47,261 nt of DNA from Chloroflexia bacterium. GTDB taxonomy: Bacteria; Chloroflexota; Chloroflexia; Thermomicrobiales; CFX8. Positions 1 to 47,261 of the stretch are shown piece after piece. Made by a program: the position numbers and the translations under genes. The stretch spans positions 1-47,261 of the forward strand of contig JAUIIK010000026.1 in assembly GCA_030431755.1 (NCBI GenBank), given 5' to 3'. The notes under the pieces are model-generated. The model had not been told where the DNA came from and ran no database searches. It saw only the letters and a program-made list of their open reading frames with translations. Positions within the stretch are counted from its first letter, which is position 1, and every line of letters starts with the position of its first letter.

Positions 1-2
1 AG

Positions 3-863
3 TGGCAGGCACAGTCCGAATGTCGCCTTGCTCTGAGCTATCTGGACTTGCGCTTGCCGGACTGGGCGGTTGAACCAATGGAGCGGTGTCGTGTCCTGAG
101 CGACGCGCTGAGGTCGCCGCCGATGCAAATAGCCTCAATCAGTTTTCTCGGCTCCGCCTACACGCAGCTGGGCGATCTTGAACGTGCCGACAGGGTGCTT
201 GAGCAAGCTGATGAGGCGATGCGATCCTGGACATTTTCGGCTGGTCGGATCTGGCGGATCGCGCGGGCTGAGCTCTTGCTGGCACAACGACGGTCCGAGC
301 GGGCGTTGACAATCTTGGACGAGTTGTTGGCCGATATTCAGATTACGGATTTTAACGATCCTCCGGCGATAGTTCTGAGGCTACGCGGCGAAGCTCTGCA
401 GGCCCTCAACCGGCTCGACGATGCCGACCTGCAATTTCAGGCGGCTATCGTGATCACTGATCGCCACCACCTTGTGATCGAGCAATACCATGTTCAGGTG
501 GCATTGGCACGGCTGTATCAGGTCCAGGGACGTGTGGAGCAAGCTGTTCAGGCTTCGGCCGGAGCCGAACGACTCGCGACCGAGCTTGCGGACCAACTTG
601 ATGACGAGCTGATGCGTGACAAGTTCTGGGAAGGGGTTCGCAATCGGCTTCCCCAAGTCAAAGCTATCTCACATAGTCTGACAGCGCGCGAGGTCGAAGT
701 TCTTGCCCAGCTGGTTTTGGGCAAGACAGATCGCGAGATCGCGGGGCAACTTGGAATCAGTCCGCGCACTGTGGAAGTCCATGTCTCCAACATCCTCGGC
801 AAGCTCGCAGTGCCCACGCGCACAGCTGCGGCCGCCATTGCAATTCGCGAGCAGCTCGTATGA
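3..863 (+). CDS. Large LuxR-family transcriptional regulator, 5'-truncated by window edge
   Basis: The frame stays open to the first bases of the window, so the visible 286 residues are the C-terminal part of a longer protein; a TTG at 48 is not a convincing start. The body is helical, TPR-like sequence. The last ~60 residues are a LuxR/GerE helix-turn-helix, beginning [20 protein letters not shown] and followed by the recognition-helix motif [13 protein letters not shown]. Family knowledge: such proteins carry an N-terminal ATPase, here outside the window. The stop overlaps the start of the next LuxR regulator as ATGA (860-863), so the two are probably translationally coupled. Ligand and targets are unknown. 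Confidence 0.85.
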
Positions 864-3814
864 GCGGACCCGAGGCTACCGATCGTCGAGATCCATTTGA
901 ATCGCTGCCCTTCATCGCTGGACGATCCCGCGAGGTTGAGCACTTACATGGTTGGATTGAGCAGGCGCGCGACGGGTTCGGTGGGCTTGTCCTGCTCTCC
1001 GGGGAGGCCGGCATTGGCAAGACCACGCTCTGCGCGGCAGTGACCCGAGATGCTGCCGAAGCCGGAATGCTCACGCTGAGCGGCGGCTGTTACGATCTCA
1101 CGACGACTCCGCCGTACGGTCCCTGGACTGAGGCACTGCGGACCTACCCTGAATTTCCCGAGATGCCCGCTGTTCCAGAGCAATTAGAGGCTGGCAGCGG
1201 CATGTTGGGGATCGATTCACAAGCCGCTCTGTTTGAGTTGGTTGGACAATTCCTGAGCGCTGTGGCAGTCGCCTGGCCAACGCTGATTGTGCTTGAGGAT
1301 CTCCATTGGGCTGACCATGCCAGCCTGGATCTCCTGCGCTACTTGTCGCGGACGTTGAGCGGCCTGCCGATTCTCATTGTCGTCACCTATCGCGATGGTG
1401 ATCTCGACCAGAGCGATCACCTGAGTTCTCTGTTGCCTGTTCTGATCCGTGAGGGGAACGTGCAGCGGCTGCCGTTGCAACAACTGGATCGAGCGGCCGT
1501 GTTGGCACTGGTGCAACGCGAGTATCGTCTCTCGATCGATGACGAGCTCCGCTTGACGGAGTATTTGCAACGCCTTGCGGAAGGCAACCCGTTCTTTATC
1601 AGTGAACTGCTATTTGCGCTCGCTGAACAGCAGCTGCTAGCGCCGGTAACCGGTGGCTGGTGGCTTGGCGATCTCAAGCGAGCCGCTATTCCCCCGCTTG
1701 TGCAACAGGTGATTCATCGACGCTTGGCGCGTCTGGACCATGAGGCTCGGCAGCTTCTCGAACTGGCGGCGGTGATTGGTTACGACGCACCGCTTGATCT
1801 CATGCCACGTCTGCATGATCGTTCGACGCGTGGACTGGATGCCTCGCTGCAGCAACTGCTCGATGTGCGGCTCCTGGAGGTTGGCCTCGGGCAAACTACC
1901 GTCCGGTTTCGGCATGCCATTGTGCGGCAGGTGGTCTACCAGAGTACCTCGCTCTTGCGGCGTCAAACGCTCCACCGCGAAGTGGCAGAGGCGCTGTCTA
2001 CCAACCAGCGGCCGGACGCGGTGATCGTTGCGAATCACTTTCACGCAGCCGGTGACGAGCGCGCGCTTGTCTGGTCGGTAACGGCAGTGGAGGAGAGTCA
2101 GCGGCTCTTTGCGGTCGAGGCCGTGATAGACGAGTGCCAGCGGGCAATCGACCTCGCGGATCGCCTACGGACCGACCCGCCACTCGCGCTCTATCGATTA
2201 CGTGGGCACGCGCGTGATGCGCTGGGAGACTTTGATGGCGCCTGCCTGGATTTCGAGTTCGTGCTGACGGAAGCGCGCGAGCGGGACGATCTCCGAGCCG
2301 AGTGGCAAGCGCTCGTAGACCTGGCCGTCCTGTGGTCTGCCCGGGACTACGAACAGACGCAACGCTATTGCCAGCAGGCGGTAGAGCTAGCCAGAACTAT
2401 GGACGATCAGCGCCCATTAGGTGATAGCCTCAACCGGCTTGGGAACTGGTATGCCAATGCGGAAGATCCGGCGAACTCCATTCCGCTTCATCACGAGGCT
2501 CTCAGTATCTTTGAGGAGATGCGCGATAGTAGAGGTATGGGCAACTCGCTTGAACTCCTCGGTATGGCGTACGCGCTACTCGGGGACATTCCGAATTCGG
2601 GCCGCCACATGGCGCAGGCTATTCCAATCCTCCAACGGCATGATGATCTCCAGGCGCTGCATTCCGCGTTGATCAATGCCTCGATTGGCTCCTGGGGCGG
2701 CTGGCCCTGGCGCGTCGCCCGCTTCGAGAGCAATCCCGTTCCGCGGGCACGGGTCGTTGCCCAGCAACAGGAGGGACTGGAGATCGCACGGGACATGAAC
2801 TGGCGCTCCGGCATAGCCTATGGCGCTGGCTCCACTGGACTCTGCCACGCGGGCTTTGGAGATCTTCGCAGAGGCTTGAATTATCTGCGCGAAGGGCTCG
2901 CCGAAGCGGAAAGCATCGGCCATCAAATGTGGATTGCACAGATCAACAGCCTCACTGGGCTACTCTTGCTCGAAATCCTGTTGCCAGACCATGCGCGTCC
3001 ACATCTTGAGATTGCGGTCGAGGTGGCTAGGGCCGTCGGCTCTTCGTTCTTCGGAACCGGATCAATCGGCTTGCTGGCTTCAGCGCTCATTCAGCTTGGC
3101 AGGCTCGACGAGGCCGACGTTCTATTGAGCCCGCATATTGACAGATCAGCGCCGCTGTCGATGGTGAGCGCCCGGCTTTGTTGGTACGCATGTGCTGAGT
3201 TGTTGCTTGCCAGAGAGCGCGGCAGCGAAGCGCTGCAAACTGTTGATCATCTCATTGCATCGATACCCGCTGGCCCCGGGCCAGTATCTCCATACCTAAC
3301 CTGGCTGCGTGGCGAAATCCTGGTCGCCTGTGGCGAATCCACACACGCAGAGCGACAGCTAAAGCGTTCGCTCGGTGACGCGGTGCTGCTTGGGCTTCCG
3401 CTGATCCACTGGCGCATCCTCGCAGCCCAGTGCAGGTTGTTCTGGGCGCAGGGGCGCGATGCGGAAGCGAAGACCGTTGGTCGGGATGCCCTGATGATTG
3501 TGGACCAGCTTGCTGATCAGCTGGACGATGAGGAGATGCGGGAGGCGCTTCTGACAAACGCGCGGAAGCAGATTCCGGCTGGCGCGTCCTTGCGCTCCGC
3601 GCAGGTTTCGCTAACGGACAATGCGGGCTTGACCAGGCGGGAGCTTGAGGTGCTTCGGGTAGTGGCCGAGGGATTGACCGATGCTGAGGCGGGGGAGCGC
3701 CTGTACATCGCGACGCGGACAGTGAGCCAGCATCTGCGCTCGGTCTACAACAAACTCGGCGTTAACAACCGTACGGCGGCGGTTCGAGTGGCGTTTGAGC
3801 AGGGCATTCTATAG
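860..3814 (+). CDS. Large ATP-binding LuxR-family transcriptional regulator (LAL type)
   Basis: This 984-residue protein has the three-part build of LAL regulators. An N-terminal AAA/STAND-like ATPase carries Walker [10 protein letters not shown] at ~48-56 and Walker [12 protein letters not shown] at ~142-152. A long TPR-like helical middle follows, then a C-terminal LuxR helix-turn-helix from ~925 ([18 protein letters not shown], then [16 protein letters not shown]). It should act in the cytoplasm as an ATP- and ligand-controlled activator. The ATG sits inside the stop of the preceding regulator, which suggests coupled expression. The next gene on the same strand is a flavin oxidase about 320 bp downstream, a possible but unproven target. 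Confidence 0.93.
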
Positions 3815-4136
3815 TCCTATGGAGCGTTGGATGGGTAGACCCGCCCGCCCGCTCGAATCGATTCCCGCGCCGGTTCTTGGGACCTAAGTATTTCTACGCA
3901 GGTTTCTAAGGCGAAACTCCGAAGAGAACTTACGTAGTCCCCACGATGTGGCTCGCTGGCGCAGCCCATATCCTAGAACCATCAGATGTTTTTCAGGCGG
4001 AGTAGCGGTCGGCTCGTGCCCAACCGAGCGAATGCTGGTGGTGTACCCAGGGCGACCTCAGACCAGGAGCGCGGCAGTCCAGGGAGGCTGCGCTGATTTC
4101 CCGCCTGACACGGCAGATATGGGAAGTGGAGACAAG
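3815..4136. other. Intergenic region with a TACGTA-type palindromic box
   Basis: There is no credible gene in this gap of about 320 bp. The open frame of the flavin oxidase extends back to 3948, but that extension is Pro/Arg-rich and lacks a ribosome binding site. The notable site is ACTTACGTAGTC at 3928-3939, which recurs inverted at 39582-39593 upstream of another LuxR regulator. A good Shine-Dalgarno (GTGGAG, 4126-4131) precedes the ATG at 4137. Confidence 0.5.
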
Positions 4137-5558
4137 ATGGTTGTTCAGCCAGACGCACTCGCCCTCAAGATCGACGGGGATGTGCTTGACGAGTTTCGAG
4201 CCTCATTCAAAGGTGACGTCGTGACCGTTGCCGACGAGGCCTATGAGGACGTGCGTGCGATTCGCAATGGCATGATCACTCGCCGGCCGGCCCTGATTGC
4301 ACAGTGTCAGGGGGTGGCCGATGTCATCGCTGCGGTGAATTTCGCTCGCGAGCACGAGCTATTGGTGTCGATCCGTGGCGGTGGTCACAATGTCGCCGGC
4401 AATGCGCTCTGCGACGACGGCCTGGTCATTGATCTGTCGAACATGTGCGCGGTGCGAGTCGATCTTGCGGCAGAGACCGTGCGGGTCGAGGGTGGCGCAA
4501 CCTGGGGCGATGTTGACCGCGAGACGCAGGTCTTCGGGTTGGCGACACCCGGTGGAAACATCTCGACAACTGGCGTCTCCGGCCTGGCGCTTCATGGCGG
4601 TATGGGCCATCTGCGGCGGAAGTATGGCTTTAGCGTCGACAACATCGTCTCGCTCGATGTCGTGCTGGCTGGCGGTAGCCTGGTCACGGCCAACGCACAC
4701 CAGAACGAAGATCTCTTCTGGGCCATGCGCGGAGCAGGCAGCAACTTTGGCGTTGTCACGTCGCTCGAGTTCAAACTACATCCAGTTGGACCGGTCGTTG
4801 CTCTGTGCGCGCCCGTCTATCCGGTTGCTGAAGCGCCACACGTGCTGCGTGCCTGGCGTGCCTATCTGGACACCGCTCCGGACGAAGTCAGCTCGATTGG
4901 CCTGCTTTGGAGCGTCCCTGCTCTCGAGGGGTTTCCGCCCGAGCTTCACAACGTTCCTGTTGTCATTCCAGCGGCTGTCTACGCCGGACCTGCTGACGAG
5001 GGCGAGCAGATTATGCAGCCCCTGCGCGAGCTCGGGACACCCCTGTTGGACCTGAGCAATCAGGTTCCATACACCGCACTCCAGATGTCGTTCGATCCGA
5101 TGTTCCCGGATGGGGACATGTACTACTTCAAGTCGCAGTACGTCGATGAGTTGAGCGACGAGCTCTTTGACGAGCTGTGTGAGCTTGGCGCCAGACGCCC
5201 CTCCCACCGTTCGCTCATCGCTATCTGGCATCAAGGCGGCGCAACCAGCCGGGTTGGCGCTCAGGAGACACCGCTTGCAGGGCGCAGTGCACAGGCCCTA
5301 ATCAGCTTCGACGGTACCTGGTCGGATCCGCAGGACAACGCTCCGAACATCGCCTGGGCACGGAACGCCTGGGATGCGATGCAACGGTATTCCAGCGGCG
5401 GAATCTATCTGAATTTCGCAGGCTTTGGCGAGGAGCAGGAGGAGCTACTGCGCTCCGGCTATGGCGGCAACTACGACCGGCTGGCGCAGATCAAGCGCAA
5501 GTACGACCCGACCAACTTCTTCCGGGTCAACAACAACGTCAAGCCTGCGACGCACTAG
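4137..5558 (+). CDS. FAD-linked oxidase, berberine-bridge-enzyme-like
   Basis: This 473-residue flavoprotein has an N-terminal PCMH-type FAD-binding domain and a C-terminal BBE segment (YDPTNFFRVNNNVKP near the end). His84 in RGGGH is the expected site of 8-alpha-histidyl FAD attachment. The second covalent site of bicovalent relatives (a Cys in GVxG) is Ser in TTGVSGLALHGGMG, so I infer single covalent attachment. Relatives oxidise sugars, alcohols or secondary metabolites with O2; the substrate here cannot be read. I chose the ATG at 4137 for its GTGGAG ribosome binding site and because FAD-domain homology starts soon after. An in-frame ATG at 4119 is the alternative. It lies upstream of a possible biosynthetic run. 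Confidence 0.9.
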   Translation: MVVQPDALALKIDGDVLDEFRASFKGDVVTVADEAYEDVRAIRNGMITRRPALIAQCQGVADVIAAVNFAREHELLVSIRGGGHNVAGNALCDDGLVIDLSNMCAVRVDLAAETVRVEGGATWGDVDRETQVFGLATPGGNISTTGVSGLALHGGMGHLRRKYGFSVDNIVSLDVVLAGGSLVTANAHQNEDLFWAMRGAGSNFGVVTSLEFKLHPVGPVVALCAPVYPVAEAPHVLRAWRAYLDTAPDEVSSIGLLWSVPALEGFPPELHNVPVVIPAAVYAGPADEGEQIMQPLRELGTPLLDLSNQVPYTALQMSFDPMFPDGDMYYFKSQYVDELSDELFDELCELGARRPSHRSLIAIWHQGGATSRVGAQETPLAGRSAQALISFDGTWSDPQDNAPNIAWARNAWDAMQRYSSGGIYLNFAGFGEEQEELLRSGYGGNYDRLAQIKRKYDPTNFFRVNNNVKPATH

Positions 5559-5743
5559 CGTGATTCCTCCCGCCGGACGACGAGGACCGCCCTGACAAGG
5601 CCCTGATCCAGGACCAGACGCACGCGACAGCGGTCACGTGCCGCGATCGAAAGATCATGTTCATTCAATGCCGATGACGCGCGGAGGGCTTCGCCTTGCC
5701 GGCAGTATCTTCGGCGCCATCCAAGCCATGTAGGAGCACAACG

Positions 5744-6367
5744 ATGCCCGCTTTCATCGAACGAATAATCCGACCTGATATGAAGTCTGACAGCACGCTC
5801 TCCCGCCGCCATGTCCTGAAACGGGGCGGGGCCATCGCCGGGGCCGCCGGGCTGCTCGGCGCGACCCAGGCCGCGGGGCTGGCGCAGTCGAACGAGTTCG
5901 GTTTCGATGTCGCCTGCAACGGCGGCACGATGGTCTTCAACCGCAAGCTCGGCAATCCGCCCGATAGCTTGGTGCTGCGCGGCGATACCTTCCTGGTGCA
6001 GGGGCGCATCTACCCGGCCGGGACGATCGCGCAGGGACTGACCGGGCCGGGGCAAGCCGGCGGCATCGGCACCTGGGTCTGCCACGGCTGGCTCTTCCAC
6101 GATGCCGCAGACATCCTCAATGGCGCGGTCCCGCACACGATCACTACCCAGCACTACCTGCTCGACAGTGGCGACGGGTTGGTGAGCGAGGGCACCGAAG
6201 GCGGCCAGTACACCTTGCGCGTCATCACCGGCGGCTACGGCCTCTACCACGGCGCGCGCGGCTCGGTCAGCGAGGCCGAGGTCGAGACGAACAACACGCT
6301 GATCAATCTCGGTGAGGGCGTCCTTGCGCCCGCGCCGAACATCACGTTCCAGTTCCAGCTGACCTAA
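5744..6367 (+). CDS. Tat-exported protein, allene-oxide-cyclase-barrel-like
   Basis: This 207-residue protein begins with a twin-arginine signal (LSRRHVLKRGGAIAGAAGLL at ~19-38, Ala-rich end near 47), so it should be exported folded. The mature part is beta-rich and ends with VITGGYGLYHGARGSVSEAE, which resembles the closing strands of allene oxide cyclase/dirigent-type barrels. That fold match is from pattern only. The start at 5744 has AGGAG (5732-5736) seven bases upstream; an internal ATG at 5780 would also keep the Tat motif. It sits between a flavin oxidase and a small protein/aminotransferase pair on the same strand. A cyclase or binding role on an oxidised product is a guess. Confidence 0.75.
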   Translation: MPAFIERIIRPDMKSDSTLSRRHVLKRGGAIAGAAGLLGATQAAGLAQSNEFGFDVACNGGTMVFNRKLGNPPDSLVLRGDTFLVQGRIYPAGTIAQGLTGPGQAGGIGTWVCHGWLFHDAADILNGAVPHTITTQHYLLDSGDGLVSEGTEGGQYTLRVITGGYGLYHGARGSVSEAEVETNNTLINLGEGVLAPAPNITFQFQLT

Positions 6368-6440
6368 CCCGTACAGCCAGCGCCAGGCTTCCCGCGCGGC
6401 GTTGGCTGACCACAACGAATCAACATTTCAGGAGGAAATT

Positions 6441-6707
6441 GTGACCACAGCGACAGCCACGCCCGGAATTGAAAAGACTACCCTGGCGACACAAGCGCGG
6501 CGGATGTCTGAGCACTTCCCGGAGCTCTACGACCACCTCAAGCGCCGCGACGAGAAGCTGGCGCGCGCCCTGCGGCGCATTCCCAGCCGCGCCGACATCG
6601 AGCTGGCCGCGACGTTCAACAGCCGCAGCCATCTGGAGCGGGCGTTGCAGGCGCTCGGCCCGGGACTCCGCGAGCTATCCGAGAGCGAGGCGACAGATGG
6701 CCGCTAG
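6441..6707 (+). CDS. Small conserved-looking protein of unknown function (88 aa)
   Basis: This GTG-started gene has a strong AGGAGG (6430-6435) five bases upstream and encodes 88 residues. The sequence is mostly helical and charged, with ARRMSEHFPELYDHLKRRDE and then ALRRIPSRADIELAATF in the middle. There is no signal peptide, cysteine cluster or membrane segment. Its last 11 bases overlap the ATG of the aminotransferase, so the two are likely co-translated and may interact. I do not recognise a family. It could be a substrate carrier, a partner subunit or a modified precursor; nothing seen decides between these. Confidence 0.72.
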   Translation: MTTATATPGIEKTTLATQARRMSEHFPELYDHLKRRDEKLARALRRIPSRADIELAATFNSRSHLERALQALGPGLRELSESEATDGR

Positions 6708-7905
6708 CCCGGTCTCCCAACGCGCCCGCGACATCGGCGCTGCCGGCGCCTACAAGCTCGTCATCGACTTCTTCGTCAACACCTATCTGGAGAGCCTGCG
6801 CTCCGGCGCAGACATCGTCGACTTCACCTTCGGCAACCCGCACGAGATGCCGCTGCCGGGCGTGGTCGACGCGCTGCAACGCTGGAGCGTGCCGCAGGAC
6901 AAGGACTGGTTTGCCTACAAGCTGAGCGAGCCGAAGGCCCAGCAGGTCGTCGCGTCGTCGCTGCAGGCATACCTTGGCTTGCCATTTGAGCCGGACGACA
7001 TCGCGATGACTACCGGGGGCTTCGCCGCGCTTACCTGCGCCCTGAAAGCGATCGCCGATTCCGGCGATGAGGTCATCTTCAGCCTGCCGCCCTGGTTCAA
7101 CTACGAGCCGATGCTGATCGAAGCGGGGCTGACGCCGGTCAAGGTGCGGGTCGATGCCGATACCTTCGACATCGACCTCGACGCCATCGCGGCGGCGATC
7201 ACTGAGCGTACTCGCGTCCTGATCGTCAACACTCCGGCTAACCCGACTGGACGGATCATCCCGCCGGCGACGCTCGAGCGGCTGGCGGCGCTGCTGGATG
7301 AGGCCTCGTCCCGCAATGGCCGGAGGATCTACCTCCTGAGCGACGAGCCGTACAACCGGCTCATCTTTGATGGCCGCGAGTATCGCAGCCCGATCGAGTT
7401 CTATCCCTACTCCTTCCTGGCCTACAGCTATGGCAAGACGCTGCTGATGCCTGGTCAGCGGATCGGCTATATCGCGATGCCGCCGACTATGCCGCTAAGC
7501 GACCGCCAGCAGCTGCGCGACGCGTTCGTCACCATCCAATCGCAGGCCGGCTACCATTTCCCCAACGCCCTGCTCCAGCACGCCATCGAGGACCTCGAAG
7601 CGCTGTGCCTCGACATGGACCATCTGACGCGCAAACGCGATCACATGGTCGGCGCGTTGCGGGAGATGGGCTACGACGTCCATCAGCCCGAGGCGACCTT
7701 CTATCTCTTCCCGAAGTCGCCGCTGCCCGACGACCGCGCCTTTGCCGACCTCCTCTTCGAGGAAGGCGTTGGCGTGCTGCCCGGCGCGGTCTTCGAGACG
7801 CCCGGCTACTTCCGCATCTGCCTAACGGCAAGCGACGACATGATCGAACGCGGCCTGCCCGGCTTCAGGCGTGCTATCGAGCGCGCCCGCGTCGCGGCCG
7901 GTTGA
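6697..7905 (+). CDS. Class I/II PLP-dependent aminotransferase
   Basis: This 402-residue fold-type I aminotransferase has the expected marks: NTPANPTG (~178-185) for the substrate-side loop, SDEPYN (~215-220) with Asp216 for the pyridine nitrogen, and YSYGKTLLMPGQRIGY (~243-258) with Lys247 as the PLP Schiff-base lysine and Arg255 for phosphate/carboxylate contact. It transfers an amino group between an amino acid and a 2-oxo acid; specificity is not readable. The longer open frame from 6469 is only the out-of-frame shadow of the preceding small gene. The ATG at 6697 overlaps that gene by 11 bases and gives a normal family length. Confidence 0.92.
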   Translation: MAASPVSQRARDIGAAGAYKLVIDFFVNTYLESLRSGADIVDFTFGNPHEMPLPGVVDALQRWSVPQDKDWFAYKLSEPKAQQVVASSLQAYLGLPFEPDDIAMTTGGFAALTCALKAIADSGDEVIFSLPPWFNYEPMLIEAGLTPVKVRVDADTFDIDLDAIAAAITERTRVLIVNTPANPTGRIIPPATLERLAALLDEASSRNGRRIYLLSDEPYNRLIFDGREYRSPIEFYPYSFLAYSYGKTLLMPGQRIGYIAMPPTMPLSDRQQLRDAFVTIQSQAGYHFPNALLQHAIEDLEALCLDMDHLTRKRDHMVGALREMGYDVHQPEATFYLFPKSPLPDDRAFADLLFEEGVGVLPGAVFETPGYFRICLTASDDMIERGLPGFRRAIERARVAAG

Positions 7906-7933
7906 GCCTCCTGAGAGAAAGGACAGCGTCCCA

Positions 7934-9040
7934 ATGACGATCACGAGCGGCCCGCCCTCGATGAGCCTGGAAGAACAGCGCGACGCATTCGCCGAGCGCT
8001 TGCGCGGCGACGTGATCCGCTCCCTGGAGGTCGCTTCGGTCTACGTCGGCGTCCAGCTCGGCCTCTACCGCGCGCTTGATGAACACGGCCCGCTTGCCGC
8101 GCCTGAGCTGGCCGAGCGAACGGGCATCCATCCCCGCTACGCCGTCGAATGGCTGGAGCAGCAGACCGTCGCCGGCATCCTTGCATTTGACTTGGAACAG
8201 CAACGGTTTCGGCTGCCTGAAGCGCACCGACACCTGCTCGTTCGAGCTAGCGAGGAGCATGGCATGGGTGAGCTTGCCGGGCTCACCACTGCCTTGATGG
8301 CGATCCTGCTGCAAACACCGGCGGTGATCGCTGCCTACCGCTCCGGCGGCGGCGTGTCTTTCGAACAGTACGGCATCGGTTGCAGCCACGGGCTGGATGG
8401 GATGAACCCGGACGCCGGCGATGACCCGGTCGCGACGACCTGGATCCCGGCAATGCCGGATGTGCATCAGCGCCTCGCCAGCGACCGGCCGGCGTGCGTC
8501 GCCGACATCGGCTGCAGTGGCGGCAAAGCGCTGCTTGCCCTGGCTCACCGTTACCCGCACATCCGGGCAGATGGCTACGACCTCGATCAGGCCTCGGTCG
8601 ATCTCGCGCGTCGCAATGCCGAGCGCGCCGGCGTCGCGGATCGGGTGCGCTTTCACTGCCGGGACGCTGCCGAGCTCACCGGCACGGGCGACTACGACCT
8701 GGTGATGTCCATCGCGTCACTCCACGACTTCGCCCAACCGGTTCCGGTGCTGGCGGCCATGCGTGCCATGACCGGCGAACGCGGCACGGTCTTCGTCGCC
8801 GACCCGTTGCTCGATCCCTTCACCGGCCAGACAGGGGAGATGAGCGACCGCTTCGCCTACGCCGCCAGCGTGCTCCACTGCCTGCCGACCAGCATGGTCT
8901 TCCAGCCGACCGCCGCCACCGGCTGCGCGATGACCGAAGCCACCTTCCGCGGCTACGCGGCCGATGCCGGCTTCTCAGCGGTCGAGATCGTCCTCATCGA
9001 GCGCGAAGGCTTCCTCGGCTTCTACCGGCTAACGCCGTAG
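7934..9040 (+). CDS. SAM-dependent methyltransferase with N-terminal winged-helix domain
   Basis: This 368-residue protein has an N-terminal helix-turn-helix-like dimerisation region (LAAPELAERTGIHPRYAVEW) as in small-molecule O/N-methyltransferases. A Rossmann methyltransferase core follows, with motif I VADIGCSGGKALLALAHRYP and the acidic end of strand beta-2 in ADGYDLDQASVDLARRNAE. The MSIASLHDF segment matches motif IV in position. It lies 28 bases after the aminotransferase and is probably in the same transcript. The acceptor is unknown. I chose the ATG at 7934 because a GGA-rich stretch lies about ten bases upstream and the homology-like part starts just after it. Confidence 0.88.
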   Translation: MTITSGPPSMSLEEQRDAFAERLRGDVIRSLEVASVYVGVQLGLYRALDEHGPLAAPELAERTGIHPRYAVEWLEQQTVAGILAFDLEQQRFRLPEAHRHLLVRASEEHGMGELAGLTTALMAILLQTPAVIAAYRSGGGVSFEQYGIGCSHGLDGMNPDAGDDPVATTWIPAMPDVHQRLASDRPACVADIGCSGGKALLALAHRYPHIRADGYDLDQASVDLARRNAERAGVADRVRFHCRDAAELTGTGDYDLVMSIASLHDFAQPVPVLAAMRAMTGERGTVFVADPLLDPFTGQTGEMSDRFAYAASVLHCLPTSMVFQPTAATGCAMTEATFRGYAADAGFSAVEIVLIEREGFLGFYRLTP

Positions 9041-9070
9041 ACATCTGAAGTGAAAGACGACTGATGATCT

Positions 9071-9298
9071 GTGGGGGCCGGACGGTGGCATGTGCAGCAG
9101 GATGTTGATGAGGGCATCGTCGGTTGGTGGCGGCGGACATTCCTGACCGCGGCTGGTTCCGACAAGGAGCGCCGGTTGCTCGAACACTATGGCATCGGCG
9201 ACAACCAGATCCAAGTCACAGGCAATGCCGGCAACTTTGTTGCCTGTATCAGCTGGCCGTCGACTGAACAAGCGACCCGACAGGAACCGCAACCTTGA
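9071..9298 (+). CDS. Possible small hypothetical protein (75 aa)
   Basis: A GTG-started frame of 75 residues lies between two methyltransferase genes, with core sequence WWRRTFLTAAGSDKERRLLE followed by HYGIGDNQIQVTGNAGNF. Composition is protein-like, but there is no clear ribosome binding site, and an opposite-strand frame of similar length exists (9029-9292). I do not recognise a family. It may be a real small gene, or a chance frame in a 312-bp gap. Confidence 0.35.
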   Translation: MGAGRWHVQQDVDEGIVGWWRRTFLTAAGSDKERRLLEHYGIGDNQIQVTGNAGNFVACISWPSTEQATRQEPQP

Positions 9299-9352
9299 CC
9301 GGTGAGCTAGCGTTATTCAGTTGCTGAACTGTCATCGCGGAAGGCCAACCAG

Positions 9353-10222
9353 GTGAGCAATCAAGAGCAGCCACACAGCGGTTCCGACCAGTTCATCGAT
9401 CGCCAGCGCAGGCAGTGGGATCAGGATGCTGGAGGTTGGCACAAGTGGACGGACACGCTCGACAGCTGGTTCGGCGGTGTCACGCAGACAATGTTCAAAA
9501 TGATCGATATCGGCCCTGGGGACCATGTGCTTGACGTCGGAACCGGCGCGGGCGAACCAGCCCTGAGCGCGGCCAGGATCGTCGGCTCCGATGGACATGT
9601 CCTGGCAACGGACCTATCGGCGAATATGCTCGAGTATGTTCGGCAGCGCGCGGCCGCTCAAGGCCTGTCGAATGTCGATACGCTCGAAACCGATAGCTAT
9701 CTCGATGGAGTTGACGCGGGCTCGGTCGATGTCGTCACCGGCCGTTTCGTCTTGATGTATGTTCCAGAGTCAACAAGAGCACTCACTGCCTGGCGTCAGG
9801 CACTTAAGCCGGGTGGAAGGGCCGTCGCCGCCATTTTCACCGGCCCGGCGAACAACCCCTGGGCAAGCGTGCCCGTATCGATCATTCGGCAACATGCGGA
9901 TCTCCCGCCGCCCCCGCCCGGGCAATCTGGAGTCCTGGCGCTGTCCAGCGATCGAGACTTGTGGGACCGCTTTGAGCTTGCCGGTTTTCAGGATGTCTGC
10001 GAGGAAATCACTCAAGCGCCGCTCCGCATGGCCTCAGCCGAGGAATATGTCCAGTACGCCCGTGAGGCATTTGGAGGATTCAATCAACTGATGGCTCATC
10101 TTCCCCAATCTCAGCAGGAATCGATCTGGGTTAACATCGCTGGCGCAATGCAACGCTTTGAAACCGAGTCTGGCATCGAAATTCCGTGCGAGGTCCGCGT
10201 AATGGCCGGAACCGCTCCCTAG
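9353..10222 (+). CDS. SAM-dependent methyltransferase, UbiE/Methyltransf_11-like
   Basis: This 289-residue class I methyltransferase has motif I HVLDVGTGAGEPALSAARIV, the post-I acidic residue in ATDLSANMLEYVRQRAA, and a motif IV region VDVVTGRFVLMYVPE followed by ALKPGGR. It has the general look of UbiE-like small-molecule methyltransferases. The start is GTG with only a weak ribosome binding site. It is on the same strand as the preceding methyltransferase but separated by 312 bp, so it may be a separate unit. The substrate is unknown. Confidence 0.87.
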   Translation: MSNQEQPHSGSDQFIDRQRRQWDQDAGGWHKWTDTLDSWFGGVTQTMFKMIDIGPGDHVLDVGTGAGEPALSAARIVGSDGHVLATDLSANMLEYVRQRAAAQGLSNVDTLETDSYLDGVDAGSVDVVTGRFVLMYVPESTRALTAWRQALKPGGRAVAAIFTGPANNPWASVPVSIIRQHADLPPPPPGQSGVLALSSDRDLWDRFELAGFQDVCEEITQAPLRMASAEEYVQYAREAFGGFNQLMAHLPQSQQESIWVNIAGAMQRFETESGIEIPCEVRVMAGTAP

Positions 10223-10403
10223 CGAGCCCGCAATGCGATAGATCACTCGGAGGGCGCTGATCTCGCGGCGCGCTCAGCAACCGCCCCGGCGTGTGCGACA
10301 ATGGCTTGGTATGCTCTGGGTTCGGGTTCAAAGCGCCGGCCCCAGACTCATGTCGGAGGGGCACTGCCGCTGGGCGCGGCCGTGGGAGTGGGGGAACTGA
10401 ATC

Positions 10404-10811
10404 GTGCTGGTGTTCGACCGGTTGGTGCTGGATGTCGCTGATCTCGATCTGGCGACACGCTTCTATAGCGAAGTGCTGGATTTTCACGTGGCCGGTCAAC
10501 AGGAGTGGGAGGGACACCGCACGGTGATCCTCCAGCTCGGCGCATTTCACCTGCTGCTGCTGGAACAAAAAGGCCTCTCCGCCGCAACCTACAAGCTCCC
10601 GAAAGCCGGGCCGGTCATGGGCTTGGCCGACGCCCGCATCGAAGCGCGCGCCGCTGAGCTCGAACGTGTCGGCGTCGATATCGTCGCCCCACTCGCGCCC
10701 TCCCCCTGGGGCGAGCGTTCGATGATGATCCGTGACCCCGACGGCTATCTCATCATGATCCAGGAACCCCAGCAAGGCACGACGGACGAGGTCGTCTCCT
10801 CGGCTGGTTGA
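10404..10811 (+). CDS. VOC-family (glyoxalase/bleomycin-resistance-like) protein
   Basis: This 135-residue protein shows the paired beta-alpha-beta-beta-beta units of the vicinal oxygen chelate fold. The N-terminal half has LVLDVADLDLATRFYSEVLD, and the C-terminal half ends in MMIRDPDGYLIMIQEP, where the final Glu aligns with a usual metal ligand. Family members include glyoxalases, dioxygenases and antibiotic-binding proteins, so the function stays open. The start is a GTG just after a G-rich stretch that could serve as ribosome binding site. It is the last + strand gene before a convergent - strand operon. Confidence 0.85.
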   Translation: MLVFDRLVLDVADLDLATRFYSEVLDFHVAGQQEWEGHRTVILQLGAFHLLLLEQKGLSAATYKLPKAGPVMGLADARIEARAAELERVGVDIVAPLAPSPWGERSMMIRDPDGYLIMIQEPQQGTTDEVVSSAG

Positions 10812-10883
10812 GCATACTGAGGACGCATTCGCCTTCTACACGAACACATCTCTCTGCTCTCTGAGCGGAACGAACGGGAACGA

Positions 10884-11432
10884 TTACTCGAACTCGACGC
10901 TGGTGACCCAGGCGTTCTGGTTGGTGACGGTGACCTGGATGTTCACATGGGCGGCGGTCAGGTCACCGGGTGGCGCGACCCGGCAACCGTCGATCGCGTA
11001 GCGCGCTACGGCGGTGCCGCTGGCGTCCGGGACGCTACCTTCAACCTGGGTAAATGAGCAGTTGCCGTCAATCTCGGTACCGTCGAAGATCGAGGCCCAG
11101 GTCGTCTGGAGGTTCGAGCTGAAGTTGCCGAGCGCGGCGTCGAGATCCCGACGGATGAACCAGTCGAGCAGGAGCTGGTCGGCGCGGTCGTAAGCCTGGA
11201 CTGCTGCCGGGTTGTCCAGCGGCAGGCCGAGGTCCGCCGGACGGGTGATCTGACCAATCCCATCGTCCCGGTCGGGCCCGTCATCGTCGCCGCCGCTGAT
11301 GCAGGCGGGCAGCAGCAACACTGCCAACACCAGCGCGACGAACGCCAGCGCCGGGCGCGTCCACGCTCGCCGCCGGCTGCGCTGTCGCACTATTGATGGT
11401 TCCGGGTCCGCAGCTGCTGTTCTCCCGCTCAA
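10884..11432 (-). CDS. Predicted lipoprotein, hypothetical
   Basis: The N-terminus is basic (RQRSRRRAW), followed by a hydrophobic stretch and the lipobox LLPAC with Cys at ~44, then GGDDDG. This marks a lipid-anchored extracellular protein. The mature ~138 residues include a predicted globular domain rich in Trp/Asn/Asp with two cysteines and no family I recognise. The long region before the lipobox suggests the true start may be the GTG near 11390 rather than 11432. It is the last gene of a four-gene - strand operon, 15 bases after the LLM oxidoreductase. Confidence 0.8.
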   Translation of the reverse strand: MSGRTAAADPEPSIVRQRSRRRAWTRPALAFVALVLAVLLLPACISGGDDDGPDRDDGIGQITRPADLGLPLDNPAAVQAYDRADQLLLDWFIRRDLDAALGNFSSNLQTTWASIFDGTEIDGNCSFTQVEGSVPDASGTAVARYAIDGCRVAPPGDLTAAHVNIQVTVTNQNAWVTSVEFE

Positions 11433-11447
11433 GATCGCAATGTCCCC

Positions 11448-12398
11448 CTACAAACGGCCGAGCAGCTCGATCAGGCGTTCTTCCTCACCGGCGCGGTCCG
11501 CGACCGGGATCGGCATCACCAGCAGCTGCTCGAAGCCCGAATCCAGCAACTGGTCCAGGCGTTCGCCGACGCTGTCTTCGTCGCCGATGATCACGAGCTG
11601 GTCGAGCAATGCGTCGCTGTACTCGTTGTTCGAGCCGAGCGGGTAGCCCGCGCCGGCGAACATCTGCTGATAGAAGGGCATCTGGCTGTAGAGGCCGAGC
11701 TCCTTGCGAGTGGCGGTGTAGGCCGACTCGCGGTCATCGGCGAAGGCGACCGAGATGTGGGCGACGAGATCGGGGCGCTCACGGCCTGCTTTGGCTGCGC
11801 CCCGCTCCATCGCCGGCAGCGCCGTCTCGTACATGTAGTCGAGCGGCGTCACCCAGGAGATCGCGCCGTCGGTGAGCTCGCCGGCCGTCTCGAAGGACTT
11901 TGGGCCCAGCGCCGAGATGAGCACCGGCGTGCCCGGCGCTCCCGGCAGGCGGCCGCGGACGCTGTAGAACTCGCCGCGGAACTCGACTTCGCCATCGTGC
12001 AGAACTGGCCGGAGCACCTGGAGATACTCCCGGAGGCGGCTGAGCGGCCGGTCGAAGGGCACGCCGTAGATGCCGCCCATCGTCGGGCCGTGGCTGATGC
12101 CGACGCCGAGCAACAAGCGTCCCGGCGCGAGATCATCGAGCACCAGCGCCTGGGTCGCGACCGCGAACGGTTCGCGGGTGAAGGCCGGGATGATCGAGGT
12201 GCCGAGCTTGATCGTCTCCGTCTGAACGGCAGCTGCCGCGTAGAGCGTCAAGGTGTCGGAGCCCATCGCGCCCATCGTCATCCAGCCGCTGGCGACGCCG
12301 GCCTGCTCGGCGTGGGCAAATAGCTCGATCGCGCGGCCGGCGCGGCCCCGGCGGACGTTTAGTCCGACCCGTTCGCGCTTGCTCAGTCCGTCTTCCAC
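11448..12398 (-). CDS. LLM-class (luciferase-like, probably F420-dependent) oxidoreductase
   Basis: This 316-residue protein has the bacterial luciferase-like TIM-barrel pattern. It shows AEQAGVASGWMTMGAMGSDT near the start, TIKLGTSIIPAFTREPFAVA, and LAPGRLLLGVGISHGPTM, where F420-dependent relatives contact the cofactor. Hydride transfer to or from an organic substrate is expected; F420 rather than FMN is inferred from overall resemblance to actinobacterial/chloroflexal LLM proteins. Its start overlaps the end of the upstream anchored protein by 16 bases and it precedes a lipoprotein, so the four genes look co-transcribed. That places it beside cell-surface proteins. Confidence 0.9.
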   Translation of the reverse strand: MEDGLSKRERVGLNVRRGRAGRAIELFAHAEQAGVASGWMTMGAMGSDTLTLYAAAAVQTETIKLGTSIIPAFTREPFAVATQALVLDDLAPGRLLLGVGISHGPTMGGIYGVPFDRPLSRLREYLQVLRPVLHDGEVEFRGEFYSVRGRLPGAPGTPVLISALGPKSFETAGELTDGAISWVTPLDYMYETALPAMERGAAKAGRERPDLVAHISVAFADDRESAYTATRKELGLYSQMPFYQQMFAGAGYPLGSNNEYSDALLDQLVIIGDEDSVGERLDQLLDSGFEQLLVMPIPVADRAGEEERLIELLGRL

Positions 12399-12931
12399 GG
12401 TAGATCCTCCTCTGGACTATCGGTTGGCGAGGTTCGTTCGAGGGATGCGATGATGCCCTCCCAGTCGTCGATTTCGGCGCTGCGGTCACCCGCGCCGGAA
12501 AATGTCACCAGGCAGCCGATGCGGTCGAAGCGCTGCATGACGCTCAGGCCCCCCTCTGGCCCGAAGTCGACCCGCACCGTGTCATCGTCGGCGGTCACCG
12601 TAGCACCATCGCGCGCTTCGTTGCGCTCGACCATCGAGCCGGCGACCTCTTCCCACTCAGGGTACTCCGGTCGCCCGAGAAGCTGTTCCGAGAAGCCGAG
12701 GTTGATCCCGCTCGGCGAGGTGGCGGTCCAGGATGCGGGCCGCCAACCCCAACCGTCGGGCAGGATCAGCGCGCAATGCTCGCCATCGGTCTGTACCCGG
12801 CGCTGGCCGTCGATGGTTTCGATGCCGGATTCGCCGTAACGGCTGGCGATGATCGCCGAAGTGATCAAGAGGGTCAGCCCGAAGACGAGTGCGAGCTGGA
12901 TGCGGCTGTCGTTGCGAATGCGTTGGAACAT
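12383..12931 (-). CDS. Membrane-anchored hypothetical protein, single N-terminal helix
   Basis: This 182-residue protein starts with a short basic segment and one hydrophobic helix (LALVFGLTLLITSAIIA, ~13-29) with no lipobox, so it is probably an N-terminally anchored extracellular domain. The exterior part contains CALILPDGWGWRPASW and alternating strands, reminiscent of small secreted beta proteins (PsbP/Mog1-like in feel), but I assign no family. It overlaps the LLM gene by 16 bases and follows the upstream gene by 6 bases, which is strong operon spacing. Confidence 0.75.
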   Translation of the reverse strand: MFQRIRNDSRIQLALVFGLTLLITSAIIASRYGESGIETIDGQRRVQTDGEHCALILPDGWGWRPASWTATSPSGINLGFSEQLLGRPEYPEWEEVAGSMVERNEARDGATVTADDDTVRVDFGPEGGLSVMQRFDRIGCLVTFSGAGDRSAEIDDWEGIIASLERTSPTDSPEEDLPWKTD

Positions 12932-12937
12932 CAGGGC

Positions 12938-13684
12938 TTACCAATCACGCTCGACGGCGTCGATGAGCCAGAGGATGCCGGTGTGGAGCACGAGATCGAA
13001 GCGGCGCAGGTCAGTCAAGCGGCGCTGGAGCTCGAGGATCGTATCGAGCGGCGTTGCGATGATCTCGCCGGCGACCGCCCGGACATCGGGATCGTTGAGA
13101 TATTCGGTCACTGCGGCCAGCAGCGCATCGCGGTCGCGGACATCTTCGATCGTCTCCGCGGCCCAGGCGAGCTTCTCGGCCCGGTCGGCGGTGACGCCGG
13201 GATGACGCGGCCCGTGCTCAGCGTGCTGGCCGGCGGCATACTGGTAGAAGAAAAGCATCAGCGCGCGGCTCCAGTCGCGGTAGATGCTGTGATCACCGGG
13301 CTGGCGTCGTTCGGCCATGGTCAGGCCGGCAATCTGGGCGTCGACGAGTGGTTGCGGAATGTCTGCCGACTGGGCCTCCTCGATCTGCTCCGCCTTGAGC
13401 CGTCGCCAGGATTCATCATCCGGGACCGCGCCACACGCCCGCAGGAAACCGAAGATTCTGCCGATGCCGTCCTCGTAGTATTCGAGCGTCATGCGCCCGG
13501 CTTCGGTCTCGGTCTTGCCCTGGCTGCGGAGATCGTCCCAGTTCTCGACGAAGCAGGTGTGCTGGAGGTGCTCGATCATCCCGCGCAGCGCCGTCTCCGA
13601 TGCCCTGAACCAGTGATCCTGCTCGCTATCGAGCCAGTCACGCAGGACGCCCTCATCGGTTCCATTGCTCCCAAGCGACCCCAA
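12938..13684 (-). CDS. Hypothetical helical protein, first gene of operon
   Basis: This 248-residue protein is acidic, all-helical in appearance and rich in Trp and His (HWFRASETALRGMIEHLQHT near the start; WSRALMLFFYQYAAGQHAEH in the middle). There is no signal peptide or membrane helix. The N-terminal helix pattern recalls DinB-like four-helix bundles, but I cannot see the metal-ligand set clearly, so this is only a thought. It leads the operon with the anchored protein, LLM enzyme and lipoprotein. Its promoter should be in 13685-13843, shared divergently with the RraA-like gene. Confidence 0.7.
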   Translation of the reverse strand: MGSLGSNGTDEGVLRDWLDSEQDHWFRASETALRGMIEHLQHTCFVENWDDLRSQGKTETEAGRMTLEYYEDGIGRIFGFLRACGAVPDDESWRRLKAEQIEEAQSADIPQPLVDAQIAGLTMAERRQPGDHSIYRDWSRALMLFFYQYAAGQHAEHGPRHPGVTADRAEKLAWAAETIEDVRDRDALLAAVTEYLNDPDVRAVAGEIIATPLDTILELQRRLTDLRRFDLVLHTGILWLIDAVERDW

Positions 13685-13843
13685 CGGCCCACCTCCCCGG
13701 ACGAAATAGTACGACCTCGGTGCTGGTCCGTGCAGGCGTAGGTCGCCGCCGGCATGAACGTACAGTCGAAGATTCTGAGGTGCTGACTGCTATGCTGGGC
13801 TCTTGCGAGCCGTCTACTGAGGAATACGCTGGGAAGTGCGCCA

Positions 13844-14584
13844 ATGACCGCGATGACTGAGCAGGAAATGCTGAAGGAACTCGAACAGTTCGATACGCCG
13901 TCGATCACGAACGTGGTCGCGACCTACCCGGCGAACCCGCTCTGTCTGGGGCTCTACAATCCCTGGACGGAGAACTGGTACACCGACGCGTCGATCCGCT
14001 GTATGTATCCGGAGATCGGCCCCCGCGTTGGCTATGCCGTGACCTGTGTCTACAGCGTGCCGGACCCCAACTACAACCGCTTGACCTTCATGGACGTCAT
14101 CGACGCGCTGGCTGCCTCGCCGCAACCCGCGATCCTCGTCTTCGAGCAGAAGTTCCCGCCGGAGATGGCGGCCAAAGCCGGGTTGGCTGGCGAGGTGATG
14201 ACGACGGCGATGCAGGCGGTTGGTTGCATCGGCGCGATCTCGAATGGCCCATCACGCGACATCGACGCCATGCGCCCGATGGGCTTCCAGTACCTGCTCG
14301 GCGGGGTGACGGCGGGCCACGGGGAGATGGCCGTTCAGGCGGTCAATGTCCCGGTCTCAGTCGGCGGCATGGATGTCGCGCCGGGCGAGCTGATCCACAT
14401 GGATGAGAATGGCGCGGTGAAGTTCCCGGCCGACCGCCTGGCCGACGTGCTGACCAACGTCAAAGCCTTGCTCGACGACGAGCAGGTGCGCCTCGACGCC
14501 ATCCGCAACGCCAAGACCGCCGCCGAGGTCCGCGCCGCCTTCGCCGGACAGGCATATGGCGGGGATGAAAGCGAAGCTGAGTAG
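13844..14584 (+). CDS. RraA-like / 4-hydroxy-4-methyl-2-oxoglutarate aldolase family protein
   Basis: This 246-residue protein matches the RraA/HMG-aldolase fold. It has LAGEVMTTAMQAVGCIGAIS, then NGPSRDIDAMRPMGF (the G-x-x-R-D substrate/metal motif), and near the end VAPGELIHMDENGAVKFP. Family members are metal-dependent aldolases/decarboxylases or, in enterobacteria, RNase E regulators; the catalytic Arg-Asp pair is present, so an enzyme is more likely here. It begins 159 bp from a divergent operon. Its last 125 bases are overlapped antisense by the PIN-domain gene. Confidence 0.85.
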   Translation: MTAMTEQEMLKELEQFDTPSITNVVATYPANPLCLGLYNPWTENWYTDASIRCMYPEIGPRVGYAVTCVYSVPDPNYNRLTFMDVIDALAASPQPAILVFEQKFPPEMAAKAGLAGEVMTTAMQAVGCIGAISNGPSRDIDAMRPMGFQYLLGGVTAGHGEMAVQAVNVPVSVGGMDVAPGELIHMDENGAVKFPADRLADVLTNVKALLDDEQVRLDAIRNAKTAAEVRAAFAGQAYGGDESEAE

Positions 14585-15227
14585 CGCATTGCCACTTCCT
14601 GGTTGCGGAGCGTGATAAGTCATCCCGCTTGAGATCCGGGAGCACTACAGCAAGGTCATTGGCAATGGACTCTGCGAGCTGCTGTACAAACATGGGAGCG
14701 TGCAGTTGTAACGCGCGCAACACGGTAGACAGGCTCTGGGACGGCGCTCGTAGGGCCCCGACTTGAGCGTAGATGACGCTGTGAATTCGAACGTGGTCGG
14801 AATGCCACAGTCGGAGCAGGAAGTCGTCGGGGGTGAGGGCCGCAACGCCTTCCGCCGCACAGATTCCGGCTGGAAAGTCGCGGTGATTGAGCGTCACAAT
14901 CACACGCGATTGTGACGCAACGGCAGCAGCAAGTACATGTTCATCGTCTGGATCAGGCAATCCAAACGTTGACGTGCCCAGGTTGCTGACTGACGCATCC
15001 GGAAATGCGGCGTTCATCGAAGCGATTCGGCGGCGTGCTTTGCGAGATGGGATCCCAATCTGAGTGACGAGCGTGCGCTCGGTCTCGGCCAGAATGTGTT
15101 TGCTCCAGCATGGACGAAAGAAGCCGTCGGCGGCGAGTCTCAGCAGAGCGTCGCAGAGGGCCGCCGGTACGAGCACGTTCGCGTCAAGAACCGCGCTTGG
15201 TTGACTCCTTCTGAGCAGTACCGACAT
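14460..15227 (-). CDS. PIN-domain ribonuclease toxin with C-terminal extension
   Basis: The first ~200 residues form a PIN domain: VLDANVLVP with Asp15, a mid-region Glu in ILAETERT, and PDPDDEHVLAAA plus VTLNHRDFP supplying the other acidic metal ligands. It should cleave RNA and be neutralised by the upstream gene, which it overlaps by 44 bases. The last ~45 residues are an Arg-rich tail (VRRRRRGPRRRSWRC) that is simply the antisense of the end of the RraA-like gene. The original stop may have been lost, or the two genes really overlap tail to tail by 125 bp. The tail is unlikely to be part of the PIN fold. Confidence 0.82.
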   Translation of the reverse strand: MSVLLRRSQPSAVLDANVLVPAALCDALLRLAADGFFRPCWSKHILAETERTLVTQIGIPSRKARRRIASMNAAFPDASVSNLGTSTFGLPDPDDEHVLAAAVASQSRVIVTLNHRDFPAGICAAEGVAALTPDDFLLRLWHSDHVRIHSVIYAQVGALRAPSQSLSTVLRALQLHAPMFVQQLAESIANDLAVVLPDLKRDDLSRSATRKWQCATQLRFHPRHMPVRRRRRGPRRRSWRCGWRRGAPARRRARL

Positions 15228-15654
15228 CGTAAAGGCCCATCTCGAATGCGTCGCGGGTCATAGCATCCAACACATTGCGGCGTTCCGCATCGCGACGTTG
15301 CCGATATCTGTCGATCTCGCTCAGTGCAATGCGGCGATGTGTTCCGACATAGCTGTATTCAATCCCTTCGTCGTCGAGGATTGAAATCAGGTATGGTCGT
15401 GAAACTCCGAGGAAATCAGCCGCCTGTTGTGTCGTAAGCGCCGTGTCATACGGAATGATTGAGACCGCGCCGCCCGCACACAGGATGTCTGCGGCCTGTT
15501 GGATGACATCGAGAATCGACTCAGGTATCTCTACGCGTTGGTCGCCGGCCACAAGAGCAGCCTGGCCCGGTTGATCGAGAAGTAGCGATAGAGCGTTGAG
15601 TGTCGCTCGATCGTCCTGGTCGGCTTGAATGGCGCGTATATTTGCTGAAACCAT
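15184..15654 (-). CDS. Excisionase/MerR-type HTH antitoxin for the PIN toxin
   Basis: This 156-residue protein has a helix-turn-helix of the excisionase family in its middle (LTTQQAADFLGVSRPYLISI, then EGIEYSYVGTHRRIALSEID). Its basic/charged C-terminal helix runs into the PIN gene. The arrangement of DNA-binding antitoxin first and toxin second with a 44-base overlap is the usual toxin-antitoxin layout. A perfect 8-bp inverted repeat 76 bp before its start (15730-15756) is a candidate self-regulatory operator. Confidence 0.82.
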   Translation of the reverse strand: MVSANIRAIQADQDDRATLNALSLLLDQPGQAALVAGDQRVEIPESILDVIQQAADILCAGGAVSIIPYDTALTTQQAADFLGVSRPYLISILDDEGIEYSYVGTHRRIALSEIDRYRQRRDAERRNVLDAMTRDAFEMGLYDVGTAQKESTKRGS

Positions 15655-15729
15655 GCCCAGTGACTTTCTTTGGAGATGTGAGGAAGCGTAGCAATAGCCG
15701 TATGCGGCACGGTTTCATTCTATTCGCTA

Positions 15730-15756
15730 TTCGCAATAACCGCAATGAATTGCGAA
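15730..15756. promoter_or_regulatory. Inverted repeat, candidate operator of the PIN toxin-antitoxin genes
   Basis: TTCGCAAT (15730-15737) and ATTGCGAA (15749-15756) are perfect inverted arms whose centres are 19 bp apart. They lie in an AT-richer patch directly upstream of the antitoxin gene. Antitoxins of this type usually bind such repeats to control their own operon; binding here is inferred. Confidence 0.5.
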
Positions 15757-15785
15757 CACCTTGAGTGCTTGAGCGGGTCTGCGCC

Positions 15786-15975
15786 GCCCTTGCCAGGCAG
15801 GGGTATGGTGAGAGCAAGGGCGGGTAGAGGGTTTGTCCGAATCGCCGCTGCCGGCCTGAGGCAGACGACGAACGCTGTACAGGCAACGCGGCGCGTTGCG
15901 GCTACAGTTGCGAGGAGAATCGTGCTGCGAGGTAGCGCACCGTCATGTCCGTAGCTGCAACGCGCTGCGTTGCCC
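15786..15975. repeat. Cluster of palindromes, possible REP/MITE-like element
   Basis: GCCCTTGC (15786-15793) pairs with GCAAGGGC (15814-15821). Two near-identical palindromes follow, at 15883-15899 (GCAACGCG arms around one base) and 15957-15973 (GCAACGC arms around three bases). The blocks 15881-15905 and 15951-15975 are inverted copies matching at about 22 of 25 positions. No coding content is seen. Confidence 0.5.
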
Positions 15976-16115
15976 GCCGCATACGGGTGCGGTGACCCCG
16001 GCGGAGGTAGGAAACTCACAACGCGATCACCTGCTCTCGCATTGACCCGCGCTCGCTTCATCCGATCTCAGGGTAACGTTGCGGTAGAAACACTCACGTG
16101 ACCGTGGAGGCGCTG

Positions 16116-16751
16116 ATGCAGCCTGGCCAGATTGTGATCCTGAATGGCGCGCCGCGCGCGGGGAAGTCGAGCATCGTTGCTGAGATTCAGGCGCACTTCG
16201 ACGGCGTTTGGATGAATCTGGGCGTCGATGTCTTCATGCAGGGCGTCATCCCCCGACAGTACCTGCCAGGTATCGGGCTACGCCCCGGAGGCGAGGCCCC
16301 GGATCTCGAACCGCTAATTGAGACGCTCTACGCCGCGCTCTACGAGTCGATCGCGGCGCATAGCCGGCTGGGGCTGAACGTCGTCGTGGATGTCGGACAC
16401 CATGACGGATATAGCAAACCGCGCCATATTCTGCCTGATTGCGCCCGGCGCCTGGACGGCTTGCCGGTGCTGTTTGTCGGGGTGCGTTGTCCGATCGAGG
16501 TCATCATGGAGCGTCGCAATGCCGGCCAGCCAGGGCGCGAACACATGTACGCGAGGGGCACCCCGGACGATCCTGTGCCGGAGCCTGTGCGCCGCTGGCA
16601 GCGCGAGGTGCACCGCCACGGAATCTATGACCTGGAGCTTGACACCTCGACCATGACCCCCGCCGAGTGCGCCGCGGTCATACGAGCGCGGCTCGATGCA
16701 GGTTCTCCCTCAACGGCATTCGCGAAACTTGGCGGCGGCCGGGGTGGATGA
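16116..16751 (+). CDS. Chloramphenicol phosphotransferase-like P-loop kinase (copy 1)
   Basis: This 211-residue protein has a P-loop GAPRAGKSSI near the N-terminus, then LGVDVFMQG, where the Asp aligns with the catalytic base of chloramphenicol 3-O-phosphotransferase. It also has NVVVDVGHHDGY and FVGVRCPIEVIMERR, with the VGVRC segment typical of that family. It should transfer phosphate from ATP to a small hydroxylated molecule; chloramphenicol itself is not assured. I chose the ATG at 16116 (GGAGG five bases upstream) over the GTG at 16098. It is followed by a diverged second copy, so an ancient tandem duplication is likely. Confidence 0.83.
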   Translation: MQPGQIVILNGAPRAGKSSIVAEIQAHFDGVWMNLGVDVFMQGVIPRQYLPGIGLRPGGEAPDLEPLIETLYAALYESIAAHSRLGLNVVVDVGHHDGYSKPRHILPDCARRLDGLPVLFVGVRCPIEVIMERRNAGQPGREHMYARGTPDDPVPEPVRRWQREVHRHGIYDLELDTSTMTPAECAAVIRARLDAGSPSTAFAKLGGGRGG

Positions 16752-16784
16752 CGCACGCTGCGAGCGACGAAAGAGGCGACGCGT

Positions 16785-17423
16785 ATGTCTCAAGGAACGC
16801 TGATCTTGCTCAATGGCACCAGCAGCGCCGGAAAGTCGACGGTTGCGAAGGCGTTGCAGGAGATCATGGATGAGCCGTATCTGCATAGCGGCCCCGATCA
16901 TTTCCAACTGGCGCATCCGCCGGGCATGATCACGATCACTGACCGGCCAGATACCGAGGCCGACGGCTGGTTAGCGCTCTACGGCGACAACGGGCTATGC
17001 GAAGTACGGATTGGTCCGCTTGGACGGCGCATGGTCGAGGGCGTCTATCGAGCGATGGCGGCGCTGTCGGACACCGGCTTGAACGTCATTGTCGATAGCG
17101 TCGTTGCCGAGCAGTGGAGCCTCGACCTGGCTGTCGAGGTGCTGCACGCCTATCCCGCCTACTTCGTCTGCCTGGACCTCCCGTTCGCCGTCGCCGAGGC
17201 ACGCGAGGTTGAACGGGGCGACCGCGGGCCGGGCAATGCGCGCTACTTCTACGACCGCGTCTACAGCCTGAGCGACTGCTACGACCTGCGCGTGGACGCA
17301 GCCGCCAACGATCCTGATGAGTGCGCATGGCTGATCAAGCACGCGGTCGAGACAACCGCGCCTGCGGCGCTGCGTCTGTTGCATGAGCAGGATGGCGAAC
17401 CCACGACCGGGCTCAATAGATGA
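16785..17423 (+). CDS. Chloramphenicol phosphotransferase-like P-loop kinase (copy 2)
   Basis: This 212-residue protein has P-loop NGTSSAGKSTVAKAL, HSGPDHFQLA with an Asp in the catalytic-base position, NVIVDSVVAEQWSLDLAVEV, and FAVAEAREVERGDRGPGNAR, which matches the ERGDR signature of chloramphenicol phosphotransferases better than copy 1 does. A small-molecule kinase is expected. It lies 33 bases after copy 1 and 13 bases before a MetE-like gene, so the three probably share a transcript. The two copies share the fold and key residues but little sequence, which suggests different substrates. Confidence 0.85.
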   Translation: MSQGTLILLNGTSSAGKSTVAKALQEIMDEPYLHSGPDHFQLAHPPGMITITDRPDTEADGWLALYGDNGLCEVRIGPLGRRMVEGVYRAMAALSDTGLNVIVDSVVAEQWSLDLAVEVLHAYPAYFVCLDLPFAVAEAREVERGDRGPGNARYFYDRVYSLSDCYDLRVDAAANDPDECAWLIKHAVETTAPAALRLLHEQDGEPTTGLNR

Positions 17424-17436
17424 TGGGTGGACCGAT

Positions 17437-18432
17437 GTGACTGCACATTACCGGGCCGAGACTGTCGGTAGTTTTCTACGGCCTCAATATCTGATGGACG
17501 CACGTGAGCAGGGCGTCGAAGGTGCTGCGCTGCGAGCACTTGAGGATCGCGCCATTCTAGACGTGCTGCGCCTCCAGGAGGATGTTGGTTTGCCGGTGGT
17601 GACGAATGGAGAATTCAGGCGTGGCCATTGGCCGCAACTGATTGTCCAGATCGCGGATGGCGTCGAGCTCATTGATGGTTTCCCTGTACCCGTAGCACCG
17701 ATCCGACAAAAAGCGAGCGTCGTTGACACTGAGTTTCGGATTTTGGCTGACAACACCGATCTCCCGATCAAGATCACGTTGCCGCAGCCAAGCGCGCTCG
17801 GGATGCTCTGGAACGAGAAGGACTCAGGCGCCGCGTATGCAACGCGTGAAGCGTACATAGATGACGTCACGTCGTTGTTGAATACCGAAGCCAGGGCATT
17901 GGTGGCGGCAGGCGTCGCATATATCCAACTTGATGCCCCGCAGTTTACGGTCAATCCGCTCCATGAGCATCCGGCAATGCTCGAGGCGGACCGGCCTGTC
18001 TTCGATGGCGTGGGAGGTGCAACAACTGCCGTGCATCTCTGCCGGGGAAACACCCGTCGGTCGCAGGACGATCCAGCATCGCCATATGACCCGTATGCCG
18101 CTGATGTCTTTGGCGGCTTTCCAGTTGACCGACTGCTACTGGAGTATGACGACTATCAGGCCGGAGACTTCACGGCACTGCGGCATGTGCCGGAGGATGT
18201 CACAGTGGTGCTTGGATTGGTGACCACCAAATGGCCGGAGTTGGAAGATGAAGACGATTTGGTGCGACGAATCAACCAGGCTGCAGAGTACGTTCCACTC
18301 GACAGGTTGGCCCTCTCGCCGCAGTGTGGATTCTCGTCACGTTCGACGATCCAGAACGTAACACCAGAAGTCCAGCGTCGGAAGTTGGAACTGGTTGTCA
18401 GGGTTGCTGAGCGAGTCTGGGGGTCAGTCTAA
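17437..18432 (+). CDS. MetE-like (cobalamin-independent methionine synthase C-terminal family) protein
   Basis: This protein of about 331 residues matches the C-terminal catalytic half of MetE. It has AETVGSFLRP at the start, VVTNGEFRRGHWP, YIQLDAPQF, AVHLCRGN with His and Cys as zinc ligands, and LALSPQCGFSSR with the third ligand Cys. Stand-alone proteins of this length are often not true methionine synthases but use other thiol or methyl donors. I chose the GTG at 17437, 13 bases after the kinase stop and preceded by GGGTGG; the longer frame from 17383 overlaps that gene. It is the last gene of the kinase operon. Confidence 0.85.
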   Translation: MTAHYRAETVGSFLRPQYLMDAREQGVEGAALRALEDRAILDVLRLQEDVGLPVVTNGEFRRGHWPQLIVQIADGVELIDGFPVPVAPIRQKASVVDTEFRILADNTDLPIKITLPQPSALGMLWNEKDSGAAYATREAYIDDVTSLLNTEARALVAAGVAYIQLDAPQFTVNPLHEHPAMLEADRPVFDGVGGATTAVHLCRGNTRRSQDDPASPYDPYAADVFGGFPVDRLLLEYDDYQAGDFTALRHVPEDVTVVLGLVTTKWPELEDEDDLVRRINQAAEYVPLDRLALSPQCGFSSRSTIQNVTPEVQRRKLELVVRVAERVWGSV

Positions 18433-18451
18433 CGATTTCGGAGCTTAACGA

Positions 18452-18489
18452 AACGAGCCGCGTCGTGGCATTGAGTGACGCGGCTCGTT
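18452..18489. terminator. Strong hairpin between convergent genes, probable terminator
   Basis: AACGAGCCGCGTC (18452-18464) and GACGCGGCTCGTT (18477-18489) form a perfect 13-bp stem with a 12-base loop. On the - strand the stem is followed by TTTCGTT and lies ten bases after the last micro-gene. It can serve that array and perhaps also the + strand operon ending at 18432. Confidence 0.75.
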
Positions 18490-18498
18490 AGGGGGCGG

Positions 18499-18609
18499 TT
18501 AGGGCTGGCGGGCGCGGCGAATGCGGAGGGCGTGCTTCCGGGAACCGGCCCGCTGGCGGAGCCCCGCCCGGGGGTTCAGTAGCTCGATGGCGTACATCTG
18601 ATCGAGCAT
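18499..18609 (-). CDS. Micro-gene 5 of the array, 36-aa basic peptide
   Basis: The ATG at 18609 is preceded by GAAAGGAAAG and gives 36 residues beginning MLDQMYAIELLNPRAG and ending in a basic tail (HALRIRRARQP), with nine Arg/Lys. The MLD start is shared with micro-gene 4 and resembles MLE in micro-gene 1. The N-terminal third could form an amphipathic helix; the tail is highly positive. It is the last of the array, ten bases before a strong hairpin. Function is unknown. Confidence 0.68.
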   Translation of the reverse strand: MLDQMYAIELLNPRAGLRQRAGSRKHALRIRRARQP

Positions 18610-18654
18610 CGGGCTTTCCTTTCGCGGTGGTCGTCATTGTGCTGACCCCGGCGA

Positions 18655-18759
18655 CTAGCGCGTGTGCACGCGTGGACGGTGGCGTGTGCGCCGTGACGTG
18701 CGTAGCTGCTCCTGTCGCTGCTTGGCCATGACTTCCGCCAGGTAGAGTGAATCGAGCAT
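18655..18759 (-). CDS. Micro-gene 4 of the array, 34-aa basic peptide
   Basis: The ATG at 18759 has AAAGGAG eight bases upstream. The 34 residues start MLDSLYLAEVMAKQRQEQ and end with TRHRPRVHTR, with nine Arg/Lys. The start is like that of micro-gene 5 (MLD, then a hydrophobic/aromatic helix), with the same switch to an Arg-rich tail. A longer overlapping frame on this strand exists in another phase but lacks its own ribosome binding site. Function is unknown. Confidence 0.7.
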   Translation of the reverse strand: MLDSLYLAEVMAKQRQEQLRTSRRTRHRPRVHTR

Positions 18760-18885
18760 TGTGCTCGCTCCTTTCCATTGTTCTGCGGCGGGACCCCATG
18801 CCCCGCGTGCGGCGCAGAATCAATAAGTATATCGAATTTTGCCTCGTTTGCATAGTCAAATGGTCATATCGCGATAAGACGAACG
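18760..18885 (-). other. AT-rich spacer inside the micro-gene array
   Basis: This 126-bp gap between micro-genes 3 and 4 is AT-rich compared with its surroundings. On the - strand it carries TTGACT and, 22 bases later, TATACT, a poorly spaced promoter-like pair. It also has a hairpin with perfect arms TTCTGCG and CGCAGAA (around 18779-18819). It may hold a second weak promoter or a processing site that splits the array into genes 1-3 and 4-5. Confidence 0.35.
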
Positions 18886-19011
18886 TTAGCGTTCCTTGAT
18901 CCCCTGGCTAGCGGCGCCTCGGCGGCTGAGAAAGCGCGGGCGGGACTGGCCCGGGCGGCGCGTGTCAGTGTCGCGGGCGAGCAATGTGGCGAGATCTGGA
19001 TGCATCATCAT
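18886..19011 (-). CDS. Micro-gene 3 of the array, up to 41-aa basic peptide
   Basis: Three consecutive ATG codons (19011, 19008, 19005) follow AGGAAGG (19017-19023), so the product is 39-41 residues. After the initial Mets it reads MHPDLATLLARD, matching MHPDLAQLIAAD of micro-gene 2, then becomes Arg/Pro/Ser-rich (RRPGQSRPRFLSRRG). The shared N-terminus with its own ribosome binding site argues for a true gene and for duplication within the array. Function is unknown. Confidence 0.7.
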   Translation of the reverse strand: MMMHPDLATLLARDTDTRRPGQSRPRFLSRRGAASQGIKER

Positions 19012-19056
19012 GGGTTCCTTCCTGAGGGGCTGCGGTTTCCGGCGGAGACGCGGGAT

Positions 19057-19152
19057 CTAGCCGCGGCGCTTGCGAATGATCCGGGTCCGAGTACGGGCGC
19101 GTTCTTCACGGAGACGGTCGGCGGCGATCAGCTGTGCGAGGTCCGGGTGCAT
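19057..19152 (-). CDS. Micro-gene 2 of the array, 31-aa basic peptide
   Basis: The ATG at 19152 has AGGAAGG eight bases upstream. The 31 residues begin MHPDLAQLIAADRLREERAR and end IIRKRRG, with ten Arg/Lys. The N-terminus shares MHPDLA-x-L-x-A-x-D with micro-gene 3. A 96-residue frame that includes this one runs through micro-gene 1 in another phase, but it has no supporting start site and is less likely. Function is unknown. Confidence 0.72.
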   Translation of the reverse strand: MHPDLAQLIAADRLREERARTRTRIIRKRRG

Positions 19153-19196
19153 GTCAGGTTCCTTCCTGCTCAATCTATAGACGCGAGTGGCGGCTG

Positions 19197-19271
19197 TTAG
19201 GACGCGCGGCCGCGGCGGGCCGGGCGCTTCATCTTCGCGACGTAATCGCTGATGATTTGATACTCCAGCAT
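19197..19271 (-). CDS. Micro-gene 1 of the array, 24-aa basic peptide
   Basis: This is the promoter-proximal member. The ATG at 19271 has AGGAAGG seven bases upstream and encodes 24 residues, MLEYQIISDYVAKMK followed by the basic tail RPARRGRAS. It lies about 50 bases after the predicted transcription start of a near-consensus promoter. Like its neighbours it pairs a hydrophobic/acidic head with an Arg-rich tail. It could also act as a leader peptide for the others, but its shared design suggests a family member. Function is unknown. Confidence 0.7.
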   Translation of the reverse strand: MLEYQIISDYVAKMKRPARRGRAS

Positions 19272-19325
19272 CTCGAAACCTTCCTGTTAAGTGCGAGTCA
19301 GTCCGTGTTTGTGACTGATAACTAG

Positions 19326-19354
19326 ATAATACATGTCTAATTCTCATTTGTCAA
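19326..19354 (-). promoter_or_regulatory. Near-consensus sigma-70-type promoter for the micro-gene array
   Basis: On the - strand TTGACA (19354-19349) and TATTAT (19331-19326) are separated by exactly 17 bp, which is 11 of 12 consensus positions. The element lies in an AT-rich island (about 19285-19400) in otherwise GC-rich DNA and points into micro-gene 1. The rest of 19355-19556 holds no gene I can support. Confidence 0.8.
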
Positions 19355-19556
19355 GCTTCATTTTAGTATCTCTTAGCAATCGAATCGAATTTCTTGAAGA
19401 ATCGCGGTTTCTGGTGGCCTTTGGGGTGTTTCCGCGACCGCGTTGTCGGGCGGCGATGGACGAGCCCCCTGGCCTGGAGGTGGATACGGCCAGCGGCGAG
19501 TTGACGAGAGTGGTAGCCAGCAGGCTGGACGGTTTGGATCTATGCGCCAATGAAAA

Positions 19557-19582
19557 GAGCGGCTCCCGTATGAGAGCCGCTC
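19557..19582 (-). terminator. Intrinsic terminator after the sucB gene
   Basis: GAGCGGCTC (19557-19565) and GAGCCGCTC (19574-19582) form a perfect 9-bp stem. Read on the - strand it is followed by TTTT, and it lies 28 bases after the sucB stop. Confidence 0.8.
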
Positions 19583-19609
19583 GGTGTTCGCGTGGTTTGG
19601 AGTCTGGCG

Positions 19610-20860
19610 TTAGCCCTCGAGGAGCATCGTCTCCGGGTCTTCGAGGAGCTCCTTGACGCGCACGAGGAACTGCACGGCCCCCTGGCCGTCAACGACCCGG
19701 TGGTCATAGGAGAGGGCAATGTACATCATCGGCCGGACGACGACCGCGCCATCAACAACCATCGGCCGCTCCTCGATCTTGTGCATGCCGAGGATGCCGA
19801 CCTGGGGCGTGTTGAGGATCGGCGTCGACAGGAGCGAGCCGTAGACGCCGCCGTTGGTGATCGTGAAGGTGCCGCCCATCAGCTCGGAGATGTCGAGGGT
19901 GCGGTCGCGGACCTTGCCGGCCAGCTCGCGAATCTCGCTCTCGATCTCCGCGAAGCTCTTGCGGTCGGCGTCCCGGACGACCGGGACGACGAGCCCCTCT
20001 TCCGCGCCGACGGCGATGCCGATGTCGTAGTAGCTCTTCAGGATCAATTCGTCGCCGTCGAGCTCGGCGTTGACCTCGGGGTGGGACTTCAAGCCGCCGA
20101 CAACGGCCTTCGTGAAGAAGGACATATAGCCGAGCCGGACGCCGTGCCGATCCTCGAAGCTATCGCGCCGGCGCGCCCGGATGTCCATTACTGCGGTCAT
20201 GTCGACCTCGTTGAAGGTTGTGAGCATCGCCGCCGTCTGCTGGGCTTCGACAAGCCGGCGGGCGATGGTCTGGCGGCGGCGGGAGAGCCGGACGCGCTCC
20301 TCGCGGTCGTCGCCACGGCCGTTCGGGCCGATCTCGGCCGGCGCGACGGGCGTCGCTGGCGCTTGCGCTGCCTGAGTCGCGGCTGCTGGTTGCGCGGTCG
20401 GTGGCTGGTATTGCAGGACGTCCTGCGGCAGCACGCGGCCGCCGGGGCCGGTCCCGCTGACGCTGCTCAGGTCGATTGAGCGTTCGACGGCCAGCCGGCG
20501 CGCTTCCGGCCCGGCACGGTGGCGGCCGGCCGCGACCGGTTCCGGCTCTGCTTCGGCAGCCTCGACTTCCGGTTCCTCAGCGGCTTCCACAGTTTCTTCC
20601 CCAGCCGGAGCCTCGGCGGTCGCGCCTTCGAGGATCATTCCAAGCAGTTCACCGACCTCGACGTTGTCGCCCTCTTCGCGGCTGATGGATTCGAGGACGC
20701 CGGCCTGCTCGGCCGGGATCTCGACGTTGACCTTATCGGTCTCCAATTCGACGACCGGTTCGTTGCGGTCGACCGCCTCGCCCGGCTTCTTGAGCCACTG
20801 GACAATGGTCGCATCGACGATCGATTCGCCGAGCGACGGCACCCTGATTTCTATCGACAT
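19610..20860 (-). CDS. sucB: Dihydrolipoyllysine succinyltransferase, E2 of 2-oxoglutarate dehydrogenase
   Basis: This 416-residue E2 enzyme has an N-terminal lipoyl domain with Lys43 in [11 protein letters not shown], an Ala/Glu/Pro linker, and a peripheral-subunit-binding domain at ~117-151 ([20 protein letters not shown]). The C-terminal acyltransferase domain carries the catalytic DHRVVDG at ~386-392. It transfers the succinyl group from lipoamide to CoA in the TCA cycle. The upstream E1 gene points to 2-oxoglutarate rather than pyruvate as substrate. The E3 subunit gene is not in this window. A good terminator follows. Confidence 0.95.
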
Positions 20861-20983
20861 CCGCTACTCCACCCTTTGCGGGGGACGAGGCAAGAAGTAA
20901 GCGGGAAGAGAGAAACAGCCAGTCTCGCGTTGTGCGGCTGCTCCCCTGTTCCCTGTTGCCTCTTCCCTGTTCCCTGTTTCTCA
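20861..20983. repeat. Short tandem repeat of TTCCCTGT between sucA and sucB
   Basis: The 123-bp spacer contains four spaced copies of the unit CCCTGTT (20944-20978: two copies, a GCCTC break, two more). It separates two genes that are usually packed closely. It may be a small mobile or slippage repeat; no hairpin or promoter is obvious. Confidence 0.45.
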
Positions 20984-23767
20984 CTAATCATCGGCTGCGG
21001 CTTCTTCGAGCTGTCTCGCTACGGCGAAAGTTTGCGTGACAATCCGCGCCTGTTCTTCGCTATGGTCGTCGACTGAGCCTTCGGCGGGGCTGGCTTCGGC
21101 GGCGCGGCCGTTGTAGGCAACCGGGAGCCGGCCATCCAGCAGCTCGCGCAGGCGTGGCTCGATGTAGCTCCATGCGCCCATGTTCTGAGGCTCTTCCTGG
21201 ACCCAGACAAGCTCGGTTGCATTGGGATACTGCGTGATGATCTCGCGTAGCTCGTTGGCCGGGAAGGGATAGAGCTCTTCAACGCGAATGATCGCGACCT
21301 CAGCGCCGTTCTCCTGCTCCTCGGCGGTTAGATCGACGTAGACCTTGCCGGAGCAGAGCGCCAACCGTCGAACCTCGCCGCGCCGGTTGGCGGCGTTTGC
21401 GTCGTCGATGACCGGTAGGAAGCCACCGCTGGCGAGATCGACCAGGCTGGAGCCGGCACGCGGATGGCGCAACAGGCTCTTCGGCGTCATGACGATCATC
21501 GGCCGTGGGGCGCTGCCGGCCAGCTTGGCTTGCCGGCGCAGGGCATGGAAGTACTGGGCGGAGGTCGTCATGTTCAAGACGCGGATGTTGTTGTTGGCGG
21601 CGAGCTGGAGGAAGCGTTCGAGCCGGGCGCTCGAGTGTTCCGGTCCCTGGCCCTCGTAACCGTGCGGGAGCAGCAGGGTCAACGCGGCTGTCTGCTCCCA
21701 CTTCGAGTTGCCGGAGGAGAGGAACTGGTCGATGATGACCTGCGCGCCGTTGGCGAAATCGCCGAACTGCGCCTCCCAGAGCACCATCGTCTCCGGCGCG
21801 GTGATGCTGTAGCCGTATTCGAAGCCGAGTACCCCGGCCTCTGAGAGCGGGCTGTTGTAGACGCCCATCGAGGCCTTCGCCTGTGGCAGCTGCTGGAGCA
21901 ACGAGAGCGCCGCGCCGGTATCTGGGTCATGGAGCACCAGATGGCGCTGACCGAAGGTGCCGCGCTGTGAATCCTGGCCCGAGAGCCGGATTGGCGTGCC
22001 TTCCGCCAGCAACGTCGCGAAGGCGAGCATCTCGGCGTGGGCCCAGTCGATCGCGCCGTCATTCTCCAGCGCCGAGCGGCGGCGTTCGAGTTGGCGCTGC
22101 AAGCGCCGGTGAATCGAGAAATCCTCCGGGAAGCTATGGAGCGCGTCGTTCAGCTCGCTGAGCAGCTCGGCGCTGACCTCGGTGTCAACCGTCGGTTGGC
22201 TGTAGCTGGCGGCTGCTTCCTCATCGTGCTGGCCGTTGGCCGACGCGCGTAGATCATCGCGCAGCACCTGGAGCGCGTCGATGCTCTCGGTGAGCAGGCG
22301 TTCGCCCTCGCCATTGTCCACAATGCCTTCGGCGGACAGTTTCTCGGACCACAGCGCGCGGGCCGTCGGGTGCGCGCTGACCTTGTCGTACATCTGCGGC
22401 TGAGTCAGGGTCGGGTCGTCGCCTTCATTATGGCCCCAGCGCCGGTAGCCGACGAGGTCGATCAGGAAATCTGAATGGAAGCGGGCGCGATAGTCCATTG
22501 CCATCCGCATGACGGCCATGCACGCGGCGGGGTCGTCGGCGTTGACATGGACGATTGGAACCTCGAAGCCCTTGGCGAGATCGCTCGCGTAGAGCGTCGA
22601 GCGGGAGTCGTCCGGGTCGGTCGTGTAGCCGATCTGGTTGTTGGTGATGATGTGGATCGTGCCGCCGGTGGTGTAGCCGCCGAGGCGGGCCAGGTTGAGG
22701 GTCTCGGCGACGACTCCCTGGCCGGGGAAGGCCGCGTCGCCGTGGAGCAGGATCGGCAGTGCTCCATCCAGGTTCTGGCCGGGCGCGCCGGGGTGGTCGC
22801 GCTCATCTTGAAATGCGCGCGCCATGCCCTCGACGACCGGGTTCACCCACTCCAGATGGCTCGGGTTGGGCGCCAGGATAACCGGAATCGGGCTGCGGCC
22901 ATCCGCGCCCGGCAGCTCCCAGCCCATGTGGTATTTCACGTCGCCGCTGTAGTGCGTCGACGCGCCATTCGCGCCGCCATGTTGCTGCGGCAGATGCTCG
23001 AACTCGGAGAGAATCAGCTCGTAGGGCTTGCCAAGGACGTGGGTTAGGACGTTGAGCCGCCCGCGGTGAGCCATGCCGATAACGGCGTAACCGATGCCAT
23101 GCTCCGCCGCCAGCCGGATGGCCTCGTCGAGCATCGGTACGACGGTGTCGTTGCCTTCGACTGAGAAGCGTTTCTGGCCGAGGTAGGTCTGGTGTAGGAA
23201 GGCTTCGAAGGCTTCGACCTCGGTCAGCCGCTTGAGTAGCTTCTGCTTCTCCTCGCTGGTCAGGGCCCGTTCGTAGCGCACGCTTTCGGCAGCTTCACGC
23301 AGCCAGTAGCGTTCGGTGCGGTCCTGGATATGCAGGAACTCGAAGGCCGTCGAACCGCTGTAGACGTCACGGAGGTGGTCAATTGCTTCGAGGGCGTTGG
23401 AGAAGTGTTTGTCGCTCCAGACGGCGACGGCGTCGGGCGGGAGCTCGGCGAGATCGCGGTCGGTGATCTTGTAGGTGCGCGGGTCGAGCTCGTGGGGCGC
23501 CTCGGCCGGTGGCGTGCCGATGGGGCTCAGGTTGGCGACGAGGTGGCCGTGCCGCCGGATGGCGTTGGCGTAGTTGACGGCTGCGACGACAAGGGCCGGG
23601 TCCGGCCCTTCACCGTAGTGTTCGGCGCTACGTGTCGCCGGCGGCCGCCAGGTTGCGAAGAACTCCCTGGTCCTGTCGTCGAACGCATCGGGATCTTCCT
23701 GAAACGCATCAAACAGTTCCAGAATGTACCCGGCGTTGGGTCCGTAGAACAGTGTCTTCTCAGCCAT
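20984..23767 (-). CDS. sucA: 2-oxoglutarate dehydrogenase E1 component
   Basis: This 927-residue protein is close to the usual E1o length. It begins with the OGDH N-terminal motif NAGYILELFDAFQEDPDAFD. The thiamine-diphosphate-binding region includes MAHRGRLNVL, HGDAAFPGQGVVAETLNLAR and TIHIITNNQIGYTT. It ends with the transketolase-like C-terminal domain (LVWVQEEPQNMGAWSYIEPR). With SucB it decarboxylates 2-oxoglutarate to succinyl-CoA. The short N-terminal segment lacks the fused E2-like domain of actinobacterial KGD. It is the first gene of the pair; its promoter should be in 23768-24142. Confidence 0.96.
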   Translation of the reverse strand: MAEKTLFYGPNAGYILELFDAFQEDPDAFDDRTREFFATWRPPATRSAEHYGEGPDPALVVAAVNYANAIRRHGHLVANLSPIGTPPAEAPHELDPRTYKITDRDLAELPPDAVAVWSDKHFSNALEAIDHLRDVYSGSTAFEFLHIQDRTERYWLREAAESVRYERALTSEEKQKLLKRLTEVEAFEAFLHQTYLGQKRFSVEGNDTVVPMLDEAIRLAAEHGIGYAVIGMAHRGRLNVLTHVLGKPYELILSEFEHLPQQHGGANGASTHYSGDVKYHMGWELPGADGRSPIPVILAPNPSHLEWVNPVVEGMARAFQDERDHPGAPGQNLDGALPILLHGDAAFPGQGVVAETLNLARLGGYTTGGTIHIITNNQIGYTTDPDDSRSTLYASDLAKGFEVPIVHVNADDPAACMAVMRMAMDYRARFHSDFLIDLVGYRRWGHNEGDDPTLTQPQMYDKVSAHPTARALWSEKLSAEGIVDNGEGERLLTESIDALQVLRDDLRASANGQHDEEAAASYSQPTVDTEVSAELLSELNDALHSFPEDFSIHRRLQRQLERRRSALENDGAIDWAHAEMLAFATLLAEGTPIRLSGQDSQRGTFGQRHLVLHDPDTGAALSLLQQLPQAKASMGVYNSPLSEAGVLGFEYGYSITAPETMVLWEAQFGDFANGAQVIIDQFLSSGNSKWEQTAALTLLLPHGYEGQGPEHSSARLERFLQLAANNNIRVLNMTTSAQYFHALRRQAKLAGSAPRPMIVMTPKSLLRHPRAGSSLVDLASGGFLPVIDDANAANRRGEVRRLALCSGKVYVDLTAEEQENGAEVAIIRVEELYPFPANELREIITQYPNATELVWVQEEPQNMGAWSYIEPRLRELLDGRLPVAYNGRAAEASPAEGSVDDHSEEQARIVTQTFAVARQLEEAAADD

Positions 23768-24142
23768 CTCCCGCCACCCGTCTTGCTAGGGTCTGTCCGG
23801 ACGATCATCCATTGCCGGCGAGCAACCGCAATGCGCCCTGTCAGCGCGAAAATAGCACGATTCGAGCGTCGAATTCCCAGAGGTTGCTCGCTCACGTTAT
23901 TGTACAGTCACGCGCAGCGATCATTCACTACCCGGCGCAGTTGCCACTTCGCTGATCTCCTGGCGATCTCAATGCCGCGTCGAGTGGGCTGCGCGGACGC
24001 GCCCGACAAAAAGCGGGTAGTCCGGGATGCTCTTCTTGATTTCCGCGTAAATTCGGCGAAATGCCTGCTAGACTGATGAATTGTTGCTACAGAGTGGTGG
24101 CAACTGGTCGACGACGATATGCAGGCGTTGCAAGGAGCACCT
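23768..24142. other. Divergent intergenic region between sucA and an XRE regulator
   Basis: No gene is supported in this 375-bp gap. An imperfect inverted repeat, GTTGCTAC (24083-24090) with GTGGCAAC (24097-24104), 7 of 8 positions pairing, lies just upstream of the XRE gene and could be its operator. I see no consensus promoter I would commit to. Confidence 0.4.
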
Positions 24143-24373
24143 GTGTCTCATGAATCCCGAGGGTCCGATTTTGACATCGGGCCGACAATTCGGGCGCTTC
24201 GTCTCGAGCGGGGGATGACGCTCGACCAACTCGCGGCCGCGGCAGGCATTTCGGCAAGCCATTTGTCGCGGCTCGAACGAGGGCAGGCGGAACCGTCTTT
24301 CACGGTCGCCGCCGCGCTCGCGGAATCGATAGGCGTAAGCCTGAGCGAATTGGTTGAACAGGCGACGAACTAG
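24143..24373 (+). CDS. Small XRE-family (HTH_3) transcriptional regulator
   Basis: This 76-residue protein is almost only a Cro/C1-type helix-turn-helix: IGPTIRALRLERGMTLDQLA, then AGISASHLSRLERGQAEPSF and a closing helix ALAESIGVSLSELVEQ. I chose the GTG at 24143 because AAGGAG (24132-24137) is five bases upstream; the longer frame from 24119 lacks this. It is a DNA-binding regulator without a sensor domain and could be an autoregulator. An imperfect inverted repeat lies at 24083-24104. It is convergent with the GNAT gene. Confidence 0.88.
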   Translation: MSHESRGSDFDIGPTIRALRLERGMTLDQLAAAAGISASHLSRLERGQAEPSFTVAAALAESIGVSLSELVEQATN

Positions 24374-24435
24374 GTCGCCGGCGAAAGCGTTTGAATAGCA
24401 GTTCCCAGTCTGCAGTGTATGCGTCTGGGGGCTAA

Positions 24436-25245
24436 TCAACATTCTCTAAGACGCCGAGCGTAGATGGTGCGTCGGTAGACCGGCATGAAGCCACGTCGAC
24501 CGAAGTTGCGTGGCGACGCGCTGCCGATCACAGATTGTGCTGTCGCGATATCGCAGCCGGCCGTGCGGCCGTCCTGCAGTCTGCGGTTGATCAGCGCGGT
24601 CTGCGCGCCGCGTCGTCTGGCGCTGGGCCGAGTCGCGGCGATGAAGCAATCGGCGACGTTGTCGGCGATGAAGAGCGCCGCCGCCGCGCCGGGCTCGCCA
24701 TCGACGTAGGCGATGTAGTGCAGCCAGCCGGGCTTACCGATCACGGAGGCAAAGATCGGGCCGAGCCCGGCGTCCGCGGCTGCCCCAAAACCCTCATTTA
24801 GAATGCTCGCGAAGTCCGCGGCGTCATCATCGGAGATCTGTTCGACCCGAATGCCCGGCGCGGTGGGCTCCGGCGTGAATGTATCGAGCGGCATCCAGTC
24901 GATCTGCTCCTCGGAGTCGGGCTCGAAGCCCTGGGCAACGATCCAATCATGGCCGTAAGCCGGATCGAGGTCGGGATGGTCGTCGAGGCCAACGACCGCG
25001 ACCCCGGTCTGGCGCAGGCGCTCGAGTATCCGCGCAAGCGTGGCGTCCGGGTCCGGCGCAGCGTCGATTGCCGAGATTGCGGTGAACGCCGCGTCCGCAT
25101 AGCTCCCAAGCCAGGCCACGCTGACGCCATCCTCGACGAAGTGCCCGGCGTTGAGCTCCGGCGGGGCGTGTTCGTAGAGGGAAACGAACGATTTCTCCTC
25201 GACCTGATCGACACGTTCCATAACCGCCCGTTGCTGCGGGGTCAT
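24436..25245 (-). CDS. GNAT-family N-acetyltransferase
   Basis: This 269-residue protein has its GNAT domain in the C-terminal half. GWLHYIAYVDGEPGAAAALF forms the central strands, TRPSARRRGAQTALINRRL is the acetyl-CoA pyrophosphate-binding R/Q-x-x-G-x-G/A region, and SPRNFGRRGFMPVYRRT is the closing motif. The N-terminal ~110 residues are a second, more diverged domain, possibly a degenerate GNAT repeat. It would acetylate an amine with acetyl-CoA; the substrate is unknown. The gene is convergent with the XRE regulator and divergent from the unknown gene at 25369. Confidence 0.85.
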   Translation of the reverse strand: MTPQQRAVMERVDQVEEKSFVSLYEHAPPELNAGHFVEDGVSVAWLGSYADAAFTAISAIDAAPDPDATLARILERLRQTGVAVVGLDDHPDLDPAYGHDWIVAQGFEPDSEEQIDWMPLDTFTPEPTAPGIRVEQISDDDAADFASILNEGFGAAADAGLGPIFASVIGKPGWLHYIAYVDGEPGAAAALFIADNVADCFIAATRPSARRRGAQTALINRRLQDGRTAGCDIATAQSVIGSASPRNFGRRGFMPVYRRTIYARRLREC

Positions 25246-25368
25246 GCTCCTGCCTCCATCCCTTATCTGTCTGTCCTATTATCGTTCAGGAATCAGGCGC
25301 GTGAGGCGGTACGCGGACGAAGTTTGGGTGAGCGTGGTGAATCTGCGAGCGACCGGGAGCAGCGGCGG

Positions 25369-26217
25369 ATGAGCGGGGCTGTTGTGCTCCTTTGTAACGA
25401 TGAGCCGGCCGGCCGGGCTATTGCGCAGGCCTGCCGCTCACACGGCATCGCCCCACCGCTGTGGCGGGCACTCCGGCCCGGTTGGGAGTGGCGGCCGGAA
25501 CCGGGAGTTGTCGCTTGTGTCAATGTCGCTGAAGCCGATTCAGCCGATGGCCTGGCGCGTAGCGCCGAGCTGGGCCGTAGCGATGGGTTGATGCCAGTTA
25601 TCTGGGTCGGCCAGCCATCGGCACGTGGCTTCGAACCGTTCCGGCACATCGAGGCCACCGGGGCTTGGCCGGAACGTGTCGCGCTCGCGCTGATCGATGC
25701 GCTGGGACTGACCGAGGCGCTCTTGCCAAACTATGAGAATCGCCTGCGCGTCCTTGGCCGTGAGCTGGACCGGCGCGGCTACACCTCGGTCAGCATCTCG
25801 GAGCAGGGCGATACGCTCCTGGTCGAGCCGGAATCCGAGGGACAATCCGGCCTGCCAACGATCATCGTGAAACCGCCCGACTTCCGCCGTTGGGCCAGAG
25901 AGGCGCTGAACTCGCGGGGCGAGCAGGAGTGGGAACGACCACGCGGTGTGATTGCCGTCGCTGGACACGAAGCGCTTCTCCGCAGCCTCGGTCAGGAGCT
26001 GGACCGGCGTGGCGCGCGCGATATCCGTATTGTGTCGCTGGCGCGGAGCCTGGTGCTGACCGGGGTCGCCACGGTTTCTCCATATGACGCCGGCGAGCCG
26101 TTTCAGGAGATCTACCGGTCGGCCGATCTCCAGCATTCACAGCGACGGGGCAGCCGGCTGCGCCAAAGGCAGGCCGGTTGGATCGAACGCATCGTGCGGG
26201 CGCTGGGCATCCGCTGA
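25369..26217 (+). CDS. Hypothetical protein with an internal duplicated motif
   Basis: This 282-residue protein is of unknown function. The N-terminal part (AVVLLCNDEPAGRAIAQACR, then LMPVIWVGQP) has the alternating strand/helix feel of a receiver or Rossmann-like domain without its acidic pocket. The segment LRVLGRELDRRGYTSVSISE (middle) recurs as LRSLGQELDRRGARDIRIVS about 80 residues later, which suggests two related subdomains. The C-terminal end is basic (QRRGSRLRQRQAGW). The start at 25369 is the first plausible ATG; the frame upstream is the antisense of the GNAT gene. It lies 25 bases before the M24 gene and is probably co-transcribed. Confidence 0.7.
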   Translation: MSGAVVLLCNDEPAGRAIAQACRSHGIAPPLWRALRPGWEWRPEPGVVACVNVAEADSADGLARSAELGRSDGLMPVIWVGQPSARGFEPFRHIEATGAWPERVALALIDALGLTEALLPNYENRLRVLGRELDRRGYTSVSISEQGDTLLVEPESEGQSGLPTIIVKPPDFRRWAREALNSRGEQEWERPRGVIAVAGHEALLRSLGQELDRRGARDIRIVSLARSLVLTGVATVSPYDAGEPFQEIYRSADLQHSQRRGSRLRQRQAGWIERIVRALGIR

Positions 26218-26242
26218 TAGATAGAGAAAGCAAGGGAAGCAC

Positions 26243-27442
26243 ATGAGCGAGGATCGTTGGGCCCAGCTGCCGGTGCCGGTCGAGCAATACCATGCCAGGC
26301 GTCAGGCGTGCCGGGTGGAAGCAAGCGCGCGCGGACTCGATGGCCTGGTCGTCTTTTCGCGCGATCCGGGCCGCGAGGGCAACGGGCTCTATCTGGCCAA
26401 CCACCGACCAATTGCCGGCTCGCACCCGGCCATGTACGACCAACGCGGGCGCGGCTATTGCGCCGTCATTATCCCCATCGACCAACCCTCAACGTTGCTG
26501 GTGACGTCGCCCTACTACGAGCCGGATGTCACGGTCGAGCAGGTCGAGATTGACACGAACCTGCCCCGCGGGCTTGCCTCGATCCTGACCGACGCCGGGC
26601 TGACCAAAGGCGCGCGCTGGGGGCTGGTTGGCGAGGAGTTCCTGTCGGTGTTGCTCTACCGCGACATCATTGCCTCGCTGCCGGGTGTGACCTTCTTCTT
26701 CGCCGACGACCTGCTCTGGTCGCTGCGGGCGATCAAGGATGAGTTCGAGCAGGAGATCCTGCGGGCGGCTGCGAAGATCGCCGACGCCGGCGCTGGCGCG
26801 GCGCGGAGCGCGTTTCGGGCCGGTCAGACAGAGAACCAGGTGGTCGTGGCAATCGACCGGGCGCTGCGTGCCGAGGGTGCCAGCGATACGTCGCTAACCT
26901 GTCAGAGTGGCGTCTACCGCTCCGGCGAACCGCTCATCCGGCCCTACGCGACCGACCGCGTGCTGGAGCCTGGGGATACAGCGCAAATCGAGATTCGCGG
27001 CGCATATCGTGGCTACCGCTTCGACATCTGCCGCTCGGCTATCGTCGGCGAGCCGAGCAATGTCCAGCGGCACCTCTTCGAGACCTGCGAGGAGATGCTC
27101 GACGGGATCATCGCGAAAGCCGCGCCGGGCGTCCGGGCAGAGGAACTCCAGGATGTCTGCGACGAGATCGCCGATCGCGAAGGGCTGAACGGCTACCAGT
27201 CGATGCACTACGGCGGGCCGAGCACCTACTGCGGCCACGGTCTCGGCATCTCCGGCGACGAGCCGCCGGTGCTCTTCACCGGCGACAAGACGATCCTCCG
27301 TCCGGGGATGTATCTGACCCCCGAGCCCGGCATCTACCGCCACCCCGCCGGCGGCCTGCGCCTCGAAGACGACATCCTCATCACCGCCGACGGCTGCGAG
27401 AACCTCAACAGCTCCGAACGCTGGTGGTGGTCGGAGGAATAG
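26243..27442 (+). CDS. M24-family (Xaa-Pro peptidase/creatinase-like) hydrolase
   Basis: This 399-residue protein has the two-domain build of M24 proteins: a creatinase-type N-terminal domain, then a pita-bread domain. Residues aligning with metal ligands are Glu in IEIRGAYRGYRFDICR (usually Asp), the Asp in the same segment, His in CGHGLGI, Glu in PEPGIYR and Glu in RLEDDI. The first ligand change and the lack of a second conserved His after GHGLGI suggest a creatinase- or ectoine-hydrolase-like enzyme rather than a typical aminopeptidase P. The last residues, ERWWWSEE, are encoded by a 24-bp segment repeated after the RES toxin gene. Confidence 0.85.
   Translation: MSEDRWAQLPVPVEQYHARRQACRVEASARGLDGLVVFSRDPGREGNGLYLANHRPIAGSHPAMYDQRGRGYCAVIIPIDQPSTLLVTSPYYEPDVTVEQVEIDTNLPRGLASILTDAGLTKGARWGLVGEEFLSVLLYRDIIASLPGVTFFFADDLLWSLRAIKDEFEQEILRAAAKIADAGAGAARSAFRAGQTENQVVVAIDRALRAEGASDTSLTCQSGVYRSGEPLIRPYATDRVLEPGDTAQIEIRGAYRGYRFDICRSAIVGEPSNVQRHLFETCEEMLDGIIAKAAPGVRAEELQDVCDEIADREGLNGYQSMHYGGPSTYCGHGLGISGDEPPVLFTGDKTILRPGMYLTPEPGIYRHPAGGLRLEDDILITADGCENLNSSERWWWSEE
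27415..27438 (+). repeat. Direct repeat, left copy (end of the M24 gene)
   Basis: These 24 bases, CGAACGCTGGTGGTGG followed by TCGGAGGA, are identical to 28846-28869. Similarity continues, with one gap, through the stop codon into TGTGG. The left copy encodes the final residues of the M24 protein. Confidence 0.85.
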
Positions 27443-27468
27443 CTGTGGCGTCGCCGTGGCCTAACTGG

Positions 27469-27515
27469 AGTTGACGTAGTTGCATATATGTGCTGAAATA
27501 TACTTGGTCAACTAC
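27469..27515. promoter_or_regulatory. Inverted repeats upstream of the RES antitoxin, candidate operator
   Basis: AGTTGAC (27469-27475) pairs with GTCAACT (27507-27513), and GTAGTTG (27476-27482) pairs with CAACTAC (27509-27515). The arms flank an AT-rich core with TATACT. This is a plausible autoregulatory site for the antitoxin, but no binding evidence exists. Confidence 0.4.
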
Positions 27516-27531
27516 AGGCAAGGTGGTACGT

Positions 27532-28185
27532 ATGTCAGTCAGCATCCAGCACGGGACAAGCGGAGGAAGCGCGGATAACCTCAGCCGGGCGCTACGGCGT
27601 CTGCAAGAGGCGAGTGACAGCGCCGAGAAAGAGGCGTTCGCGTCGCGGGCGCTCTATGCCATTGCGCGGCTGCTCGACACACAAGAAGCCGGAACACTGC
27701 TTGCCGCTACCGGCGCGGCTTCGGACTACGACGTGCTCTTGCAGGCGCTCGAGCATCCGGCCGCGCTGCGCATGCTCGACGCCGGACCGCTGGCGAAAGC
27801 CAAGCTGCGCGGGCTGCGCTACCGCGAACTCCTAATGAACGCTGAAGGCGGAACATACTCATCCCAAGAGGCTGCGGATGTGCTTGGCCTCACCCGTCAA
27901 GCTGTCGACAAGCGCCGGCGGAGCGGGCGGCTCATCGGTCTCTCGACAGGCAGGCGGGGTTACGCCTACCCAGCCTGGCAGTTCGACCAACAACACGGGA
28001 CGGTACCGGGGCTGGAAGCGGTGCTCGCGGATCTGCAAGCGCACGATCCCTGGATGCAGCTTAGCTTTATGGTGAATCCTACGCCGTATCTCGCTGACCG
28101 TACGCCGCTAGACGTGCTGCGCGCTGGCGAGGTCGAGGCGGTTCGCCGAACGGCCCAGGCATTTGGCGAGCAGGGTGCCGCCTAG
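27532..28185 (+). CDS. Xre/MbcA/ParS-type antitoxin of a RES toxin module
   Basis: This 217-residue protein has a central helix-turn-helix (SSQEAADVLGLTRQAVDKRR) and a C-terminal toxin-binding region like DUF2384 (NPTPYLADRTPLDVLRAGEV, then EAVRRTAQAFGEQGA). Such proteins bind and block RES-domain NAD-degrading toxins and repress their own operon. I chose the ATG at 27532 (AAGGTGG five bases upstream) over the GTG at 27490. Its end overlaps the RES gene by about 11 bases, the usual coupling. Inverted repeats lie at 27469-27515. The N-terminal ~100 residues are helical and less familiar. Confidence 0.85.
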   Translation: MSVSIQHGTSGGSADNLSRALRRLQEASDSAEKEAFASRALYAIARLLDTQEAGTLLAATGAASDYDVLLQALEHPAALRMLDAGPLAKAKLRGLRYRELLMNAEGGTYSSQEAADVLGLTRQAVDKRRRSGRLIGLSTGRRGYAYPAWQFDQQHGTVPGLEAVLADLQAHDPWMQLSFMVNPTPYLADRTPLDVLRAGEVEAVRRTAQAFGEQGAA

Positions 28186-28792
28186 TACCGCGTATCCCGG
28201 GCCGCATCCCGACCCTCGGGGAGATCTGGCGGATATCGCGCTGCCTATTCTTGCTGAGCAACGCCTATGGTATCGGCTCCACAGCAACCGCTACCCGGCG
28301 CTCTTCTTCGGCCGGACCGGCCGGAATCGCTTTGACGCTTCGGACGCGGCGTTCGGTGTCATGTACCTCGGCGATAGCCCGCACTGTTGCTTTGTCGAGA
28401 CCTATGGCCGGTCAGATCACGGCGCCCACAAGGTTGTCACCTATACGGAGCTTGCGGCTCGGAATCTGGCGCAGCTCGAGTTCGAGCGCCCTCTGCGGCT
28501 CGTTGACCTCACTGGCGCGGGGTTGGTTCGAGTCGGGGCTGACAATCGTCTCGGGGTTGGTGATTACCGCATAAGCCAGCGGTGGTCCGAGGCGTTCTGG
28601 GCACATCCGGATAAACCCGACGGCCTGCTGTACCGCTCTCGGCACGATCCATCGTGTGTATGCCTGGCAGTGTACGAGCGTGTCGCCGTGCATGCGACCT
28701 CAACGGATCTCGGTAGTCTTGCCGTGGATGCCAATCAGGCTCTCCTCGGCGAAATCCTCGACGCATACGCCATCGGTTACATCGACGAATGA
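28175..28792 (+). CDS. RES-domain toxin (probable NAD+-degrading)
   Basis: This protein of about 205 residues has the RES-domain order: LWYRLHSNRYPALFFGRTGR and NRFDASDAAFGVMYLG, then CCFVETYGRSDHGAHK with the conserved Glu. ISQRWSEAFWAHPDKPDGLL and YRSRHDPSCVCLAVYER follow, with the conserved Arg and Ser/His region. Characterised RES toxins hydrolyse or phosphorolyse NAD+ and stop growth until antitoxin returns. Start candidates are GTG 28175 and TTG 28163; both overlap the antitoxin. The module is bracketed by a copied 24-bp end of the M24 gene, a sign of past insertion or duplication. Confidence 0.87.
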   Translation: MPPSTAYPGPHPDPRGDLADIALPILAEQRLWYRLHSNRYPALFFGRTGRNRFDASDAAFGVMYLGDSPHCCFVETYGRSDHGAHKVVTYTELAARNLAQLEFERPLRLVDLTGAGLVRVGADNRLGVGDYRISQRWSEAFWAHPDKPDGLLYRSRHDPSCVCLAVYERVAVHATSTDLGSLAVDANQALLGEILDAYAIGYIDE

Positions 28793-28845
28793 CACGCCAG
28801 AAATGTCATCGGGCGGCAATGGCACGGGGCACTACTCACTGTCGG

Positions 28846-28869
28846 CGAACGCTGGTGGTGGTCGGAGGA
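28846..28869 (+). repeat. Direct repeat, right copy, after the RES toxin gene
   Basis: Identical to 27415-27438. In the matching frame it reads GERWWWSED and a stop, the same ending as the M24 protein, but the preceding residues do not match. It is then followed by TGTGG, TTGACG and ATGTGC, in the same order as upstream of the first antitoxin. It looks like a residual copy of the M24 terminus plus promoter region. Confidence 0.8.
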
Positions 28870-28912
28870 TTAGTGTGGTTGACGCTTAGTGATGTGCAAT
28901 GGCTGTAGGATT

Positions 28913-28940
28913 TTGGCTGCCAAACATCGGCGGTTATATA
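28913..28940 (+). promoter_or_regulatory. Possible promoter of the second antitoxin gene
   Basis: TTGGCT (28913-28918) and TATATA (28935-28940) are 16 bp apart, each with four of six consensus bases. They lie about 20 bp before the GTG at 28959, so any transcript would be short-leadered. This is a weak call. Confidence 0.35.
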
Positions 28941-28958
28941 TGAAGACGGGCATCCGCT

Positions 28959-29315
28959 GTGAGCGTATACGCATTCGATTCAACGATGCGAACGGTTGTA
29001 GACCAGCTCCGGGCAGGGCTTAACCTGGATAGCCAGGAGCTGGCGGATGTGCTCTGCGTTACGCCACGGACAGTCAACCGCTGGCAGGGCGAGCAGGCGC
29101 TGCCTCAGCGGGCCACTCGCGAGCGCATCACGCAGTTGCTTGAGCTTGAGCAGGAACTGCAGGCCACATTCGATAGTCGTGTGGCGGTTCGAACATGGCT
29201 CAATACTGACAATCGCTATCTCGGCGGCATCAAACCGGTCGAGGCGCTACGCATTGGCCGCTGTGATCGCGTACGCGCTGCGCTGGAAATTCTGGCTCCC
29301 GGAGTCTTTGTCTAG
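28959..29315 (+). CDS. Orphan Xre/MbcA/ParS-type antitoxin-like protein
   Basis: This 118-residue protein has an N-terminal helix-turn-helix (LDSQELADVLCVTPRTVNRW) and a C-terminal DUF2384-like toxin-binding domain (WLNTDNRYLGGIKPVEALRI, then GRCDRVRAALEILAPGVF). That makes it a second, smaller antitoxin of the same class as the one at 27532. No RES or other toxin gene follows: 29316-29505 holds no convincing frame. It may be a leftover of a decayed module, a second antitoxin for the adjacent RES toxin, or a regulator. It starts with GTG. Confidence 0.82.
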   Translation: MSVYAFDSTMRTVVDQLRAGLNLDSQELADVLCVTPRTVNRWQGEQALPQRATRERITQLLELEQELQATFDSRVAVRTWLNTDNRYLGGIKPVEALRIGRCDRVRAALEILAPGVFV

Positions 29316-29505
29316 CACATACGTTGACGCGGACTACGACGTGGGAAACTGCCGCACAGCTGGTTCGAGGCGGTCAGCGCTCTTCCTGGTCAGGTGACGC
29401 CTGGCGGATTCATCGCGATCAGCACAAGTCTGGTGACCCGGCGGGATCGTTGACTATCGTGAACCGCGACTCTTGATCGATGCGGCGCTGTAGCTGGACC
29501 AGCGG

Positions 29506-30225
29506 CTAGTCGATCTGGCGGACGGTCCAGGCGAGGGTGTTGCCCTCGTGGATCGTCAACGTGGCGTCCTGGCTGGCTAGAATCTCGGTCGCGGCGCGAT
29601 GGTAGGCAACGGCGAATTCCGATACCTTGAAGCCATCACAGCCGGGCCGGTCGCGGAAACCGAGGTAGATGGAGAAGTCTCCCGCGCCATAGTCACAGGC
29701 GGCGAAGAACATGAAGCCCGCATACTCCTGAATCTTCGGCGCGCCAGCCCGTGGCACCAGGTCGGCCCAGAGCTCCAGGATCGCAGCCATATCGGTCGCT
29801 CCGGACACTTCGTATATCAACGCCGGCGCAAATCCGGACACGGTTGCCAGGTCCATCTGTTGCATGCCCATGCGCGGCCCGAGCAGCTGTCGCCGGGCAA
29901 CGCCGCGCCGGAAGGATTCGACCTGGTGAACCCACGGGCTTTCCGGCAACTCCCGCCGCTCTTGCTCGATCAGCTCTTTGCGACGGCCGGCGTGGAATTG
30001 CTCGATCGAGACCTCGTTCTGCCAGAAGGCAATCACCCGATGCCGCTCGCCGTCATGGAGGTAGATCATCGACTGGAAGCCGGGGGCAGGGCGGATGAAG
30101 GACCCGCCGAAGCGTCCAGCTTCGAGCAAGTTTTCGTCGGCGACGCCGGGTTGGAAGCGCGCCTCCTCGATCGGAACGTCAGAGAGCGCGCTGTATGCGA
30201 CCAGTGGTTGATATCCGCGCGACAT
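29506..30225 (-). CDS. Hypothetical protein, possibly two dimeric alpha/beta-barrel domains
   Basis: This is a 239-residue cytoplasmic-looking protein with no signal peptide. Segments such as FQSMIYLHDGERHRVIAFWQNEVS and, in the second half, APALIYEVSGATDMAAILEL have the strand-helix rhythm of ABM/dimeric ferredoxin-like proteins, but no active-site motif is clear. Within such families, monooxygenases and stress proteins are common. I assign no function. It is divergent from the SDR gene at 30398, with 172 bp between them. Confidence 0.65.
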   Translation of the reverse strand: MSRGYQPLVAYSALSDVPIEEARFQPGVADENLLEAGRFGGSFIRPAPGFQSMIYLHDGERHRVIAFWQNEVSIEQFHAGRRKELIEQERRELPESPWVHQVESFRRGVARRQLLGPRMGMQQMDLATVSGFAPALIYEVSGATDMAAILELWADLVPRAGAPKIQEYAGFMFFAACDYGAGDFSIYLGFRDRPGCDGFKVSEFAVAYHRAATEILASQDATLTIHEGNTLAWTVRQID

Positions 30226-30397
30226 CGCCGTTCACCGTTTCCGGTTGCCATACTCCCGCAACGCGCTGGAGTCTATCGAGGGTCCGTACCGGCTTCGTTG
30301 TCGTCGCCGGATCGTGAGGTGTCTAGGTCTTTGTACATGAATTGCGAAAAAGTCGCGAACGCCGCGCCGGAGCAGACGTACTGGAAGGCATGCAGGG

Positions 30398-31234
30398 ATG
30401 GCTAAGCAGTCTAGGACTTCTCACGTAAGTAACTTGTTGCGTGGCCGGGTCGCGGTCGTCACCGGCGCCGGGCGTGGTTGGGGGCATAGCATCTGCCGGA
30501 TGCTGGCGCGGCATGGCGCGCACGTTGTCGCAACCTCCGAGGTCACCGTTGAACTGGAAGAGCTACGGATGACCGTGGGCGCCGCGGGCGGCAGCCTGGA
30601 GACCGCGATCCTGGATTTGACCGATCGGGCCGCGACCGAGGCGTTCGCGGCTAGCGTCCTGGCGCGCCATCGTCGAGTCGATGTGCTGGTCAACGCCGCG
30701 GGTATCCTGCGGAATCAGGCGTTTCTGGATCAGACTCAGGACGATGTGGAAGTGACGTTGGAGATCATGCTGCTTGCACCGATGCGGCTCATCCGGGCCT
30801 TTGCGCCGGCCATGATCGCTGGTGGACGTGGTGCGATCATCAACATCTCGTCGCGCGCCGGGCGGGTTGGTTCGGCCGGAGAGACAGACTACTGCGCCGC
30901 GAAGTTCGGCCTCGAAGGGTTCTCCTATGCGCTGGCCGAGGAGCTCGCGCCGCATAACGTCAGCGTCAACCTGCTGACGCCCGGCCAGGACATCGGTGAC
31001 CGGCCGCTCAAGCCCACCTCGGTCACTGCCGCCGAATTCGCCGCCTGGCCCGAGGCGCGCCGCGTCCGCTACCGCGATTCAATGGAGCTCACCGAAGCCT
31101 GTGTCTACCTGGCGCTTCAGGACTCCGCATCGCTCACCGGCCGCCGCTTCAGCGCCAGCGCCCTCTCGGCCACGATCCGCCAACATGGCTACGACCTACC
31201 GGTTGAGGTGTTGGCGAGTGTTCCGGATGAGTAG
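30398..31234 (+). CDS. Short-chain dehydrogenase/reductase
   Basis: This 278-residue classical SDR has nucleotide-binding TGAGRGWGHSICRML near the start, VLVNAAGILRNQAF (the NAAG strand-stabilising motif), IINISSRAGR with catalytic Ser, and DYCAAKFGLEGFSYALAEE with the Tyr-x-x-x-Lys pair. It would oxidise or reduce a carbonyl/alcohol using NAD(P)(H). The third Gly of the TGxxxGxG motif is kept (GRGWGHS). The start is an ATG after GCAGG. A palindromic intergenic element follows its stop. Confidence 0.9.
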   Translation: MAKQSRTSHVSNLLRGRVAVVTGAGRGWGHSICRMLARHGAHVVATSEVTVELEELRMTVGAAGGSLETAILDLTDRAATEAFAASVLARHRRVDVLVNAAGILRNQAFLDQTQDDVEVTLEIMLLAPMRLIRAFAPAMIAGGRGAIINISSRAGRVGSAGETDYCAAKFGLEGFSYALAEELAPHNVSVNLLTPGQDIGDRPLKPTSVTAAEFAAWPEARRVRYRDSMELTEACVYLALQDSASLTGRRFSASALSATIRQHGYDLPVEVLASVPDE

Positions 31235-31239
31235 TACGT

Positions 31240-31371
31240 AGTTTGCAGGTTGTAGTGAGTAGGAAAGCCGGGGAGTTCCCTCACCCCCAACCCCTCTCCC
31301 ACTGCTGCGCGGGGAGAGGGGAGAAGCGCCAGGTGGATTTCCTACAAACTACGCACTACAACCTACAAACT
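31240..31371. repeat. Nested palindromic intergenic element (MITE/REP-like)
   Basis: The outer arms are 31240-31266 (AGTTTGCAGGTTGTAGTG, then AGTAGGAAA) and 31338-31371, which reads inverted as AGTTTGTAGGTTGTAGTG with an extra internal block. The inner stem is CCCCTCTCCC (31291-31300) with GGGAGAGGGG (31312-31321). The core CCCTCACCCCCAACCCC resembles interspersed repeats I associate with Chloroflexota genomes, from memory. It sits between convergent stop codons and could also end transcription. Confidence 0.65.
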
Positions 31372-31374
31372 CAG

Positions 31375-33756
31375 CTAGTCTCCAGCCGGTGCGCCCGCCG
31401 GTTCAAAGGTGTCGTCGTCGACGCCTTCGACGTTGATCTCCGGGAGCCAGCCGAGCCAGTTGGGGAAGTACCAGTTCCAGTCGCCCAGCAGCTTCATACC
31501 GGCCGGGACGAGGATCACCCGGACGATCGAGGCGTCGATGATGACGGCGATCGCCAGACCGAAGCCCATCTGTTGGAACATCGATAGCTCGCCCATCGCG
31601 AAGCCGCCGAAGACGGCGACCATGATCAGGGCCGCGCCGGTGATGATCGAGGCCGTCGAGCGCAGGCCGTAGGCGACCGACTCGGCGTTGTTGTGCGTCT
31701 GGTCGTAGTGTTCCTTGATCCGGCTGAGCAGGAAGACGTGGTAGTCCATCGAGAGCCCGAAGAGGATCGAGAACATCATCAGCGGGATCCAGGCGTCGAT
31801 CCGGTCGACCTGCTTGAAGCCGAAGAGCTCGTTGCCCCAGCCGTGCTGGAAGACAGCCACCAGCAAGCCGTAGCTCGCGCCGACCGACAGCAGGTTCATG
31901 ATGACCGACTTGATCGGGACGACGATTGAGCGGAAGGCCAGCAACAACAGGACCAGGCTCATGCCGAGCACGAAGGCGAAGACAACCGGTGTGAAGGTAT
32001 CGACGACGTTATTGAAGTCGACCGTGAACGCGCTCGGGCCGCCAACGACGACATTGGCGTCGACGCCCCCGAACGCTTGCGGCACGTACGCACCGCGCAA
32101 GGTCTCGACGGCGCGCAGGGCTGCGTCACTCTGCACGTCACTCGTGGCCGGCAGCGAGATGACCGCCAGGTCGCCGGCGCTATTGGTCTGAACACTTGCC
32201 GGGCCGAAGGCGGAATCGGTTGCCGCGAGCGCGGTGAACTCCTCGATGCCGGTCTGGATCTCGTCTGCATTCACATTGTCGGCATCGATGACGACGACGT
32301 GCGGCTCCTCCAGCGACACGCCGCTGAACTCAGCGCCGAGCAGCTCGAAGGCCTGGCGCGCCGAGGCGTCCTCCGGCAGCGTGCTGATGCCCGACTGGCC
32401 GAGGTTGATGGTGAAGTAGACGAGGCCGATGGCCAGCAGCGCGACGGTCGTGACCGAGACGAGCGCCGCCGGGTAGCGCATCACGAAGCCGGTCAGGCGA
32501 TCCCAGAAGCCGCCGCTGGCTGTTGAATCGCGCATCCGCAGCACTGGCAGGTCGAGCGCCGAGGCCGCCAGCGAGGCGATGCCGAGGACGGCGTAGACGA
32601 TCGTGAAGGCGATGTGGACGCCGAGGCCGACCTGGAAGAAGACGGCGAAGAGCAGGAGCACGACGCCGAGTGTGCCGGTCAGCACACGGCCGGTGCCTTT
32701 GCTGATGTTGTTGCCAAGCAATTGCATGATGGCGGGCAGCAAGGTCAGCGTGGCGGCGACCGAGACGATTACGACGATGATCGCGCCGGTTCCAAGGCTA
32801 TTGAAGATCGTCGAGGGCACGATCAGCATGCCGAGCAGGGCGATGACGACGGTCATGCCGCTGAAGAGGACGGCCTTGCTGGCCGTGTCGCCCGCCCGGA
32901 CGATCGCGCTCGCTATGTCGCGCCCGGCGCGCAGCTCCTCGCGGTAGCGCCCAACGATGAAGAGGGCGTAGTCGATGCCGACGGCCAGGCCGATCATGAC
33001 GATCATGTTGGTGACGAAGAGCGAGAGCTCGAAAGCATGGCCGATGATCATTGTCGAGCCGACGGCAATGGCTATCGATGTGATCGCCAGGCCGAGCGGG
33101 ATGCCGGCCGAGACGAGCGTGCCGAAGACGATCACCAGCACGATCAAGGCGACCGAGATGCCGATCGTCTCGCCGGTGAGGAGGTCGGACTCCGCCGTCT
33201 CCTCGAAGGCGAGGTTGATGCTCTCCTGGCCGCCGGTGTGGACGCTGAAGCCATCCTCGCCATTGTGTTCTTCGACGATCTCGACGTAGCTGGCGACGCT
33301 TGCCCCGTAATCCCCGATAAAGACGGGCAGGATCATCGCCTGCTGGTCATCGGAGACGAGGCTGGGATCCTGAGTGTCGTAGTAGCTGACGATCTGCCCG
33401 ACGAAGCCGCCCGAGTCCGCAGCGAGATCTGCCTGGAGGCCGGTGACGAATGCCTGGAATTCCGGGCTGTCGACGGTTGCGCCATCTGATTTGACGACGA
33501 CGAGCTCATCGGGACTCGGCGCGCTGTCCATGCGCTCAGCGATCAGCTCGTCGGCCTGCTTGGCGTCTGGATCGTTCGTGAAGTTGGCGTCGGTAGTCAT
33601 ATCCGCTGGAAACACTGCCGCAATGGTGCCGGCGACAATGAACAGTGCCAGCCAGACAGCGACGGTCTTCCAGGGGTTGCGTATTGCCAGGTCTGCGAGG
33701 CGGCCGGTGAAGCCGCGTGGGTTCGTTCCTGCCATTGGTTCCTTCATCCTTGCCAT
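31375..33756 (-). CDS. MMPL-family RND transporter
   Basis: This membrane protein of about 793 residues has the RND pattern. A first helix after a basic start (WKTVAVWLALFIVAGTIAAV) is followed by a large outer loop, a block of helices with VTNMIVMIGLAVGIDYALFI, a second loop, and a second helix block including MMFSILFGLSMDYHVFLLSR. The GIDYALF and SMDYHVF segments hold the Asp residues used in proton relay in MMPL proteins. It likely exports lipids or hydrophobic drugs with proton-motive force. I chose the ATG at 33756, 17 bases after the tetR stop; 33747 and 33735 are alternatives. It is co-transcribed with its TetR regulator. Confidence 0.92.
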   Translation of the reverse strand: MARMKEPMAGTNPRGFTGRLADLAIRNPWKTVAVWLALFIVAGTIAAVFPADMTTDANFTNDPDAKQADELIAERMDSAPSPDELVVVKSDGATVDSPEFQAFVTGLQADLAADSGGFVGQIVSYYDTQDPSLVSDDQQAMILPVFIGDYGASVASYVEIVEEHNGEDGFSVHTGGQESINLAFEETAESDLLTGETIGISVALIVLVIVFGTLVSAGIPLGLAITSIAIAVGSTMIIGHAFELSLFVTNMIVMIGLAVGIDYALFIVGRYREELRAGRDIASAIVRAGDTASKAVLFSGMTVVIALLGMLIVPSTIFNSLGTGAIIVVIVSVAATLTLLPAIMQLLGNNISKGTGRVLTGTLGVVLLLFAVFFQVGLGVHIAFTIVYAVLGIASLAASALDLPVLRMRDSTASGGFWDRLTGFVMRYPAALVSVTTVALLAIGLVYFTINLGQSGISTLPEDASARQAFELLGAEFSGVSLEEPHVVVIDADNVNADEIQTGIEEFTALAATDSAFGPASVQTNSAGDLAVISLPATSDVQSDAALRAVETLRGAYVPQAFGGVDANVVVGGPSAFTVDFNNVVDTFTPVVFAFVLGMSLVLLLLAFRSIVVPIKSVIMNLLSVGASYGLLVAVFQHGWGNELFGFKQVDRIDAWIPLMMFSILFGLSMDYHVFLLSRIKEHYDQTHNNAESVAYGLRSTASIITGAALIMVAVFGGFAMGELSMFQQMGFGLAIAVIIDASIVRVILVPAGMKLLGDWNWYFPNWLGWLPEINVEGVDDDTFEPAGAPAGD

Positions 33757-33772
33757 ACTCTGCGTCGAGTAG

Positions 33773-34405
33773 TTAGGCCGCGCCGTCGGCGGCCGGCCCA
33801 AGCCGGTTGAGGATCTCGATCAAGACCCCAAACATCTGTTCCAGCTGCTCCTCTAGCTGCTCCTCTCCGGATTCAAGCGCTTCGACGCCGATGCCCGCGA
33901 CCCAGGCATTCAGGCTCATGGCCAGGGCGCGCGCGTTGAATTTCGGATCGATCTCTCCCGCCCGCTGGCCGGCTTCAATGATCTCGATCAGCGCGTCGAA
34001 GAGCTGTTCGCGGGCATCGCGCACCATTGGACCAATGTCGTCGGGTTGGCGAATGCCGGCCATTTTCGTCTGGATGTCGCTGATGATCTGGTCGCCGCTG
34101 CTTTCGAGCCACATGCCCTGTACCGCGCTGGCGATGGCGATCAGGCGTTTGAGCGGCGGAGCCTCCGGCGCGATCTCACGCACGAGGGCGGCCGGGCCGC
34201 CGCCGACGCAGCGTTCGAGATAGGCGTGGACGAGCTCGTCCTTGCCCGGGTAGTAGCGGTAGATCGCCCCAGCGCTGATGCCGGCTTCGGTGGCGATGTC
34301 TTGCATGGTGACATTGTTGAAGCCGCGATTGAGGAAGAGGTTCTGGGCAGCTTCGAGGATATCTTCGCGACGGGCATCTAAATGGGCTTGCGTTACGCGG
34401 GCCAT
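33773..34405 (-). CDS. TetR-family repressor of the MMPL transporter operon
   Basis: This 210-residue protein has an N-terminal TetR helix-turn-helix (REDILEAAQNLFLNRGFNNV, then IATEAGISAGAIYRYYPGKD) and a helical ligand-binding C-terminus. I chose the ATG at 34405, with AAGGA five bases upstream; the longer frame to 34438 would start inside the operator. Palindromes at 34424-34463 lie directly upstream, so it probably represses itself and the transporter until a ligand binds. The inducer is unknown, perhaps the transporter's substrate. Confidence 0.9.
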   Translation of the reverse strand: MARVTQAHLDARREDILEAAQNLFLNRGFNNVTMQDIATEAGISAGAIYRYYPGKDELVHAYLERCVGGGPAALVREIAPEAPPLKRLIAIASAVQGMWLESSGDQIISDIQTKMAGIRQPDDIGPMVRDAREQLFDALIEIIEAGQRAGEIDPKFNARALAMSLNAWVAGIGVEALESGEEQLEEQLEQMFGVLIEILNRLGPAADGAA

Positions 34406-34423
34406 AGGATTCCTTGCGCTAAA

Positions 34424-34463
34424 TGAATGCCGCTTCATTCAAGTGAATGAATATTCATTCACT
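34424..34463. promoter_or_regulatory. TetR operator: two TGAATG/CATTCA palindromes
   Basis: A perfect 22-bp palindrome at 34442-34463 (AGTGAATGAAT then its mirror) is followed towards the gene by a second inverted pair, TGAATG (34424-34429) and CATTCA (34436-34441). Both sit just before the tetR start, where autoregulatory TetR sites are normally found. Confidence 0.8.
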
Positions 34464-34612
34464 CTGCAAAGTCTAATCACCGCGTTCCCGCCTGTCAACC
34501 CTCCAGCTACTATGGTTAACACCGCCGGCAATCGAAACGTTGCGGCGGACTAACGATTTGTCGCGCTATCCGTCATGCGGGCGAATCGCCGGCAAAGCCT
34601 GGACCGGGGGCG

Positions 34613-35371
34613 GTGCTGCGGATGGACAGAGCAATCGATGTGCCCGCTCTCGGCGTGCGCTACGACAACGCGTTGGCGCTTGCGCTCGACTACCTCTGCG
34701 AGCGCTTTGAGCCGACGGCAGTCGTCGTCACCGGCTCGATTGTCCGGGGCCATCCGGACGCCTCCAGTGACCTCGACATCTTCATCTTCCACGCTGAACC
34801 CTGGCGGCAGCGCATTCAGCGTAGCTTCGGCGGTGTGCCGGTCGAGCTCTTTGTCAACCATCCCGGATTCATGGAGAGCTACTTTGCCGAGGACCTCGCC
34901 AGCGGCCGCCCCACCACGGCGCACATGCTGGCAACCGGCCACCTGGCGCTCGACCGCGATGGGTGCATGACGGCCTGGATTGACCGTGCCCGGGAGTTTC
35001 TCGCGGCCGGGCCCGCCGTCAGCGACGAGCAGCTGACCAACCTGCGTTACTCCACGACGATGGTCTTCGAAGACGCGCTCGACAGCCGCGCCAATGACGC
35101 CGGGCTCGCGACGAACCTGCTGCACGACGCGGTCGCCCAGGCGTTGCGCTTTCGTTTCTGGCAAGCGCGGCGCTGGCAGCCGCGGGCAAAGGACTTGATG
35201 TCCGCGCTGGCGGCGCTTGACGCCGAGCTGGCGGCGTTGGCCCGTCGCTACTACCGTGCCGGCACGCTCGCTGAGCGGGTCGACCTCGCCGGGGCAATCA
35301 TCCAGCGAACGACCGGCGAAACCGGCGCGTTCGATTGGGAGAGCCCGCGCGATCCGTTGCCGGCAGGGTGA
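34613..35371 (+). CDS. Nucleotidyltransferase-domain protein
   Basis: This 252-residue protein has the pol-beta nucleotidyltransferase signature VVTGSIVRGHPDASSDLDIF (GS...DxD) at about 39-58, then GVPVELFVNHPG with a third acidic residue. A helical C-terminal domain follows. Members transfer NMP to proteins, antibiotics or other small molecules; the substrate here is open. The start is GTG 34613 or ATG 34622. It stands alone between the tetR operator region and the convergent sortase operon. Confidence 0.85.
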   Translation: MLRMDRAIDVPALGVRYDNALALALDYLCERFEPTAVVVTGSIVRGHPDASSDLDIFIFHAEPWRQRIQRSFGGVPVELFVNHPGFMESYFAEDLASGRPTTAHMLATGHLALDRDGCMTAWIDRAREFLAAGPAVSDEQLTNLRYSTTMVFEDALDSRANDAGLATNLLHDAVAQALRFRFWQARRWQPRAKDLMSALAALDAELAALARRYYRAGTLAERVDLAGAIIQRTTGETGAFDWESPRDPLPAG

Positions 35372-35381
35372 GGGCGCGACG

Positions 35382-36209
35382 TCAGGGCGCAAGCTTGGCG
35401 AAGACGACGCGGCGGTAGAGGTACTCGCCGCTGCGCCGGTCGAACGAGCCGCCGCAGGTGATCAGAATCAACTCCTGGTCGGCCGACTGCCCGAAAATCT
35501 GCTCGACCGGGGCGTGGTCGACGTGATAGAGCGCCGCGCCGGTGACGACGAAGCGCAGCTCCGGCTGACTCTCGTCTTCGCCACGGACGAAGATCTCGTC
35601 GCCGGGGGCAAGCCGGTCGATGCCGTAGAAGATTGCCTCCCCATCGGGCGTGTCGACGTGGCCGGCCAGCACCGCCCGGCCATAGGCTCCGGGGAGCGCT
35701 CCCGGTTCCCACCAGCCGACCTCGAAGTAGTTCGCCGGCGACGCCATCTCGCCGCGTTCGTTGCGGCCGACGGGCACGACGCGCGGCTCGATGCCGATGC
35801 TGGGTATGCGGACGCGCACCGGCACAACGCCCGCTTCCGGTGTTTGACGGGCTGCGCTACGGGCCGCGCCGTCAGTTGTCGTCGACGTCGCCTCTGCCGG
35901 GCCACGCTCCGTAGGGGTTCGTGCTGCCGGCTGCGCTGGCGGGGCGAGGTTGCGGTCGGGTGTAGTTTCCGTCGGCGTGGCGGGAGCGGTCGTGGAGCGT
36001 TCGCCCTCGGGCTGTGTAGCCGTCATCCCGGCGGCGCTGGCTGAGGGTGTGGATGTCACGGGCGGCGGGGCGTCGCCGATGAGCACCGGCGCGGGGCCGC
36101 TGAACTCCGGCTCATCGGCGCTCGTGCCGGCCAATTGCCAGATGACGAAACTCGCCGCGGCCGCGCCCATCAGCATGAGCGCGACCGCGACGAGCTGAAT
36201 GGCTCGCAT
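35382..36209 (-). CDS. Sortase (class F-like transpeptidase)
   Basis: This 275-residue protein has an N-terminal membrane helix (LVAVALMLMGAAAASFVIWQ), a Thr/Pro/Ala-rich linker to ~125, and a sortase barrel. It shows catalytic His184 in VLAGHVDTPDG, Cys252 in LILITCGGSF, and an Arg at 258 or 259 just after. The order and the TCGGSFD motif resemble class F sortases. It would cut a sorting signal on exported proteins and join them to an acceptor on the surface. The upstream gene, only six bases away, encodes a protein ending in an MPSTG signal, its probable substrate. Confidence 0.9.
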   Translation of the reverse strand: MRAIQLVAVALMLMGAAAASFVIWQLAGTSADEPEFSGPAPVLIGDAPPPVTSTPSASAAGMTATQPEGERSTTAPATPTETTPDRNLAPPAQPAARTPTERGPAEATSTTTDGAARSAARQTPEAGVVPVRVRIPSIGIEPRVVPVGRNERGEMASPANYFEVGWWEPGALPGAYGRAVLAGHVDTPDGEAIFYGIDRLAPGDEIFVRGEDESQPELRFVVTGAALYHVDHAPVEQIFGQSADQELILITCGGSFDRRSGEYLYRRVVFAKLAP

Positions 36210-36215
36210 AGGCGG

Positions 36216-37241
36216 CTAGGCTGTGCGCCGGGTCCAGAAGAGGAGTCCGCCGCCCGCTGCCAGGCAGAGCGTCGCCAGCAATCCGACCAGGAAGACGCTG
36301 CCGCCTGAGTCGTTTGCCAGCCCGCCGGCCCCGGTGGAAGGCATCGCCGGCGGGGGCTCTGGTGTTGCGGTCGGCTCTGGTTCAGCGGTCGCTGTTGGTT
36401 CGGCGGGCTCGGCTGTTGCCGTAGCTTCCGGCTCCCCGGTTGCCGTCATATCCGCCGTCGCAGTTGTCTCCGGCTCTTCCGTGGCTGTTCCGTCCGCCGC
36501 CTCGGTTGCGGTCGGCTCGTCGCTGCCACCGGACTCGCCACGGTATTCGTCGATGAATGTCTCGGCCGCGAAGTTGGTCAGGTCGGCCAGCCCGCTGAGG
36601 TAGGTTGTCTGGAACGCGCCGTCCTCAATGAATGCGCCTTCCTCGGTGTAGAGGACGTTCTCGGTGCCGGCCTCGCGGAACTCAATGTCGTGCTCGCCCG
36701 GCGGGACCATCACGTAATCGCTGACGCTCAAGGCTGCGACACCTTCGGCAAGCATTGTTCCATCGCTGGTTGCGACGTCGATCATTGCTGCGTCGGGCAC
36801 GCTATTGAAGAAGCGCAACGCGCCCATGCCGGCCTCGACGCCGCCGTCGTTGCCATCGACGATCAAGACGATGGTCGGCTCGGGCATTTCGCCGCTGATG
36901 ACCGCGCTGTAGTTGTTCCCGGCTTCGGTGGTGACCATCACGGTCGCGATTGGTTCATCCAGGCTGGTGTCGGGATCGAAGATGGCGATCTCATGATCCC
37001 CGGCCGGAGCGTCCATGTACTCGGTGGCTTCGAGCCAGAAGAGGTTCTCGGCAAGCGGTTCGCCGTTGACCGTCACATTGACCGGCGGCGTGTCGATGCC
37101 GACGTGGACGACGCGTAGACCGCCGCCATCTTCGGATTGCGCGCCAGCTACCATGAGCGTTCCGATGAGAAAGCCCACGAGCGCGAAAATGCCAACGAGA
37201 TACGGAACGGCTGCGCGAGCCGTCATGCGCCCCTGATTCAC
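36216..37241 (-). CDS. DUF4397-like surface protein with C-terminal MPSTG sorting signal
   Basis: This protein of about 341 residues has an N-terminal export helix (AVPYLVGIFALVGFLIGTLM) and an exterior domain of the DUF4397 kind (VVHVGIDTPPVNVTVNGEPL; MGALRFFNSVPDAAMIDVA). A long Thr-Ala-Glu-Pro linker follows, then a cell-wall-type tail: MPSTG at ~300, a hydrophobic helix and TRRTA. That tail is the classical LPXTG layout with Met for Leu. I chose the GTG at 37241 (GGGAG about six bases upstream); ATG 37226 and 37265 are alternatives. The adjacent sortase suggests a dedicated enzyme-substrate pair. The linker is low complexity. Confidence 0.85.
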   Translation of the reverse strand: MNQGRMTARAAVPYLVGIFALVGFLIGTLMVAGAQSEDGGGLRVVHVGIDTPPVNVTVNGEPLAENLFWLEATEYMDAPAGDHEIAIFDPDTSLDEPIATVMVTTEAGNNYSAVISGEMPEPTIVLIVDGNDGGVEAGMGALRFFNSVPDAAMIDVATSDGTMLAEGVAALSVSDYVMVPPGEHDIEFREAGTENVLYTEEGAFIEDGAFQTTYLSGLADLTNFAAETFIDEYRGESGGSDEPTATEAADGTATEEPETTATADMTATGEPEATATAEPAEPTATAEPEPTATPEPPPAMPSTGAGGLANDSGGSVFLVGLLATLCLAAGGGLLFWTRRTA

Positions 37242-37436
37242 CCTGATCTCCCTTGTTTCCCCCATAGGTGTACGTTCATTATCATCGTACAGGGCTTTGT
37301 GCCTCACTGTCAATGAATTTGGCGCGCACATGCGTGGCGCTGCCAATTTGTCACAAGCGCGCAACCGCCGCGTACGACCGCGCGTTAACAGTTTGCAGGT
37401 AGGTTTGACGGGCTAACGGATTGTGTTGAAGGAGGG

Positions 37437-37550
37437 ATGGCTCGCTTGGTTGAACGCTGGATTGCGAGTCCAACCGGGAAATCACGTCTTATCGCGCTCG
37501 GCATCGCGACCGTGTGTCTGCTGGCGATGATCGCGATCGTCTCCTCGTAA
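37437..37550 (+). CDS. Small single-helix membrane protein (37 aa)
   Basis: A short frame of 37 residues, MARLVERWIASPTGKSRL followed by IALGIATVCLLAMIAIVSS, starts at the ATG at 37437. It has a hydrophobic helix from ~18 to 35 and a basic head, so it would span the membrane once with the head inside. GGAGGG touches the ATG, which is unusually close; a TTG at 37446 would have normal spacing. The neat amphiphilic design and double stop make it a fair candidate. Function is unknown. Confidence 0.55.
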   Translation: MARLVERWIASPTGKSRLIALGIATVCLLAMIAIVSS

Positions 37551-37689
37551 TAACCTCAAACCCCATCTACTAATGACGCGCTGCTGACGCCTGTCCGCAG
37601 CCGTTGGCGCTTGCCCTCCATGCCACCCCCATCCATGCTACGGTGTCGCTCGACGGTATCGCAAACAACTCATGAGCCGGGAGCAAACG

Positions 37690-38565
37690 ATGGTGCGTAT
37701 CAACCGGGCGATTGACCTGCTCGATGCTGGCGACGTGCTCTACTACACAGCGGCAGGCGATTTGACCTACGAGCATGGCGTCGAACAGGCCGCGACCTGG
37801 GCCGACTTCCTGATGGTCGATTTCGAGCATCACGCCTTCGACCCTGTCGGGCTGACGGCGTTCATGCGCGGCCTCGTCGACGGCGGCCCGCTGCCGAGCG
37901 GCCACCGCACGCCGGCGGTGATCGCGACGCTGCCCTCCAACTGCCGGACGGCGGCCGAGGTCCACGCCAACGCCTGGCAGATTCGCCAGGTGCTGACGGC
38001 TGGTGTTCATGGCGTCCTCCACACCCACGCCCGGCGGGCTGACGCGGTTCGGGCCTTCGTCGAGCACTGCCGCTATCCCTTCCAAACCATTGGCGTTGGC
38101 GACGGGCTAGGGCATGGCGAGCGCGGTTCCGGCGGCCAGCAGCGCCCGGCCGAGATCTGGGGCGTCGAGGTCGACGAATATCTGCGGATTGCCGACCCCT
38201 GGCCGCTGAACCCGGAGGGCGAGCTGCTGCTCGGTCTGAAGATGGAGGATCGCCAGGCGGTCGCCAATGCCCGCGAGATCGCGGCCGTGCCCGGCCTCGC
38301 CTTCGCCGAGTGGGGGCCGGGCGACATGGGCATGGCCTTTGGCTACCGCGATGCCCACGACCCGCCCTACCCGCCGGAGCTGGACGCCGCCCGCCGGACG
38401 ATCCGCGCCGCCTGCGACGAGAAAGGCCTGGCCTTCCTCTGTTCCTGGAACGACCCCAACCAGACGACCGAAGAGAACGTCCGCCACCTCCTCGACGACG
38501 GCGTCCGCATCATCTCCGGCGGCGGCCCCGACACCGCCCGCATTGGCCGTGCGATTTCCAGCTAG
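37690..38565 (+). CDS. HpcH/HpaI-type aldolase (citrate lyase beta-like family)
   Basis: This 291-residue TIM-barrel protein has family marks: FLMVDFEHHAFDP, HGVLHTHARRADAVRAFVEH, and LAFAEWGPGDMGMAFGYRD, where the Glu and Asp residues are candidate Mg2+ ligands in this fold. FLCSWNDPNQTTEENVRHLL closes the barrel. Such enzymes cleave or form 2-oxo-acid aldols with pyruvate or a related enolate. I chose the ATG at 37690 (GGGAG six bases upstream) over 37672. The substrate is not readable; the RraA-like aldolase at 13844 is distant and need not be related. Confidence 0.87.
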   Translation: MVRINRAIDLLDAGDVLYYTAAGDLTYEHGVEQAATWADFLMVDFEHHAFDPVGLTAFMRGLVDGGPLPSGHRTPAVIATLPSNCRTAAEVHANAWQIRQVLTAGVHGVLHTHARRADAVRAFVEHCRYPFQTIGVGDGLGHGERGSGGQQRPAEIWGVEVDEYLRIADPWPLNPEGELLLGLKMEDRQAVANAREIAAVPGLAFAEWGPGDMGMAFGYRDAHDPPYPPELDAARRTIRAACDEKGLAFLCSWNDPNQTTEENVRHLLDDGVRIISGGGPDTARIGRAISS

Positions 38566-38595
38566 CTGAGATCACGCGCATGCCGAAGGGTGTTG

Positions 38596-38621
38596 TGTAC
38601 ACTTCTGTACAGATATGTACA
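38596..38621. promoter_or_regulatory. Three TGTACA boxes at 10-bp period, operator of the Phd/Doc pair
   Basis: The palindromic hexamer TGTACA occurs at 38596-38601, 38606-38611 and 38616-38621, exactly ten bases apart. The last one touches the ribosome binding site of the antitoxin gene. Same-face boxes one helical turn apart suit cooperative binding by a Phd-type repressor. Confidence 0.75.
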
Positions 38622-38632
38622 AGGAGGCGTGG

Positions 38633-39004
38633 GTGTCGGAACAGGGCGAAGTTCGCACGCTTGGCGTTGCAGAAACTCGGCGGCAGTTCAGCCGCATACT
38701 CGACGATGTCTATCACCGCGGGGGCCAGGTCATCGTGGAGAAGCACGGCATCCCGATTGCGGCAATCGTGCCCATCGCGGATACGAAGCAGTCGCCATCA
38801 ATCTTCGACCACGAGGGATTGCTGCGGACGATGACAGAAGTCGACCATGCCATGCGTGCCATCCCGCGCGATGAACGCGGGGCAGCTGTGGCAGAGGCGC
38901 TTGCGGCGGAGGATGGAGATGTTCAGGGACCGGGGCTGGACCTCGAAGAATTGCTCGATCGCGACGACATTCGGGAGCTCCTGACGCGCCTGGCCAATAG
39001 ATAG
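38633..39004 (+). CDS. Phd/YefM-type antitoxin
   Basis: This 123-residue protein starts with the Phd/YefM DNA-binding fold (LGVAETRRQFSRILDDVYHR, then QVIVEKHGIPIAAIVPIAD). A longer acidic C-terminal region follows (LDLEELLDRDDIRELLTRL), the part expected to wrap the toxin. I chose the GTG at 38633 because AAGGAGG is five bases upstream; the ATG at 38615 overlaps that site. The three TGTACA boxes precede it. The Doc-like toxin begins on the next base after its stop. Confidence 0.87.
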   Translation: MSEQGEVRTLGVAETRRQFSRILDDVYHRGGQVIVEKHGIPIAAIVPIADTKQSPSIFDHEGLLRTMTEVDHAMRAIPRDERGAAVAEALAAEDGDVQGPGLDLEELLDRDDIRELLTRLANR

Positions 39005-39514
39005 GTGTCGCCCCGGCAACCCGCGCCGCGATCCGAGCTCGAACGCCTGCTGCGCCAGCTTGAGGAGTTCCTGCAATCTCCAGTTGATCTCACCGATCGT
39101 CGTTTTGAGTCTCGGGTAGTAGCGATCCGATATCTGAGTGGGGCTGCAATCTACCTGAATCTCTTCGTTGTCGCCAGGACCGGCGGCCGGGCCGGTCCGA
39201 CACGCGGCGTGCATCTGGTGGAGCAAATCGTTGGTGCTGCGTTCCAGACATTTGACGGTGAGGACATTCACGCTGATAGCTTCGAGAAGGCTGCGATGTT
39301 GTTGCGCGGCATCACGCAGGGGCATCCATTCGAAGACGGCAATAAGCGCACTGGATTCTTGCTTGCCGAGTTCTATCTCCGGCGTGTCGGCATCGCGCTT
39401 CCCGATGCATTCCCGGTGGATGCTGCTGAAGAGCTCTGCGTGCGCGTTTCGTCCGGGCAAGTGCGAGATGTCGAACAAATCGCGAACGAGTTGGAGCGGC
39501 TCTGGCAACCGTGA
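39005..39514 (+). CDS. Doc-like Fic-fold toxin
   Basis: This 169-residue Fic/Doc protein has the active-site motif HPFEDGNKRTG at ~107-117. As in Doc, the motif has Lys after Asn (GNKR) where AMP-transferring Fic enzymes have Gly, so a Doc-like phosphotransfer activity, with EF-Tu as the known Doc target, is the better guess. The N-terminal helical part includes RYLSGAAIYLNLFVVAR, which is unusual and hydrophobic. It starts with GTG directly after the antitoxin stop, with no gap, and should be translated by coupling. Confidence 0.88.
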   Translation: MSPRQPAPRSELERLLRQLEEFLQSPVDLTDRRFESRVVAIRYLSGAAIYLNLFVVARTGGRAGPTRGVHLVEQIVGAAFQTFDGEDIHADSFEKAAMLLRGITQGHPFEDGNKRTGFLLAEFYLRRVGIALPDAFPVDAAEELCVRVSSGQVRDVEQIANELERLWQP

Positions 39515-39800
39515 CATAGCCCGGGTGGGTGACGGGCGTAGATCAGCGGCTGGCGCGCGCTCCGCGCAGCTCGATTGGTGTGACTACGTAAGTCGCTGGT
39601 TGGCCCAAATCCTACGTAGTTTCACGGATGGAGCCGCCAACTGGCGTTGTTAGCCTTAGGCCATCGGATTTTTGAGCGTTCCGGTGGCTGCGGGTTCTCG
39701 TGCAGCGCCGATTCGGAGTCTGGGCCAACCTGCAGATGTCTCACCGGCATACTGCGTTGCCAGCCGCCTCCGGGATGCGTGTGTGGGAGAGGAGTCTTCA
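39515..39800. other. Intergenic region with two TACGTA boxes
   Basis: No gene is supported in this gap of about 286 bp. GACTACGTAAGT at 39582-39593 is the exact inverse of the site at 3928-3939. A second, partial box, CCTACGTAGT, lies at 39611-39620. AGGAG is at 39790-39794. Confidence 0.45.
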
Positions 39801-39812
39801 GTGTCTGAAGAC
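39794..39812 (+). promoter_or_regulatory. Hairpin presenting the start codon in its loop
   Basis: GTCTTCA (39794-39800) and TGAAGAC (39806-39812) are perfect 7-bp arms around the loop GTGTC, which contains the GTG start codon. The stem begins at the last base of AGGAG. This could modulate initiation. Confidence 0.4.
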
Positions 39813-40391
39813 AACAAGAGGACGTTTGCGCCTGGCCGCCTCATGAAACACTTGGCAGCCGAGGCGACGATCGACAGCGGAGTGCGCCCCTTGGTGCTCA
39901 TCAACTTCCGTGAAAATGATAAGACGCGGACGGTTGCCGGACATGTGAAAGGGTTGTCCGACGGTTCCATCGTGCTAAAAGATGTCCTCTCTAAAAAAGA
40001 AGCTAAGGCGTTCAAGTGGTGCTATCGCCAGTCGACAACGCACAACAACGATGAGCCGACCGTCGCCGCGACGGGCCAGGTTGAGTCGTCTGGGGACGAC
40101 GAGGATCAGGCTAATCAGTCTCAAAATGCGTTGTACAAGGATCAGTGGGTTCCGATCACGATTAGGAAGTTCTTCCACCAAGTGAGGACTGCCGAGTCCG
40201 GCGCATGGCCCGAGAACTTCTGCAACGAAGATCAGTTCCACGATGACCACACCACCTTCCTGTTCTTCATGAATGTGGATGTAAGTTCGCTTCTGGAGCT
40301 CCTGACGAGCACCTATGTTGATCCAGACGGAGATTGCAAGTTCAAGGTGCCAATTGACAGCATCAACTGCTGCGCTGGTGGCAACGGCTAG
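39801..40391 (+). CDS. Hypothetical protein (196 aa), unlike its neighbours in composition
   Basis: This gene starts with GTG at 39801, AGGAG six bases upstream; the longer frame from 39672 has no ribosome binding site. The protein is hydrophilic, with Lys/Asp/Asn-rich stretches (LVLINFRENDKTRTVAGHVK, then KDVLSKKEAKAFKWCYRQ) and a C-terminal half with several cysteines (ENFCNEDQ; INCCAGGNG). It has no signal peptide or membrane helix. Codon use is more AT-rich than nearby genes, for example a run of six A at the Lys-Lys codons, which hints at transfer. I do not recognise a family. It precedes a LuxR regulator by 37 bp. Confidence 0.72.
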   Translation: MSEDNKRTFAPGRLMKHLAAEATIDSGVRPLVLINFRENDKTRTVAGHVKGLSDGSIVLKDVLSKKEAKAFKWCYRQSTTHNNDEPTVAATGQVESSGDDEDQANQSQNALYKDQWVPITIRKFFHQVRTAESGAWPENFCNEDQFHDDHTTFLFFMNVDVSSLLELLTSTYVDPDGDCKFKVPIDSINCCAGGNG

Positions 40392-40428
40392 AGCTGGCGG
40401 GTCCGAGCGAAGTTGAGCGGGTGACGCG

Positions 40429-43290
40429 ATGAGCTCCCGGGCATTGCTGACATGGAACGACAGATACCTGAAGGTCCTTGTCGCTGCCTGGGGGCTCGCG
40501 CTCAAGGGGCAAGGGCAGGCCATCCTCATCGGTGGCGAGCCCGGCAACGGCAGGAGCACCCTGCTGGCGGCCCTGCGCGACGCGCTCGCGCTCGACCCCG
40601 GCCAGGTCTACCGGCTGCGCTGCAGCGACCTGGACAGCGGCGTGCCCTATGGTCCCTGGTCCGCGTTCATCGATCGGCATCCTGAGTTTGGCGCGATGAT
40701 GCCCGCGCCACTCGGGTCGGCGGAGCCGGCGGCCGGGTCCGGCAACGAGCTTGGCCGTAGAGCCGCCCGCAGCCTGATCGACATGTTCCAGAAGACGCCG
40801 ATGCTCATCACCGTCGATGATGTCCATCTCAGCGACGAGCCATCGCTTGTGCTGCTCTACCGCCTGATCCAGGAAATCGGCAACCGGCCGGTGCTCGTGC
40901 TGGTGACCCATGCGACGCCGCTGGCTGAACCATCGGCCGTCGCTGAGTTCGTGCCGCGTATGCTGACCGAGCCGCACGCCAGCCAGATCGAACTGGAACC
41001 GGCGGTCAGCTCCGAGATTGAGCAAGCGCTCGCGACGACCTGCCCCCGGCTCGATCCGACCGGCCTCGGACAGGTGATCGAGCAATTGCTCGACCTGAGC
41101 GGCGGCAACCGGCTCTTCCTCGCCGAGCTGCTGCGCTCGCTGGAGGTCCTCGACCCCACGACGGTGCCCGATGTCCGCGAGCATCTACGGCTGCTGCCAA
41201 CCTCGCTCCAGGCGATGATTCGCTACCGTCTGACGCAATTGCCCGAAGATGTTCGACAGACACTGCGCTTTGCCGCGATCATTGGCGAAGCCATCGATCT
41301 CGACCTGCTCGAGCTCCTGTCGAAAGCGCCGGTCGAGACATTGCTCGATCAGCTTGAGCTGGCGATCCAGCGTGGGTTGCTGGTCGAAGCGCTTGATGGC
41401 GATACGCGCTTTCGCCATGGCGCGGTGCAGCAGGCGCTGATGGAGGAGTTCTCCGCGCTCCGCAAGCGCCGCCTGCATGGCGCGTTGCTGGCGACGCTCA
41501 TCGAACGCGATGCCTCTCCGCAGACCATCGCCTTCCACGCGTTGGCGTCGGGCGCGACCGGTGCCGCCTACGAAGCGCTAGTCGATGCCGGAGACCGCGC
41601 GATGCGTGTCTTCGCCCTTGCCGAGGCCGCTCAGTTCTATCACCAGGCGATGGGTATCGCGGACACCGCCGGGATCGACGATGTGCGCCTCGATCTCCTG
41701 CGGCTTGCCTACTTCGATGCCATCTGGATGAAGGACCGGGATCTCGCGAGCATCGAGCTCAACCGCGTCGCGGCGCGGGCGGCAATTCGCAACGACAGTG
41801 AGTTACAGGCCAGGGCGAACTTTCGGCGCTCGAAGATCCTCTACGAAACCGGTCAACTTGCCCAGGCGCAGTCGCTCCTCTATGAGACGTTGCCGGAGCT
41901 TGAGCAGATTGGAGACGTGCAGCTGCTCGGTGAAACGCTGGTGTACTGCGGCTTCTGCGCGTCGACGTTGAGCGATTTTCCCGAGGTGGAGCGCGTCGCC
42001 GAGCGCTTGCTCGAGCTGAGCGAGGAGATCGACAATGCTCAGTTTCGCGCGATCGCGATGCACCTCAGCGCCCACGCGATGGTTGGGCTTGGCAAGGATG
42101 TCGAGCGCGCGCCGCTGGTTGGCCGTGAGAGTGTCGACATCATCGAGGAACTGGGGCGGCTTGACTACGCAACCGGGTTTGCCTGGGTTGTCTTCACCAG
42201 CATCGACGTTCCATCGAACCTGGAACACCCTGAATCGGTGGCGCAGCTTGTCGAGCGTGGCATCGGGCTGAACCGGCACAGTGACCGCTTGGCCGGGACA
42301 AAAGCGCCGGAGTGCTCGTTGCCCTTCGCTTACTGGTATCTCCTCCAGGGCGATATGGCCAAGGCGCACGACCTGATGGTCGATCCCGCTGACCACCAGG
42401 ATGCGCGCTGGTCTCAGACGCAACGCGACATAGCCTATGGCACCGCCTCCGAACTGGCGTTGATCGAGGGCCGCTATGACGATGCCGTCGATAACCTCGG
42501 CTACATCGCGTCCGATCCGCAGTCGCAGCTTGGAGCGCACTCATTTCGCCAGTGGATTTTGGCGGTCGAACGCTGGGTGAAGGTCGCGCTCGATCAGTCG
42601 GAGGTCGAACTCTCGCGCGAGTGGGTGGTTGCGCTCGACCAGGCGCTCGAAGGCAAGCTGTACGTGCCCGGCGAACTGATACTCGAGACGCTTCGAGCGC
42701 GAATTCACCTCGCGGCCGGAACCGGTGACGCCCAGGCAACCGCCGATCTGATGGAGCGCACCGCCGCGCGCGCATTGCAGACGCACAACATGCTCGCCCA
42801 TCTCGACGCACTGTGTCTCCACGCGCAGTGCCTGGCCCAATTGGGTGAACCGGAGCGTTCCGGGAGACAGCTGGCGCTGGCGATTGAAACGGCCGAGCGG
42901 TGCGGCCTGCGCTATCACCTCGGGCTTGCCTACCTCACACGGGCAGAGGTCTGGGCCGTCGTCGATGGATCGCGAGATGACGTCATTCGCGATGTCGAAG
43001 CAGCGTTGAATATCTTGCGTGACATGAACGCCGCGCCGGCCATACGCCGGGCGGAGCGGCTAATCGGCCGCTACTCGCGCCGTTCCCACGCCGGGGGGCT
43101 GACCCAACGCGAGGTCGAGGTCCTGCGGCTGGTGGCTGAGGGCCGGACGGATGCCGAGGTTGGTGAGGCGCTCTACATCAGTCACCGCACTGTCAGCACT
43201 CACATCTCCAACATGCTCAACAAGACGGGCGCGAGCAACCGCGTCGAACTCACCGCCTGGGCCATCGCGAACGAGGTCGTCCTTACCTGA
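40429..43290 (+). CDS. Large LuxR-family regulator with altered Walker A motif
   Basis: This 953-residue LAL-type protein has an N-terminal ATPase-like domain, a TPR-like middle and a C-terminal LuxR helix-turn-helix (LTQREVEVLRLVAEGRTDAE, then SHRTVSTHISNMLNKTGASN). The P-loop reads GEPGNGRST at ~36-44, so the nucleotide-binding Lys is Arg42; Walker B (MLITVDDVHLSD) is kept. ATP hydrolysis may be weak or lost, and the protein may sense something else. It has no intact partner in the same unit; the gene 37 bp upstream is of unknown function. A TACGTAGT palindrome lies about 100 bp after its stop, near the start of a secreted-protein unit. Confidence 0.9.
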   Translation: MSSRALLTWNDRYLKVLVAAWGLALKGQGQAILIGGEPGNGRSTLLAALRDALALDPGQVYRLRCSDLDSGVPYGPWSAFIDRHPEFGAMMPAPLGSAEPAAGSGNELGRRAARSLIDMFQKTPMLITVDDVHLSDEPSLVLLYRLIQEIGNRPVLVLVTHATPLAEPSAVAEFVPRMLTEPHASQIELEPAVSSEIEQALATTCPRLDPTGLGQVIEQLLDLSGGNRLFLAELLRSLEVLDPTTVPDVREHLRLLPTSLQAMIRYRLTQLPEDVRQTLRFAAIIGEAIDLDLLELLSKAPVETLLDQLELAIQRGLLVEALDGDTRFRHGAVQQALMEEFSALRKRRLHGALLATLIERDASPQTIAFHALASGATGAAYEALVDAGDRAMRVFALAEAAQFYHQAMGIADTAGIDDVRLDLLRLAYFDAIWMKDRDLASIELNRVAARAAIRNDSELQARANFRRSKILYETGQLAQAQSLLYETLPELEQIGDVQLLGETLVYCGFCASTLSDFPEVERVAERLLELSEEIDNAQFRAIAMHLSAHAMVGLGKDVERAPLVGRESVDIIEELGRLDYATGFAWVVFTSIDVPSNLEHPESVAQLVERGIGLNRHSDRLAGTKAPECSLPFAYWYLLQGDMAKAHDLMVDPADHQDARWSQTQRDIAYGTASELALIEGRYDDAVDNLGYIASDPQSQLGAHSFRQWILAVERWVKVALDQSEVELSREWVVALDQALEGKLYVPGELILETLRARIHLAAGTGDAQATADLMERTAARALQTHNMLAHLDALCLHAQCLAQLGEPERSGRQLALAIETAERCGLRYHLGLAYLTRAEVWAVVDGSRDDVIRDVEAALNILRDMNAAPAIRRAERLIGRYSRRSHAGGLTQREVEVLRLVAEGRTDAEVGEALYISHRTVSTHISNMLNKTGASNRVELTAWAIANEVVLT

Positions 43291-43570
43291 CCGCCCTTGC
43301 CTCGCATCTGGGTACCCGATCCAACTCGAGACAATCCACAGCATCTACCCCACACGTACCCCGTGAATGCTCCCGACCACGGGGGAACTACGTAGTGCGC
43401 CCTGAGGGTCGACCTGCCTCCGTAGTCCACCCGCCGCGACCTCGCACATACGTAGCGTGAGCGGATGGGTTGAAGATAGCGACATCTCCCGATGTTGCGT
43501 GACGGCTGTGTCCCTATCCTGATACCAGGTCGTCGTTGCAACGCGGGTTGCAGATCGCGACCGCGGGAGG

Positions 43571-43594
43571 TTCGGCAATAGGAGCCGAAGCTCC
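43571..43594 (+). promoter_or_regulatory. Two mutually exclusive hairpins in the leader
   Basis: TTCGGC (43571-43576) can pair with GCCGAA (43584-43589). Alternatively GGAGC (43581-43585) pairs with GCTCC (43590-43594) around a CGAA loop. The pairings share bases, so only one can form at a time, as in attenuators. No known riboswitch consensus fits. Confidence 0.35.
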
Positions 43595-43625
43595 CCGTGA
43601 ATTGAGAGGTAGGTAAGGAGGAAGC

Positions 43626-43643
43626 ATGAGCGACACGCAATAA
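43626..43643 (+). CDS. Possible five-codon leader peptide (MSDTQ)
   Basis: ATG AGC GAC ACG CAA TAA follows a strong AAGGAGG with proper spacing, inside the leader of the secreted-protein gene and just after the overlapping hairpins. It is far too short to judge as a protein. A regulatory leader or chance are the options. Confidence 0.3.
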   Translation: MSDTQ

Positions 43644-43760
43644 AGGGGCCCCAACACCCGCGGCTGACTCTTGCAGGAATGAGCCGCTGGCCGGGAGACC
43701 CCTCGATCCCTGGAATGACTGTCCGTTGCAACCACTCCAAGCATGTGAGGAGATCCTATC

Positions 43761-44165
43761 ATGTCCCATTTCGCATCACGCTTCGCCGTCGCCGCCATCG
43801 TGCTCGGCCTGCTGCTGGCCGTTCCGTTCGGCGCAAGCGCCGGCGTCGAGAACGCTACCGGCGAGTCCGGCGGCAAGTCGGTGATCGACTATGTCCCGGG
43901 CCACCGCTCGTATCTCATTGAAGACACGCCGCCCGTTGCGTCGCGTGTCTCCGCCGACCTGCTCATTAAGCAGTTGGCGCGCGATGGCCAGCTTACGGTC
44001 GAGACAATGCGCTTCATCGAAGAGAATGTCTTCGGCATTGAGCCGGCCCTCATCGCCGGTGTCGGGACCATCGACGAGATCATCCAGGAGCTGTTCGACA
44101 CCGACCACGTCACCGTCGACATGATCCTGTTCTACGAGCAGAACGTCTTCGTCTACGAGGACTAG
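43761..44165 (+). CDS. Small secreted protein with two 25-residue repeats
   Basis: This 134-residue protein has a clear Sec signal peptide (FAVAAIVLGLLLAVPFGASA, ~8-27) and GAGGAGA upstream of the ATG. The mature part holds two related repeats, LLIKQLARDGQLTVETMRF-x-EENVF (~67-91) and EIIQELFDTDHVTVDMILF-x-EQNVF (~106-130). They match at nine of 25 positions, including Thr-Val and the Asn-Val-Phe end. There is no lipobox or sorting signal, so it is released or wall-associated. It lies between two LuxR regulators and ends at a strong terminator, so it is monocistronic. The family is unknown. Confidence 0.82.
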   Translation: MSHFASRFAVAAIVLGLLLAVPFGASAGVENATGESGGKSVIDYVPGHRSYLIEDTPPVASRVSADLLIKQLARDGQLTVETMRFIEENVFGIEPALIAGVGTIDEIIQELFDTDHVTVDMILFYEQNVFVYED

Positions 44166-44179
44166 GAGCGGCGTTCAAC

Positions 44180-44223
44180 GCCCCGGCTGCGCGGCTGTCC
44201 AGGCTGCGGGGCCGGGGCTTTTT
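44180..44223 (+). terminator. Intrinsic terminator after the secreted-protein gene
   Basis: GCCCCGGC (44180-44187) and GCCGGGGC (44211-44218) form a perfect outer stem, followed by TTTTT (44219-44223). It lies 15 bases after the stop. Confidence 0.85.
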
Positions 44224-44260
44224 GCGTGGTCCGGAAGGCGGGAGGCCGCCGGTCGTTGGT

Positions 44261-47152
44261 TCAGGCCAGCGCGTTGTTCTGGTGGGCCCAGGTGGCGAGC
44301 TCGACGCGGTTGATGACGTCGGCTTTGGCGAGCATGTTGCCGACGTGGGTGCTGACGGTGCGAGGGCTGATGAAGAGCACCTCGGCGATCTCATTGTCGG
44401 TCTTGCCCTCGACGATCAGGCCCAGCACCTCGATTTCGCGGCGGGTCAGGCCGCCAGGGCGGACATTGTTGAGCTTGTGGAGCAGCGTTGTGAGGCGCTC
44501 CTCGGCCGCGTGCGCGCCAAGCTCGCGTAGCTCCGCCCGCAGCGCTTCGAGCTCGTCCTGTTTGAGCTGGCCGGAGCCGAGCTCGGCGGCGATCTCGAAC
44601 AGTGTGATGCGGGAGAGGGTTTCAAGGTAGAAGAGCTGGCAGCGCCGGGCGAGGACGATCGCTTCCTCGACCGCGCCGGTTGCCCGTTCAGCGTGTCCCT
44701 GGGCCGCCAGGCTGCGGCCGTGGAGCTGCAAGCCGTCGATCTGGGCCAGCACGTTCTGGGTCCGTCGAGCGGTATTGACCGCTGCTTCGGCAACAGGCTC
44801 GGCCAGCGCCGCCTGCCCCTCGATAAGGTGCGTCCGCGCCCGGTTGAGATCCAGCATGAGCTCGCCGGGGACATGCGGCTTGTGTTCGAGCTCCCGGTCG
44901 AGCGCGTGGAGCCACTCCTGCGCGCTCTTGAGATCGCCGGTGGCGAGGGCTATGCGGGCTCGTAGATCGACGGCCATGAGCCAGGGCTGGTAGCCGTGAT
45001 CTCCGATCGGAGTCAGCGGTGTGGGCGCGATGTATTCGAGAATCTTGGAGGCTTCGCCGGGCTCACTGCGGGCGAGCGCGAGCTCTGCGCTGATAACGGT
45101 CACGTTGTCTTTCGGCGATTGCGGCCGGGGCTCGTCGCGGATGGCAATGGGGTCCAAGAGAAAGTCGCGCGCCTGTTCCCACTCACTGCGCAGGAAGTAC
45201 CAGAGCGCGAACTCGGGCGTGCAGTCGCAGACATCGACGGACAGGCCGGCGCGGCGATTGCCCTCGGCGTCGAGACGCTGGCCCCAGGCAACGAGCTCGT
45301 GGATCTGCTCGGGGCGGTGGAGATTGGCAAAGAGATCGACGCGCATGAAGGTGACGGCGGAGTAGGGCGCGGCTATGTCGAACTGGCCGATCTCTTCCGC
45401 GATGGTGATAGCCTGCCGCATCATTGACGAGGCCCGGGCCGGACGCCCCCGCGCTACGTCGGCGACCGATTTCACGACGAGCGCCAGCGCCTGGTAACCC
45501 GCATTGTCGATGCGGTCGAAGATGGCTTCGAGGCTCTCGACCAGCAGATCCACCGAGCCGAAATCGCTATCGAGCGCCGCGCAGTAGAGCGCGCAGACGA
45601 GGGCGTCGGCCAGCGTTGGCCAATCCTCGCGCGCCTGGAGATCGGGGATCAAGTCATCGAGAATATCCCGCGCTTCGTCCCTCCGGCCGATCTCGTAGAG
45701 AATCGTTGCGTGTCGTTGGCGGGCTCGGTCGCGCATGGGCGCGTCGCCACGCACGAACGCGCTGCCTTCCACCTTCTCGAACTCCCGGATAGCCGCCGGG
45801 ACATCCCGGCGGACGAGGCAATCGGCGTATTGCAGCCGTAGGAGATCCTGGTAGCTGGGCGCGCTGCCGGCCTGGTCCGAGAGCTCCAGCGCCTTGCGGT
45901 AGTGCTGCCCGGCTTCCGGCATGTTAAAGAAACGGGCCGCCTGATGCCCGGCTTCCTCAAACGCGCCAACCGCCGTGACGAGATCACCGGCGGCCTCGGC
46001 GTGCCGCGCGATATCCAGGGTGGATGGCCGCCGTCCTTCCGCTTCCTGCAGTGCGCGCAGAACGGCGCGGTGCCGATGACGCCGGCGCAGGCTCGATTGT
46101 GTTTCCGTCAGGAGCTGCCGGACAACGCCGTAGCGGAATCGGAGCCGGCCATCGCGTTCCTCCGCCAGGATGCCGGCATCGAGCGCCTCTTCCAACTCGT
46201 TGATCAGATCGTCCATCCCGCGTTCAGAAATGGCATTGAGCAGATCGAGGTCGAAGCTGTCGCCGACGACGGCCGCGAGCTCAATCGTCTCCCGCGCCTG
46301 TGGCGAGATCTGCTCCAGCCGGTATTCAGCGAGCTGCTTGAGCGAGAATGAAAGCGAGTCCAGCCGCCGCGTGGCAAGCGCATGCGTAACGTCGGCCGCG
46401 TCATGAATGCCGGCCAGCATCTCCAGTGTATAGAGCGGATTGCCGCCACTCCATTGCCGGACATGGTGGAGCAGCTCTTCCCGTTGTGGCGCTGGCAGGT
46501 CCGGGAACCGCCGCCTGATGACCTGTTCGATACCGTCATGACTAAGCGGGCCGAGCTCGATCGAGTGCGCGGCTGTTTCGCGCAGTAGCGCGGGCACAAA
46601 GCGAGCGATCGGCTCGCCTTCCCGCAGCGGGGTCTCGCAGCCCAAGATGATCGTAAATGGCAGCTCGTGGGCTTGCCGGGCGACTGCCAACAGCAAGTCC
46701 AGGGTCGATGCATCTGCCCATTGGATGTCGTCGAAGATTAGCGCGATCGGTTGCTCGCGCGACGCGGCGGCGAGTGCGTGTGACGCGCGTTGAATGAGGA
46801 TATTCGGACCTTGTGCGGCCGGCGAACGGTCGCCGAGCGGTTCCGGTATGTCCGCGGCAATCGCGCCGCTACGTTCGAGGATTGAGATCCACGGGGCGTA
46901 CGGTATGTCGGACGGGTGGCAGGCAACGAGGGCGCGGAACCCGGACGGCTCGGCGTCGGTTTCGGCGCGATCGAGCGCCGCGCGCAAGAGCTCGCTCTTG
47001 CCGGCGCCGATCTCCCCGACGACGAGAATGATCTCGGCCTCGTCCGGGGCGCGCAAGCGCACAGCCGAAGTGAGCGCTGCCAGTTCTTCGTCGCGTTCGA
47101 CGAGCTGCGGGAGCGCGAGCTGCTGCCTCGTCTGTGACCGCTGCGTCCTCAT
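44261..47152 (-). CDS. Large ATP-binding LuxR-family transcriptional regulator (LAL type)
   Basis: This LAL protein of about 963 residues has Walker A VVGEIGAGKSELL at ~44-56, Walker B LIFDDIQWADAST, a long TPR-like middle and a C-terminal LuxR helix-turn-helix (LTRREIEVLGLIVEGKTDNE, then SPRTVSTHVGNMLAKADVIN). The last 25 residues (INRVELATWAHQNNALA at the end) resemble those of the regulator at 40429, which suggests paralogy. I chose the ATG at 47152; the frame runs to 47254 but that extension is short and unlike the family. It is convergent with the secreted-protein gene. 47153-47261 probably holds its promoter. Confidence 0.92.
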   Translation of the reverse strand: MRTQRSQTRQQLALPQLVERDEELAALTSAVRLRAPDEAEIILVVGEIGAGKSELLRAALDRAETDAEPSGFRALVACHPSDIPYAPWISILERSGAIAADIPEPLGDRSPAAQGPNILIQRASHALAAASREQPIALIFDDIQWADASTLDLLLAVARQAHELPFTIILGCETPLREGEPIARFVPALLRETAAHSIELGPLSHDGIEQVIRRRFPDLPAPQREELLHHVRQWSGGNPLYTLEMLAGIHDAADVTHALATRRLDSLSFSLKQLAEYRLEQISPQARETIELAAVVGDSFDLDLLNAISERGMDDLINELEEALDAGILAEERDGRLRFRYGVVRQLLTETQSSLRRRHRHRAVLRALQEAEGRRPSTLDIARHAEAAGDLVTAVGAFEEAGHQAARFFNMPEAGQHYRKALELSDQAGSAPSYQDLLRLQYADCLVRRDVPAAIREFEKVEGSAFVRGDAPMRDRARQRHATILYEIGRRDEARDILDDLIPDLQAREDWPTLADALVCALYCAALDSDFGSVDLLVESLEAIFDRIDNAGYQALALVVKSVADVARGRPARASSMMRQAITIAEEIGQFDIAAPYSAVTFMRVDLFANLHRPEQIHELVAWGQRLDAEGNRRAGLSVDVCDCTPEFALWYFLRSEWEQARDFLLDPIAIRDEPRPQSPKDNVTVISAELALARSEPGEASKILEYIAPTPLTPIGDHGYQPWLMAVDLRARIALATGDLKSAQEWLHALDRELEHKPHVPGELMLDLNRARTHLIEGQAALAEPVAEAAVNTARRTQNVLAQIDGLQLHGRSLAAQGHAERATGAVEEAIVLARRCQLFYLETLSRITLFEIAAELGSGQLKQDELEALRAELRELGAHAAEERLTTLLHKLNNVRPGGLTRREIEVLGLIVEGKTDNEIAEVLFISPRTVSTHVGNMLAKADVINRVELATWAHQNNALA

Positions 47153-47261
47153 CCACGGCCCTACTCGCGTTGAGCGGCTATGTGTCGCTACGCTCAATTG
47201 TTCACAGAACAGCGAGGCGTGCAAGTCGGCTTCGCGGGCCGGAATACCTACCATCGGTTGC

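Follow-up and report, generated by a model that had tools for sequence, protein, structure and literature searches.

Runs of micro-genes for small arginine-rich proteins at three loci in one bacterial family

Small Arg-rich proteins of fewer than ~70 residues are known from the DUF1127 family, exemplified by the small DUF1127 proteins of Agrobacterium, YjiS and CcaF1 of Rhodobacter, which occur as several paralogues per genome and are predicted to be helical. DUF1127 proteins contain 14% Arg on average; their binding partner is RNA in Rhodobacter, whereas in Agrobacterium and E. coli it is the sensor kinase PhoR (PMC12501420). One DUF1127 gene is preceded by an attenuator under uORF control (PMC12218461). 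Outside bacteriocins, it is unusual for a single stand-alone unit to yield a set of related small proteins. Leaderless bacteriocins such as aureocin A70 (four peptides of 30-31 residues) and garvicin KS (three of 32-34 residues) are hydrophobic, with GRAVY values of about +0.4 to +0.7 (PMC6131525). Their three or four related cationic peptides of ~30-34 residues have no leader and are encoded by tandem genes, with transporter and immunity genes nearby. A third group, the leader-peptide attenuators and uORFs, is marked by ORFs of very small size, strong ribosome-binding sites and hairpins close by. Actinobacteria may carry short Arg-rich peptides like those described here. Gene finders routinely miss genes this short.

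The window analysed here is a stretch of 47,261 nucleotides and spans the full length of contig C207 in a draft genome of 5.1 Mb. On its minus strand, between the 2-oxoacid dehydrogenase acyltransferase gene sucB (19610-20860) and a convergent Meth_synt_2 gene (17383-18432), lies an array of five micro-ORFs (Table 1), with sucA/sucB directly upstream and the hairpin at its end facing Meth_synt_2. A sequence-only reading of this DNA had proposed five same-strand micro-genes for peptides of 24-41 residues, each with its own ribosome-binding site. All five are present on that strand, with a site (AGGAAGG, AAAGGAG or AAAGGAA) 5-8 bases before the ATG in every gene; the third of the successive start codons of g3 lies 11 bases from the site and yields a 39-residue product beginning MHPDL, and the first yields 41 residues. 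The motif MHPDLA-x-L-x-A-x-D that the same reading attributed to both g2 and g3 is correct, and the near-consensus promoter and closing 13-bp hairpin that it described are found ahead of g1 and after g5, respectively.

Table 1. Features of the micro-gene array in the window
Feature	Position	Strand	Description
Promoter-like site	19326..19354	-	TTGACA-17-TATTAT; 11/12 consensus matches
Micro-gene 1 (g1)	19197..19271	-	MLEYQIISDYVAKMKRPARRGRAS, 24 aa; AGGAAGG 7 bases before ATG
Micro-gene 2 (g2)	19057..19152	-	MHPDLAQLIAADRLREERARTRTRIIRKRRG, 31 aa; AGGAAGG 8 bases before ATG
Micro-gene 3 (g3)	18886..19011	-	(MM)MHPDLATLLARDTDTRRPGQSRPRFLSRRGAASQGIKER, 39-41 aa; AGGAAGG upstream of three consecutive ATG codons
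Spacer hairpin, g3-g4	18781..18819	-	Predicted fold inside the 126-base spacer
Micro-gene 4 (g4)	18655..18759	-	MLDSLYLAEVMAKQRQEQLRTSRRTRHRPRVHTR, 34 aa; AAAGGAG 8 bases before ATG
Micro-gene 5 (g5)	18499..18609	-	MLDQMYAIELLNPRAGLRQRAGSRKHALRIRRARQP, 36 aa; AAAGGAA 6 bases before ATG
13-bp stem-loop at array end	18452..18489	-	z = -4.5; 0/200 shuffles as stable

The promoter-like site is the sole match of its kind within positions 17800-20200, where 0.6 would be expected. The stem-loop at the array end is probably a terminator; it is followed by TTTCGTT, a weak T-run, and a terminator scan did not accept it. We infer that one transcript spans all five genes. A function for the hairpin in the g3-g4 spacer is doubtful because the spacer as a whole does not stand out in fold stability (z = -1.3). 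The same AT-rich spacer (18760-18885, minus strand) contains TTGACT and TATACT 22 bases apart, a pair that the consensus promoter scan did not pick up and that is possibly a second, non-optimal promoter; the spacer could hold a second start site.

Several independent lines of evidence show that the run of five micro-genes is real. The region contains five micro-ORFs of 22-45 aa with a ribosome-binding site and an ATG in one run, whereas 3,000 dinucleotide shuffles averaged 0.07 and none exceeded 2, and the whole window has only 13 such micro-ORFs on both strands, five of them forming the array. When 0.89 Mb of the same genome was scanned without a profile, runs of three or more were limited to the window array and an array on contig C28, a contig included in the scan because a profile had already found its array; about 0.9 of the 5.1 Mb was thus scanned directly and the remainder by profile only. 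Synonymous codon choice is coding-like in all five frames, which follow host codon preferences: 0.7-12.5% of 281 control ORFs similar in length score as high in a test trained on 31 long ORFs (P = 0.014 for g1, 0.011 for g2 and 0.039 for g3). The acidic head and basic tail described in the sequence-only reading recur in all five window peptides, whose first 12 residues have a net charge of -1 to -2 and whose remainder has one of +6 to +9; by residue shuffling the acidic head is non-random peptide by peptide (P = 0.003-0.11; product ~3e-10).

Two further arrays came to light through profile searches. Profile A1, built from the five window peptides and run against 61 genomes of the order, matched a micro-ORF in G002, a member of another genus of the family (G002:C207:2982-2875; E = 4.9e-8). 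Its best match outside the window in the genome that carries the window was C28:2956-3042 (E = 0.12), the gene that closes the C28 array, which reached E = 4e-14 once included in the model. Both matches proved on inspection to be micro-ORFs inside runs of similar micro-ORFs. The second array, on contig C28 of the same genome, has three genes (MMLTNDYIAGVEAQARRERLQNMRRSVSIRRRKR, MMQQLYVHEEIARQRREEWISRSHAGRGRPRRRR and MLDQMYAIEMVSNEAGRRSTGRKNPLRIRTR), and the third, in G002, has two (MLQFYVLDAIKTRLEEAHKDERDRRTITGRRLRTMSVRYRLRR, with a GTG start, and MLDQLYVLEFMAAERQERLRAAGRKRALRIRNRHQR); together the three loci encode ten peptides (five in the window, three on C28 and two in G002). Hairpins terminate all three arrays, those of C28 and G002 being GC-rich with T-runs, and in all three the last, hairpin-adjacent gene is of the MLDQ[ML]Y type (pair z 8.8-11.6). 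The representative of this terminal type in the window is g5, with C28_3 (z = 11.3) and G2_2 (z = 8.8) as homologues; g4 also belongs to the family (pair z 8.9 with G2_2, 6.9 with C28_1). In the G002 array a very stable long hairpin lies just before the first micro-gene (L115:3150-3230, minus strand; z = -5.5) and is a possible leader control element. The leader of the C28 array (L116:2385-2590, plus strand), between a divergent FAD oxidoreductase gene and the first micro-gene, carries inverted repeats, e.g. GGGTGTAA...TTACACCC.

Selection was assessed on nucleotide alignments made without frame information and compared with column permutation. Amino-acid similarity was frame-specific in six of eight pairs (P = 0.001-0.035), which are not mutually independent: g5/C28_3 (0.035), g5/G2_2 (0.005), C28_3/G2_2 (0.002), g4/G2_2 (0.0014), g4/C28_1 (0.002) and C28_2/G2_2 (0.004); g4/C28_2 (P = 0.074) and g2/g3 (P = 0.12) fell below significance. 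Substitutions between loci keep the reading frame in the six pairs. The sequence-only view of the frames as genuine small genes is supported: there is conservation across loci and genera, substitutions are frame-specific and codon use is biased. g4 and g5 are confirmed as real tandem micro-genes by their conservation, and g1-g3 are well supported as such by codon use, ribosome-binding sites and context.

The origin of the array by internal duplication, also suggested at the outset, holds in part. It applies to g2 and g3, which are paralogues (z = 6.7), and is not supported as descent of all five genes from a single ancestor: a second profile (A2), built from g4, g5 and the five C28 and G002 peptides without g1-g3, does not detect g1, g2 or g3. 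Kinship of these three to g4 and g5 is therefore not shown by an independent profile, and the links of g1 are weak (z = 4.4 to C28_1 and 3.1 to g4). The comparison also supports the copying of whole arrays to other loci: C28_3 is nearer to g5 than g4 is.

As far as searched, the family is restricted to one bacterial family. Across the order (61 genomes), the class (158) and the phylum (400), A2 found nothing convincing beyond its own seven members; a profile of all ten peptides added nothing in the five genomes of the bacterial family, no homologue turned up in three other genomes belonging to it, and tblastn searches with g2 against phages, g4 against plasmids and G2_2 against both returned nothing. 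Two weak profile matches were rejected as chance, one (L117) lying inside a 165-aa frame and the other (L145) containing two stops. A DNA similarity search with the whole array found no match in 40 relatives, and synteny at sucB in relatives revealed no micro-gene run and no array. A pattern combining a ribosome-binding site with MHP[DE][LF] matched 27 other genomes of the order and of 400 phylum genomes, with no such array among them. Matches to a ribosome-binding site followed by MHPDL..L in GTDB r220 (19) and IMG/VR (3) were chance matches or ordinary proteins. The MHPDL start, which had been offered as a marker for relatives, is not useful, as in none of the relatives searched does such a micro-gene begin that way. 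By DNA and MHPDL-pattern searches alone the earlier idea would look refuted; its own refuting condition, a lack of conservation in relatives, was escaped only narrowly, through the profile that brought out the C28 and G002 arrays.

The array peptides have 24-43 residues, 17-30% Arg, a pI of 10.4-12 and an overall net charge of +4 to +7, which in all ten divides into a head of -2 to 0 and a tail of +6 to +9; they are strongly hydrophilic (GRAVY -0.7 to -1.8), and helical hydrophobic moments are low in most. An AlphaFold2 model of g5, which rests on ten short sequences, has helices at residues 2-11 and 13-34 with a moderate pLDDT of 75. The five window peptides matched no family in Pfam or NCBIfam at E <= 10, DUF1127 included, and seven family members searched against Pfam gave only DUF6087 (0.07) and AbbA (0.23), neither convincing. 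The peptides had no convincing match in PHROG or PDB and none to RNA- or DNA-binding families, and Rfam returned only a sub-threshold match to P37 (E 0.31; 20.8 of 50 bits). Judged by model search, the array peptides are not DUF1127 members; they resemble that family in size, Arg content, paralogy and predicted helicity, differing from it in that they match no Pfam family, have a distinct acidic/hydrophobic head and are encoded in tandem, by two to five genes, as stand-alone units. DUF1127 is their best analogy.

The reading that we favour, tentatively and with slightly less than even confidence, is that these stand-alone arrays encode small helical Arg-rich proteins whose tails bind RNA or acidic protein. 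Each array would be an independent transcription unit of paralogous micro-genes, and arrays would move or duplicate as units. Every gene, served by a ribosome-binding site of its own, would give a short protein, predicted to be helical, that joins an Arg-rich tail to a mildly acidic, hydrophobic head of the M-L-D-x-[LM]-Y-x-x-E type. The most likely target of the tail would be either an acidic protein or RNA, whether ribosomal or messenger, and the head would provide specificity by touching a partner or a fellow member of the family. The cell would in this way produce a number of related small regulators simultaneously, much as it does with Arg-rich DUF1127 proteins. Helicity is suggested here by the structural model, and binding to RNA or acidic proteins by analogy. 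The earlier conjecture of peptides working together and binding nucleic acid, ribosomes or membranes is compatible with the data; their low hydrophobicity argues against membranes. A more far-reaching version, which strikes us as possible though rather doubtful, is that the arrays represent an undescribed multi-copy cassette family (promoter, two to five bipolar paralogues, terminator) spread as units in one bacterial family, whose members assemble head to tail or serve as an adaptor set for RNA or ribosomes. The ten peptides at three loci provide a test set for the roles of small Arg-rich bacterial proteins, and the arrays one for the origin and spread of micro-gene arrays.

The cyanobacterial glutamine synthetase inactivating factors are enzyme modulators that act by protein-protein contact. 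Modulation of a specific enzyme or sensor by such contact, with no nucleic acid role, is an unlikely explanation for the present peptides that draws on the position of two arrays near 2-oxoacid dehydrogenase genes: sucA/sucB at the window array and, further off from the C28 array, an E1 alpha-like ORF identified by eye only, beyond its FAD oxidoreductase gene and an unassigned ORF. Small Arg-rich proteins that bind kinases are also known, as in the case of DUF1127 and PhoR (PMC12501420). The G002 array, however, has other neighbours (a GYD-domain gene and a short unassigned ORF, with an ORF resembling cytochrome b, named by eye only, at a greater distance), and the sucB neighbourhood of other relatives is devoid of an array; the dehydrogenase link may be coincidence.

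The structured leader of G002, the array-end hairpins, the polybasic C-termini and the attenuator precedent at a DUF1127 gene (PMC12218461) are what one might expect of regulatory short ORFs or a dual-function RNA, in which the stability or transcription of the RNA is set by ribosomes moving over the micro-ORFs or stalling on their Arg-rich ends, with the peptides as such of little importance. We consider this quite improbable. The arrays share very short ORFs, strong ribosome-binding sites and nearby hairpins with leader-peptide attenuators and uORFs, but they have no controlled downstream gene, the window array ending in a hairpin that faces a convergent gene; they encode several paralogous peptides with selection acting on amino acids in frame, and Rfam gave no significant match. 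Neighbours differ at the three loci, and the arrays are therefore not the leader of one gene.

It is very unlikely that the peptides are a multi-peptide leaderless bacteriocin or cationic antimicrobial set, active without processing. Size, tandem genes, paralogy, lack of a leader, net charge and predicted helix are alike (PMC6131525), whereas the array peptides are hydrophilic and Arg-rich instead of hydrophobic and mostly have low helical hydrophobic moments. No transporter or immunity gene adjoins an array at any of the three loci, the C28 and G002 contigs being only 4 kb long. Finally, we give almost no credence to chance or decaying ORFs without function, a reading that accords with the very narrow distribution and with g1-g3 having no relatives outside the window array, but that is opposed by the ORF run, the ribosome-binding sites, the codon bias and the frame-specific conservation between two genera, and that for g4 and g5 is already largely refuted.

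Elsewhere in the window, two adjacent genes for chloramphenicol phosphotransferase-like (PF07931) kinases lie on the plus strand (16098-16751 and 16785-17423), the second of them also weakly zeta-toxin-like. On the minus strand (14460-15227 and 15184-15654), a PIN_3-domain gene directly follows an HTH_17 (excisionase-type) gene, the pair being arranged like a toxin-antitoxin pair.
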